Part shown: positions 1 to 44,956 of the stretch, one piece after another
How the letters are laid out: every line of letters begins with the position of its first letter
Position numbering within the stretch: the stretch's first letter is position 1
Source of the DNA: Ruminococcus sp.
GTDB lineage: Bacteria; Bacillota; Clostridia; Oscillospirales; Ruminococcaceae
Assembly (NCBI GenBank): GCA_022768805.1
Contig: JALELB010000003.1
Span: forward strand, 1 to 44,956
Direction: 5' to 3'
DNA length: 44,956 nucleotides
The notes under the pieces: generated by a model
The model's database searches: none
Told to the model about the DNA's origin: nothing
The model's input: only the letters and a program-made list of their open reading frames with translations
Program-made: the position numbers and the translations under genes

Positions 1-169
1 AATCCTGTATCTGCGAATCGCTCGCAATTACTTTCGTACGTTTTTAAGTCTTGTCTGACTTCCTAAACTCAATAGATCTTTCGATCCTTTGAATCTTCAA
101 GGGTTTTTCGTGTTTCGTATTGTTCAATTTTCAAGATACCACATTTCCCGCTCTGCGGGGTACTTTTTT
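1..169 (-). other. Non-coding leader of a leftward stable-RNA operon (partial)
   Basis: No credible gene is visible here. On the minus strand the transcript would begin with a GC stem (147-151 with 155-159) and then contain TCTTGAAAATTGAACA (complement of 121-136). That resembles the CTTTGAAAACTGAACA-type antitermination leader motif commonly found upstream of 16S rRNA and in spacers of Firmicute rRNA operons. The RNA gene itself would be outside the window, so the assignment rests on promoter strength and this motif. Confidence 0.45.
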
Positions 170-198
170 ATTCTATCACATTTATTCGAGCTTGTCAA
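170..198 (-). promoter_or_regulatory. Strong promoter of a leftward stable-RNA (probably rRNA) operon
   Basis: Read on the minus strand, a perfect -35 TTGACA (193-198) and a -10 TAGAAT (170-175) are separated by exactly 17 bases. No reading frame follows; transcription would run off the left end of the window. The combination with the leader described below suggests a ribosomal RNA operon promoter. The promoter is seen directly; the rRNA assignment is inference. Confidence 0.6.
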
Positions 199-302
199 CC
201 CCTTTTTTCGAATTTTTTGAATTCTTTTTCAGAGGTTTTCACTCTCATGTGACAGCTTTAATATCATACCACGAGCGATGCAAAATGTCAAGCGTTTTCG
301 CG

Positions 303-353
303 AAAAAACAATGCACAAACAAAGCTGTTGAAAAACGGTTTTGTTTGTGCATT
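303..353 (-). terminator. Rho-independent terminator after the CNNM/CBS gene
   Basis: A 14-base inverted repeat (310-323 with 340-353) forms a long AT-rich stem. It is followed on the minus strand by a run of T (303-308 on the plus strand reads A). It lies just downstream of the stop codon of the leftward gene at 362. Confidence 0.75.
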
Positions 354-361
354 CTGAAATA

Positions 362-1705
362 CTATTTGGTCAGTTCTGCTGCGGGCTTCATCTGTTCCAC
401 CCGGATCCGGGAAATCCAATTGTCTTCCGTCTGTAAAACCGTCAGCTTCAGCCCCTGATACTCGATTACCGGGCGCTCCTGCTCCTCCGGAATCCGCCCC
501 AGCAGATCCACCATCAGTGCGCTCATGGTGTCATACTGGTTATCCTCCGGAACGCTCACCCCCAGCTTGGGGAGAATATCCTCCGGATCCGCCGCTCCGT
601 CCACGGAATAGCCCCCGTCCGGCAGCTGCTCCAGCTCTGAGGCCTCATTATCATACTCATCCTGGATGCTGCCCACAATCTGCTCCAGCAGATCCTCCAT
701 GGTAACAATACCGGCAGTCCCCCCGTATTCGTCGGAAATCACCGCCATCTGCTGCTTGGCCCGGGTCATCTGCTCAAAAGCATCTCTGCACCTACAGGTT
801 TCCGGCATATACAGCGCATCCCGCCGGAACTGCTCCAGGGTGAAATCCTCACAATGCTCGCAGCCCACCAGGCACAGCAGATCCTTCACATACACAATGC
901 CCACAATGTTATCAATGGACTGCTCATACACCGGAATCCGGGATACGCCCTCGTTGATGGCCAGGTACACAATATCCCCGATTTTTGCATGCAGCTCTGC
1001 CCCGATAATATCTGTCCGGTGGGTCATGACCTCGGAAACCACCGTGTCGCCGAAGTCGAAGATGTTGTTGATCATCTCCCGTTCGCTTTCCTCGATGGCG
1101 CCGGTTTCGTTTCCCGCCTCCACCATCATCCGGATTTCTTCCTCCGTCACGCTGTCCCGCACGTCATCCGTGGGCAGACCGCACAGCTTGCAGGCCAGAA
1201 AGGTAATTCCCCGGGCCACCCATGCCACCGGAGTCAGCAGCCAGGTCAGCAGCCGCACTGTGCCCACACAGGTGACCGCAAAACCGTCAATGTGCCGGTG
1301 AACCAGCCGTTTGGGCAGCTGCTCCGTCAAAGCAGATATCAGCACCGTCACCGCCAGCAACAATGCCAGCAGCAGTCCGGCCAGGAGCCACCCTCCCGCC
1401 GGGCCCTGCAGCAGCTGTCGTTCCAGACGGGAGTCCAGCACTGCATCCAGCAGTCTCACCGCCAGAATGGAAATCATCACACAGGACAGTGCCCGCTGCA
1501 TGGAAAACGCCAGCATCATCTTCTGGGGTGCTTCGATCATCCGAAGCAGTCTTGCATACTTCGGTTCCGTTTCTGCCAGGGTCTTGACCTTGCTGTCGTT
1601 AACCTCTGTCACCGCATACTCACAGGCCGTATACCATCCCTTGAGCAGGGCAAACACCACAATCAGCAAAATGTAAATCCATATTCGACTGCCATCCGGC
1701 TCCAT
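362..1705 (-). CDS. CNNM/CBS/CorC_HlyC-domain membrane protein (hemolysin C / TlyC-type)
   Basis: A 447-residue membrane protein of the family once called hemolysin or CorC-like and now linked to magnesium or cobalt transport. The N-terminal ~200 residues are a CNNM/DUF21 membrane domain with several hydrophobic segments. A CBS-pair region follows at roughly 205-335 (containing SEVMTHRTDI and DEYGGTAGIVTMEDLLE), then a CorC_HlyC domain at the C-terminus. The ATG at 1705 was chosen because GGAGGATACT precedes it; the frame stays open further upstream but without a ribosome site. It has its own promoter at 1764-1792 and a terminator at 303-353, so it is probably monocistronic. Substrate cannot be read from sequence. 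Family assignment is firm; the transport role is inferred from the family. Confidence 0.9.
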   Translation of the reverse strand: MEPDGSRIWIYILLIVVFALLKGWYTACEYAVTEVNDSKVKTLAETEPKYARLLRMIEAPQKMMLAFSMQRALSCVMISILAVRLLDAVLDSRLERQLLQGPAGGWLLAGLLLALLLAVTVLISALTEQLPKRLVHRHIDGFAVTCVGTVRLLTWLLTPVAWVARGITFLACKLCGLPTDDVRDSVTEEEIRMMVEAGNETGAIEESEREMINNIFDFGDTVVSEVMTHRTDIIGAELHAKIGDIVYLAINEGVSRIPVYEQSIDNIVGIVYVKDLLCLVGCEHCEDFTLEQFRRDALYMPETCRCRDAFEQMTRAKQQMAVISDEYGGTAGIVTMEDLLEQIVGSIQDEYDNEASELEQLPDGGYSVDGAADPEDILPKLGVSVPEDNQYDTMSALMVDLLGRIPEEQERPVIEYQGLKLTVLQTEDNWISRIRVEQMKPAAELTK

Positions 1706-1763
1706 AGTATCCTCCGACCGCTGAAACGGTCTCTCCTTTCTTTTACACGATCCATATGCTTTC

Positions 1764-1792
1764 AGTATAGCGAGGTTCAGCTTATTTGTCAA
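1764..1792 (-). promoter_or_regulatory. Promoter of the CNNM/CBS gene, embedded in the end of the PHP gene
   Basis: On the minus strand a perfect TTGACA (1787-1792) and TATACT (1764-1769) are 17 bases apart. The -35 box overlaps the last codons and stop of the upstream PHP gene, which ends at 1782. Confidence 0.75.
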
Positions 1793-2483
1793 GGCGCTGC
1801 ACGCCCGTACCCGTGCAAAGTCCCGTCATTTCTTTATTCCGGATGGCTGCCATCAGCTCCCGGATGCTGTGTACCGGATGGGGCAGGAGAATGCCGCCCT
1901 TCAGCGCCTCCTGCTGGTGCGCATCCGAGCCGGATACCCCGGTGAGCCCATAGGTGTCCGCATACCAGGCGGCACGTTCATTATACGCCGGATCTTGGTG
2001 GGAGGTATTGTAAATCTCCACCGCATCCTCCAGCTCCGGCACCAACCGCATCACATGCACATACCATGCCTCCCGGAAGGGATGGGCGTGAATGGTCATG
2101 CCCCCCTCCGCCCGGACCAGCTGCAGATAGTCATACAGGGGCAGCCTGTGTACATCCGGATGGGCCAGCAGCCACTGGGTGTCCAGCCCGTAGGTCAGGA
2201 AGTCGGAACCGCTGTAGCCGAATTCCCAGCCGAAGAAGACGTCAAGCCCCAGCTGCTCCCCCCGCTGCTTTGCATGGAGATAGCCCTGCTCCAGAAGCTG
2301 TACCTTTTCCGCCCAGGGCAGCTCCGGGGAGGCGGTGGTATTGCCGTTGAAGAAATGATCCGTAATCACCAGCCCTGCATAGCCCCGCCGGGCGGCAGCC
2401 TCCGCCATTTCAGCGCCGGTTGCCTGTCCGCAGGCGCTTCCTTCTTTTGTATGCACATGCAGATCATACTTATAGGTTTCCAT
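1782..2483 (-). CDS. PHP-domain metal-dependent phosphoesterase
   Basis: A 233-residue PHP-superfamily protein, probably a cytoplasmic metal-dependent phosphatase or phosphodiesterase. The metal-binding motifs are in order: DLHVHT near residue 8, VITDHF near 40, an internal glutamate in GWEFGYSG, HAHPF near 133 and SGSDAH near 190. The ATG at 2483 is preferred. A GTG two codons earlier overlaps the stop of the ABC-F gene (TGA at 2486-2488), so the two genes are translationally coupled and share the promoter at 4144-4172. The substrate is unknown: family members include histidinol phosphatase and 5'-3' nucleases, and nothing here selects between them. Confidence 0.85.
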   Translation of the reverse strand: METYKYDLHVHTKEGSACGQATGAEMAEAAARRGYAGLVITDHFFNGNTTASPELPWAEKVQLLEQGYLHAKQRGEQLGLDVFFGWEFGYSGSDFLTYGLDTQWLLAHPDVHRLPLYDYLQLVRAEGGMTIHAHPFREAWYVHVMRLVPELEDAVEIYNTSHQDPAYNERAAWYADTYGLTGVSGSDAHQQEALKGGILLPHPVHSIRELMAAIRNKEMTGLCTGTGVQRLDK

Positions 2484-2485
2484 GC

Positions 2486-4090
2486 TCACTGCGCCTCTTT
2501 CGTTTTCCGGAATTCCAGATACTCCTCATAGGTGCCCTGCCGGTCAATGCAGCCCTCCGGGGTCAGCTCAATGACCCGGTTTGCCACGGTCTGGAGCATC
2601 TCATGGTCGTGGGAGGAGAACAGCACCACGCCCTTGAAGCTTTCCAGCCCGTTGTTCACTGCGGTGATGCTTTCCAGATCCAGGTGGTTGGTGGGCTGAT
2701 CCAGCACCAGCACATTGGAGCCGTACAGCATCATCCGGGAGAACATACACCGAACCTTCTCACCTCCGGACAGCACCTCCACCGGCTTGAAAATGTCATC
2801 CCCGGAGAAGAGCATCCGTCCCAGGAAGCCCCGCAGATAGGTTTCGGTTTCATCGTTGGCGGAAAACTGCCGCATCCAGTCCAGAATGGACAGCTTACAG
2901 CCGTTGAACAGCGGAGAGTTGTCCACCGGGAAGTAGGATACGGAGGTGGACACGCCCCACTTGAAGCTGCCGCTGTCGGGCTGCTCCTCCTCCATCAGGA
3001 TTTTGAACAGCATGGTAATGGCGTGCTCATCCTCGGAGATAAAGGCCACCTTATCCGTGCGACCCAGGGTGAAGCTGACATGATTCAGCAGGGGCACTCC
3101 GTCCACAGTCTTGCACAGGTTGCTGACCTGGAGAATCTCCTTGCCCAGCTCCCGGTCCGGGGTGAAGCCGATAAAGGGATACTTCCGGCTGGAGGCGGGC
3201 AGCTCCTCCACCGTAAGCTTTTCCAACAGCTTCCGCCGGGAGGTTGCCTGGTTGGACTTGGACTTGTTGGCAGAGAACCGCTCAATAAAGGATTTCAGCT
3301 CTGCAATCTTCTCCTCCGCCTTCTTGTTCTGCTGCTTGATCATCCGCTGCATCATCTGGCTGGACTCGTACCAGAACTCATAGTTGCCCACGTACATCTT
3401 GATTTTGGTGTAGTCGATGTCCACAATGTGGGTGCAGACATTGTTCAGAAAATGCCGGTCATGGGACACCACCAGCACCGTGCCGAAGTATTCCGCCAGA
3501 AAATCCTCCAGCCAGCGGATGGCTTCAATGTCCAGATGGTTCGTGGGCTCGTCCAGCAGAATAATGTCCGGATTGCCGAACAGGGCCTGAGCCAGCAGCA
3601 CCTTCACCTTTTCGTTGCCCGTCAGGGTGGACATCTGCTGGTACAGCAGGGACTCATCCAGCCCCAGCCCCTGGATCAGCTTGGATGCATTGGCTTCCGC
3701 CTCCCAGCCGTCCAGCTCTGCAAATTCCCCCTCCAGCTCTGCTGCCAGCTCCCCGTCCGCCTCGGAAAAATCCTCCTTGGCGTACAAAGCATCCTTCTGC
3801 TGCATGATTTCATACAGCCGGGCGTTGCCCATAATCACCGTATCCAGCACCGTATAGGCATCATAGGCAAAGTGATCCTGCTTGAGCACGGAGATCCGCT
3901 CGGTTTTGGGGATGATGACCTCCCCGGTGGTAGGCTCCAGATCCCCGCAGAGAATCCGCAGGAAGGTGGACTTGCCTGCACCGTTGGCGCCGATGATGCC
4001 GTAGCAGTTGCCGTTGGTGAATTTCAGATCCACATTTTTAAAGAGGGTATTGCCCCCGAACTGAAGGCTTACGTTGGAAACAGTAATCAT
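2486..4090 (-). CDS. ABC-F family ATPase (YkpA/YbiT-like)
   Basis: A 534-residue soluble protein with two tandem ABC ATPase domains and no membrane segment. ABC-F proteins act on ribosomes as translation factors or resistance proteins. The first domain has a complete Walker A (GANGAGKST, 34-42), an altered signature (LTGNEKVK) and Walker B LLDEPTNHLD. A charged linker follows (about 245-300). The second domain keeps LSGGEKVR but has a degenerate Walker A (SEDEHAIT in place of GxxGxGKS/T) and LDQPTNHLD, where Gln replaces the catalytic Glu. From memory, YkpA/YbiT-type members of Firmicutes also have an atypical second Walker A, so I read this as a subfamily trait, not decay. It is first gene of an operon with the PHP gene. 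Confidence 0.9.
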   Translation of the reverse strand: MITVSNVSLQFGGNTLFKNVDLKFTNGNCYGIIGANGAGKSTFLRILCGDLEPTTGEVIIPKTERISVLKQDHFAYDAYTVLDTVIMGNARLYEIMQQKDALYAKEDFSEADGELAAELEGEFAELDGWEAEANASKLIQGLGLDESLLYQQMSTLTGNEKVKVLLAQALFGNPDIILLDEPTNHLDIEAIRWLEDFLAEYFGTVLVVSHDRHFLNNVCTHIVDIDYTKIKMYVGNYEFWYESSQMMQRMIKQQNKKAEEKIAELKSFIERFSANKSKSNQATSRRKLLEKLTVEELPASSRKYPFIGFTPDRELGKEILQVSNLCKTVDGVPLLNHVSFTLGRTDKVAFISEDEHAITMLFKILMEEEQPDSGSFKWGVSTSVSYFPVDNSPLFNGCKLSILDWMRQFSANDETETYLRGFLGRMLFSGDDIFKPVEVLSGGEKVRCMFSRMMLYGSNVLVLDQPTNHLDLESITAVNNGLESFKGVVLFSSHDHEMLQTVANRVIELTPEGCIDRQGTYEEYLEFRKTKEAQ

Positions 4091-4143
4091 GGTACTTCCT
4101 TTCTGAGGTGCCGCAGAGGCATATTTTCACATAACTGATAATC

Positions 4144-4172
4144 AGTATACCACATTTCCGGCGCCAGTGCAA
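4144..4172 (-). promoter_or_regulatory. Promoter of the ABC-F/PHP operon
   Basis: On the minus strand TTGCAC (4167-4172) and TATACT (4144-4149) are spaced by 17 bases, about 55 bases upstream of the ATG at 4090. A GAAAGGAAG ribosome site precedes the start. Confidence 0.65.
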
Positions 4173-4179
4173 GCCGGGC

Positions 4180-4213
4180 AAAAAGAAAAGCCGCGGTTTC
4201 CCGCAGCCTTTCT
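4180..4213 (-). terminator. Terminator after the SGNH-cohesin-dockerin gene
   Basis: On the minus strand AAAGGCTGCGG pairs with CCGCGGCTTT across a GAAA loop (with G-U pairs), followed by TTCTTTTT. It sits 15 bases past the stop codon at 4228 and separates this gene from the ABC-F promoter. Confidence 0.75.
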
Positions 4214-4227
4214 TTGTATTCAGGAGA

Positions 4228-5829
4228 TCAGCCCACCATGGACGAAGCAATGGTAATCAGAATATCTACTGCGTCGCCAACGGAAAGATTGGAGTCTCCG
4301 TTCATGTCCGCCAGCTTTTGCTGCTGTTCGGTCAGGGGATTTTCACCGCCGGCAGTCACCTCTGCACATGCCTGCAGCACGGTAACTGCATCCGCAACGG
4401 TCAGAGAGCCGTCCATATTCACGTCGCCGGGCTTGTAGTCCGGAGTAGTGGCGCCGCTGACGATTACGCCGCCGCCGATAAAGACAACCTCCAGCGGAGT
4501 ACCCTCCTGGTCCACAATGTCGCATTTCTCCGTGTCAAAGCTGATGGGGTGGAGGCCGTTGGCGGCATCCTCATCAATGGTGAACTGCAGAGTCACGAGG
4601 GTTGCGCCCTCCTGGGCAACTGCATTTCTGCCGTCCCCTGTGTTCCACACATACGTAAGGGTGGAGGCATTCCACTGGGGCGCCCCTTCGTATGCGTCTC
4701 CCGCAATACGGCGCTTGATGGTGATACCCGGATCCGCCTGCAGCTCCAGTACCATGCCCGCAGTACCTGTGTCGCCGGTGATGGTGATGGGCACATTTAC
4801 GGTATCGCCGGGCTGACCCTCTACGGTACCGATGGTATATACAATGTAATCACTTACTGTGGCTGTGTAATTTGCCAGCTGACCGCTGACTCTTTCATAC
4901 TCTGCAGCGCTGAGCTTGTCTGCGCTGTCTGCAAGCACCTGGCTGAACCGGGCGCAATAGCCGCCCTCAGCCTCCAGGCTGTTCAGGATTTCTGCTGCAA
5001 TCACCGCATGTCCCAGAGCATTGGGATGGATGTCCATCTGGAAGAAGCCATTCTCCGGATCCATGTTGGTGTATACCCACTCGGTATCCTTGAAGGCAGC
5101 GTTTACGTCCGTATAAATCAGACCCTCTGTCTGCATCAGTGCGTTGTTCAGGGTCAGCAGCTGCTCGGAAGCAAACTTGCGGATCTGTGCCAGCTTGGCG
5201 GAATAATCCACGCCGTTGATTACCGGATCCTGCAGATTGACGGGATTGTACACAGTCTGTACCACGATCTGTGCATCCGGGTTCTGCTCCAGCAGTCCTG
5301 CCTCGATCTGCGCAATGTTCGCCTTGTAGGCATTGGCAGTCTTGTTCAGCAGGGAGGTGAGCTTCAGGATCATGGTGGTCTGCAGATCATCATCCACTGC
5401 AACCACGGTCTTGATGTACTCCTTCAACGTCAGGGAAGTGCCATTCTTGGCGTTGTAGGCATCCAGCAGGGAATACAGATAGGTCTCCACTGTGTCGATC
5501 AGGTCGTTGCCGCCGATAGACACACAGATCAGGGAAGCGTCTGCAATATCCGCAGCAACAGCTTCCTCACTCAGCTGTTCCAGCAGCTGGGCTGTGGTGA
5601 GACCCGGCTGTGCGTTATTGACCAGCTCCGCATCCAGGTATTCGCTGATGTAATCGCCGTAGCAATACTCTCCCTCGGCAAGCCCGTAGCCGGAAGCAAT
5701 GCTGTCACCCAGCAGCAGAACCTTATCGGCTTCTTCTGCTGAAGCGTTGGTCATCACAGCAGCAGGCAGCAGGGACATGCACATTGCCGCCGATACCAGA
5801 CCGGACAGCAGTCTTTTTGCATTCTTCAT
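4228..5829 (-). CDS. Secreted SGNH hydrolase with cohesin-like and dockerin modules
   Basis: A 533-residue exported protein. Residues 1-31 are a signal peptide (KNAKR, hydrophobic core, ASA-E). Residues 35-285 are an SGNH/GDSL hydrolase with GDS (Ser43), GGND (106-109) and DIHPNALGH (Asp266, His268): the catalytic set for an esterase or carbohydrate deacetylase. Residues 330-458 are cohesin-like (opening GQPGDTVNVPITI). Residues 466-531 are a type I dockerin with two calcium-loop repeats starting GDVNMDGSLTVADAV and ADMNGDSNLSVGDAV. The start at 5829 has AAAGGAG eight bases upstream. A promoter (5907-5935) and terminator make it monocistronic. Having both an interaction module and its partner type on one enzyme is unusual; the esterase substrate is unknown. 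Confidence 0.88.
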   Translation of the reverse strand: MKNAKRLLSGLVSAAMCMSLLPAAVMTNASAEEADKVLLLGDSIASGYGLAEGEYCYGDYISEYLDAELVNNAQPGLTTAQLLEQLSEEAVAADIADASLICVSIGGNDLIDTVETYLYSLLDAYNAKNGTSLTLKEYIKTVVAVDDDLQTTMILKLTSLLNKTANAYKANIAQIEAGLLEQNPDAQIVVQTVYNPVNLQDPVINGVDYSAKLAQIRKFASEQLLTLNNALMQTEGLIYTDVNAAFKDTEWVYTNMDPENGFFQMDIHPNALGHAVIAAEILNSLEAEGGYCARFSQVLADSADKLSAAEYERVSGQLANYTATVSDYIVYTIGTVEGQPGDTVNVPITITGDTGTAGMVLELQADPGITIKRRIAGDAYEGAPQWNASTLTYVWNTGDGRNAVAQEGATLVTLQFTIDEDAANGLHPISFDTEKCDIVDQEGTPLEVVFIGGGVIVSGATTPDYKPGDVNMDGSLTVADAVTVLQACAEVTAGGENPLTEQQQKLADMNGDSNLSVGDAVDILITIASSMVG

Positions 5830-5906
5830 TTCTATTACTCCTTTCATATACACGGCTCCGGCCGTTTTTCGCTGACACCGCACAGACTGTACGGTGCTGT
5901 GCTTCT

Positions 5907-5935
5907 ATTATACTGGATCCGGCGAAAAAAAGCAA
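5907..5935 (-). promoter_or_regulatory. Promoter of the SGNH-cohesin-dockerin gene
   Basis: A perfect TATAAT on the minus strand (5907-5912) has a weaker TTGCTT (5930-5935) 17 bases upstream. The roughly 70-base leader to the start at 5829 contains a short GC hairpin. Confidence 0.6.
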
Positions 5936-5978
5936 GCATTTTTACCAATGGAAATGCAGTAAGAATCCTCCTGCGGGC

Positions 5979-7355
5979 CTACAGTTCTCTTGTCACATTC
6001 CTCAGCCATTTTTTCTGTCGGTACCGGAGGGTGGTGATGGGCACCTTGATGACCTCGTCGCTCATGAGCACCACATATACCGCCTCCACAGGCAGCTTCA
6101 GCACAAAGGCGCACAGGGCCCCTAGCAGGATGGAGCCGCCCCACATGGTGCTCACATCAATGATGAGTCCCAACCGGGTATCTCCTCCGGCACGGAAAAT
6201 CCCCACCACCATGGTGGTGTTGTAGGCCTGGAGAAAGACGAAATAGCTCATGACCAGCATCATCACCGTCAGATAGCTGTGGGCCTGCTCCGACAGGGTC
6301 ATGACCCGGTGCATCACCGGCAGTGCCAGCAGCACCACCCCGGCTGCCGCAGCTCCGGCGACAAGGGTAATCCGCACCAAGCGTCCTGCATAGGTCTCCG
6401 CTCGCTTGACGTCCCCCTCCCCGATGGTTCTGCCCAGCAGGATTGCCGTTGCATTCGCCACGCCGAAGGCCACCACCGTGGCAAGATTCCGGGTTACCTG
6501 GGCAACGGAGTTGGCTGCCACCGCAGGACTGCCCAGATGGCCGATGATGACGGAGTTCATGGAAAAGCCTGCGCCCCACATGAGCTCGTTCAGGATCACC
6601 GGCAGGGCATAGTGGAGAAAATCCTTGAACAGTACAGCGTCCCGGACAAAGAGATTCCGGAACCGCAGATGCACCTGGTGATCCTTCCGCCGGGCATAGA
6701 GCAGCACGATCACCAGCTCCAGCATCCGGGCAGCCAGGGTTGCAGCTGCCGCACCTACGATGCCCAGCGCCGGAAGACCCAGCAGACCGAAAATCAGCAA
6801 TGCGTTCAGCAGCACATTCAGCACCAGGGATACAGAATAAACCACCGTGGAAATCACCACCCGCTCCACGCTGCGCATAATATTCAGATAGATAATGGTG
6901 ACTGCCATGATGGGAAAGGTAAGGGACAGCACCCGCAGGTACCTGGCCCCCTCCGCCGCTACCTCCGGCTCATCGGTAAAGATCCGCATGCACAGCTCCG
7001 GCACACAGACTCCCGCCAGGGTGAATACCACGGACACGCACAGGGAAATCCGCATGGCGATGCCCATAATCCGTTCAATGGCGGCGGTGTTTCCCCTGCC
7101 CCAGTACTGGGCAGTGAGCACAGCCGCCCCGGAGGTAATGCCAAAAAAGATCAGGGTCATGATAAACTGCACCTGTCCTGCCAGGGAGGCACCGGACAGT
7201 GCGGTTTCGCTGACCTTGCCCAGCATGATGACATCCGCCGCATTCACTGCCACATTGATTAAATTCTGCAGGGCCATGGGCACCACCAGCGCCGTCACCA
7301 TGCGCCGGAACTGCCGTTTTTCCGCCCTGCTTCCCAAAAGCTCTGTTTCTTCCAT
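5979..7355 (-). CDS. MATE family multidrug/sodium antiporter
   Basis: A 458-residue polytopic inner-membrane protein of the MATE family, which exports drugs or metabolites using Na+ or H+ gradients. It has about twelve hydrophobic segments in two similar halves: the first begins VPMALQNLINVAVNAADVIMLGK and the second ALPVILNELMWGAGFSMNSVIIGHLGS, each with the family's opening pattern. The length fits the usual 440-470. The start at 7355 is preceded by GAAAGGTCGG, and only 26 bases separate it from the upstream DUF3810 gene, so the two are probably cotranscribed. The substrate is unknown. It is near the biosynthetic operon but on the other strand and separated from it by pyk, so a link to product export is only a possibility. 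Confidence 0.92.
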   Translation of the reverse strand: MEETELLGSRAEKRQFRRMVTALVVPMALQNLINVAVNAADVIMLGKVSETALSGASLAGQVQFIMTLIFFGITSGAAVLTAQYWGRGNTAAIERIMGIAMRISLCVSVVFTLAGVCVPELCMRIFTDEPEVAAEGARYLRVLSLTFPIMAVTIIYLNIMRSVERVVISTVVYSVSLVLNVLLNALLIFGLLGLPALGIVGAAAATLAARMLELVIVLLYARRKDHQVHLRFRNLFVRDAVLFKDFLHYALPVILNELMWGAGFSMNSVIIGHLGSPAVAANSVAQVTRNLATVVAFGVANATAILLGRTIGEGDVKRAETYAGRLVRITLVAGAAAAGVVLLALPVMHRVMTLSEQAHSYLTVMMLVMSYFVFLQAYNTTMVVGIFRAGGDTRLGLIIDVSTMWGGSILLGALCAFVLKLPVEAVYVVLMSDEVIKVPITTLRYRQKKWLRNVTREL

Positions 7356-7381
7356 CGTCCGACCTTTCTCTCTTTTCCGGG

Positions 7382-8539
7382 TCAGCTGTCCCCGTCCTTA
7401 TCCCGATAATAGGCAATCATCAGCTGTACCACCCGGTCATAGCTGTGAATGCCGTCCTCCACACCGTTGAGCTTCATGCTGGCATCCGTCAGGGTATCGT
7501 TCATCTGCTCCACAGCCTCGCTCAGCTTCTGCTCCGCTTCGTCCGCCTGTTCATCCGCTTCCCGGATCTCCGGGGGATAGTATTCGTACAGATCCCACCA
7601 CATGTCCCCAGGCACCATGGTTTCGATCTGGTTGATCCGTTCCTCGTAAACATCCGGGTCCAGTTTCCACACCTCATCCCACAGATACTCCAGGGCAAAC
7701 AGATACCCGCTGTACCGGAACATACTGTCCGCCGAGCCGATGCATGCCAGATAGGCAAGGAAATTTGCCTCATCCTCCGGCAGAAAGCCCTTGGTATGGG
7801 CAAGCTCGTGGCATAATGTCACCGGCAGGTGGGAATCCGTCAGCAAGGGAGAGCAGGTCGCCTCCATGGTATAGGGGTAATACAGACCGATGGTGCCCCC
7901 ATAGCGGAACAGCTTTACACAAAGGAACCGCTTCGGGACAGGATATGCACCTGCCAGCTCCGGATGACTGTCGGAAAGCCGGCCCATGGCTGCCGCCGCT
8001 TCTGCATTCAGATCCATATCCGCCGGCAGAACCGGGCGGCCCGTTTCCGGATCCCTGGGCAGCTCCCCGATCTGCTGTGCCATCTGGCGGACCACCTTTT
8101 CGTAAGTGTCCAGCAGCTCCTCTGCGGTGGCGGTTTCCGATGCGCCGTATACCTCCGACAGCTTTGTGCAATGATAAAGCGGGAAGCAGTTCAAGGTCTG
8201 CAGGGTCATGACAATCAGCACGGCCCAGGCAATGAACCGGCGCCAGAACCAGCCCAGCCTCCGCCGCCAGGGCTTATAGCACAAGCCCGCCAGCAGGCTG
8301 AGAGGCAGCACCAGGAACAGCAGCACTGCCCCAATGATGGCAAGCACCTCCCCCAGGGGAATGGACACCGGACTGGTCAGCGCCATGGGCACCCGGGATA
8401 TGTAATGGAACACATACAGCCGGTATGCGTCACATAGCGCCGGACTGATCCAGGCAATTCCGTTCACTGCCGCCAGCACCACAGCCCATATCAGCAGCCC
8501 CTTCCAGAGCCGGGGCATTCCGCTGCACCTGTGTGTCAT
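7382..8539 (-). CDS. DUF3810 family membrane protein with HExxH zinc-peptidase motif
   Basis: A 385-residue membrane protein matching the DUF3810 family. Three hydrophobic segments occupy about residues 12-32, 62-88 and 100-118. The rest is predicted extracytoplasmic and carries HELAH (244-248) followed by EDEANF (Glu256/257): the gluzincin pattern of two zinc histidines, the catalytic Glu and a downstream Glu ligand. The C-terminal 60 residues are Glu/Asp-rich and helical. The ATG at 8539 is favoured because GGAGGTG lies seven bases upstream; an in-frame ATG at 8548 sits almost on that ribosome site. The promoter is at 8567-8595. The peptidase activity is inferred from the motif; no substrate is known to me. 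Confidence 0.82.
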   Translation of the reverse strand: MTHRCSGMPRLWKGLLIWAVVLAAVNGIAWISPALCDAYRLYVFHYISRVPMALTSPVSIPLGEVLAIIGAVLLFLVLPLSLLAGLCYKPWRRRLGWFWRRFIAWAVLIVMTLQTLNCFPLYHCTKLSEVYGASETATAEELLDTYEKVVRQMAQQIGELPRDPETGRPVLPADMDLNAEAAAAMGRLSDSHPELAGAYPVPKRFLCVKLFRYGGTIGLYYPYTMEATCSPLLTDSHLPVTLCHELAHTKGFLPEDEANFLAYLACIGSADSMFRYSGYLFALEYLWDEVWKLDPDVYEERINQIETMVPGDMWWDLYEYYPPEIREADEQADEAEQKLSEAVEQMNDTLTDASMKLNGVEDGIHSYDRVVQLMIAYYRDKDGDS

Positions 8540-8566
8540 AACATACACCTCCGATTCTATCAGCTT

Positions 8567-8595
8567 ACTATACCATATTCGACATGTTTCGTCAA
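8567..8595 (-). promoter_or_regulatory. Promoter of the DUF3810-MATE operon
   Basis: On the minus strand TTGACG (8590-8595) and TATAGT (8567-8572) are separated by 17 bases. It lies back to back with the pyk promoter, about 100 bases away. Confidence 0.7.
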
Positions 8596-8693
8596 CCGTC
8601 CCCCCCGCCGAACGATCAGCCCTCCCGCAAGGCCTATCCCCGGTTTTTCAACATAAAGCGCATGTTTTCTCGGTATTCTTACCAGAATATAAC

Positions 8694-8722
8694 TTGACGT
8701 TTCCGTGAGAATCCTGTATACT
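8694..8722 (+). promoter_or_regulatory. Promoter of pyk
   Basis: TTGACG (8694-8699) and TATACT (8717-8722) have a 17-base spacer, about 50 bases upstream of the pyk start. Confidence 0.75.
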
Positions 8723-8771
8723 TATAAATAAGTACAAGAAAAAGTCACTTATGCCTGAAAGGAACAATGCT

Positions 8772-10193
8772 ATGCGGAAAACGAAAATCGTTTGTACAGT
8801 GGGCCCTGCAACGGACTCCATCGATGTGCTCCGGGATCTGATGAAAAGCGGCATGAATGTGGCACGCTTCAACTTTTCCCACGGAGACTATGAAACCCAG
8901 AAGCGCCGCTTCGATATGGTATGCCGCCTGCGCAAGGAACTGGATCTTCCCATCGCCACCATGCTGGATACCAAGGGGCCGGAGGTTCGGCTGGGCAGAT
9001 TTGAACAGGATGCGCCGGTGAAGATCCAGGATGGGGATACCTACACCCTGACCACCCGGGAGATTCTCTGCAATGCAAGGGAGGGCTGTGTTTCCTTCAA
9101 GCGGCTGCCCCATGACATCAGCGCCGGCAACCGGATCCTCATCAATGACGGCGTGGTAGAGCTTCTGGCAGAAAAGGTTACGGAAACCGACATTGTCTGC
9201 CGGATTATCCACGGGGGCGTGCTTTCCAACAACAAGGGCATCAACGTGCCCGGGGTCAAGCTTAGCATGCCCTTTCTCAGCGATGCAGATATGAACGATC
9301 TGGAGTTCGGCGCCAAGCAGGGCTTTGACTTCATTGCAGCCAGCTTTGTGCGCACCGCCGCAGACATCAATTACCTGCGCAAATTTACCCAGAGTCTGGG
9401 CTGGTTCGACGTGCGCATCATTGCCAAGATCGAGAACCTGGAGGGTGTGGAGAATATCGACGAAATCCTGGAGGCGGCAGACGGCATTATGGTTGCCCGG
9501 GGAGATATGGGGGTAGAAATCCCCTTTGAACAGATTCCCGCCATCCAGAAGGAGCTGATCCACAAGGGCTACAACGCGGGCAAGCAGGTGATTACCGCCA
9601 CCCAGATGCTGGAATCCATGATTAGTAATCCCCGCCCCACCCGTGCGGAAATCACCGATGTGGCCAACGCCATTTACGACGGCACAAGCGCCATTATGCT
9701 CAGCGGCGAAACTGCTGCCGGCGCCTTCCCGGTGGAATCCGTCAAGACCATGGCGCTGATCGCCCAGACCACCGAAGACGACATTGACTATAAAAAGCGC
9801 TTCTCCCGCCGGGAGGCTGACGTATTCTGCAATATTGCAACTGCCATTTCCCACGCCACCGTAACCACCGCCCACGACCTGAACGCAAAGGCCATTGTCA
9901 CGGTGACCAAGCAGGGCCAGACTGCCCGGCTCATCAGCAAATACCGGCCCACCTGTCCCATCATCAGCTGTACCCCAAGTCAGCGGGTCTGCCGCCAGAT
10001 GAATCTGTCCTGGGGGGTTATGCCCCTGATGATTCAGGAGGAAACCAATTCCGACGAGCTGCTGCAGCACGCTGTGGATTCTGCCAAGAAGGCGGGCTAC
10101 ATCCACACCGGGGATATGGTTGTCATCACAGCCGGGCTGCCCCTGGGCATTTCCGGCACCACCAACCTGATGAAGGTGGACAAGGTGGATTGA
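8772..10193 (+). CDS. pyk: Pyruvate kinase
   Basis: A 473-residue cytoplasmic enzyme that transfers phosphate from phosphoenolpyruvate to ADP, the last step of glycolysis. The N-terminus MRKTKIVCTVGPA, MNVARFNFSHGDY, LDTKGPEVRLG, IIAKIENLEGVENIDEI (catalytic lysine), MVARGDMGVEIPFEQIP and TATQMLESMI are all typical of the family. The C-terminal allosteric domain is present, but there is no extra PEP-utiliser domain as found in Bacillus. The ATG at 8772 is preferred because AAAGGA lies eight bases upstream and the family usually begins there; an in-frame ATG at 8751 lacks such a site. It is monocistronic, with the promoter at 8694 and terminator at 10206. Confidence 0.97.
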   Translation: MRKTKIVCTVGPATDSIDVLRDLMKSGMNVARFNFSHGDYETQKRRFDMVCRLRKELDLPIATMLDTKGPEVRLGRFEQDAPVKIQDGDTYTLTTREILCNAREGCVSFKRLPHDISAGNRILINDGVVELLAEKVTETDIVCRIIHGGVLSNNKGINVPGVKLSMPFLSDADMNDLEFGAKQGFDFIAASFVRTAADINYLRKFTQSLGWFDVRIIAKIENLEGVENIDEILEAADGIMVARGDMGVEIPFEQIPAIQKELIHKGYNAGKQVITATQMLESMISNPRPTRAEITDVANAIYDGTSAIMLSGETAAGAFPVESVKTMALIAQTTEDDIDYKKRFSRREADVFCNIATAISHATVTTAHDLNAKAIVTVTKQGQTARLISKYRPTCPIISCTPSQRVCRQMNLSWGVMPLMIQEETNSDELLQHAVDSAKKAGYIHTGDMVVITAGLPLGISGTTNLMKVDKVD

Positions 10194-10205
10194 ATCGTTT
10201 GCCCG

Positions 10206-10237
10206 GCCTCTCATTCCGCTGGATGAGAGGCTTTTTT
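10206..10237 (+). terminator. Terminator of pyk
   Basis: GCCTCTCAT (10206-10214) pairs perfectly with ATGAGAGGC (10223-10231), followed by six T. It insulates pyk from the following operon. Confidence 0.9.
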
Positions 10238-10350
10238 GTTTTCATTTGGTATACTTTTAGTATAATTTGCTTTTTTCATAAATTGTTGTTGATTTCATGC
10301 TGTTGCTTTGTATGACTATACAAACTTATCCGGACAAGCTCCATCTTTTA

Positions 10351-10379
10351 TTGACAGAATTCGCTAGGGATGTTAGCAT
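10351..10379 (+). promoter_or_regulatory. Promoter of the 13-gene acyl-carrier-protein operon
   Basis: A perfect -35 TTGACA (10351-10356), a 17-base spacer and TAGCAT (10374-10379), with TGT directly before the -10 giving an extended -10 element. The first start codon (GTG, 10409) follows with AAGGAG six bases before it. No other promoter was seen inside the operon. Confidence 0.7.
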
Positions 10380-10408
10380 AGTAACAGAAAACCGTTAAGG
10401 AGAATCCT

Positions 10409-11308
10409 GTGGATACATATAAAAAAGCATTTTTATTTAACGGAATCGGCTCCAAGCCGGAAAAACTGCTGATTAACCTGCCGGCGCCTTTGATGGAGCG
10501 CTATCTTGCAGACCGGGATGCAGAGTTTTCCCGGCTGGGTCTGCACACTGACCTGGAGCAGAATACCCCTTTTGACCGCCGGGTTGCAGAATGGCTGATC
10601 TCCCTGCTGTGCGACCGGGTGGTATTCGACCACTATACACAGCTGGGCATCATCCCGGACATCGGCGCCGGGTACAGCTCCGGCATCGTCAGCATCAGCG
10701 CATGCTTCGGCTCCATACCCGATGCCTTTGCCCACGAAATTATTCTGATGAATCGTACCACCATGCAGAACCTTGCTGCAGCAGGCATGGAGTTGGACAT
10801 GGGGGTGGTCATCGGCTTTGGCTATGAGGACGCCGAAAAGCTGCTGTTCCCCCGTTTTTCCCGGGAAGAGCTTGTAATCGGCAGCGGCAATTCCGTGTTC
10901 TGTACCATGATCAGCGGCAGAACGGAGGCTGTCCGCCGGGCACTGGAGCTGATGCTGGAGGAAGGTGCGCTCAAGGCTATCCCCTTCGGCACCGGCGTTG
11001 CCTATCACCACCCGGTTATGGCGGAATACGCCCAGGAATATGTGGATTTCTGCGGTTCTATAGACTATCAGGATCCTGTTCACCCCATTCTGTCCGTATT
11101 TGACAACAGGATTCTGACCCGTGGAGAGGATATTATGCTGGAAAACCAGCGCAATGTGATGACCCCTATCCGGTGGGATCTTGCCATCCGGGAACTGGAG
11201 CAGCTTGGCGTAACAGAATTCTACGACGTCAGCGCAAACGGCGCCGTCAAGAAATTCTCCCGGCTCCGCAGCAGAAGATGTAAAATTTATACGCTTTCGG
11301 ACGTATAA
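10409..11308 (+). CDS. Discrete malonyl/acyl-transferase (FabD-like)
   Basis: A 299-residue FabD/AT-fold protein predicted to move a malonyl or similar acyl group from CoA to an acyl carrier protein. The N-terminal FLFNGIGSK corresponds to FLFPGQGSQ of FabD. GYSSG (88-92) carries the nucleophile Ser90, usually written GHSLG. Arg116 in MNRTTMQ matches the arginine that binds a dicarboxylic extender carboxylate. YHHPVM supplies the catalytic His200. The length matches FabD (about 310). The departures from the FabD consensus (FNGIGSK, GYSSG) suggest a specialised trans-acting enzyme, not the housekeeping FabD. It starts at GTG with AAGGAG upstream and is first in the operon. Malonyl specificity is inferred from the arginine only. 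Confidence 0.82.
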   Translation: MDTYKKAFLFNGIGSKPEKLLINLPAPLMERYLADRDAEFSRLGLHTDLEQNTPFDRRVAEWLISLLCDRVVFDHYTQLGIIPDIGAGYSSGIVSISACFGSIPDAFAHEIILMNRTTMQNLAAAGMELDMGVVIGFGYEDAEKLLFPRFSREELVIGSGNSVFCTMISGRTEAVRRALELMLEEGALKAIPFGTGVAYHHPVMAEYAQEYVDFCGSIDYQDPVHPILSVFDNRILTRGEDIMLENQRNVMTPIRWDLAIRELEQLGVTEFYDVSANGAVKKFSRLRSRRCKIYTLSDV

Positions 11309-11325
11309 GTTTTCATAAATGATCC

Positions 11326-11345
11326 GCACTGCTTTCAGGCAGTGC
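11326..11345 (+). other. Intercistronic hairpin between acyltransferase and ACP
   Basis: GCACTGC (11326-11332) pairs perfectly with GCAGTGC (11339-11345) across a six-base loop. No T run follows, so it is unlikely to be a terminator. It may protect or trim the message ahead of the ACP gene, whose product is probably needed in larger amounts; that role is inference. Confidence 0.5.
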
Positions 11346-11374
11346 AGTCCAAAATCATATGGAGGAATCAAGCA

Positions 11375-11677
11375 ATGAGAGAAATTACCGAGGAAATCAG
11401 ACAGGAAATCACAGACATGATCTTCGACTACTATGCTGAGGAATGCGAAGTGGACAGAAACGAAATCACCATGGACACCAATCCCCAGGAGGATCTGGGC
11501 AGTGATTCCCTGATGTTTGTGGAGCTGATTGAAATGACCTCAGAAAAATACGACCTGGATGTGAAGCTCCAGAGCATCGGCAAGTATATGCTGAAGGCAC
11601 CCATGGATACTATGTCCGATGTGGTGGATATGTTCTGCAAGGTATATCAGTACGGCAACGACATTGTAAACCAGTAA
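11375..11677 (+). CDS. Acyl carrier protein (first of two)
   Basis: A 100-residue acidic, helical acyl carrier protein. The phosphopantetheine attachment motif is DLGSDSLMFVEL with Ser44, followed by a typical helix II and third helix. At 100 residues it is slightly longer than housekeeping AcpP (about 77), with extensions at both ends. The ATG at 11375 is chosen because GGAGGAATCAAGC directly precedes it; an upstream in-frame start at 11342 has no site. It follows the acyltransferase after a 66-base gap with a hairpin and is followed by a crotonase six bases later. It probably carries the extender unit or the growing chain. Confidence 0.9.
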   Translation: MREITEEIRQEITDMIFDYYAEECEVDRNEITMDTNPQEDLGSDSLMFVELIEMTSEKYDLDVKLQSIGKYMLKAPMDTMSDVVDMFCKVYQYGNDIVNQ

Positions 11678-11683
11678 GCCGCC

Positions 11684-12406
11684 ATGCTCAGATCCAATTT
11701 ATCCACACTGGAGACAGAGGGGGAGCTGGCGGTTCTGACCCTGGACAACGGACCGAAAAATCTCCTGTCCCAGCCGGAATTCATAGACCGGAACACACTG
11801 CTGGACTGGCTGGCTGCCAATCCCGGGATCAAGGGACTGATTATCACCGGAAAGGGCAGACATTTTTCCCACGGTGCCGATGTATCCCTGTTTAAGGATG
11901 CCGCAGACAACGGAATTTCCCAGAAGTTGGAGGATGCCCGCAGGCTGCTGCGGAGCATTGAACAGCTGCCCATCCTGACAGCAGCTGCCATTCAGGGCGG
12001 CTGTTTCGGAGGCGGGCTGGAGATTGCCCTGAGCTGTCAGTTCCGGATCTGCGCGCCCAACGTCTTTCTCGGCCTCACCGAGATTATGCACGGAGTAGTG
12101 CCCGGCATGGGCGGCATGGAACGGCTGTACCGGCTTCTGGGAAAGGAAAAGGCCATTTCCATGTGCCTGCGTGGGGAAATGCTCAACGCACAGGACGCCC
12201 TGAAGCTGGGACTGGTCACTGCCGTATGCGAGGAAAAAAATCCTCTGGAGCCTGCCAAGGCCTTTCTCCGGGAGCTGATCGGCAGCAATACGGCCCTGCA
12301 GATCCGCACTGTACTGGAGACCCTCCGCCGTGCGGAAGCCGGTGAGGAGGATCCCTCTAAAGGCGGCTTTGAGCGGGTCCTTGGGGAGGCGAACCAGAAC
12401 CCATGA
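11684..12406 (+). CDS. Enoyl-CoA hydratase/isomerase (crotonase), copy 1
   Basis: A 240-residue crotonase-superfamily protein. The oxyanion-hole elements are GRHFSHGADVSLF (58-70) and GGCFGGGLE (105-113). Both glutamates used by hydratases are present: Glu113 (equivalent to Glu144 of rat hydratase) and Glu133 in LGLTEIMHGVVPGMGG (equivalent to Glu164). So it should be able to add or remove water across a 2,3 double bond. The operon context suggests an ACP-bound substrate, acting after the dehydrogenase. The length is slightly below the usual 255-260. Its stop overlaps the next start (ATGA). It could alternatively be a decarboxylase or isomerase, as in the beta-branching ECH families of polyketide pathways. 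Confidence 0.87.
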   Translation: MLRSNLSTLETEGELAVLTLDNGPKNLLSQPEFIDRNTLLDWLAANPGIKGLIITGKGRHFSHGADVSLFKDAADNGISQKLEDARRLLRSIEQLPILTAAAIQGGCFGGGLEIALSCQFRICAPNVFLGLTEIMHGVVPGMGGMERLYRLLGKEKAISMCLRGEMLNAQDALKLGLVTAVCEEKNPLEPAKAFLRELIGSNTALQIRTVLETLRRAEAGEEDPSKGGFERVLGEANQNP

Positions 12407-12807
12407 AAAGCACCTGTGAGCTGACTGTCCGGGGCTATGAACTGGACTCCTTCGGGCATGTGAACAACGCCGTATATCTGAATTATGCGGAAACCGCCAT
12501 GTGGCACTGCCTGAACCGATACGGGCTGGTGCAGCTGCTCCGGCAGGAGGGGCTGTTTCCTGTGATCCTGGAAACCAGCCTGCGGTACATCCACGAGCTG
12601 CACCTGCTGGATCAGGTGCGGATCGAAACAGAGATGCACTGCTCTGCCGGTCTGATTCAATATACCCACACCGTTATACAGGTTCAAACCGGGCTGACCG
12701 CATGCCGGATTAAGGGCAAGCTCGCTTATGTCAATGGAGAGCGGATGATCTGTGATATTCCCCAGGCAGCCCGAGAACTGATGGAGCAAGAATGCAATGA
12801 AGATTGA
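12403..12807 (+). CDS. Hotdog-fold acyl thioesterase (YbgC/FadM-like, 4HBT)
   Basis: A 134-residue single-domain hotdog protein. The signature ELDSFGHVNNAVYLNYAETA (residues 13-32) contains the catalytic Asp15 and the HVNN loop of the 4-hydroxybenzoyl-CoA thioesterase/YbgC family. It would hydrolyse an acyl thioester, either releasing the finished product from ACP or CoA, or clearing blocked intermediates. It overlaps the preceding crotonase by four bases and the next gene by eleven. A second, unrelated thioesterase closes the operon, so the two probably divide the release and editing jobs. Confidence 0.87.
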   Translation: MKSTCELTVRGYELDSFGHVNNAVYLNYAETAMWHCLNRYGLVQLLRQEGLFPVILETSLRYIHELHLLDQVRIETEMHCSAGLIQYTHTVIQVQTGLTACRIKGKLAYVNGERMICDIPQAARELMEQECNED

Positions 12808-13342
12808 AACCACCCCATTCGTGACCACCGTCACGGATGCCCATTCCCTGTTTGAAGTATTCCAGAGCCGGGACCGGCTGGGAACACCCTGCATGCTGCT
12901 GGTGTACCTGACCGACGGCTTTTTTCTTGGGGAGCCTGCACAGGAGGCTGCTGTGACAGCCTGGCTGACGGAAGCTCCCTTCCTGACGGCGGCAGCCGCA
13001 GAGGATCCGAATCTCTTTCCGGCTTCCCTGCTTGCCGCCTTTGATCTGCGCATCAGCGCCCGCCCCTTTACCGGCCAGTGCCCGGCAGAGAAGCGCACCC
13101 TGCTCTGCGGAAGAAATGCGGAGCAATTCTGTATGCTCACGGAAGAAGCGGAGTCCTTTCCCGCTGGTGCAGCTGCACTGACGGACAAGCTCTTTGCCGG
13201 AAAGACCCCGGAACAGGCGGCGGAAATCACCGCATGCTTTATCTGCGCCCGGCAGGGCTCGGCACAGGATGTACTGAACCGGGAATCCTTTGCCTTTTAC
13301 CGGCTCATGGGCGCAAAGAACGGAGGGAACAGCCATGTCTGA
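12797..13342 (+). CDS. Small protein of uncertain family, possibly a degenerate crotonase-fold subunit
   Basis: A 181-residue protein I do not firmly recognise. The layout loosely follows a crotonase: a hydrophobic strand (PCMLLVYLTDGFFLGEP, about 30-46), a segment SLLAAFDLRISARP (about 77-90) resembling the ALACDLRIA stretch after the oxyanion loop, and a C-terminal helix ending ESFAFYRLM. The active-site features are missing: no GAD loop, no GGG oxyanion glycines and no catalytic glutamates. If the fold is right, it may be an inactive partner in a mixed oligomer with the crotonases on either side. Cysteine content is moderate and there is no signal peptide. It overlaps both neighbours, so it is certainly part of the operon. 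Confidence 0.55.
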   Translation: MKIETTPFVTTVTDAHSLFEVFQSRDRLGTPCMLLVYLTDGFFLGEPAQEAAVTAWLTEAPFLTAAAAEDPNLFPASLLAAFDLRISARPFTGQCPAEKRTLLCGRNAEQFCMLTEEAESFPAGAAALTDKLFAGKTPEQAAEITACFICARQGSAQDVLNRESFAFYRLMGAKNGGNSHV

Positions 13343-14036
13343 ACCGCTTTCCTTTGTGCTGACCGAAGAAGCCGGCATTCTGACCCTGACCATGTCCGCT
13401 CCGGGCAATAACCTGATGACCGGAGCTTTCTTTCAGGAATATGAAGCCGTCATGGAACAGATCCAAAGCCGCAGCACCCAGCCCGGCATCCGGGGATTGA
13501 TTATCCGGGGCGGCGGCAGGCATTTCAGCGTGGGCGCCGATGTGGACGCCCTGGGAGAGCGCTCTGCCCGGGAGCCCTTTGACGGGGTACATCTGCCCCC
13601 CTCCCACTGCCGGCAAAAGCAGCTGTTCACCTTTCTGCGCAGCCTGCCCTTTCCGGTGGTCAGCGTAGTGACCGGCTTCTGTATCGGCTCCGGCAGTGAA
13701 ATCGCTGTCAACAGTCATTACCGGATCTGTGAAAAAAATGCCCGGGTCGGCCAGCCCGAATCCACCTTCGGCATTCTGCCGGCTCTGGGAGGCGTGGCCA
13801 GAACCATCGAGCTGTGCGGCATGTCCGCAGCATACAGACTGGTGATGTCCGGCGAGCTGATCCCGGCGGAAACCGCTTATGCACTGGGCTGGGCGGATCT
13901 GCTCTGCGACAAGAAGCAAGGCTATGCCCGGGCCGTGGAGCTGATCGACTGGATCTCCGGCCACTGCGAAAACTTTTCCGGAGCGGACTGGGGCCAGCTG
14001 CTCCGGCAGTATCTGAATGAAGGAGCAAACACATGA
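13335..14036 (+). CDS. Enoyl-CoA hydratase/isomerase (crotonase), copy 2
   Basis: A 233-residue crotonase with the elements GRHFSVGADVDAL (61-73) and GFCIGSGSE (114-122). Both catalytic glutamates are kept: Glu122 and Glu142 in VGQPESTFGILPALGG. It differs clearly from copy 1 (insertion around 75-95, different C-terminus), so this is not a recent duplication; the two probably act at different steps or chain lengths. The ATG at 13335 is preceded by GGAGGG and overlaps the end of the previous gene. Its own stop overlaps the dehydrogenase start (ATGA), suggesting a functional hydratase/dehydrogenase pair as in FadB. Confidence 0.87.
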   Translation: MSEPLSFVLTEEAGILTLTMSAPGNNLMTGAFFQEYEAVMEQIQSRSTQPGIRGLIIRGGGRHFSVGADVDALGERSAREPFDGVHLPPSHCRQKQLFTFLRSLPFPVVSVVTGFCIGSGSEIAVNSHYRICEKNARVGQPESTFGILPALGGVARTIELCGMSAAYRLVMSGELIPAETAYALGWADLLCDKKQGYARAVELIDWISGHCENFSGADWGQLLRQYLNEGANT

Positions 14037-15154
14037 AATTAGGAATTGCCGGCTTTGGCAAAATGGGGCAGGATATTTTCAATCTCCTGTTCGACAAGCT
14101 CCGGGAGGATGAGTTTGTGGTGCTGGAGCCCATCAACACGGAAAAGCATGCTGCCGCAGTCCAGAAGCAGCTGGACAGGAAACACCGGCGGGGTCTGCTG
14201 ACAGAACAGCAGCTTGCTGACCGGAAGCAGGCTGTGCGCTTTACGGCTGACCCTGAGGATCTGGCGGGCTGCAGCCTGGTGCTGGAAGCCATCACGGAAG
14301 ATCTTGCTGCAAAACAGGCACTGTTTGCAAAGCTGGAACAGATCGTACCGGCGGATTGCCTGCTGCTGACCAATACCTCTTCCCTGCCGGTGGCTGAAGT
14401 ATTCGCTCCGGTTCAGCATACCGGCCGCTGCACCGGTCTGCACTTTTTCTACCCGGTACGGCTGACAGGCTTTGTAGAGGTCAACCTGCTGCCGGAAACC
14501 TCGGCGCAGACTGCCGACGCCGCTTTCCGGCTGGTGCAGCGCATCGGCAAAGAGCCCCTGCCTCTTGAAGGTGCATACCACATGTATCTGAACCAGATCC
14601 TGTCCTGTGCTGTGGCACACGGCTTTGTGCTGCTCCGGCAGTACGGCGTCAGCCCGGCACAGCTGAACAAGGCGCTGTCCGGCCTGATGCCCACAGCTCC
14701 CGTATTTGAGATTCTGGACAGTGTGGGACTGGGGCTAATGGGTGCCGATCCCGACCGGTTCCGCATCCCCCGCAACCGGGAACTGCTGATATACGGTCAT
14801 TCTGCCATGCAGGAGCTGATCGCCGGAGGATGTCCGGAAACGCCCCTTGCTTTTCTGGATTATGCGGCAGAGCACATGCCGGACACGGAGGCGGATGCTT
14901 CCGGTGCAGCGGCGGACATGACCGCGCTGCTGCTCAATGAGATCAGCCGGGCACTGGCGGATTACCAGGGAGACCGGACGCTGTTCTGCCGGGCCATCCA
15001 GGAAACCCTGGGACTGGCAGAGACCCCTGCGGCACTGTATGCTGCATACGGGCCAGTACAGCTGTCTGCTGTTTTGCAGCATTTTTATGAAGCCACAGGC
15101 TTTGCATCCTATCAACCCGCCGGACAGCCGGCGTGGGAACAAACTTTACGCTGA
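14033..15154 (+). CDS. 3-hydroxyacyl-CoA dehydrogenase-type oxidoreductase
   Basis: A 373-residue NAD(P)-dependent dehydrogenase of the 3-hydroxyacyl-CoA dehydrogenase family. Rossmann motif GFGKMG is at 7-12; NTSSLPV (114-120) contains the active serine; GLHFFYPV (135-142) has catalytic His137; Glu149 lies twelve residues later as in the family; YLNQILS provides the asparagine region. It is longer than the 280-residue clostridial 3-hydroxybutyryl-CoA dehydrogenase, with an extra C-terminal helical part from about 285. In this operon it is the only candidate to reduce a beta-keto thioester, replacing FabG. The alternative is oxidation of a hydroxyacyl extender, as FkbK-type homologues do. Cofactor preference cannot be read with confidence. 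Confidence 0.87.
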   Translation: MKLGIAGFGKMGQDIFNLLFDKLREDEFVVLEPINTEKHAAAVQKQLDRKHRRGLLTEQQLADRKQAVRFTADPEDLAGCSLVLEAITEDLAAKQALFAKLEQIVPADCLLLTNTSSLPVAEVFAPVQHTGRCTGLHFFYPVRLTGFVEVNLLPETSAQTADAAFRLVQRIGKEPLPLEGAYHMYLNQILSCAVAHGFVLLRQYGVSPAQLNKALSGLMPTAPVFEILDSVGLGLMGADPDRFRIPRNRELLIYGHSAMQELIAGGCPETPLAFLDYAAEHMPDTEADASGAAADMTALLLNEISRALADYQGDRTLFCRAIQETLGLAETPAALYAAYGPVQLSAVLQHFYEATGFASYQPAGQPAWEQTLR

Positions 15155-15163
15155 GGTGTGAAT

Positions 15164-16372
15164 ATGAATCAAGTTGTAATTACCGGGCTGGGGGCAGTGA
15201 CTGCCATCGGCAATACCGTTCCGGAATACTGGAATAACCTGATTGCCGGTGCATGCGGCATGGACACAATCACCCGGATTTCTACAGAAGAGCACGACAC
15301 TAAGGTTGCGGCTCAGGTTCCGGATACCTTTGAGGCGGAAACCGCCCGTTACTGGAAAAAGCGCCAGCTGAGCGCCACAACCCGGGTAACCCGGACGGGC
15401 CTTGCCAGTGCCGGAGAGGCAGTTGCCGACAGCGGCATTGACTTTTCTGCCTGCGACACTTCCAGAGTGGCGGTCATCTACGGCGTCATTGACAATTCCC
15501 TGGAGGATGCCGAGCTGGACCGTCCGCTGAACATTACCCTGCGGAAAATGCCCAGTGAGCTGCCTGCACTGCTTTCCATCCGGTATGGTCTTACCGGTGC
15601 CGCATTCAACGTAAGCACTGCCTGCGCCTCCTCCGCCTACGCCATGGCACTGGGCAAGCAGATGATCGAAGCCGGTATGTATGATACCGTGATCGTGGGC
15701 GGCGTTTCCAACACCGTAACCCATTCCATCATCAAGGGCTTTAACCAGCTTCTTGCCATGTCCGTGAATCCGGATCCCGCCACCGCCTGCCGTCCCTTTA
15801 CCCGGGACCGGGATGGATTTATTATGGGAGAAGGCGCCGGCACGCTGATTCTGGAATCGGAGCAGACCGCCAGAGCCCGGGGTGCCCGGATCTATTGCAG
15901 GCTGGCAGGCGCACATATGAACAGCGAAGCCCACAATATGACGGCACCTAAGACCAACGGCACCGGCATGGCACTGACTATGGCTGCAGCCCTGCAGAAT
16001 GCGGGTATCCGGCCGGACGAGCTGGACTATATCAACGCCCACGGAACCTCTACCAATCTGAATGACCTGTACGAAACCATGGCAATCAAGTCCCTGCTGG
16101 GAGAGCGGGCATACCAGGTTCCCGTATCCTCCATCAAAGCTGCCATCGGCCATACCCTGGGAGCCGGCGGCGCACTGGAGGCCATCGCCTGTGTCAAGGC
16201 CATCGAAACAGGCATACTCCCCCCCACCATTCACTACGATACGCCGGATCCTGCACTGGATCTGGACTATATTCCCAACAAGGCCAGAGCCCAGCGTATC
16301 CGCACCGCCCTGTCCAATTCCTTCGGCTTCGGCGGTCACAACGCTTCCCTGGTGTTCTGCAGCTGCGAATAA
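15164..16372 (+). CDS. Beta-ketoacyl synthase (FabF/KAS II type)
   Basis: A 402-residue ketosynthase that would condense an acyl chain with malonyl-ACP. The triad is complete: Cys154 in VSTACASSAYA, His293 in NAHGTSTNLND and His330 in KAAIGHTLGAGG, with Lys325. It can therefore catalyse real condensation; it is not a decarboxylating Cys-to-Ser variant or chain length factor. No second ketosynthase or CLF is present, pointing to a FabF-like homodimer used iteratively or for one extension. The ATG at 15164 follows GAGGTG; a GTG two codons earlier overlaps that site. Sequences around the active cysteine differ from housekeeping FabF (usually TACAT or TACSS). Confidence 0.92.
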   Translation: MNQVVITGLGAVTAIGNTVPEYWNNLIAGACGMDTITRISTEEHDTKVAAQVPDTFEAETARYWKKRQLSATTRVTRTGLASAGEAVADSGIDFSACDTSRVAVIYGVIDNSLEDAELDRPLNITLRKMPSELPALLSIRYGLTGAAFNVSTACASSAYAMALGKQMIEAGMYDTVIVGGVSNTVTHSIIKGFNQLLAMSVNPDPATACRPFTRDRDGFIMGEGAGTLILESEQTARARGARIYCRLAGAHMNSEAHNMTAPKTNGTGMALTMAAALQNAGIRPDELDYINAHGTSTNLNDLYETMAIKSLLGERAYQVPVSSIKAAIGHTLGAGGALEAIACVKAIETGILPPTIHYDTPDPALDLDYIPNKARAQRIRTALSNSFGFGGHNASLVFCSCE

Positions 16373-16399
16373 GCCGTCACCTGACAGAAAGGATGTTCT

Positions 16400-16759
16400 A
16401 TGCCAATTTGCCAACTGAAAACAAACTGCCCCCTGGATGATGCAGCCCGGGAGGCCCTGCTGCTGGATACTGCTGCAACGGCTGCGGAGCTTCTGCGCAA
16501 GCCCCTGCCGGCGGTGATGGTTATGCTGGACTCCTGCGATATGCGGATGAACGGCACGGCGGATACTGTTTTTTTTGCGGAGTTCCGCTATATCCTGCCC
16601 CAGGAGTATACAGATCAGAAGCAGGCATTCCTGGAGCTTTTTGCAGACCGGATGCTGACCCTGTTCCGGCAGCATACCGGGGTGGATCCTCACCGGATCT
16701 ATATGCAGTTTACGGAAATGACACGTGAAAGTGCCTGGAAATATACCGGAAAGGACTGA
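16400..16759 (+). CDS. MIF-type tautomerase
   Basis: A 119-residue protein matching the macrophage migration inhibitory factor / phenylpyruvate tautomerase family over its whole length. It begins MPICQLKTNCP (MIF: MPMFIVNTNVP), so the catalytic N-terminal proline is available after methionine removal. Lys34 in LLRKPLPAVMV matches the MIF active-site Lys32. The C-terminal DPHRIYMQFTEM matches the SPDRVYINYYDM region. It should catalyse a keto-enol or double-bond shift on an intermediate, possibly setting up cyclisation. It lies 27 bases after the ketosynthase and six before the hydrolase. A MIF homologue in an ACP-dependent operon is unusual; the substrate is inferred only. Confidence 0.85.
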   Translation: MPICQLKTNCPLDDAAREALLLDTAATAAELLRKPLPAVMVMLDSCDMRMNGTADTVFFAEFRYILPQEYTDQKQAFLELFADRMLTLFRQHTGVDPHRIYMQFTEMTRESAWKYTGKD

Positions 16760-16764
16760 CAGAT

Positions 16765-17886
16765 ATGAAATGGGCGATCAGAGACCTGCTGAACCCTGTG
16801 GTAACGCGCTCCATGATCTTCGGCGCAAACCCCTTTGATATTGAATACATTCTCAAGAAAATAGACGGCATCAAGGTGATGAGCGGCAAGCAGATCCAGA
16901 ACGTGTGGCTGGGTGAGTGGGCGGAAAAAATCCGCAAATATACTGACCTTGCCCGGCAGGCTGCCGAAAGCGGCCACCGGATTTCTGCCCGGGAATACTA
17001 TAAGCTGGCAGCAGAATGCCATTATGCCTGCTTCATGATTAACACAGAGGATATTGACAAGAAGGCTGAAATCTATGACGGGCTTGTCCAGGCATACCGC
17101 CAGTATATTGCCTGCTGCGACAACCGGGTGGAATATGTGGAGATTAACACAGAATACGGGGTGCTGCCCGCATACCTCCACTTTCCGGATGACGGCAGTC
17201 ACGGCCCCTACCCCTGCGTGATGACCTATTCCGGCATCGGCAGCTGCAAGGAAGAACTGGAGATGCTGGCGGATCCGTTGACAAAGCGGGGACTGGCTGT
17301 GCTCACACCGGATATGCCCGGCGCCGGTGCAGCAGTAATCCGGAACGGCATCAAATGCGGCGGCCCTATGCTGGAGTCTGCCTTTGACAGCATTTATGCA
17401 TTCCTGACAGAAAGACCGGATATTGACCAGGACAGGCTTGCAAACTTCGGTCTCTGCATGGGCGGCGGCTATGCATTCCGTGCTTCCGCCAAGCATCCGG
17501 AAACCAGATGCTGCGTCAGCCTGTTCCCCCTGCTGATGAATTTTGCCGACCAGAACGCCATCCCGGTCTGGATGAAACGGGGCAAGTGGTCCTCCTTCCA
17601 GTATGCGGACGACTACCTGGAGGGCATGAAGCGCATTGAGGAGGGTACCGTTGCCTGTGACTTCCTGATGGCATACAGCGATGATGACAACTGGATGGAC
17701 ACAGACGCCTCCATGCGGCTGTATAACAAGGCCACCGGATATAAGGAAAAGATTTATATTGCGGAAAAGCCCGCCTATGTTTCCGAGGAAACCATCATGC
17801 ACGCTATGCCGGTGGGGGAACAGTTCCACTGGGTAAAGCATCGGGCAGCAGATTTTCTTGCAGACCGTCTGGCGGAAAGGAAATAA
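16765..17886 (+). CDS. FrsA/DUF1100-like alpha/beta hydrolase with cysteine nucleophile
   Basis: A 373-residue alpha/beta hydrolase with a helical N-terminal region (1-120) and hydrolase core (125-370). The layout recalls the FrsA/DUF1100 family, which includes C-C bond hydrolases such as dihydroxypseudooxynicotine hydrolase and fungal Ayg1. The nucleophile elbow reads GLCMGGG (229-235), placing Cys231 where most members have Ser, as in dienelactone hydrolase (GYCLGG). Acid candidates are Asp306-308 and histidine candidates His346 or His355. It may cleave a C-C bond or an ester/lactone late in the pathway. It is two bases from the ligase start. Family placement is moderately sure; the reaction is inferred. 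Confidence 0.78.
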   Translation: MKWAIRDLLNPVVTRSMIFGANPFDIEYILKKIDGIKVMSGKQIQNVWLGEWAEKIRKYTDLARQAAESGHRISAREYYKLAAECHYACFMINTEDIDKKAEIYDGLVQAYRQYIACCDNRVEYVEINTEYGVLPAYLHFPDDGSHGPYPCVMTYSGIGSCKEELEMLADPLTKRGLAVLTPDMPGAGAAVIRNGIKCGGPMLESAFDSIYAFLTERPDIDQDRLANFGLCMGGGYAFRASAKHPETRCCVSLFPLLMNFADQNAIPVWMKRGKWSSFQYADDYLEGMKRIEEGTVACDFLMAYSDDDNWMDTDASMRLYNKATGYKEKIYIAEKPAYVSEETIMHAMPVGEQFHWVKHRAADFLADRLAERK

Positions 17887-17887
17887 G

Positions 17888-19447
17888 ATGAACAAGACAT
17901 TTTTTGACTATTACGGCAGATACGCCCAGGAGACACCGGACAAGGTGCTGCTGCGGATCGACGAAAACACCCTGACCTACCGGGAGTTTATGGAGAAAAC
18001 CGCACAGCTTGGCTCCGGCATGCAGAAGCTGGGGATCCGACCGGATGACAAGGTGGGCATCATTATGCCCAACAGCATCGACTGGTATCTGGTATACTGG
18101 TCCGCAGTACGCATCGGGGCACAGCCTGTGCCCATCGACCCCCAGAGCGGCAGCCTGGAGCTGTCCCGGCTGATTCCTGCCACTGCTGTAAAAATCTGCT
18201 TCCTGGCAGAGAAATACCGCAACAACCGGATCATTGACGCAGTCAGCGCCCTGGTGCCGGAGCAGCTGACCCAGGAGAAGTGTATCTGCTTTGCGCCGAA
18301 GGAGGCGCTGCCGGCCCATGATGTCTTTATCACCGAAGAAGAATTCCTGGATAACTGGTGCAGCACCCTATGTGAACCCTATATGCCCCAGGAGGGACAC
18401 GTGATGTCCCTTGCCTGCACCTCCGGAAGCACCGGCACACCCAAGGTGCTGGCCGTGCCCTATCAGGGCTTCCTGGTCTCCCAGGAGGACATGGGCTCCT
18501 ATCTGCACTTTACCGCGGATGATGTGATGATGCTGGGCATGACCCTGTACCACCAGGGAGGCTTCGGCATGGGACTGCAGATGACCCTCAAGGGGGGCAC
18601 CGTGCTGTATCAGCCCCAGTTCAATCCGGTTACCTTTCTGGAAACCGTACAAAAGTATCACATCAGTGTGATCCAGTTGACCTCCACCCTGGCAAAGGTT
18701 CTGCTGTCCACCCCGGACTTTGACAAGTACGACCTTTCCAGCGTCCGGATATGTTACTTTGCAGGCGAGGTACTGCCCAAGGAGCTGGCGGATATTTTCG
18801 TTCAGCGGCTTGGTATTCGGGTCATCAACGTGATCGGCTCCTCGGAGACCGCCACTATGGTGGTATGGGACTCCCAGAAGGACGGGGATTCTGACCCCAG
18901 TGACTTCAAGAAGCTGCCTTTTACCGATGTGAAGGTGCTGGATGATAACCGGAATGAGGCTGCCGAGGGGGAAACCGGTGAGCTGTGCGTCTTTACGGAT
19001 GCAGTTATCCTGGAGTATTTCGGCAATCCAGAGCTGTCCAGGGAGAAAATCCTTCCGGATGAGCAGGGCAGACGCTGGTTCTGCACCGGCGATCTGGTGA
19101 CAAAGCTGCCCGGCGGTGCAGTTCGCTTTGCCGGCAGAAGCAAGCGGATCATCAAGCGGGGCGGCAATCTGGTGCATGCAGAGGAAGTAGAAGCCTGCCT
19201 GCTGACCCACCCGGATATTGCAGCTGCTGCCGTAACGGACGAGCCTCACCCGGTCATCGGCCAGCAGATCGTCGCATACATCCAGCCCAGAGGGGAAGCA
19301 CGGATCACCCGGGGCGCCCTGGCTCACTATTTCGACGGCAAGCTGTCCGCCTACAAGATTCCGGACAAGGTGGTGCTGGTCGAGGAGATCCCCAAGGACA
19401 TCGGCAAGATTCAGTTTAAATATCTGAGAAAAAAGGAGTATAAATAA
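17888..19447 (+). CDS. AMP-forming acyl-CoA/acyl-ACP synthetase
   Basis: A 519-residue member of the adenylate-forming ANL superfamily. The P-loop is CTSGSTGTPK (about 177-186), the adenine motif NVIGSSETA (about 314-322), the TGDL aspartate about 399 and the hinge RSKRIIKRGG about 417; the C-terminal PKDIGKIQFKYLRK has the catalytic lysine. It activates a carboxylic acid as acyl-AMP and transfers it to a thiol. The partner is probably the ACP encoded two bases downstream, giving starter loading. The acid cannot be predicted; there is no NRPS-like carrier domain attached. The ATG at 17888 follows the previous stop directly, with GGAAAGGAAA upstream. Confidence 0.92.
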   Translation: MNKTFFDYYGRYAQETPDKVLLRIDENTLTYREFMEKTAQLGSGMQKLGIRPDDKVGIIMPNSIDWYLVYWSAVRIGAQPVPIDPQSGSLELSRLIPATAVKICFLAEKYRNNRIIDAVSALVPEQLTQEKCICFAPKEALPAHDVFITEEEFLDNWCSTLCEPYMPQEGHVMSLACTSGSTGTPKVLAVPYQGFLVSQEDMGSYLHFTADDVMMLGMTLYHQGGFGMGLQMTLKGGTVLYQPQFNPVTFLETVQKYHISVIQLTSTLAKVLLSTPDFDKYDLSSVRICYFAGEVLPKELADIFVQRLGIRVINVIGSSETATMVVWDSQKDGDSDPSDFKKLPFTDVKVLDDNRNEAAEGETGELCVFTDAVILEYFGNPELSREKILPDEQGRRWFCTGDLVTKLPGGAVRFAGRSKRIIKRGGNLVHAEEVEACLLTHPDIAAAAVTDEPHPVIGQQIVAYIQPRGEARITRGALAHYFDGKLSAYKIPDKVVLVEEIPKDIGKIQFKYLRKKEYK

Positions 19448-19448
19448 T

Positions 19449-19700
19449 ATGAATAATCTGAACTGGGATGCATTCAGGCAGCACATTTCCGACTATGTGG
19501 GCGTGGATGCAGCGGAAATTACGGAAGACACGGATGTGTATGACGACCTGTACCTGGACTCCCTGGGGCTCTTCGGTCTGGGCTCCCACATTACCGAAAC
19601 CTATAAGCTGAACATTCCCCTGTCCCTGGTGGCTTCGATCAGCACTGTAGGTGAGATCTTCCGGCTGCTCAACGAAAAGGGCACTCCGGTTGAGGGCTGA
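19449..19700 (+). CDS. Acyl carrier protein (second of two)
   Basis: An 83-residue acidic carrier protein with phosphopantetheine serine Ser38 in DLYLDSLGLFGL. It is quite different from the first ACP, which argues for a separate role. Being between the ligase and type II thioesterase suggests it is the ligase's acceptor (starter or acyl-bound form). It begins one base after the ligase stop and ends two bases before the thioesterase start. Confidence 0.9.
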   Translation: MNNLNWDAFRQHISDYVGVDAAEITEDTDVYDDLYLDSLGLFGLGSHITETYKLNIPLSLVASISTVGEIFRLLNEKGTPVEG

Positions 19701-19702
19701 GC

Positions 19703-20395
19703 ATGGTACTGTTTTTTCTTCCCCATGCAGGGGGCTCTGCCAAAAGCTACTGCACCTTCAAGCGCTATCTGCCCCGGGACCTGACGGTGGTTCCCATGGA
19801 GCTGTCCGGCAGATTCACCCGTTCCGGCGAGCCCCTGCTGACAGAAGTATCCGCATGCGTGGCAGATCTGATTGCAAGACACCGCAGTCTGCTGGAGCAG
19901 GAGCCCTACGCCCTTTTCGGACACAGCATGGGCACCCTGCTGGCTGCCGAGCTGATTCGTCAGACCCGTGCCGCCGGTCTTCCCGGCCCCCGGCATGCCT
20001 TCATGTCCGGCAGATGCGCCCCCTGTGACGGCACCCGTATGCTGAATGCTGACCATCTTTCTGACGAGGAGCTGGTGCAGTTTTTCTCCCAGGGAGGCCT
20101 CAGCACCGCTGTGCCGGATACGGATCCGGAGCTGCGACGTATGCTGAACCGTATTCTCTGCACGGATGTGCGTATGGCGGATAAATTTTCTCTGACTCCC
20201 CAGGAAGCGCCCTTTGGCTGTGATATTACCGTGCTGTACGGCACGGAGGATAAGATCCTCCGGAACGTAGATCTTTCCGGATGGGATCGGTACGCCCAGC
20301 ATAAATGCGAATATTTCGGCTTTTCCGGAGGGCATTTCTTCTTTGCTCAGCATCTGAAGGAGATCTGCGAGCTGATTACACAGCGGATCGGCTGA
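19703..20395 (+). CDS. Type II thioesterase (alpha/beta hydrolase, PKS/NRPS editing type)
   Basis: A 230-residue external thioesterase of the kind found beside polyketide and non-ribosomal peptide synthases. The N-terminal FFLPHAGGSAKSY is typical, the nucleophile is Ser75 in FGHSMG (72-77), and SGGHFFFAQH near 210 supplies the histidine. It usually removes misprimed or stalled acyl groups from carrier proteins. It is the last gene of the operon, followed 18 bases later by a strong terminator. Its presence is one of the best signs that the operon is a natural-product pathway and not primary beta-oxidation. Confidence 0.9.
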   Translation: MVLFFLPHAGGSAKSYCTFKRYLPRDLTVVPMELSGRFTRSGEPLLTEVSACVADLIARHRSLLEQEPYALFGHSMGTLLAAELIRQTRAAGLPGPRHAFMSGRCAPCDGTRMLNADHLSDEELVQFFSQGGLSTAVPDTDPELRRMLNRILCTDVRMADKFSLTPQEAPFGCDITVLYGTEDKILRNVDLSGWDRYAQHKCEYFGFSGGHFFFAQHLKEICELITQRIG

Positions 20396-20413
20396 TTTGC
20401 CTATATACAAAGT

Positions 20414-20456
20414 ATGCCACAGTATCCGGAACCTGTCCGGATACTGCGGCATTTTC
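20414..20456 (+). terminator. Terminator of the biosynthetic operon
   Basis: A 16-base inverted repeat with one mismatch (20414-20429 pairing with 20437-20452; core CAGTATCCGG/CCGGATACTG) is followed by TTTTC. It closes the rightward operon 18 bases after the last stop. Confidence 0.85.
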
Positions 20457-20472
20457 ATTGGAGCTTTAGCGT

Positions 20473-20511
20473 AAAACAAAAGCGGCATGGTTTTCACCAT
20501 GCCGCCTTTTT
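20473..20511. terminator. Bidirectional terminator between the operon and nifJ
   Basis: GCGGCATGG (20482-20490) pairs with CCATGCCGC (20497-20505), flanked by T on both strands (CTTTTT on plus; TTTTG on minus). It ends the leftward nifJ message and backs up the rightward operon terminator. Confidence 0.85.
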
Positions 20512-20520
20512 ATGCAGTGT

Positions 20521-23500
20521 TTACTTTACTTCGCCGTAGAATTCAGCCAGATGTGCCAGATAATCGTATCTGTCCTTAGCAGTATTCTCTGCCTTTTCAA
20601 ACAGCTGGTCTGCTCTTTCCGGATTGGAACGAGTCAGGGAGCTGTAACGAGCCTCATTCATGATGAAGTCGCGGTAAGAGGTGGTCGGAGCCTTGCTGTC
20701 CAGCATGAAGGGATTCTTGCCCTCTGCAGCCAGTCTGGGATCGTACCGGAAGTTGTTCCAGTAGCCGCAGTCAACAGCCTTCTTCATCTCGGCCTGGCAG
20801 TTGGTCATACCGCCCTTGATGCTGTGCATCTCGCAGGGAGCGTAGCCGATGATGAGGGACGGACCGTGGTAGGACTCTGCTTCCTTGATTGCCTTCAGGG
20901 TCTGGTTCATGTCAGCGCCCATTGCAATCTGTGCAACGTAAATGTAGCCGTAGGACATTGCAATGTCAGCCAGACGCTTCTTTGCGATTGCCTTACCAGC
21001 TGCAGCAAACTGTGCAACCTGACCGATATTGGAGGACTTGGAAGCCTGACCGCCGGTGTTGGAGTAAACCTCGGTATCGAATACCATGATGTTTACATCT
21101 TCGCCGGTTGCCAGCACGTGATCCACGCCGCCGAAACCAATGTCGTATGCCCAGCCGTCGCCGCCGAAGATCCATACGGACTTCTTGGACAGATAAGCCT
21201 TGTTTTCCAGAATATCAGCACGAGCCTCGCAGTCGCAGTCCAGCTTCTCCAGCTCTGCAACCAGAGCCTTTGTTGCTGCTGCATTCTCCTTGCCGTCCTC
21301 CAGGGTATCCAGATACTGCTGGCATGCAGCCTTTACAGCATCGGAAGCCTTCTCAGAACCAGCGATGGTCTTTACATCGTTGATGAGACGATCACGGATT
21401 GCCTTCTGGCCCAGATACATACCCAGACCGTGCTCTGCGTTATCCTCAAACAGGGAGTTTGCCCAGGCAGGACCGAAGCCTTCCTTATTTACGGTGTAAG
21501 GAGAGGTTGCAGCAGGGCCGCCCCAGATGGAGGAACAACCGGTTGCGTTGGAAATATACATTCTGTCGCCGAACAGCTGTGTAACCAGGCGTGCATAAGA
21601 GGTCTCAGCACAGCCTGCGCAGGAGCCGGAGAATTCAAGCAGCGGCTGCTTGTACTGGCTGCTGATGACGGTAGCATCGGTTGCAACCTCGGGCTTCTCG
21701 GAAACCTTGGCAACACAGTAATCGAATACTGCCTGCTGTGCCTCCTCGCCCTCTCTGGGAACCATGGTCAGGGACTTGGTGGGGCATACGCCGATACATA
21801 CGCCGCATCCCATACAATCCATGGGAGAGATAGCCAGTGTATAGGTGTAATCGGTCTTTACGATGGGCTTGGGCGCCTTCTTGGTGTTAGCCGGAGCTGC
21901 AGCAGCCTCTTCTGCGTTCATCGCAAAGGGACGGATGGTAGCGTGAGGACATACAAATGCACACTTGTTGCACTTTGCACAGGTTTCTGCATTCCAGGTG
22001 GGAACCATTACAGCTACGCCCCGCTTTTCGTATGCGGAAGCGCCCTGCTCGAAGGTACCATCCACATGCTCAGCAAATGCGGAACAGGGAATGGAGTAAC
22101 CGTCCATCTTGCCGGCGGGCTTCATGATCTCGTCAACCATCTTGACCAGCTTAGCCGGACCCTGGGAAGCCTCCGGAGCAGCATCATCCACTGCGGTTGC
22201 CCAGGAAGCCGGAACGTCAATCTTCACCAGCGCATCCTTGCCGGCGTCAATTGCCTTGTGGTTCATATCCACGATGTCCTGACCCTTCTTGGAGAACTTC
22301 ATGGTTGCCTTTTCCTTCATGTAGTTGATGGCATCCTCAGAAGGAAGTACGTTTGCCAGAGCAAAGAATGCAGACTGGAGCACGGTGCTGGTACGCTTGC
22401 CCAGACCGATCTGTGCTGCAATGTCAATTGCGTTTACGGTGTAAAGCTGAATGTTGTTCTTTGCAATATACTGCTTGGTTTCCGCGTTCAGGTGCTTCTC
22501 CAGCTCTTCGGGAGTCCACTGGCAGTTAATCAGGAACTTACCGCCGGGCTTTACGTCGTTGACCATCTTGTAGCCCTTCATGATGTAGGAGGGGTTGTGG
22601 CAGGCAACGAAGTCAGCCTTGTTGATGTAGTAGGGGCTCTTGATGGGCTGATCGCCGAAACGCAGGTGGGATACGGTAATACCGCCGGTCTTCTTGGAGT
22701 CATACTGGAAGTATGCCTGTACATACTTGTCGGTGTGGTCGCCGATGATCTTGATGGAGTCCTTGTTTGCGCCAACGGTACCGTCGCCGCCCAGACCCCA
22801 GAACTTGCACTCGATGGTTCCTTCTGCCGCAGTATTCGGGGAGGGCTTCTCCTCCAGGGACAGATAGGTCAGATCGTCGTGGATACCCAGGGTGAACTTT
22901 CTCTTAGGATCAGCCTTTGCCAACTCTTCATATACGGCGAAGATGCTTGCAGGAGGAGTATCCTTGGAACCCAGACCGTAACGGCCGGCGATTACGTTTG
23001 CAGTTCTGCCCTGCTCGTTCAGTGCAGCGATTACATCCAGGTACAGGGGCTCGCCGATGGAGCCGGGCTCCTTTGTTCTGTCCAGAACAGCGATGTTCTT
23101 TGCAGTAGCCGGGATAGCCTCAACCAGCTTCTCAGCAGAGAAGGGACGGTACAGACGAACCTTAACCAGACCAACCTTCTCGCCCTTTGCGTTCAGGTAG
23201 TCGATAACCTCCTCTGCCACATCGCAGATGGAGCCCATTGCAACGATAACACGGTCAGCATCAGCAGCGCCGTAGTAGTTGAACAGCTTGTAGTCAGTGC
23301 CCAGCTTCTCGTTGACCTTGTTCATGTACTTTTCCACGATTGCGGGAACAGCATCATAGTACTTGTTGCATGCCTCACGGTGCTGGAAGAAGGTGTCATC
23401 ATTCTCATGAGAACCACGCATGGTGGGGTGCTCCGGATTCAGCGCTCTTTCACGGAATGCCTTGACAGCATCCATATTGCACATTTCCTTCAGATCAGCA

Positions 23501-24063
23501 TAATCCCATACCTGGATCTTCTGGATCTCGTGGGAGGTACGGAAGCCGTCGAAGAAGTTGATAAAGGGCACACGGCCTTCAATTGCAGCCAGGTGTGCAA
23601 CAGCAGCCAGATCCATAACCTCCTGGGGGTTGGTTTCAGCCAGCATAGCGAAACCGGTCTGGCGGCATGCGTATACGTCGGAGTGATCGCCGAAAATATT
23701 CAGTGCGTGAGATGCAACGCAGCGTGCGGATACATGGAAAACAGTGGGCAGCAGCTCGCCGGCAATCTTATACATATTGGGGATCATCAGCAGCAGGCCC
23801 TGAGAAGCTGTATAAGTGGTTGTCAGAGCGCCAGCGTTCAGAGAGCCGTGTACTGTACCGGCTGCACCGGCCTCGGACTGCATTTCCTCAACCTTGACAG
23901 TGGTGCCGAAAATGTTCTTCACACCCTGTGCAGACCACTGGTCAACATAGTCAGCCATCGGGCTTGAAGGCGTGATCGGATAAATGCCGGCTACTTCTGT
24001 AAACGCATAGGATACATAAGCGGCAGCATTGTTACCGTCCATGGTTTTCTTTTTTCTTGCCAT
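20521..24063 (-). CDS. nifJ: Pyruvate:ferredoxin (flavodoxin) oxidoreductase
   Basis: A 1180-residue single-chain enzyme that converts pyruvate and CoA to acetyl-CoA and CO2, reducing ferredoxin. The N-terminus GIYPITPSSPMADYVDQW is the pyrimidine-binding domain. Two [4Fe-4S] ferredoxin motifs, CAKCNKCAFVCPH (about 691) and CMGCGVCIGVCPT (about 747), lie in the middle. Further cysteines in SGSCAGCAETSY ligate the third cluster, and the C-terminal GGDGWAYDIGFGG (about 969) is the thiamine-diphosphate domain. The length matches the family (about 1170-1190). The start at 24063 has AGGAGG upstream. It is monocistronic with its own promoter (24168-24196). It sits beside the biosynthetic operon as a source of acetyl-CoA, though no regulatory link is visible. 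Confidence 0.97.
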   Translation of the reverse strand: MARKKKTMDGNNAAAYVSYAFTEVAGIYPITPSSPMADYVDQWSAQGVKNIFGTTVKVEEMQSEAGAAGTVHGSLNAGALTTTYTASQGLLLMIPNMYKIAGELLPTVFHVSARCVASHALNIFGDHSDVYACRQTGFAMLAETNPQEVMDLAAVAHLAAIEGRVPFINFFDGFRTSHEIQKIQVWDYADLKEMCNMDAVKAFRERALNPEHPTMRGSHENDDTFFQHREACNKYYDAVPAIVEKYMNKVNEKLGTDYKLFNYYGAADADRVIVAMGSICDVAEEVIDYLNAKGEKVGLVKVRLYRPFSAEKLVEAIPATAKNIAVLDRTKEPGSIGEPLYLDVIAALNEQGRTANVIAGRYGLGSKDTPPASIFAVYEELAKADPKRKFTLGIHDDLTYLSLEEKPSPNTAAEGTIECKFWGLGGDGTVGANKDSIKIIGDHTDKYVQAYFQYDSKKTGGITVSHLRFGDQPIKSPYYINKADFVACHNPSYIMKGYKMVNDVKPGGKFLINCQWTPEELEKHLNAETKQYIAKNNIQLYTVNAIDIAAQIGLGKRTSTVLQSAFFALANVLPSEDAINYMKEKATMKFSKKGQDIVDMNHKAIDAGKDALVKIDVPASWATAVDDAAPEASQGPAKLVKMVDEIMKPAGKMDGYSIPCSAFAEHVDGTFEQGASAYEKRGVAVMVPTWNAETCAKCNKCAFVCPHATIRPFAMNAEEAAAAPANTKKAPKPIVKTDYTYTLAISPMDCMGCGVCIGVCPTKSLTMVPREGEEAQQAVFDYCVAKVSEKPEVATDATVISSQYKQPLLEFSGSCAGCAETSYARLVTQLFGDRMYISNATGCSSIWGGPAATSPYTVNKEGFGPAWANSLFEDNAEHGLGMYLGQKAIRDRLINDVKTIAGSEKASDAVKAACQQYLDTLEDGKENAAATKALVAELEKLDCDCEARADILENKAYLSKKSVWIFGGDGWAYDIGFGGVDHVLATGEDVNIMVFDTEVYSNTGGQASKSSNIGQVAQFAAAGKAIAKKRLADIAMSYGYIYVAQIAMGADMNQTLKAIKEAESYHGPSLIIGYAPCEMHSIKGGMTNCQAEMKKAVDCGYWNNFRYDPRLAAEGKNPFMLDSKAPTTSYRDFIMNEARYSSLTRSNPERADQLFEKAENTAKDRYDYLAHLAEFYGEVK

Positions 24064-24103
24064 TGGTTTGTCCTCCTAGTATTTAGTAGCAATGCTCCGG
24101 GAA

Positions 24104-24134
24104 AACGAATTCGAAGAGCATTGTTCTAGGCAAT
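24104..24134 (-). other. Hairpin in the nifJ leader
   Basis: In the leader of nifJ, AATGCTC and GAGCATT arms form a stem across a loop that contains GAATTC. No terminator T run follows; it may affect message stability. A role is not established. Confidence 0.35.
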
Positions 24135-24167
24135 TGTGCGTGGCGCGCACTATACCCATCAATATAC

Positions 24168-24196
24168 ATCATATCACAAAAGCGCTTTTTTGTAAA
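24168..24196 (-). promoter_or_regulatory. Promoter of nifJ with palindromic spacer
   Basis: On the minus strand TTTACA (24191-24196) and TATGAT (24168-24173) are 17 bases apart. The spacer contains the perfect palindrome AAAAGCGCTTTT (24178-24189), placed where a repressor would block polymerase. The rest of 24197-24362 is AT-rich, and I see nothing else in it. Confidence 0.6.
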
Positions 24197-24362
24197 TACC
24201 CTTTTTCTAAAACATTAGGTTTATTACATGGTTTTTCGGCGTTTTCCCCTGCCGGGCACCAACATTCATCATATATTGTCTGAAATATTGCCGAATTTTC
24301 TGATGAATAATTGTGCAGAATCACTATTTTTCTCCCGTTTTTCGTTTTTTCTCCTAAAATCA

Positions 24363-24391
24363 TTGACGATTCACGCTTTTTCGGGTATAAT
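24363..24391 (+). promoter_or_regulatory. Promoter of the candidate small RNA
   Basis: TTGACG (24363-24368) and a perfect TATAAT (24386-24391) are 17 bases apart on the plus strand. Nothing coding follows before a strong terminator at 24482-24507. Confidence 0.75.
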
Positions 24392-24397
24392 AATAGC

Positions 24398-24507
24398 AGT
24401 GTAAAAGCAATTTGTTATTTACACTCGTTTTGTTGTCTCCTTTCTTTTGTTCTACACATATGTTTCATTTCACATTATTTCATAAGAGCTTCGGCTCTTA
24501 TTTTTTT
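24398..24507 (+). ncRNA. Candidate small regulatory RNA (about 110 nt)
   Basis: The predicted transcript begins about seven bases after TATAAT. Its 5' end is a hairpin: AGTGTAAA (24398-24405) pairs perfectly with TTTACACT (24418-24425). A pyrimidine-rich stretch with no obvious pairing partner follows, containing CTCCTTTC (24437-24444), the exact complement of the Shine-Dalgarno-like GAAAGGAG. It ends in ATAAGAGC/GCTCTTAT with a TTCG loop (24482-24501) and seven T. This is the standard build of a trans-acting Firmicute sRNA with an anti-Shine-Dalgarno target region. No open frame with a ribosome site is visible. It does not match 6S, SRP or tmRNA as I know them. Its existence is inferred from sequence signals only. 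Confidence 0.65.
24482..24507 (+). terminator. Terminator of the candidate small RNA
   Basis: An eight-base perfect stem with a stable TTCG tetraloop is directly followed by a run of T (24501-24507). The plus-strand polarity fits the rightward small RNA. Confidence 0.85.
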
Positions 24508-24565
24508 GCCATAAAACACATTCCTGTGGTCTTCGTTTTATTTTATTCCCGAGAAGATGCAGATA

Positions 24566-24604
24566 TGAAAAAAACGGTGCAGCTTTCACTGCACCGTTTT
24601 TTTA
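24566..24604 (-). terminator. Terminator of the anchored cohesin gene
   Basis: CGGTGCAG (24575-24582) pairs with CTGCACCG (24589-24596), flanked by A runs on one side and T runs on the other, so it works on both strands. It lies about 35 bases beyond the stop of the leftward cohesin gene at 24638. Confidence 0.88.
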
Positions 24605-24637
24605 TACTTTACTTTGCGTGATTCTGAGAATCCGGAA

Positions 24638-25414
24638 TTAGTCGTTCTTCTTCTTCAGAACTACAGCAGCTGCAGCAGCAGCGGACAGCATGCCGACAAT
24701 GCCCAGAGCAGTGCCGTTTACACCAGTCTTCGGAGGCTCAACCGGCTTAGCAGTTGTGGTAGCTGCACCAGTTGTCTCAGCCGGAGCTTCGCTGGTTACA
24801 ACTGCAGCCTCGGTTGTGGTAGTAGTAGTGGTGGAAGCTGCCTCAGTAGAAGTGGTAGTAGACTCTTCCTTGATTGCGATCCAGCCATTTACTGTCTCAA
24901 ACGCAATGTTCTCCTTGTTTGCGTCGATGAAGCCGCCATCCTTAACAGTCAGGTTAACCGGGAACTTATCGCCGGGCTGTGCATCACCAGGAACGGTGAA
25001 CTTAAAGATGCAAAGCTGACCATTGCCGGAAATCGGAGTAGCGGTACCCAGTGCAAAAGCGAAGCCCTTGAGGCCATCAGCAGTCAGTTCTTTGGAAACC
25101 GCACCGCCTCTGGAAAGCTCCTCAGCCATATCGCCGATTGCATCGCCATAGCTGCATGCAGCGGCTGTACCAGCCTTGTTCAAGGTCGCTTCCAGTCTTG
25201 CATCGTAGTTTACCAGGAATTCCAGACCAGTCCAGGATGTATCCAGGTTATCGATGCTCATTGCAAAAGAAACTTCCTGACCAGGCTCAGCATAGATCTG
25301 ATCCATGGAAAGAGTAGTAGTGCCTTCTGCGCTTGCGGAAATGCTCATAGCGCCTACTGCCAGCATAGCAGCTGTAGACAGAACGCCAACCGTTCTCATA
25401 AATGTCTTCTTCAT
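24638..25414 (-). CDS. Cell-wall-anchored cohesin protein (ScaE-like)
   Basis: A 258-residue surface protein. Residues 1-29 are a signal peptide. Residues 33-182 form a cohesin-like domain (opening YAEPGQEVSFAMSI, closing NGWIAIKEE). Residues 184-222 are a Thr/Glu/Ala-rich linker. The C-terminus has PPKTG (227-231), a hydrophobic stretch (234-252) and KKKND: a sortase-type cell-wall sorting signal with Pro for the first Leu. This is the build of ScaE of Ruminococcus flavefaciens, a single cohesin that anchors dockerin-bearing scaffoldins to the cell wall. It starts at 25414 with GAAAGGA upstream. It follows the large cohesin-dockerin gene by 83 bases containing a hairpin, so they are probably one operon. 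Confidence 0.85.
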   Translation of the reverse strand: MKKTFMRTVGVLSTAAMLAVGAMSISASAEGTTTLSMDQIYAEPGQEVSFAMSIDNLDTSWTGLEFLVNYDARLEATLNKAGTAAACSYGDAIGDMAEELSRGGAVSKELTADGLKGFAFALGTATPISGNGQLCIFKFTVPGDAQPGDKFPVNLTVKDGGFIDANKENIAFETVNGWIAIKEESTTTSTEAASTTTTTTTEAAVVTSEAPAETTGAATTTAKPVEPPKTGVNGTALGIVGMLSAAAAAAVVLKKKND

Positions 25415-25447
25415 TTTCTTCTTTTCCTTTCAAATGTTTTATGTTAT

Positions 25448-25471
25448 ACATGCGGGTAAACACCCGCATGT
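25448..25471 (-). other. Intercistronic hairpin without T run
   Basis: A perfect ten-base stem (ACATGCGGGT/ACCCGCATGT) with a four-base loop lies between the two cohesin genes. On the minus strand it is followed by ATAACAT, not T, so it is more likely a message-stabilising or processing element than a full terminator. Confidence 0.6.
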
Positions 25472-25497
25472 AAAAACAACAGATTTAAGGGATTCGC

Positions 25498-28065
25498 TTA
25501 TTCAGCGACTACCTGTGCATATGCAACATACTCATTTGCTCCGGGAATATCTGCCCAGTTAGCCTCGCCGTCAGCCAGGAACTTTGCAGAGTAGTTCAGG
25601 ATGCAAACTGCATCAGCTGTGTTGATCTTTGCGTTCTCTGCATCCTTGTAGCAGTCAACGTCAGCGCAGAACTTTGCGAGAGAATCCGGAGCAATGATAT
25701 CATCGGAAGCAACCTCGGGTTTGCCGCCTGCCTCTTCCAGGATAGCAGCTGCGGAGTACTGGAGAATCTGTACAGCATCAGCAACATCGACCTTGCCGTC
25801 CAGGTTGCAATCGCCTCTCAGGCCGACCAGTACATTGAATTTACCTGCTACAGCTGCATCGTTCAGCTCGCCCCAAGCAAAGTCAATTTCAGTCAGTTCA
25901 TTGATTGCTGCTGCCATTGCAGTTTCATTGACCAGGATACCGATGGTGTATTCACCAGCACCGATGTATTCCAGCTCAGAAGCGCTGTTCGCGCTCAGTG
26001 CATAAAGGTCGGTCAGAGTCAGAGGCAGAACCTGAGTATCAGTCTCTTCCACTGCAGCACCGTCAACGATCTGTACAGTCTTTCCGGAAACGGTTACCTT
26101 TACGCCCAGATCAGCAGTGTCAAAGGGAGTGGGATCCTCGGACCAGAACATGTCGCCAATCAGTGCAGCTTCTTCATTGAACTCATAGCCGTCAATTGTA
26201 GCTGCAGCGCCTTCAACAACGATTGCACCGTTCACATACTCAGCAGTCAGAACATCGCCGTTTGCATTTACTGTCTGGCAGTTTTCAGCATTGAAGGTGA
26301 TGGGGTAAACGCCGATTTCAGCGTCCGCCGGAACGATGAAGGATACGGTAAACAGTGCAGTATCAGCTGCAACCTCATCCGCTTCACCTTCCCAGTTGTA
26401 GGTCAGATTCTCTGCGTTCCATTCAGGCTCGCCGGTGTATGCAGTGCCTGCTGCAAAGGAGTCATAAAACAGAGTCTCATCAGCAGCCAGGTTCAGGCTG
26501 ATGCCGTTTACAGGAGAGTTGCAGTATACAGTAACCGGGATTTCAACAACATCGCCGGGCTGTGCAGCAACTGTGGGCATCTCATACTTTACCATGTTGT
26601 CAGGCTGTGTGGTTTCAACAGTGGTTGTGGTTGTGATCGGAGCAGTAGTGGTCTCAGTGGTTTCCTCAGTAGTAGAGGTTTCAACCGCCTCGGTGGTAGA
26701 GGTTTCAACCGGCTGAGTAGTGGTTTCGGTTGTCTCGCTTACCTCGGTAGTCGTAGTGGTGACTTCGGAAGTAGTTGTCTCAGTCTTGATATCCTCGATC
26801 TCAATCTCTCTGGTGATGTTCAAAGCACCGCCAGCTGCTGCACCGGATACCAGGTCCAGCTTCAGCTCTACATGCTTTACAGAGCTTACAACCTTCTGAT
26901 CCAGACCAGTGTAGTAAGCTTCCAGCTCTGCCATCTGATCCTCAGGCATATCAGCAGTCATCACAGCAGTACCGCCGCTGACTGTAATTGCAACGTTGCT
27001 CAGTGTGCCCAGGTAGCTCATCACGTCATCGTAGCTGATGCCGTAAGCAAAGCCGTTGTTGCTCAGCGCATTGTTTACGGTGTTTGCTGCAGACGCATAA
27101 CGCTCAGCCCAGGTAGTGCTTGCAGCCAGTGTATCCAGGCTCTTGAGTGCCTGCGGATAGAACTTGCTGCCGCCGTACAGTGCATACAGGCCCTCCAGAG
27201 CAGCGTTTACATCCTTGCCTGTTCTGGTAGCGTTCATGCCCTTGATCCATGCATACTTTGCATCGATCTGATCCATGTAGCCGTTAATGGTCTTCTTGCC
27301 GTTTGCCAGCTTGGTCTCCAGAACCTCCTGCAGCTCAGCAGGGGTCTCATCGGTGATTGCGTTCTTTACAATTGCAGCTGCTTCATCATACTTGCTACCG
27401 ATGTACTCGTACAGATCTGCAGCCCCGCCGTCGCCGAACAGGGTATAGCTTGTACCGTTTTCATCGGTGAACAGGTATGTAGCCGTGATCTCGTTGCTGT
27501 CGTTCAGGCCGCTCAGATCCAGATTAACGGTAACAGAGCCCTTAACGCTGAATCCGCTGAAGTCCAGAGGAGTCATGTAGGAAGCTGCGCCTGCACCCAG
27601 GGTGGTTTCAACCTGCTTTGCAAGACGTGTGTTAGCCTCGTCTGCGATCAGTGCGCCGCTCTCAGCCAGCTCGAAGTTTACTTCATAGGTTTCTACGCCG
27701 GTTCTTGTCATTACACCGGTCTGCAGATTGTCCAGGATGGCATTAGCCAAGGACTCGTAAGCGCCGTTTCTGAAAACGCCGGTGTAGCCCTTCAGCAGAT
27801 CCTGTGCAACAGAAGCACTTACGGGAACAGTGCCGCCAACTTCCGGTGCATTCTGCTTGTACAGGGTGTTCAGAGTCAGTCCCCATTCAGAACGCTGCGG
27901 GTCTGCATCAGGAGCAATGTCTGTGAAGCTCTTGATGGTGACAGTGGTATCCGCAGCATTTGCTGCAAGATTTGTCACAGCCGGAGCCGCAAACACACCC
28001 TGTGTGAGAACCAGGCAGGTGCTGAGCACGGATGCCATACTTCTCTTGAAGAATGTCTTTTTCAT
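25498..28065 (-). CDS. Large exported scaffoldin-like protein: unknown N-module, cohesin, X-like module, dockerin
   Basis: An 855-residue exported protein with a signal peptide at 1-38 (ANAADT cleavage region). Residues 40-425 are an unrecognised module. Residues 428-487 are a Thr/Glu-rich linker. Residues 492-618 are cohesin-like (AAQPGDVVEIPVTVYC ... VNGAIVVEG). Residues 624-745 are a small beta-rich module placed like the X module of XDoc pairs. The dockerin is at about 749-835: first repeat GDCNLDGKVDVADAVQIL, second ADVDCYKDAENAKINTADAV, with an unusually long insert between them. It has its own promoter (28202-28230) and is followed by the anchored cohesin gene. By analogy with ScaB/CttA and ScaE of R. 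flavefaciens, its dockerin may bind that neighbour; this is inference. Confidence 0.82.
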   Translation of the reverse strand: MKKTFFKRSMASVLSTCLVLTQGVFAAPAVTNLAANAADTTVTIKSFTDIAPDADPQRSEWGLTLNTLYKQNAPEVGGTVPVSASVAQDLLKGYTGVFRNGAYESLANAILDNLQTGVMTRTGVETYEVNFELAESGALIADEANTRLAKQVETTLGAGAASYMTPLDFSGFSVKGSVTVNLDLSGLNDSNEITATYLFTDENGTSYTLFGDGGAADLYEYIGSKYDEAAAIVKNAITDETPAELQEVLETKLANGKKTINGYMDQIDAKYAWIKGMNATRTGKDVNAALEGLYALYGGSKFYPQALKSLDTLAASTTWAERYASAANTVNNALSNNGFAYGISYDDVMSYLGTLSNVAITVSGGTAVMTADMPEDQMAELEAYYTGLDQKVVSSVKHVELKLDLVSGAAAGGALNITREIEIEDIKTETTTSEVTTTTTEVSETTETTTQPVETSTTEAVETSTTEETTETTTAPITTTTTVETTQPDNMVKYEMPTVAAQPGDVVEIPVTVYCNSPVNGISLNLAADETLFYDSFAAGTAYTGEPEWNAENLTYNWEGEADEVAADTALFTVSFIVPADAEIGVYPITFNAENCQTVNANGDVLTAEYVNGAIVVEGAAATIDGYEFNEEAALIGDMFWSEDPTPFDTADLGVKVTVSGKTVQIVDGAAVEETDTQVLPLTLTDLYALSANSASELEYIGAGEYTIGILVNETAMAAAINELTEIDFAWGELNDAAVAGKFNVLVGLRGDCNLDGKVDVADAVQILQYSAAAILEEAGGKPEVASDDIIAPDSLAKFCADVDCYKDAENAKINTADAVCILNYSAKFLADGEANWADIPGANEYVAYAQVVAE

Positions 28066-28201
28066 TTGTTTACCTCTCTCCCATTATTCAATGTTTTCCG
28101 CTGCTTCATGCATGTCCTGCATGAGTCAGTGGCCCACATTCCTGCTGCCGTTTGATATACTCCACCTGTGTCCGCAGCATACAGGAACGCTTTATAAGAC
28201 G

Positions 28202-28230
28202 ATTCTAACATAAAAAAGCCGTCAAGTCAA
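28202..28230 (-). promoter_or_regulatory. Promoter of the cohesin-dockerin operon
   Basis: On the minus strand TTGACT (28225-28230) and TAGAAT (28202-28207) are 17 bases apart, with TGT immediately before the -10 (extended -10). The leader to the start at 28065 is about 130 bases. The remainder of the 298-base gap up to 28363 is AT-rich, and I see no clear terminator for the upstream gene in it. Confidence 0.7.
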
Positions 28231-28363
28231 TATGAATTCCGGTTTTTTTTTAAGAAATCATCATAATTTTTTGCCTGGCAAAGCGGGGCATTTCACCATA
28301 TCGCACACATCGTGAAAAACCGGGGCCGGAGTGCAAGGTTATTTGTATACTTTTCACACTGTC

Positions 28364-29572
28364 TCAAAGGGATACGCCGTTGAACCGCAGCAGTTCCCGG
28401 GCACTTTCCAGAGAATCCACACCGGTGGCATTTTTGATGGGCGCAAACTCCCTGTTCCGCTTTACTTCATAGGAAAGGCAGCTGTCCTGCATATGAATCA
28501 TGTCCAGCACCAGGGTTTCAAACTTATAACCGTTGGGTTCATCCGGCTTGATCTGCTCCCCGGCTTCATTCATATAGGGAATCTTTTTCTTCACCATATG
28601 TACCGGCATCTGCTGATGCATGATCTTCTCCAGCTTTTCCACCCGGAACAGGTAATTGAGAATCACGCCGTAATTATAAGAAAGCCTGCCTCCCGGCTCC
28701 CGCAGGGTGCGCATTTCCTCGGTCATCTCATAATACTCTACAATAGAGGGCTTTCCGTCCTCCAGGCACAGCACGCCTACCCGTTCGTCCGGATCCGCCT
28801 TTGCCACTACCTTGGCGCCCGACTCGCAGCCGGAGGTGATGGTGGCGCCGATGAAGCAGGGATCTGCAATCTGCTGCAGCACATTATCCACGGCGAACAC
28901 ATTCAGCCACTCCACCCCCCGGCTTTTCAGATCCTCCAGCAAGCCTGCCCGGACCATGGAGCTGAACCAGCCGCCGTTTCCGTTGGGAGAGCTGCATACT
29001 GTTCCGGGGGCTTCCAGCATCATTTTGCCCGAAAAGTCCGTACAGGGGGCCATCTCCTGTACGAAGAAGCGGACCTGACTGCCGTCATAGCCAAAATACT
29101 TGTGTTCCTGGAAAAAAGCGATGGTATCCGCATTGTTTTTCTCGCTGGTCATCACATACAGGGGCACCCAGGAGCCGCAACGTCTTACCACCTGCAGAAG
29201 ATTCTGCACCAGGCATTCGAACAGATAAAGCTCTCTTGTGATTCCCACGTTCAGGGTTCCCTTGGGGCCATCCAGCCCAAGACGGGTGCCCTGTCCGCCG
29301 GCAAGCAACACTGCGCCCACCTTGCCGTTCTGCAGTGCGTTCAGTCCCTGTACCATAAACAGCTTTTCCCTGCTGCGGATTTCGTCAATGGTCAGTGCGC
29401 CCAGCGGCATAAATGACCCGCGTTCTTCCTCCGCCCGGTGCTCCAGTCCTTCGAGCACGGACAAATCCATCCCGGAAAGCTGCTGCTCCAGCTTTGCCTT
29501 CCCGGCTGTATCCAATGTATGATAATAAGAAATGATATGCTCCTGTCCGTATTGTCTGAGCGTGTTCAGCAT
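28364..29572 (-). CDS. UAP1-type UDP-sugar pyrophosphorylase
   Basis: A 402-residue nucleotidyltransferase of the UDPGP type 1 family that would make UDP-sugar from UTP and a sugar 1-phosphate. The nucleotide loop is LAGGQGTRLG (90-99) with PKG (103-105). MTSEKNNADTIAFF, PNGNGGWFSSM, VFAVDNVLQQIADP and CESGAKVVAKADPDERVGVLC follow the eukaryotic UDP-N-acetylhexosamine pyrophosphorylase (UAP1) pattern more closely than UDP-glucose pyrophosphorylase or bacterial GalU/GlmU. UDP-GlcNAc/GalNAc or a broad UDP-sugar range is therefore likely, but specificity is not proven. It starts at 29572 after GAGGGGG and has its own promoter (29636-29664). Confidence 0.85.
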   Translation of the reverse strand: MLNTLRQYGQEHIISYYHTLDTAGKAKLEQQLSGMDLSVLEGLEHRAEEERGSFMPLGALTIDEIRSREKLFMVQGLNALQNGKVGAVLLAGGQGTRLGLDGPKGTLNVGITRELYLFECLVQNLLQVVRRCGSWVPLYVMTSEKNNADTIAFFQEHKYFGYDGSQVRFFVQEMAPCTDFSGKMMLEAPGTVCSSPNGNGGWFSSMVRAGLLEDLKSRGVEWLNVFAVDNVLQQIADPCFIGATITSGCESGAKVVAKADPDERVGVLCLEDGKPSIVEYYEMTEEMRTLREPGGRLSYNYGVILNYLFRVEKLEKIMHQQMPVHMVKKKIPYMNEAGEQIKPDEPNGYKFETLVLDMIHMQDSCLSYEVKRNREFAPIKNATGVDSLESARELLRFNGVSL

Positions 29573-29603
29573 ATTGTCTGCCCCCTCAATTCTTTATTCT
29601 CAC

Positions 29604-29630
29604 CAATACCGCCTGTTCTGTTCGGTATTG
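29604..29630 (-). other. Hairpin at the predicted 5' end of the pyrophosphorylase message
   Basis: CAATACCG (29604-29611) pairs perfectly with CGGTATTG (29623-29630). The predicted start of transcription is about 29629, so the hairpin would form the very 5' end of the message, a common stabilising arrangement. Confidence 0.45.
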
Positions 29631-29635
29631 CCTAT

Positions 29636-29664
29636 ATTATAGCAGATAAATAGAAAAAAAACAA
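29636..29664 (-). promoter_or_regulatory. Promoter of the UAP1-type pyrophosphorylase
   Basis: A perfect TATAAT (29636-29641) on the minus strand has a weak TTGTTT (29659-29664) 17 bases upstream, just after the terminator of the preceding operon. Confidence 0.6.
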
Positions 29665-29675
29665 GCTATTTGTAC

Positions 29676-29704
29676 AAAAAAACCGCCGGACATCTGCCCG
29701 GCGG
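29676..29704 (-). terminator. Terminator of the ten-gene housekeeping operon
   Basis: On the minus strand CCGCCGG (29698-29704 complement) pairs with CCGGCGG (29683-29689 complement), followed by seven T. It lies 20 bases after the stop codon of ispH-rpsA. Confidence 0.88.
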
Positions 29705-29723
29705 CCTTACAATATTTCTGAAC

Positions 29724-31709
29724 TTATTCAGCATCCTCGGAGGAATATGCAACCTCATCGGCTTCCTCAGCCTTGGCTGCTTCCGCATCATCCAGCAGCG
29801 CCCGCATGGAAATGCTGATGCGCTTCTTCTCCGGATCGATCTCTACGATCTTGACCTGAACCTGCTGACCAACGGAAAGGATGTCCTTTACGTTGTCAAC
29901 CCGCTGGTTTGCAATCTGGGAAATGTGGATCAGACCGTCCACACCGTCCATGATCTGTGCGAATGCACCGAACTGGGTGATGGAAACAACGGTTGCGTCA
30001 ACCACGTCACCAACATTGTACTTTGCCAGGAACTGCTCCCAGGGGTTGTCTTCCTTCTTCTTGTAGCCCAGGGAAATGCGGTTTGCTTCCGGATCCAGCG
30101 CCTTGATGTAAACCTCCAGCATGTCACCAACCTTGACAACCTCGCTGGGGTGCTTGATGCGCTTCCAGCTCAGCTCGGAAATGTGAACCATGCCGTCGAT
30201 GCCGCCCAGGTCAACAAATGCACCGTAGCTGGTCAGGGACTTGACCTCGCCGGTGAATACCTGGCCAACCTCTGCGGTTTCCCAGAACTTTGCCTTTGCT
30301 GCGTCCTTCTGTGCCTTGGCAACTGCCTTGATGGAGCCAACTGCACGGCGACGCTGCTCATTGACCTCAATGATCTTCAGCTCAACGGGCTTGCTCTTCA
30401 GCACGGAAAGATCAGCGTCTCTGCCCAGACCGGACTGGGATGCGGGAACGAATACTCGTACACCGTCGCAGGAAACGATGAGTCCGCCCTTGACAGCGTT
30501 CTGTACGATACCCTTGAGGATGGTGCCCTCTTCCTTGGCCTTGGCAATGTTCTCGAAGCCAACCAGCTCGTCAACCCGGCGCTTGGACAGCAGAACATAG
30601 CCCTCAGGGTCATTGATCTTGGTGACAATCAGATCCAGCTCATCGCCGGGCTGCACCAGGTCAGCCGGCTTCTTGCCGGGGTCGTCAGTCAGCTCATCCA
30701 GGGGAACATAGCCGGTGTGCTTGGTGCCCACGTCTACGATCGCCTCGTTGTTGTTTACAGAAACAACGTAGCCCTTAACTCTCTCTCCTGTATGTATTTT
30801 TTTGAAGGACTGCTCCAGAGCCGCTTCGAAATCAATGTCCTCATCCAGATTGTTTTTCGCGATTTCAGTCATGGTTGTTTGTACCTCCTTAATGATATAA
30901 GCCGGGGTCGAAGCTCCGGCCGTGATGCCAATCCGTCTGGCACCGGAAAAATCGAGCGCGAACAGCTCGCCTGCGTTTTCAATATGGTACGCCTTGCAGT
31001 TCTTCCGGCAAACGTCATAAAGCTTCACCGTATTGGAACTGTTTCGTCCGCCGACCACTACCATGACGTCAGTATCAGCAGAAAGCCGGGCCGCATCCGA
31101 TTGCCGGCTTGCGGTCGCATTGCAGATCGTATCGAAAACGAGTATATCGGGATCGTCCTTTGGCAATTGTTTCAGACAGTCACCCCATAATAATATATTA
31201 TACGTTGTTTGTGCGACAATTGCAAGCTTTTTTTTGAATTTCGGAGAATTTTTATCAATGTAACATTTCAGCTCGGTTTCGTCCTTAAAAACGGCACAGT
31301 TTTCGTCACAATGACCAACAATCCCCTGCACCTCCGGGTGGGAAGCGTCCCCGGCAATCAGAATAAAATACCCCTTTGCAGACTGCTCCGCCACAATTTT
31401 ATGGATCCGTGCCACAAAGGGACAGGTGGCGTCAATCAGGGGATTGCCCTTTGCTGCAATCTGGTCATAGATTTTTCTGCCTACCCCGTGGGACCGGATC
31501 ACCACCCGCTCCCCCGGCTCCAGCTCCTCCACAGCGCTGACAATCCGGGCACCCTTGGCGATCATATCATTCACCACGTCCGCATTGTGAATGATAGGGC
31601 CCAGGGTGGCAACCCGTCCGCCCTTTTCCAGCTCTGCATACACCAGCTTAACCGCCCGGTCCACCCCGAAGCAGAAGCCGGCGGTTTTGGCAACCGTAAT
31701 TTCTGCCAT
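29724..31709 (-). CDS. ispH: Fused HMBPP reductase (IspH) and ribosomal protein S1
   Basis: A 661-residue fusion. Residues 1-285 are IspH, the iron-sulfur enzyme making IPP and DMAPP in the last step of the MEP pathway. Its three cluster cysteines are in FCFGVDRA, DATCPFVARIH and DTICNATASRQ. From about 300 there are four S1 RNA-binding repeats (for example GERVKGYVVSVNNNEAIVDVG, GQVFTGEVKSLTSYGAFVDLG-type and VGDVVDATVVSITQFGAFA), then an acidic tail. The fusion is well known in Clostridia. The start MAEITVAKTAG at 31709 follows AGGGAGG; the frame is open upstream without a start signal. It is last gene of the operon, 10 bases after plsC. Confidence 0.95.
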   Translation of the reverse strand: MAEITVAKTAGFCFGVDRAVKLVYAELEKGGRVATLGPIIHNADVVNDMIAKGARIVSAVEELEPGERVVIRSHGVGRKIYDQIAAKGNPLIDATCPFVARIHKIVAEQSAKGYFILIAGDASHPEVQGIVGHCDENCAVFKDETELKCYIDKNSPKFKKKLAIVAQTTYNILLWGDCLKQLPKDDPDILVFDTICNATASRQSDAARLSADTDVMVVVGGRNSSNTVKLYDVCRKNCKAYHIENAGELFALDFSGARRIGITAGASTPAYIIKEVQTTMTEIAKNNLDEDIDFEAALEQSFKKIHTGERVKGYVVSVNNNEAIVDVGTKHTGYVPLDELTDDPGKKPADLVQPGDELDLIVTKINDPEGYVLLSKRRVDELVGFENIAKAKEEGTILKGIVQNAVKGGLIVSCDGVRVFVPASQSGLGRDADLSVLKSKPVELKIIEVNEQRRRAVGSIKAVAKAQKDAAKAKFWETAEVGQVFTGEVKSLTSYGAFVDLGGIDGMVHISELSWKRIKHPSEVVKVGDMLEVYIKALDPEANRISLGYKKKEDNPWEQFLAKYNVGDVVDATVVSITQFGAFAQIMDGVDGLIHISQIANQRVDNVKDILSVGQQVQVKIVEIDPEKKRISISMRALLDDAEAAKAEEADEVAYSSEDAE

Positions 31710-31719
31710 ACAATCCTCC

Positions 31720-32346
31720 CTATTCCTGTTCAGGCTCCGCCGCCGGCAGAGCCGGTTCATCCACCAGCGCCTTGATGGCGGTCATGATCCGGTTTTTCAG
31801 TGCTGCCAGCTCCCGGGGCTTGGGATCCTCCCCCACTGCCAGCTCCGCCGCCTCAATAGGCTTTCCGAACCGGACGATAATGTCGCTGCGAAAGTGGAGC
31901 TTTCCTTCAAAGGTGATGCCCACCGGCACCACCGGCGCACCGGTCTGGGCAGCGATCAGCGCCACGCCGGTTTTGCCCCGGCCCACCCGGCCATCCTTGG
32001 AGCGGGTGCCCTCCGGGAAGATCATCAGCACCTTGCCGCTGCGCACATACTGCTCGGCGGTTTCAATTACGCTGTTGTCCCCGGCGCCCCGGGTTACGGG
32101 GAATGCCCCCAGCTTCCGGATCAGCCAGCCAAAAAACCGGTTCCGGAACAACTCCTCCTTTGCCATGAACACACAGCGTCTTTTGCGCAGTCGGGTGGCA
32201 AGCAGGGGCGGGTCCGCATAACTCCGGTGGTTGGAGGCCAGTACAAAGCCCCCGGAGGCGGGAATATTCTCCAGTCCCTCCACCCGGATATGATAGAACA
32301 GAAAATATACGCATTTGACAACCCAGTATCCGAAGCCGTACAGCAT
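31720..32346 (-). CDS. plsC: 1-acyl-sn-glycerol-3-phosphate acyltransferase
   Basis: A 208-residue membrane-associated acyltransferase that makes phosphatidic acid from lysophosphatidic acid. It has an N-terminal hydrophobic segment, the catalytic NHRSYADP (NHx4D), the glycerol-phosphate motif FPEGTRSKDG and a later VPVGITFEG block. The ATG at 32346 overlaps the stop of cmk (TAATG), giving translational coupling. A frame extension upstream exists but would lie inside cmk. The order cmk-plsC-ispH/rpsA is common in Clostridia. Confidence 0.93.
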   Translation of the reverse strand: MLYGFGYWVVKCVYFLFYHIRVEGLENIPASGGFVLASNHRSYADPPLLATRLRKRRCVFMAKEELFRNRFFGWLIRKLGAFPVTRGAGDNSVIETAEQYVRSGKVLMIFPEGTRSKDGRVGRGKTGVALIAAQTGAPVVPVGITFEGKLHFRSDIIVRFGKPIEAAELAVGEDPKPRELAALKNRIMTAIKALVDEPALPAAEPEQE

Positions 32347-33011
32347 TACAATCCCAGCCTTTCCCGGCAAAGCTCCAGCAGATGCCGGATCACCTGCTGC
32401 TGATCCATCTTTGTGGTATCCACCAGCACCGCATCCTCCGCCTGCCGCAGGGGAGAAACAACCCGGTTACGGTCCGCCTCATCCCGCTTGATGATGTCCT
32501 CAAGAATCTGCTCCATGGAAGGGCAGTCCGGCTTTTCGGAAAGCTCCAGATACCGGCGGCGGGCACGCTCCTGGGGGGAGGCAGTCAGGAAGATCTTCAG
32601 ATCCGCATGGGGCAGCACCACTGTGCCGATGTCCCTGCCGTCCATGATGACGTTGTTCTGCTTTGCCATATCCAGCTGCAGGTCGAACAGATACTGCCGC
32701 ACAGCAGGCAGGGCGGAAACCACCGACGCCGCCATGGAAATCTCCGGGGTACGGATCAGACCAGACACATCCTCGCCGCACAGCAGCACATGCTGGGTAC
32801 CCTCTGCAAAGCAAAGGGAAATATCCGCTGTGTTTAAGCATGCGGCAATCTGCTCCGGGGTTTCCGCCCCCTGCCGCTTTGCATGCAGCGCCACCGTCCG
32901 ATACAGCGCCCCCGTGTCCACATAGATAAAGCCAAGCTCCGCAGCCACCGCCCGGGCGATGGTGCTTTTTCCGGCGCCTGCCGGGCCGTCAATTGCAATG
33001 TTGATACTCAT
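32346..33011 (-). CDS. cmk: Cytidylate kinase
   Basis: A 221-residue nucleotide kinase phosphorylating CMP and dCMP. The P-loop is DGPAGAGKST near residue 8, followed by LGFIYVDTGALYR, a CMP-binding region, MDGRDIGTVVLP and the lid ASPQERARRRYLE. The length is typical for the bacterial enzyme (220-230). The start MSINIAIDG at 33011 follows GGAAGGAAAAG. Its stop overlaps plsC, and it lies 17 bases after the BaiN-like gene. Confidence 0.96.
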   Translation of the reverse strand: MSINIAIDGPAGAGKSTIARAVAAELGFIYVDTGALYRTVALHAKRQGAETPEQIAACLNTADISLCFAEGTQHVLLCGEDVSGLIRTPEISMAASVVSALPAVRQYLFDLQLDMAKQNNVIMDGRDIGTVVLPHADLKIFLTASPQERARRRYLELSEKPDCPSMEQILEDIIKRDEADRNRVVSPLRQAEDAVLVDTTKMDQQQVIRHLLELCRERLGL

Positions 33012-33028
33012 ATCTTTTCCTTCCCGCC

Positions 33029-34258
33029 TTACATGCTGCATCCGGCTGCGTAGCCGGTGGCAAAGGCAATCTGTAAATTAAAGCCCCCTGTGTATGCGTC
33101 CACATCCAGCAGCTCCCCGGCAAAAAACAATCCAGGCAGCAGCTTTGACTCCATGGTTTTGGGGCTGACCTCTCTGACGGATACGCCCCCCCGGGTGATG
33201 ATGGCCTCGCTGATGGGGCGGAAGTCCTGCACCGTCAGGGGGAACGCCTTTAAAAATGCCCCGAACTCCAGCCGCTGTGCCCGGGTGATCTGGTTGACCC
33301 GCAAATTCCCGTCCAGACCGGACAGCTGGATCGCCGCCGGGATCATGCCCTTGGGCAGCAGCTTGGACAGGGCGTTGGACAGGGTGCGGTTCTGGAACAG
33401 CTGGAAATCCCGCTGGAGCCGCAGATCCAGCTGCTCCGGGGTCAGTCCCGGCTTTAAGTCGATCTCCAGTCTGTATCTGCCCGGTTCCATCTTCGGAATA
33501 TGGCAGCTGGCGCTGAGCACCAGAGGGCCGGACACCCCGAAGTGAGTAAAGAGCATCTCCCCCAGCTCCCGGAACAGGCATTTTCCCCCGTCATACAGGG
33601 ACAATGTCACATTCCGCAGGGACAGCCCCATCATATCCCGGCACTGCTTCTCCCGGATGACCAGGGGCACCAGGGAGGGCTCCGGTGGGACAATGGTATG
33701 CCCTGCCCGGCGGGCGATCTCATAACCGTCCCCGGTGGAGCCGGTGGCAGGGTAGGACATGCCCCCGGTGGCAAGCAGCACAGATTCGGCTTCATACGCC
33801 TTTCCATCCACCAGCAGGCCCCGGCAGCGTCCCTCCTGGGCAAGCAGATCCGTCACCTGTCCCGGGATAACCCGAACCCCCAGCCGGCGGCATTCCCTGC
33901 GCAGGGCAGAAACAATCTCCTGGGCGCTGTCGCTGACCGGGAATACCCTGTTTCCACGCTCGGTTTTGAGGGGAACCCCCAGGGCTTCAAAGAATGCCAT
34001 AACCTCCGCCGGGCCGCAGGCGGAAAAGGCGCTGTATAAGAACCTGCCGTTCCGGGGAATGTTGGCAAGCAGGGTGTCCCGGTCGCAGTTGTTGGTCACG
34101 TTGCAGCGGCCTTTTCCGGTAATCCGCAGCTTTTTCCCCAGCTCTCCCCCGGGGTTATGCTCCACAATGGCCGTGCGCCGGCCCAGCCGTGCAGCGGTAA
34201 TAGCTGCAAAGCAGCCTGCCGCACCCCCTCCGGCAATCAGACAATCCCATCTGCTCAT
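33029..34258 (-). CDS. BaiN/RdsA family NAD(P)/FAD-dependent oxidoreductase (HI0933-like)
   Basis: A 409-residue flavoprotein of the HI0933/BaiN family. The FAD dinucleotide motif GGGAAGCFAA begins at residue 9. GKKLRITGKGRCNVTNN and LATGGMSYPATGSTGDGYEIA are family signatures, and the C-terminal LFFAGELLDVDAYTGGFNLQIAFATGYAAG closes the FAD site. Some relatives have been linked to bile-acid dehydroxylation and others are uncharacterised; nothing here favours a bile-acid role. The start at 34258 follows AAGGAG and overlaps the stop of the DUF3006 gene (ATGA). Confidence 0.9.
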   Translation of the reverse strand: MSRWDCLIAGGGAAGCFAAITAARLGRRTAIVEHNPGGELGKKLRITGKGRCNVTNNCDRDTLLANIPRNGRFLYSAFSACGPAEVMAFFEALGVPLKTERGNRVFPVSDSAQEIVSALRRECRRLGVRVIPGQVTDLLAQEGRCRGLLVDGKAYEAESVLLATGGMSYPATGSTGDGYEIARRAGHTIVPPEPSLVPLVIREKQCRDMMGLSLRNVTLSLYDGGKCLFRELGEMLFTHFGVSGPLVLSASCHIPKMEPGRYRLEIDLKPGLTPEQLDLRLQRDFQLFQNRTLSNALSKLLPKGMIPAAIQLSGLDGNLRVNQITRAQRLEFGAFLKAFPLTVQDFRPISEAIITRGGVSVREVSPKTMESKLLPGLFFAGELLDVDAYTGGFNLQIAFATGYAAGCSM

Positions 34259-34467
34259 TTTCGACTCCTTAGCCGCCGGTATTTTTCCGCAATTTCCTGG
34301 CGGCGCCTGGCAGTGGCCGCTGTATCCACCAGGATGCCCTGCGCCGTGCTGCACAGCACATCCCCTTCCTTTGCATCCGGGGGCAGCTGCTGCCGGGGCA
34401 GCTCCAGCCCGCCCTGATCCGTTTCGATCACCGCCCTGTCCCCTTCTATCCGATCCAATATCCACAT
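34255..34467 (-). CDS. DUF3006 family small protein
   Basis: A 70-residue protein starting MWILDRIEGDRAVIETDQGG, matching the DUF3006 family, which commonly sits next to secreted or membrane ComEC-like metallo-beta-lactamase genes, as here. It has a small beta-rich N-terminus and a basic helical tail (ARRRQEIAEKYRRLRSRK). The start at 34467 lies one base after the upstream stop, with GGGAGG nine bases earlier. Its stop overlaps the BaiN-like start. The molecular function is unknown. Confidence 0.82.
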   Translation of the reverse strand: MWILDRIEGDRAVIETDQGGLELPRQQLPPDAKEGDVLCSTAQGILVDTAATARRRQEIAEKYRRLRSRK

Positions 34468-34468
34468 G

Positions 34469-35395
34469 CTAAGCCGCCTCCCTTTCCCAGTGTACCTGTA
34501 TGCTATGCCCGTTGCTTTCCATGACAATGGTGCCCTGCAGATCCGTCCGGTAAATTTTGTCCGTATAGCCGGCAAGCCGCTCCACCGTGTTGGAATGAGG
34601 ATGATTGTAGGAATTGTCCCCGCACTGGATCACCGCCATCCGGGGGCTCACCGCCGCCAAAAATTTCTTTCTGGTAGAAGTGCTGCTGCCGTGATGCCCC
34701 ACCTTCAGCACATCCACCGGCGAGAGCACCTGTGCCTGCAAAAGCTCCTTTTCCGCCTGCTCCTCCATGTCTCCGGTAAAGAGAAAGCTGTTTTCCCCGT
34801 AGGTCAGCCGAGCTACAAGGGAATAGTTGTTCAGGCTCTCATAATCCGTGCCCATGGGTCCCAGAATCTCCAGTACCGCACCCTTGTCCAGCTGATACCG
34901 GGTTCCGGGGGTGACGATTTCCAGAGTAAGGGATGCCTGCGCCACTGCCTCCAGAAACCGTTCGTAGCTGGCAGAGAGCGGCAGCTGCTCCTCCGGAATG
35001 TCCGACACCAGCACATGCTCCGCCGGGATCTCCTCCAGTACCTTGGCCAGTCCGCCAATATGGTCGGAATGGGGGTGGGTGGAAATCACATAGTCCAGGG
35101 ATCTGACCCCCTGCTGCTGCAGATACTGCACCACCGTTTCTCCGGCCTCCCGTTCACCGGCGTCAATGAGGATATCCGTCCCGCCAGAGTGCATATAAAT
35201 GGAGTCCCCCTGTCCCACATCGATAAAATGCACGGACAGGGTATCCTCCGCAGGTGCCGGACGCTTTGCGCTGTACAGCCGGACAAGATTGCACAGCAGC
35301 AGTCCTGCAAGCAGCAAAACCGTAAGACAGACGGTCATGGCAGGGCTCAGCCTCTGCCTTTGCCCCTGCGGCCTGCGCCCCTTTCTTTTTTCCAT
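34469..35395 (-). CDS. ComEC/Rec2-like metallo-beta-lactamase fold hydrolase
   Basis: A 308-residue protein with one N-terminal membrane anchor (about 20-42) and an outward-facing metallo-beta-lactamase domain. Metal motifs are STHPHSDHIGG (about 105-115), FTGDME and VGHHGSSTST, as in the C-terminal hydrolase domain of the DNA-uptake protein ComEC. Without the ComEC channel domain this is the stand-alone form often annotated as a competence-related nuclease; the substrate could be extracellular DNA or another phosphoester. The start at 35395 has GGAAAGG upstream and overlaps the end of the YgiQ gene by 49 bases. Confidence 0.87.
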   Translation of the reverse strand: MEKRKGRRPQGQRQRLSPAMTVCLTVLLLAGLLLCNLVRLYSAKRPAPAEDTLSVHFIDVGQGDSIYMHSGGTDILIDAGEREAGETVVQYLQQQGVRSLDYVISTHPHSDHIGGLAKVLEEIPAEHVLVSDIPEEQLPLSASYERFLEAVAQASLTLEIVTPGTRYQLDKGAVLEILGPMGTDYESLNNYSLVARLTYGENSFLFTGDMEEQAEKELLQAQVLSPVDVLKVGHHGSSTSTRKKFLAAVSPRMAVIQCGDNSYNHPHSNTVERLAGYTDKIYRTDLQGTIVMESNGHSIQVHWEREAA

Positions 35396-37248
35396 GCCTT
35401 TCCGTCCTTTCTGCCCCGGCCTGTGCCGGAAACAGGCTTTCTGTGGGTGGGTTCATCCGGGGTCACCAGGCAATCCGGCCCGGTGCCGATCAGATCCCGC
35501 CGCCCGGCCTTTTTCAGCGCCGCCAGCACCAGCGGCTTATTCTTCGGCTGGAAGTATTGAAGCAGCGCCCGCTGCATGGCTTTCTCCTCCGGGGTCTTCG
35601 GCACGTACACCGGCTCCATGGTGTAGGGGTCCAGCTCCGTATAGAACATACAGGTGGATAATGTGCCCGGAGTGGGGTAGAAATCCTGCACCTGCTCCGG
35701 GTGGATATGCTGCTGCTTTAAAAAGACTGCCAGCTCCACCGCCGCCTGTAGGGTGCTGCCCGGATGGGAGGACATCAGGTAGGGAACCAGGTACTGCTCC
35801 TTCCCCATGCCCTTGGTGATCTCGTAGAATTTTTTCTGAAAGGCAAGATATGCTTCAATATGGGGCTTGCCCATCTTGTCCAGCACCGCCGCTGCGCAAT
35901 GCTCCGGCGCCACCTTCAGCTGACCGCTGACATGGTACCGGATCAGCTCCCGCATAAAGGTATCGTCCGGATCCGCCATCAGATAATCGTACCGGATGCC
36001 GGAACGGATGAACACCCGCTTGACCCCCTTGATCTTCCGGAGCTGCCGGAGCATATGCAGATATTCTTCGTGATCCGCATGCAGACCCTTGCAGGGTGCG
36101 GGCGCCAGGCACTTTTTCCCCTTGCACAGGCCGGCGGTCAGCTGCTTTTCGCAGGAGGGATGCCGGAAGTTGGCGGTAGGTCCCCCCACGTCGTGAATAT
36201 AGCCCTTGAAATTGGGCATCTGCACAATCCGCTCCGCCTCTGCAAGCACGGATTCCTCGCTGCGGACGGTGACCCGTCTGCCCTGGTGCAGGGCGATGGA
36301 GCAGAAGTTGCAGAAGCCGAAGCATCCCCGGTTGTGGGTGATGGAAAACTGCACCTCTTCGATGCCCGGCACGCCGCCCTGGGCTTCATAGCTGGGGTGA
36401 TAGGTTCGGGTATAGGGCAGGCTGTACACCCAGTCCAGCTCCTCCGTGGTCAAAGAAAGGGCTGGGGGATTCTGCACCAGCATCCGGCTGCCATGCCGCT
36501 GAATTACCCGCTTGCCGTATATTTCGTCCTGCTGATCGTACTGGATCCGGCAGGCCTTGGCGTATGCCTGCTTGCTTTCGCAGACCTGGGCATAGCTGGG
36601 GCATTCCGCCGAGCCTAAGGGGGTATGCTCCGGGGCGGTCATATAGCAGCTGCCCCGGATTTCCGTCAGCTGCCCCACCGGGATTCCGTCCCGCAGACCC
36701 TGGGCAACTTCTATAATGGAATGCTCCCCCATGCCGTACAGCAGAAGATCTGCGCCGCTTTCCTCCAGAATGGAAGGGCGCACCCGGTCGTCCCAGTAAT
36801 CGTAATGGGCAAACCGGCGCAGAGAAGCCTCCAGTCCCCCGATGATGATGGGCACATCCCCGTACAGCTCCCGGAGCTTCCGGCAGTACACCAGCACCGC
36901 CCGGTCCGGCCGCTTCCCTGCCTTCCCCCCCGGGGAGTAGGCGTCCTGGGAGCGTTTACGCTTGGCAGCGGTATAATGCGCCACCATGGAGTCAATGTTG
37001 CCGGAGGTCACCAGGAACCCCAGCCGGGGTCTGCCGAACCGGGTAAAGTCCCGGTGGCTGCGCCAGTCCGGCTGGGACAGGATGGCCACCGAAAAGCCCT
37101 TAGCCTCCAGCACCCGGGAGATGATCGCCGCTCCGAAGCTGGGATGATCCACATAGGCGTCCCCGATGACGTATACAAAATCCGGCACGTCAATGCCCCG
37201 GGCGTTCAGCTCCTCCCGGGTCATGGGTAAAAATCGTGTATCCGGCAT
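35347..37248 (-). CDS. YgiQ family radical SAM protein
   Basis: A 633-residue radical SAM protein of the YgiQ type. It has an N-terminal B12-binding-like region (about 25-200), the cluster motif CFGFCNFC (CxxxCxxC, about 309-316), HDVGGPTANFR and VAPEH blocks typical of YgiQ, and a very basic Gly/Lys/Arg-rich tail (about 600-633). The reaction is not established to my knowledge. The start at 37248 follows AGGAGG directly after ftsK. The tail encodes the 49-base overlap with the hydrolase gene. Confidence 0.93.
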   Translation of the reverse strand: MPDTRFLPMTREELNARGIDVPDFVYVIGDAYVDHPSFGAAIISRVLEAKGFSVAILSQPDWRSHRDFTRFGRPRLGFLVTSGNIDSMVAHYTAAKRKRSQDAYSPGGKAGKRPDRAVLVYCRKLRELYGDVPIIIGGLEASLRRFAHYDYWDDRVRPSILEESGADLLLYGMGEHSIIEVAQGLRDGIPVGQLTEIRGSCYMTAPEHTPLGSAECPSYAQVCESKQAYAKACRIQYDQQDEIYGKRVIQRHGSRMLVQNPPALSLTTEELDWVYSLPYTRTYHPSYEAQGGVPGIEEVQFSITHNRGCFGFCNFCSIALHQGRRVTVRSEESVLAEAERIVQMPNFKGYIHDVGGPTANFRHPSCEKQLTAGLCKGKKCLAPAPCKGLHADHEEYLHMLRQLRKIKGVKRVFIRSGIRYDYLMADPDDTFMRELIRYHVSGQLKVAPEHCAAAVLDKMGKPHIEAYLAFQKKFYEITKGMGKEQYLVPYLMSSHPGSTLQAAVELAVFLKQQHIHPEQVQDFYPTPGTLSTCMFYTELDPYTMEPVYVPKTPEEKAMQRALLQYFQPKNKPLVLAALKKAGRRDLIGTGPDCLVTPDEPTHRKPVSGTGRGRKDGKAWKKERGAGRRGKGRG

Positions 37249-37259
37249 ACTGCCGCCTC

Positions 37260-39827
37260 CTAGTCTGCTTCCTGCCGGCGAAGCCGCCGCTCCGCCGCCT
37301 GCTGTGCCGTAATCAGCACCTTTCTGGGCTTTGCACCCTCATGGGGGCCGATGACGCCCATTTCCTCCAGCTCGTCCATAATCCGTGCCGCCCGGGCATA
37401 GCCCAGCTTCAGCTTCCGCTGCAGGGAGGAGGTGGACGCCTGTCCCAGCTCCACCACCACGTCAATGGCACGGTCGATGAGCTCGTCGTCTCCGTCTGTC
37501 CGGTCGCTGCTGTCGTCCTCAAAGCGTTCGCCCTTGACTGCGGGCATGCTCTGCTCCACAGCCTCCATAATATCGCTGCTGTATTCCGCCTTTGCCTCTT
37601 CCTTGATGTATGCAACCACCCGTTCAATCTCCTCGGTGGAGCAGTAGCAGCCCTGCACCCGGACAGGCTTGGACAGCCCGTTGGGGAAGTACAGCATGTC
37701 CCCGTGACCCAGGAGCTTTTCTGCGCCGCCCACGTCCAGAATATTCCTGGAGTCCATCTGGCTCTTGACGGATAGGGCAATCCGGCTGGGCACGTTGGAT
37801 TTGATAAGTCCCGTAATCACGTCCGCCGTAGGCCGCTGGGTGGCGATAATCAGGTGCATACCCGCTGCTCTTGCCTTCTGGGCGATCCGGCAGACCGCAT
37901 CCTCCACCTCCTTGGAGGAGGTCATCATCAGGTCTGCAAACTCGTCGATGACGATGACGATCTGGGGCAGGGGGTCCAGATCCTCCCGCTTTGCCGCCAG
38001 GGCGTTGAAATCCTTCAAATCCCGCACATTGTAGCTTGCGCACAGAGCATACCGCCTGTCCATCTCCTGGGTGGCCCAGTTCAGGGCGCCTGCCGCCTTC
38101 CGGGGATCCGTCACCACCGGAATCAGCAGATGGGGGATGCCGTCATAAATCTTGAATTCCACAATCTTGGGGTCAATGAGCACCAGCTTCACCTCAGAGG
38201 GCTTTGCGTGATAGAGGATGCTCATGATGATGCCGTTGGTACATACGGACTTGCCGGAGCCGGTTGCCCCGGCGATAATCATATGGGGCATTTTTGCAAT
38301 GTCTCCCAGAATGATATTGCCGTCAATGTCCTTGCCCACTGCAAAGGACAGCTTGCTTCTGGACTCTGCAAACTCCCGGCTCTCCAGGATCTCCCGGATG
38401 CATACCATATCCTTGTGGGCGTTGGCAACCTCGATGCCCACCGCCGGCTTGCCGGGAATGGGCGCTTCAATCCGCACGCCCCCTGCCGCCAGATTCAGGG
38501 CAATGTCGTCCGCCAGGCTTGTGATCTTGGCGATCTTCACGCCGGCGGAGGGCTGAACCTCATACCGGGTAACCGTGGGACCCCGGTTGATGCCGGTGAT
38601 CCGCACCTGTACTCCGAAGCTGTTCAGGGTATCCACCAGAATATCCGCATTCTGCCGCAGCTCCAGTGCCGCACTGGGGTCAGCTGCCTTGCTGACGCTG
38701 GGTTCCAGATAGTCAATGGGGGGCAGCCGGTATTCGTGGGTGGGGGTAAGGGCTTCCCCATTGACCACCTCCGCCTCGATTTCCGCCGTAATGGCCGCTG
38801 CCTCCGCCGCCTGCTCCTCCTTCTTGGAGCGCTTCGGCTCCTTCACGGCAGTTGCCGCCGCTACCAGGTCATCCAGCTCCGCAGCATCCTGGCTTTTCTG
38901 GGCTTCCGGCTCCGGCTGCTCCGGCACCGGATCCCCGGAACGGCGCTCCCGCTCCCACTGGGGGGAATCCGGCTGCAGCGGCTCCTCCGGCTCGGCTGCA
39001 TTGTCCACAATGGGCACATCAAACCGGAAATCCCTTGCCCGGGAGGCACGGGTTCGCTTGGGCTGCTCCGCATTGGCCATGGCGATGGCCTCCCGCTCCT
39101 CCCGGGCGGTGCGGCTCCGGAGCATTTCGTCATAGGCATCCAGATACCGGTCATCCTCCCTTGCCTGGCGCACAGCACGGCCCATGCTCCGGAAGGGCTT
39201 GCTCAGCAGCCGGAACAGGTCGATAAGCCCCGTATTGGTCAGCAGCATCACGAACACAAAGAGCATCAGCAGAATGATGATCTTCGCCCCGGTCACATCA
39301 AACAGCCGGATCAGGGGCCAGGCGATCAGGCCGCTGAACACGCCGCCTCCCTGCAGCTCCTTCCCCAGCCGGAACAGATTGCGCACACAGTCCACCAGAC
39401 CGTCCCCCTTGACCTCTCCGTAAAAGAAGATCTGGACAATGGCGCTGCTGAGAATCATCAGTGCCACCCCCCAGAAGGCCTTGCCGGACACGGTCTGGTG
39501 GGAGCGCTCCATGCCGATGAGGATTGCCGTATACACCAGGATCAGGGGGATAAAGGCGGAGGCCACCCCGAACAGACCGAACATGGTGGTATGTAGTGTA
39601 TGCCAGGCGCTGGTGCCCGGAATGACAATCAGCAGCAGGGACAGCACCCCCAGGGCAAACAGCATAATGGACCAGAACTGGTTGGCAGAGTCCTGGGGCT
39701 GCTTTGCCTGCTGCTCCTCCGGTTGGCGTTCCGCCGGCTTTTCCACGGGACGCTCCGCCGTTTTCCTGGTGCCCCTTGCGTTGGGATTGGGTTTCTTTTT
39801 CGGGGTAGGCTTCTTCTGCGCCGCCAC
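37260..39827 (-). CDS. ftsK: DNA translocase FtsK/SpoIIIE
   Basis: An 855-residue septal DNA pump that clears chromosomes at division or sporulation. A basic N-terminal segment is followed by four hydrophobic helices (about 50-200), a variable charged linker (about 230-370), and the motor: Walker A AGATGSGKSVCTNG (about 517), Walker B LVLIDPK (about 550) and IVIDEFADLMM (about 625). A C-terminal gamma winged helix (about 790-850) recognises KOPS/SRS DNA. The GTG at 39827 is preferred because AAAGGAG lies nine bases upstream; an ATG three codons earlier touches that site. It lies between uppP and YgiQ. Confidence 0.95.
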   Translation of the reverse strand: MAAQKKPTPKKKPNPNARGTRKTAERPVEKPAERQPEEQQAKQPQDSANQFWSIMLFALGVLSLLLIVIPGTSAWHTLHTTMFGLFGVASAFIPLILVYTAILIGMERSHQTVSGKAFWGVALMILSSAIVQIFFYGEVKGDGLVDCVRNLFRLGKELQGGGVFSGLIAWPLIRLFDVTGAKIIILLMLFVFVMLLTNTGLIDLFRLLSKPFRSMGRAVRQAREDDRYLDAYDEMLRSRTAREEREAIAMANAEQPKRTRASRARDFRFDVPIVDNAAEPEEPLQPDSPQWERERRSGDPVPEQPEPEAQKSQDAAELDDLVAAATAVKEPKRSKKEEQAAEAAAITAEIEAEVVNGEALTPTHEYRLPPIDYLEPSVSKAADPSAALELRQNADILVDTLNSFGVQVRITGINRGPTVTRYEVQPSAGVKIAKITSLADDIALNLAAGGVRIEAPIPGKPAVGIEVANAHKDMVCIREILESREFAESRSKLSFAVGKDIDGNIILGDIAKMPHMIIAGATGSGKSVCTNGIIMSILYHAKPSEVKLVLIDPKIVEFKIYDGIPHLLIPVVTDPRKAAGALNWATQEMDRRYALCASYNVRDLKDFNALAAKREDLDPLPQIVIVIDEFADLMMTSSKEVEDAVCRIAQKARAAGMHLIIATQRPTADVITGLIKSNVPSRIALSVKSQMDSRNILDVGGAEKLLGHGDMLYFPNGLSKPVRVQGCYCSTEEIERVVAYIKEEAKAEYSSDIMEAVEQSMPAVKGERFEDDSSDRTDGDDELIDRAIDVVVELGQASTSSLQRKLKLGYARAARIMDELEEMGVIGPHEGAKPRKVLITAQQAAERRLRRQEAD

Positions 39828-39859
39828 GCCTGTCATCTCCTTTTCTCTCTGTATATGTA

Positions 39860-40693
39860 TTACATCTTATAAATGGAATAGCCGATTACAAACAAGCCAA
39901 GAAGCAGGGTGTATACGGCAAATACCTTGAACTTTTCGCTCTTGACCAGCCAGCTTACCATGCGGATGGCACAGATGCCCACCACCGTGGATACCACAAA
40001 GCCGATCAGCATGGGCAGAAAATCAAAGTCGATACCGGCTTCCGCCGCATCCTTGACCTCCAGCAGGCAGCCGCCAAGAATGGTGGGAATCCCCAGAATG
40101 AAGGAATACTGCACTGCCGTTTCCCGGGTAAAGCCGCAGAACAGGCCGCTGGCAATGGTGGAGCCGGAACGGGAAATGCCCGGCATCAGGGCGATGCCCT
40201 GGAACACGCCCACGGTCAGGGCATTCTTTGCGGTAATATCCTTAGGCTCCCGGGTGCCCTTGCCGCAGCGGTCGGACAAAAAGAGGATCACCGCAGTGTA
40301 CAAAAAGCAGAAGCCGATGACGATCAGATGCTCGTTTGCCACCTTTTCCACCAGATCCTTCAAGGGATACAGGGGAATCAGAACCAGCAGGGAGATCAGC
40401 AGCATCATAATCATGCGCCGCTCCCCGTTCATGGTGCTCCACTTGAATTTGCCGGTGAACAGGTCTTTGATAAGACTGCCCAGCTCCTTGATCAGCGCCC
40501 AGATGGTGGTCCGGAAGGCGATGAATACCGCCACCAGCGTGCCCAGGTGCAGAATGGCGGAGAAAAACAGGCCGTTTTCCTCCGTTTCGCCGAAGATCTG
40601 CTGATACAGCGCCAGATGCCCGGAGCTGGATACCGGCAGGAACTCGGTCAGTCCCTGAATGATGCCTTGAATGATCGCGTCCAGAATACTCAT
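39860..40693 (-). CDS. uppP: Undecaprenyl-diphosphatase
   Basis: A 277-residue integral membrane phosphatase (UppP/BacA) that recycles the lipid carrier for cell-wall synthesis. It has about eight membrane segments, the catalytic EFLPVSSSGHL near residue 17 and the second conserved block PGISRSGSTI. The length is standard. The start at 40693 follows AAGGAG. It is 36 bases after tepA and 32 before ftsK within the operon. Confidence 0.96.
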   Translation of the reverse strand: MSILDAIIQGIIQGLTEFLPVSSSGHLALYQQIFGETEENGLFFSAILHLGTLVAVFIAFRTTIWALIKELGSLIKDLFTGKFKWSTMNGERRMIMMLLISLLVLIPLYPLKDLVEKVANEHLIVIGFCFLYTAVILFLSDRCGKGTREPKDITAKNALTVGVFQGIALMPGISRSGSTIASGLFCGFTRETAVQYSFILGIPTILGGCLLEVKDAAEAGIDFDFLPMLIGFVVSTVVGICAIRMVSWLVKSEKFKVFAVYTLLLGLFVIGYSIYKM

Positions 40694-40729
40694 GTGTTTG
40701 TCTCCTTTTTTGTTAATACGATGGCTGCC

Positions 40730-41461
40730 TTATGCAGGTTTGTCCGGATACCGCTCCCCGCCGGCTTCGATCAGTCCGTACAGGCAGGAAATAGCGTCGC
40801 TCAGCCCCCCAAGGCTGTCGATGAGCCCCAGCTCCACCGCCCGGGCTCCGTCCACCACGGTTCCCACATCCATCACCAGCTCCTCGGTTTCCATCATCAG
40901 CGCACGGAACTGCTGCTCGGATATGCCGCTGTTGGCGGTGACAAAGTTTACGATCCGGTCCTGCATTTTTTTGAAATAGGATAAGGTCTGGGGCACCCCC
41001 ACGATCATGCCGTTCATCCGCACCGGGTGAATGGTCATGGTGGCAGAGGGTACAATAAAGGAATGCTTGGCGCTGACGGCAAGAGGCACGCCGATGGAAT
41101 GACCGCCGCCCACCACCAGGGAAACCGTAGGGGTCTTCATGCCTGCCAGCAGCTCTGCAATGGCAAGCCCCGCCTCCACGTCGCCCCCCACCGTGTTGAG
41201 AATGATGAGCAGCCCCTCAATGGAACGGTCCTGCTCGATGGCAACCAGCGCCGGGATGATGTGCTCATACTTTGTGGTTTTTGTACGCTCCGGCAGAACA
41301 TAGTGCCCCTCCACCTCGCCGATGACCGTCAGACAGTGGATCAAATGCTTGGCGTTCTGCACCACCACCTGGCCGTTTTTTTCGGCAAGCTCCGCCTGAT
41401 CTGCGGCACGCTCGGTTCCGGACTCCCTGGTTCCGTCCTTTTTCTCCTCGGAATCGGTCAA
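40730..41461 (-). CDS. tepA: ClpP-like serine protease TepA
   Basis: A 243-residue ClpP-fold protein of the TepA (translocation-enhancing) family. Ser122 in GGGHSIG and His145 in TIHPVR match the ClpP catalytic Ser and His; an Asp follows around [13 protein letters not shown]. An acidic, disordered N-terminus (1-35) precedes the fold. The start is a TTG at 41461 with GGGGGCGA upstream; no in-frame ATG exists before the fold. In Bacillus the homologue lies beside spoIIIE, and here it opens the operon with uppP and ftsK. Confidence 0.9.
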
Positions 41462-41542
41462 AAAATCGCCCCCGTTCTGAATCTGTTTCCAATGGAACAG
41501 GGGTATTGTACCGCATCGGGCCGCAAATATGCATACATTTAT

Positions 41543-41571
41543 AGTTTACCGTATCCGGCGAAGAATGTCAA
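41543..41571 (-). promoter_or_regulatory. Promoter of the ten-gene tepA-to-rpsA operon
   Basis: On the minus strand a perfect TTGACA (41566-41571) and TAAACT (41543-41548) are 17 bases apart, giving a leader of about 75 bases. Internal promoters for the later genes may exist, but none was obvious. Confidence 0.65.
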
Positions 41572-41583
41572 GGCGATACCGGA

Positions 41584-41622
41584 CAAAAAAGCCGGGGGAT
41601 TCCGGCGAACCCTCCGGCTTTC
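41584..41622 (-). terminator. Terminator of the TtcA-like gene
   Basis: On the minus strand AAAGCCGGAGGG pairs with CCCCCGGCTTTTTT (one mismatch), ending in a T run. It is 13 bases past the stop at 41635. Confidence 0.85.
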
Positions 41623-41634
41623 AGCAGAAACGGG

Positions 41635-42381
41635 TCAGTCCTCCCGTTCCCTGGGCACCCAGTTGACGCCGCCCCAGCCGTCAATATTGCTGCGCCGCAT
41701 GGCGCCGAACAGCCGGTCGGTAAAGCCCTTGCTTTCATGCTCCATTTGCGCCAGAAACTCCTTGGTTTTCTGCCGCATGGTATAGCCGTCCGCCGGGCAC
41801 TTGGACTTCTGCACCGCCAGCTGGGTCTTTAGCGCCGCCCTGCGCACCTCCCGCTCCGGGGCAAATACCAGGGGCCGGATCAGGGTCAGCTTCTTCCGGG
41901 ACAAATAGCTTTTGGGGGAAAAGCAGCCGATCCGCCCCTCAATGAACAGATTCATCACAAAGGTTTCCACCGCATCGTTGTAATGATGCCCCAGGGCAAT
42001 TTTATTGCAGCCCTGTGCCACTGCCGCATCATGCAACGCACCCCGGCGCATCCGGGCGCAAAGACTGCAGGGGCTGGCCTCCTTCCGGACCTCGAACACG
42101 ATCCTGCCGATATCCGTTGGCAGCACCACATAGGGCACCCCCAGCCCCTCACACATCCGTGCAATTTCGGAAAAATCCCCCGGCTCCCCGCCGAACTGGG
42201 GATCCAGGGTAATGGCCACCAGCTCATAGTCAATGCCAATGAACCGGCGCAGCATGGCAAGCCCCTGCAGTAGCACCAGGCTGTCCTTGCCGCCGGATAC
42301 CCCCACGGCAATCCGGTCTCCGTCCTGGATCAGATCAAATTCCTGTATGGCCTTCCGCATATATCCCAGTATTTTCTGCAT
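41635..42381 (-). CDS. ttcA: TtcA/TtuA family tRNA thiolation protein
   Basis: A 248-residue PP-loop ATPase that adenylates a tRNA base for sulfur insertion. The PP-loop is VGVSGGKDSLVLL near residue 27. CSLCARMRRG (about 107) provides the CxxC that holds an iron-sulfur cluster, and a further Cys lies in KSKCPADG. TtcA makes 2-thiocytidine at position 32; the shorter form in Firmicutes may have a related target, so the symbol is by family. The ATG at 42381 is preferred over a GTG two codons upstream. It is monocistronic, divergent from galK. Confidence 0.85.
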   Translation of the reverse strand: MQKILGYMRKAIQEFDLIQDGDRIAVGVSGGKDSLVLLQGLAMLRRFIGIDYELVAITLDPQFGGEPGDFSEIARMCEGLGVPYVVLPTDIGRIVFEVRKEASPCSLCARMRRGALHDAAVAQGCNKIALGHHYNDAVETFVMNLFIEGRIGCFSPKSYLSRKKLTLIRPLVFAPEREVRRAALKTQLAVQKSKCPADGYTMRQKTKEFLAQMEHESKGFTDRLFGAMRRSNIDGWGGVNWVPRERED

Positions 42382-42414
42382 GCACACCGCACCCTTCTAA
42401 TTCGTCTGGAATAA

Positions 42415-42443
42415 AGTATAGCACTTTGGTGGGGAAATGTAAA
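42415..42443 (-). promoter_or_regulatory. Promoter of the TtcA-like gene
   Basis: On the minus strand TTTACA (42438-42443) and TATACT (42415-42420) are 17 bases apart, back to back with the galK promoter. Confidence 0.65.
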
Positions 42444-42491
42444 GCACTGCCGGAAATTTTGCCGGAACCGGTCTTTTTCACGCCCCTGCTC

Positions 42492-42520
42492 TTGCAAAAG
42501 CAGCCAGCCTGGAGTATAAT
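42492..42520 (+). promoter_or_regulatory. Promoter of galK-galE
   Basis: TTGCAA (42492-42497) and a perfect TATAAT (42515-42520) are 17 bases apart, 42 bases before the galK start. Confidence 0.72.
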
Positions 42521-42562
42521 GATAAAAACAAGCGGCCTTGCCGCAATGGAGTGGAGGCATCC

Positions 42563-43846
42563 ATGGAATCAAATCAGACCATCGCAAGACAGCTCCGGGA
42601 GGGGCAGTATGACCAGCAGCTGCGCCGGCTGTACGGTGTGGAGGGCGCAGCCCTGCAGCCCTATCAGGAACGGCTGTGCAGCCTGCTTGCCCGGTACGGG
42701 GAAACCTATCACCACCCCTGTGCAAGCCTGTTTTCCGTATCCGGCCGCACGGAGCTCAGCGGCAACCACACGGATCACCAGAACGGCTGTGTGCTGGCAG
42801 GCGGCGTCAGTCTGGACGTTATCGCCGCAGCTGCCCCCAACGGCACAAATTTGATCCGGGTCAAGTCCGAGGGCTACCCGGAGGATATCATCGACCTGTC
42901 ACAGCAGGTGCCCATGCCGGATGAAACCAACACCGCCGCCGCCCTGATCCGGGGCGTGGCAGCCCGGTTCATGCAGCTGGGGTATCCGGTGGAAGGCTTT
43001 GACGCCTATACAACCTCCAGCGTGCTGAAAGGCTCCGGGCTGTCCAGCTCCGCCGCCTTTGAGGTGCTGCTGGGCAATATCATCAACGCCTTTTTTGCCG
43101 GGGGAAAGGAAACCCCGGTTTCCATCGCCCAGATCGGCCAGTATGCGGAAAACGTTTTTTTCGGCAAGCCCTGCGGGCTGATGGATCAGATGGCATGTGC
43201 CCTGGGCAGCGTGGTGTCCATTGACTTTTCGGATCCGGACAGCCCGAAGATTCAGCAGGTTTCCCTGGATCTGCAAAAAGCAGGCTATGCCCTGTGCATC
43301 ATCGACAGCGGCGGAGATCATGCAGATCTCACCGAATGCTATGCAGCAGTACCAGCGGAGATGCGGGCCATTGCCCGGCGCTTTGGCAAGCAGGTGCTGC
43401 GGGAGGTGCCCCGGGCGGAATTTGAGGCGGAGCTCCCGGCACTGCGGAAAGCCTGCGGAGACCGGGCGGTACTCCGTGCCATGCATTTTTATGCGGAAAA
43501 CAACCGGGTCCTGCAGCAGACCGCTGCCCTGGAGCAGGGAGATCTGAAGCGCTTTCTGGCACTGGTAACGGAATCCGGCAGATCCTCGGAAGCCCTGTTG
43601 CAGAATATCTATGACTGCCGCAATCCCCGGCAGCAGCCGGTAAGCCTGGCTCTTGCCCAGTGCCGCCGGATGCTGAACGGAGAAGGTGCCTGCCGGATTC
43701 ACGGCGGCGGCTTTGCAGGAACCGTACAGGCCTTCGTGCCCTTAGACCGGCTCAGCGCCTTCCGCAGCGGTATGGAAACCCTGCTGGGCGCCGGCGCCTG
43801 CCATGTGCTGCAGATCCGTGCCGCAGGGGGCGTGCAGCTGGTATAA
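42563..43846 (+). CDS. galK: Galactokinase (GHMP family), Firmicute variant
   Basis: A 427-residue GHMP sugar kinase that would phosphorylate galactose at C1 in the Leloir pathway. The sugar motif reads GRTELSGNHTDHQNG (61-75), where Asn68 replaces the usual Glu of GEHTDY; the catalytic Asp is in CGLMDQMACALG (about 206-215). The ATP loop is LKGSGLSSSAAF (about 153-164), and HGGGFAGTVQAFVP closes the C-terminus. It is longer than E. coli GalK (382). The ATG at 42563 follows GTGGAGG. galE follows immediately. The role is supported by galE; the Asn variant could alter sugar preference. Confidence 0.88.
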   Translation: MESNQTIARQLREGQYDQQLRRLYGVEGAALQPYQERLCSLLARYGETYHHPCASLFSVSGRTELSGNHTDHQNGCVLAGGVSLDVIAAAAPNGTNLIRVKSEGYPEDIIDLSQQVPMPDETNTAAALIRGVAARFMQLGYPVEGFDAYTTSSVLKGSGLSSSAAFEVLLGNIINAFFAGGKETPVSIAQIGQYAENVFFGKPCGLMDQMACALGSVVSIDFSDPDSPKIQQVSLDLQKAGYALCIIDSGGDHADLTECYAAVPAEMRAIARRFGKQVLREVPRAEFEAELPALRKACGDRAVLRAMHFYAENNRVLQQTAALEQGDLKRFLALVTESGRSSEALLQNIYDCRNPRQQPVSLALAQCRRMLNGEGACRIHGGGFAGTVQAFVPLDRLSAFRSGMETLLGAGACHVLQIRAAGGVQLV

Positions 43847-43893
43847 TGCAAGAACAGAAAGGAGCGCTGTACTCCGGTACAGCAACGAAAACT

Positions 43894-44904
43894 ATGGGAA
43901 GTATTTTAGTAACCGGCGGTGCCGGCTTTATCGGCAGCCACTGCTGCGTGGAGCTGCTGGAAAGCGGCTATGAAGTCATCATCATGGACAATCTGTTCAA
44001 TTCCAAGGAAGAAAGCGTCAACCGCATCCAGCAGATCACCGGCAAGCCCGTCACCTTTTACCGGACGGATATGCTGGATCTGCCGGGCATGGAGCAGATC
44101 TTTTCCGCCCATCACATTGACGCAGTGATCCACTTTGCCGGGCTCAAGGCCGTGGGAGAATCCGTTGCCAAGCCCCTGGAGTATTACCACAACAACCTGA
44201 CCGGCACCCTGCTGCTGCTGCAGGCTATGGGCAAATACGGCTGCAAAAAGCTGGTATTCTCCTCCTCCGCCACCGTATACGGGGTACATAATCCGGTGCC
44301 CTACACCGAGGATATGCCCACCTCCGCCACCAATCCCTACGGCTATACCAAGGTCATGATCGAGCAGTTCCTGCGGGATCTGGTAACGGCGGATCCGGAG
44401 TGGAGCGTGGTGGCTCTCCGGTACTTCAACCCCATCGGGGCGCATCCCAGCGGGCTCATCGGAGAGGATCCCAACGGCATTCCCAACAATCTGGTGCCCT
44501 ATATCGCCCAGGTGGCAGTGGGCAAGCTGCCCTGTCTCCGGGTATTTGGCAACGATTATGACACACCGGACGGCACCGGTGTCCGGGATTATATCCATGT
44601 GGTGGATCTGGCCAAGGGGCATCTGGCCGCCCTGGATTACGCCGACAGCCATCCGGGCTTTATGCCCATCAACCTGGGTACCGGCAAAGGCGCCAGTGTG
44701 CTGCAGGTGGCGGACGCCTATGCAAGAGCATGCGGTAAGCCCATTCCCCGTCAGATCTGTCCCCGCCGCCCCGGTGATATTGCCACCTCCGTTGCGGACC
44801 CAAGCCGGGCAAAGGAGCTGCTGGGCTGGGAGGCCCATTCCACCGTGGAGCAGATGTGCGCAGACAGCTGGCACTTCACCGAGAAAAACCCCAACGGACT
44901 CTGA
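43894..44904 (+). CDS. galE: UDP-glucose 4-epimerase
   Basis: A 336-residue extended short-chain dehydrogenase that interconverts UDP-galactose and UDP-glucose. NAD motif VTGGAGFIGSH is at 6-16, the active SSSATVYG supplies the serine, and YGYTK the Tyr and Lys. RYFNPIGAHPSGLIGEDP and GTGVRDYIHVVDLA are GalE signatures. The ATG at 43894 is chosen by homology, though it has no close ribosome site; an in-frame ATG at 43846 overlaps the galK stop (TAATG), would add 16 residues, and may be the true coupled start. It forms an operon with galK and ends in a terminator at the window edge. Confidence 0.93.
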   Translation: MGSILVTGGAGFIGSHCCVELLESGYEVIIMDNLFNSKEESVNRIQQITGKPVTFYRTDMLDLPGMEQIFSAHHIDAVIHFAGLKAVGESVAKPLEYYHNNLTGTLLLLQAMGKYGCKKLVFSSSATVYGVHNPVPYTEDMPTSATNPYGYTKVMIEQFLRDLVTADPEWSVVALRYFNPIGAHPSGLIGEDPNGIPNNLVPYIAQVAVGKLPCLRVFGNDYDTPDGTGVRDYIHVVDLAKGHLAALDYADSHPGFMPINLGTGKGASVLQVADAYARACGKPIPRQICPRRPGDIATSVADPSRAKELLGWEAHSTVEQMCADSWHFTEKNPNGL

Positions 44905-44925
44905 TACAGACCCATACAAGCAAGC

Positions 44926-44956
44926 ACAGCCTGAGCATACCGCTCAGGCTGTTTTT
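44926..44956 (+). terminator. Terminator of galK-galE
   Basis: AGCCTGAGC (44928-44936) pairs perfectly with GCTCAGGCT (44942-44950) across a five-base loop, followed by GTTTTT at the end of the window. Confidence 0.88.

Follow-up and report, generated by a model that had tools for sequence, protein, structure and literature searches.

A candidate dissociated type II polyketide-type operon in cellulolytic ruminococci

The aryl polyene (APE) type II polyketide synthases (PKSs), for example the ape system of E. coli, contain a discrete ketosynthase (KS), two acyl carrier proteins (ACPs), an acid ligase and a thioesterase, and the known type II systems of this kind also use a chain-length factor, together with reduction and dehydration steps and no listed enoyl reductase (PMC8253772). 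The celluxanthene/flavoaffinin (cex/faf) genes of Clostridium thermocellum, which lead to a yellow cellulose-binding pigment, include an AMP ligase, an ACP and an alpha/beta hydrolase, and the cex route relies on CexF, a type I PKS that works iteratively, and on two KASIII enzymes (PMC12144888, PMC11839114). At the level of single enzymes, the AntI and Ayg1-type hydrolases trim polyketides (PMC11165489).

The window analyzed here is a stretch of 44,956 nucleotides from a Ruminococcus sp., in which the ORF listing places thirteen co-directional, closely spaced genes on the plus strand at positions 10409-20395, a putative single transcription unit, in the order acyltransferase (AT), ACP1, crotonase 1 (ECH1), 4HBT thioesterase, orphan gene 5, crotonase 2 (ECH2), 3-hydroxyacyl-CoA-dehydrogenase-type enzyme (HCDH), KS, MIF-type tautomerase, FrsA-like hydrolase, AMP ligase, ACP2 and thioesterase (Table 1). 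Twelve of the 13 have a Pfam or NCBIfam match, those of the AT and the MIF-type protein lying only below the cut-off, while gene 5 has none in either collection; the packed block reported in a preliminary description is real, as are its two distinct ACPs (PF00550 twice), its AMP ligase (PF00501) and its type II thioesterase (PF00975). Neither Rfam nor a tRNA search returned a match in the window.

Table 1. Positions of the operon genes and of the neighboring signals in the window.
Feature	Position	Strand	Basis
Promoter-like TTGACA-17-TAGCAT	10351-10379	+	Consensus match
AT, stand-alone malonyltransferase-like acyltransferase (FabD kin)	10409-11308	+	Ser90/Arg116/His200
ACP1, acyl carrier protein	11375-11677	+	PF00550; DSL Ser 51/51
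ECH1, crotonase	11684-12406	+	PF00378 2.8e-33
Hot-dog (4HBT) thioesterase	12403-12807	+	PF13279 2.2e-16
Gene 5, orphan, degenerate-crotonase candidate	12797-13342	+	hhalign only
ECH2, second crotonase	13335-14036	+	PF00378 1e-25
HCDH, 3-hydroxyacyl-CoA-dehydrogenase-type	14033-15154	+	PF02737 1.1e-37
KS, FabF-like ketosynthase	15158-16372	+	Cys156/His295/His332
MIF-type tautomerase	16400-16759	+	PF01187 17.3 bits, cut-off 22
FrsA/AntI-like alpha/beta hydrolase	16765-17886	+	PF06500
AMP-forming acyl or aryl acid ligase	17888-19447	+	PF00501 5.3e-62; Lys507
ACP2, adjoins ligase	19449-19700	+	PF00550 7.2e-09; DSL Ser 58/58
Type II thioesterase (alpha/beta hydrolase)	19703-20395	+	PF00975 3.5e-30
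Terminator-like hairpin	20482-20505	+	Scan, 3' of last stop codon

Measured against the APE systems, the operon has the acid ligase and discrete ACP but a single KS in place of the pair of KS and chain-length factor, and in Pfam and NCBIfam none of its 13 genes matched an SDR ketoreductase, hot-dog dehydratase, methyltransferase, glycosyl/acyltransferase or RND transporter; it carries instead an HCDH and crotonases, plus the MIF and FrsA-like enzymes. With cex/faf it shares an origin in cellulolytic anaerobes and the presence of an AMP ligase, an ACP and an alpha/beta hydrolase, but the type I PKS and the two KASIII enzymes are missing, given that the ORF listing contains no multidomain PKS and the Pfam and NCBIfam searches of the 13 genes found no separate KASIII gene. 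Although an AmcB-like ACP and an AmcF-like KS were among the NCBIfam matches, a cispentacin amc-like cluster was rejected, since the KS reached 248.3 of the 325 bits needed and the housekeeping FabF also scored 202.9, which makes the match unspecific.

The block is more than a chance assembly, as all 13 genes are present in 48 of the 64 related loci, with dN/dS values of 0.009-0.32 across the 13 genes in one pair (the window and locus L006). The co-occurrence called for in the preliminary description was found in ruminococcal genomes as a near-fixed order, identical in 46 of the 48 complete loci, and 14 of the 16 remaining loci are interrupted by contig ends. The flanking ORFs vary between loci (eight loci compared, ten flank ORFs annotated), so the 13-gene block is the unit. 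At its 5' end, TAAGGAG precedes the GTG start at 10409, and sites similar to the promoter-like one number 11 in the window against 7.8 (sd 3.0) in shuffles, which is no excess over chance. Terminator-like sites number 24 against 10.7 (sd 3.5), and at 20414-20452 the scan marked another inverted repeat, on the minus strand only. Upstream, a gene ending at 10193 was read by eye as a candidate pyruvate kinase, and a hairpin lies behind it at 10205-10232.

The carriers include named isolates, nine of R. flavefaciens and two of R. albus, and in the draws made the operon is confined to ruminococcal genomes, although distant or rare copies may exist, given that the query in the scan of named isolates consisted of two peptides from the ruminococcal MIF and the draws are samples. 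In the draw of the window's family, the operon occurs in 9 of 297 genomes, and it tracks with the GH48 cellulase, which is encoded in all nine of these and in 34 of the 297 genomes as a whole. The MIF profile matched in three of 394 genomes of the order, namely that of the window and, weakly, G086, from the same family, and G356 (4.7e-5 and 7.9e-5, respectively), while the FrsA profile at 1e-30 recovered one of 398 genomes of the phylum, the window genome itself. A MIF gene of genome G148 (loci L014 and L021) was rejected as an operon copy, as no other operon gene lies in the 8 kb covered.

This restricted distribution bears on the possibility that the operon is a second fatty acid synthase (FAS) or a salvage route of primary metabolism, making, for example, branched-chain membrane lipids from rumen acids. 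Ruminococci need branched-chain acids, the KS is FabF-like, the AT FabD-like, and the ligase resembles the fatty-acid CoA ligases, but 9 of 297 family genomes is a narrow occurrence for such a role, and the window genome, which is 99.35% complete, has FabH, FabG, FabF, FabZ and an enoyl reductase of the FAS set, FabK, on contig 64, apart from the operon, on which ground a housekeeping FAS identity was rejected. The single FabA/FabZ-family match of the genome sits in this FAS locus, and none of the 13 operon genes matched the enoyl reductase, FabG or FabZ of a primary type II set in Pfam or NCBIfam. We also know of no lipid-synthesis role for MIF-type tautomerases or AntI-like hydrolases, and a second FAS is accordingly held to be unlikely. 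The window genome has only two KSs, the other PF00109 protein being FabF; 8 of 13 searched operon-positive genomes likewise have two, both of stand-alone length, and in several isolates the operon is the sole ketosynthase locus besides one FabF-length gene.

The core enzymes are conserved in a picked subset (the window and up to 25 loci), from which the motif counts were taken, leaving out rows with odd gene ends (two for the AT, one for the KS); the ACP serine counts in Table 1 include the window. The catalytic residues of the KS, HCDH, both crotonases and the ligase are invariant in this subset. The KS triad, first described as Cys154/His293/His330, was borne out in 22/22 sequences when counted from the ATG at 15164, the numbering in Table 1 running from 15158. 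This protein is FabF-like over its whole length, scoring 411.8 against the PRK07314 subfamily (cut-off 387) and 418.5 bits against TIGR03150, below the cut-off of 493.75, with a 35-residue PF08545 match (25.5 bits, cut-off 24) and a thiolase match only below the cut-off. The AT has no Pfam match and reaches 66.6 bits against TIGR00128 (cut-off 260.9), and its ortholog profile finds FabD structures at 5.8e-29, the searches of solved structures having been used for kinship only. Of the triad originally proposed for the AT, Ser90 and His200 stand in 22/22 orthologs, while Arg116 is kept in 18/22 and missing in the other four.

The reducing half is of a different kind. The HCDH keeps Ser116/His137/Glu149/Asn187 in 25/25 sequences, and its profile matches 3-hydroxybutyryl-CoA dehydrogenase structures at 3.6e-38, while both catalytic glutamates are retained in ECH1 (E113 and E133, 23/23) and ECH2 (E122 and E142, 22/22). 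The HCDH and the crotonases have a common S-3-hydroxyacyl stereochemistry and therefore fit each other, and not FabG/FabZ; their usual substrates are CoA esters, and their action on ACP-bound chains is assumed here. Gene 5 is probably a crotonase that has degenerated, its profile aligning with that of ECH1 at 94.3% in hhalign, as against 4.2% for ECH2 and at most 1.1% for the KS, FrsA, HCDH and ligase profiles, with no match to solved structures below E 0.7; that it matches ECH1 and not ECH2 counts against the scheme.

A catabolic route, in which the ligase, HCDH, crotonases, a C-C hydrolase and the tautomerase would degrade an aromatic or acyl compound with the ACPs as carriers, would find catabolic relatives for the HCDH, the crotonases, the DHPON-type hydrolase and the tautomerase, but the conserved KS with its intact Cys-His-His, the malonyltransferase-like AT and the two ACPs point to synthesis, and no separate thiolase gene was found among the 13 in Pfam and NCBIfam, the KS having a thiolase match only below the cut-off; this reading is very improbable. 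Use of the HCDH and crotonases in beta-oxidation or a butyrate-type route was not supported either, as the window genome has no PF00725 match, no ECH_1-family protein beyond the two operon crotonases, and one 3HCDH_N protein above the cut-off, the operon HCDH, a second match falling below it at 20.9 bits.

The finishing enzymes also have informative kin. The nearest solved relatives of known function of the FrsA-like hydrolase are the DHPON hydrolase (1.1e-15), AntI (2.6e-14) and Ayg1-type enzymes (Ayg1-like, 7.6e-12), with the sequence relation (1.1e-15 to 5.1e-8) spanning both the helical and the hydrolase domain. Where AntI and Ayg1 have a serine in GXSXG, the operon enzyme has Cys231 in the nucleophile position (GLCMG, 26/26), and in the alignment the catalytic histidine column of AntI falls on Tyr338, with His346 and His355 invariant nearby, so its chemistry may differ from that of AntI. 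The MIF-type tautomerase, which is below the Pfam cut-off and, unlike its superfamily, sits in a polyketide-type operon, shares the catalytic proline after Met and the KP lysine (Lys34) in 26/26 sequences, and its profile matches MIF-family structures at 6.3e-10.

Considering the gene content, we lean towards a specialized-metabolite operon of cellulolytic ruminococci, in which a dissociated type II PKS would build an unsaturated, probably polyene, chain, with every catalytic step one that we infer. The ligase would activate an acid, perhaps aryl, and load the neighboring ACP2; the aryl substrate is a guess, given that the best family of the ligase, fatty-acid CoA ligase, is matched at 228.5 bits, far under the cut-off of 476. 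The AT would place malonyl on ACP1, the KS would condense, the HCDH would reduce the beta-ketone to the (S)-3-hydroxyacyl, and one or both crotonases would dehydrate it, standing in with the HCDH for FabG/FabZ, while gene 5 may assist the active crotonases as a structural partner. As no enoyl reductase was recognized among the 13 genes, each full round would leave one double bond. The FrsA/AntI-like Cys enzyme would then trim, cyclize or transfer the chain, the tautomerase may interconvert the keto and enol forms of an intermediate of the alpha-keto or 1,3-dicarbonyl type, and the two thioesterases would serve in release and editing.

Against this scheme stand the absence of a chain-length factor, in contrast to the known type II APE systems, and the gaps in the block, namely the variable Arg116, L024 without an AT upstream of ACP1 within ~3.9 kb, and L077 and L044 without gene 5. 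One round by itself would yield no more than a short enoyl unit, and a short or colorless acyl product of one or two rounds (an unsaturated acid, butenolide or lipid head), acting as a signal, antibiotic or cell-envelope modification, is a possibility of some weight, if a doubtful one. The one KS without a chain-length factor favors it, two ACPs and one ligase suit a two-unit coupling, and the functionally comparable celluxanthenes are antibacterial, their loss causing no visible growth change on cellulose (PMC12144888). A lipid-head transferase and an export gene are absent from the 13 genes in Pfam and NCBIfam (the flanks being only partly annotated), but nothing decisive speaks against such a product.

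A yellow pigment is a known trait of R. flavefaciens, and no genes for it were found in the open-licence texts searched. A 2025 report found neither the celluxanthene cluster (cex) nor its product in R. flavefaciens DSM 25089 (PMC12144888), which is strain 17 in PMC6456569; for R. champanellensis, no statement on a pigment was found in the open-licence literature searched, including the accessible part of PMC8865330. We tentatively suggest, as a proposal that may well fail, that the product of the operon is the yellow, cellulose-binding R. flavefaciens pigment. This would be a polyene counterpart of the celluxanthenes of clostridia, formed by a convergent dissociated-PKS route with HCDH/crotonase reduction and dehydration and finished by the Cys-type AntI-like enzyme and a MIF tautomerase whose substrate would be an aryl- or indole-pyruvate-like enol.

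No characterized pathway with this gene set was found in the open-licence literature searched, and this outcome, with the co-occurrence of the genes and the location of the FAS genes on another contig, supports the earlier proposal that a ruminococcus has a candidate for a novel ACP pathway of dissociated, type II PKS/FAS character. The operon occurs in many gut ruminococci that digest fibre, which places it among important fibre degraders of the rumen and gut and offers a concrete candidate locus for the question of the R. flavefaciens pigment; if the scheme is true, it would add a route to unsaturated polyketides in which beta-oxidation-type enzymes form the reducing half.

The operon comprises 13 genes read in a single direction, and both the coordinates and the catalytic motifs of the preliminary description proved correct. 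Judged from their layout, the overlapping genes, the short gaps and the hairpin are compatible with a single transcript, but sites of the promoter-like type are no commoner than in shuffled sequence.

Locations and family matches of the operon and of other features discussed
Feature	Location	Match or remark
Operon, 13 genes	window 10409-20395 (+)	ORF listing
AT		Pfam/NCBIfam, below cut-off
Two ACPs		Pfam/NCBIfam
Two crotonases (ECH1, ECH2)		ECH_1
4HBT thioesterase		Pfam/NCBIfam
Gene 5 (orphan protein)	window 12797-13342	no family among the Pfam and NCBIfam matches
Dehydrogenase (HCDH)		3HCDH_N
Ketosynthase (KS), FabF-like		Pfam/NCBIfam
MIF-type tautomerase		Pfam/NCBIfam, below cut-off
FrsA-like hydrolase		Pfam/NCBIfam
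Ligase		AMP-binding
Thioesterase, last in the family list		Pfam/NCBIfam
Promoter-like site	window 10351-10379	
Hairpin	window 20482-20505	
MATE-family transporter	window 5982-7355 (-)	upstream of the operon, opposite strand
Fatty acid synthesis locus, window genome (G000) contig 64	L097:7022-10986	order FabH, FabK, FabG, FabF; no FabD between FabK and FabG
Second FrsA-like gene	L058:15359	39% identical, ~5 kb past the operon
Extra AMP ligase match	L070:8353; L072:4173	weakly similar, immediately 3' of the operon
Large modular PKS region, SAb67 (L035 genome)	G1055 contig 14, ~40-125 kb	18 of the genome's 21 KS matches; frames up to 3,096 aa
Type I PKS-like KS, ATCC 19208 (L059 genome)	G1060 contig 1, 13-26 kb	2358-aa frame; HCDH in a 299-aa frame ~12 kb away

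The operon is not the housekeeping pathway. The genome of the window has two ketosynthases, that of the operon and a FabF on contig 64 which passes TIGR03150 at 544.1 bits and is adjoined by FabH, FabK, FabG and FabZ. In this genome, the two operon crotonases are the sole ECH_1 matches, the operon HCDH alone exceeds the 3HCDH_N cut-off, and PF00725 has no match. The one evident partner of the HCDH and the crotonases is therefore the operon KS. HCDH-like matches are often more numerous in other operon-positive genomes (2 to 9 per genome, mostly weak).

Residues were counted in a picked subset of the window and up to 25 loci, leaving out rows with odd gene ends (two each for AT and ECH1, three for ECH2, one each for HCDH and KS). 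In this subset, HCDH keeps Ser116, His137, Glu149 and Asn187 in 25/25 sequences, the crotonases keep both glutamates (ECH1 23/23, ECH2 22/22) and the ligase keeps Lys507 in 26/26, the functional roles of these residues being known from their families. Gene 5 is probably a degenerate crotonase: the ECH1 profile aligns with it (94.3% probability, E 1.1e-7, in one single comparison), but the ECH2 profile reaches only 4.2%, and those of KS, FrsA, HCDH and ligase at most 1.1%.

The FrsA-like profile matches the DHPON hydrolase (1.1e-15), AntI (2.6e-14) and Ayg1-type enzymes (7.6e-12 and 5.1e-8). According to an excerpt of PMC11165489, polyketide trimming is the task of both AntI and the Ayg1-type enzymes, which use a nucleophilic serine plus a histidine, whereas the operon hydrolase has Cys231 instead of the serine (26/26 in the picked subset) and Tyr338 in the aligned column of the AntI histidine; His346 and His355 are invariant in the subset. 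The near solved relatives of the ligase include aryl-acid ligases, ranked behind NRPS adenylation domains, whereas its leading NCBIfam matches are fatty-acid CoA ligases, so that its substrate may be an acyl or an aryl acid.

A joint pathway had been proposed for these genes, and they do co-occur in other genomes. Two peptides from the MIF alignment, scanned against genome contigs, retrieved 63 loci (record titles Ruminococcus, R. flavefaciens, R. albus, Oscillospiraceae bacterium and, once, Bacillota bacterium), to which L006, from the same-genus genome G002 (one contig of 2,573,208 bases), was added as the 64th. By tblastn, 48 of the 64 carry all 13 genes, in the order of the window in 46, while the FrsA-like gene precedes KS in L076 and L079. 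The absent genes all fall past the contig end in 13 of the 16 incomplete loci; in tblastn, gene 5 was also not seen in L044, a cut locus, nor found in L077, and no AT was found in L024, though ~3.9 kb of upstream sequence is present. Complete sets occur in the R. flavefaciens isolates YL228, MA2007, ND2009, FD-1, SAb67, Y1, 007c, YAD2003 and ATCC 19208, and in R. albus AR67 and KH2T6. Between the window and L006 (one pair, own script), dN/dS is 0.009-0.16 in 12 genes and 0.32 in gene 5. The flanking ORFs vary among the eight loci compared; besides the transporter of the window, the 10 annotated flank ORFs include a MATE-family transporter downstream of the operon in L083, the remaining eight not being MATE.

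A search of open-licence full texts found no description of the operon, no cluster with this combination and no type II PKS with HCDH, enoyl-CoA hydratase and a polyene, although such silence is no proof of absence.

Among 297 genomes of the family, which we take to be GTDB Ruminococcaceae, nine are positive with the FrsA profile (1e-30), and the MIF protein search returned the same nine plus a weak solitary MIF in G148. No clear match besides the window was found among 394 genomes of the order (MIF profile) or 398 of the phylum (FrsA profile). GH48, a cellulase marker, is present in 34 of the 297, including all nine operon-positive genomes, the two draws being taken as identical because handles and counts agree. 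For this association, Fisher's exact test yields 1.2e-9 by genome and 8.2e-6 by genus (5/5 positive genera among 14/126), the count by genus correcting for relatedness only partly. A tight link is opposed by the 25 of 34 GH48 genomes that lack the operon, some in positive genera (G021, G160 and G230 in g20; G164, G233 and G286 in g29). G001, of the genus of the window, has GH48 and no MIF or FrsA-like match, which reflects either loss or an assembly gap, this genome being 83% complete.

A tentative reading is that the operon makes the yellow cellulose-binding pigment of R. flavefaciens, which the excerpts of PMC8865330 and PMC9653558 present as a special feature of the species, above all on cellulose; its yellow affinity substances are also named in a reference list (PMC2844368, excerpt). 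The clostridial yellow substance has been identified as celluxanthenes or flavoaffinins (excerpts of PMC12144888 and PMC11839114). R. flavefaciens DSM 25089, which PMC6456569 (excerpt) calls strain 17, has neither a cex-like cluster nor celluxanthenes in the account excerpted from PMC12144888, where a cex mutant grew and used cellulose without pronounced change. Eight of the 13 operon-positive genomes searched, among them five of the nine named R. flavefaciens isolates, have two KS only, both of stand-alone length. ATCC 19208 has one additional type I PKS frame, and KS are more numerous in ND2009, FD-1, SAb67 and G002. Alternative sources of the colour would be a pigment not made by a PKS or, in genomes that have one, a further PKS. 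The operon in two R. albus isolates counts against the pigment reading; an excerpt of PMC11055587 describes isolates of the two species together as yellow-pigmented on cellulose, and one of PMC8865330, a review, implies none in R. albus. No statement on pigment in R. champanellensis was found in the literature search or the latter excerpt.

Finally, we lean slightly towards regarding the operon as a dissociated type II PKS of the partially reducing kind, for which we infer the number of iterations, the starter and the release step. HCDH and crotonase would act as an S-specific reduction and dehydration pair, substituting for FabG and FabZ, and, with no enoyl reductase, double bonds would stay in the chain.
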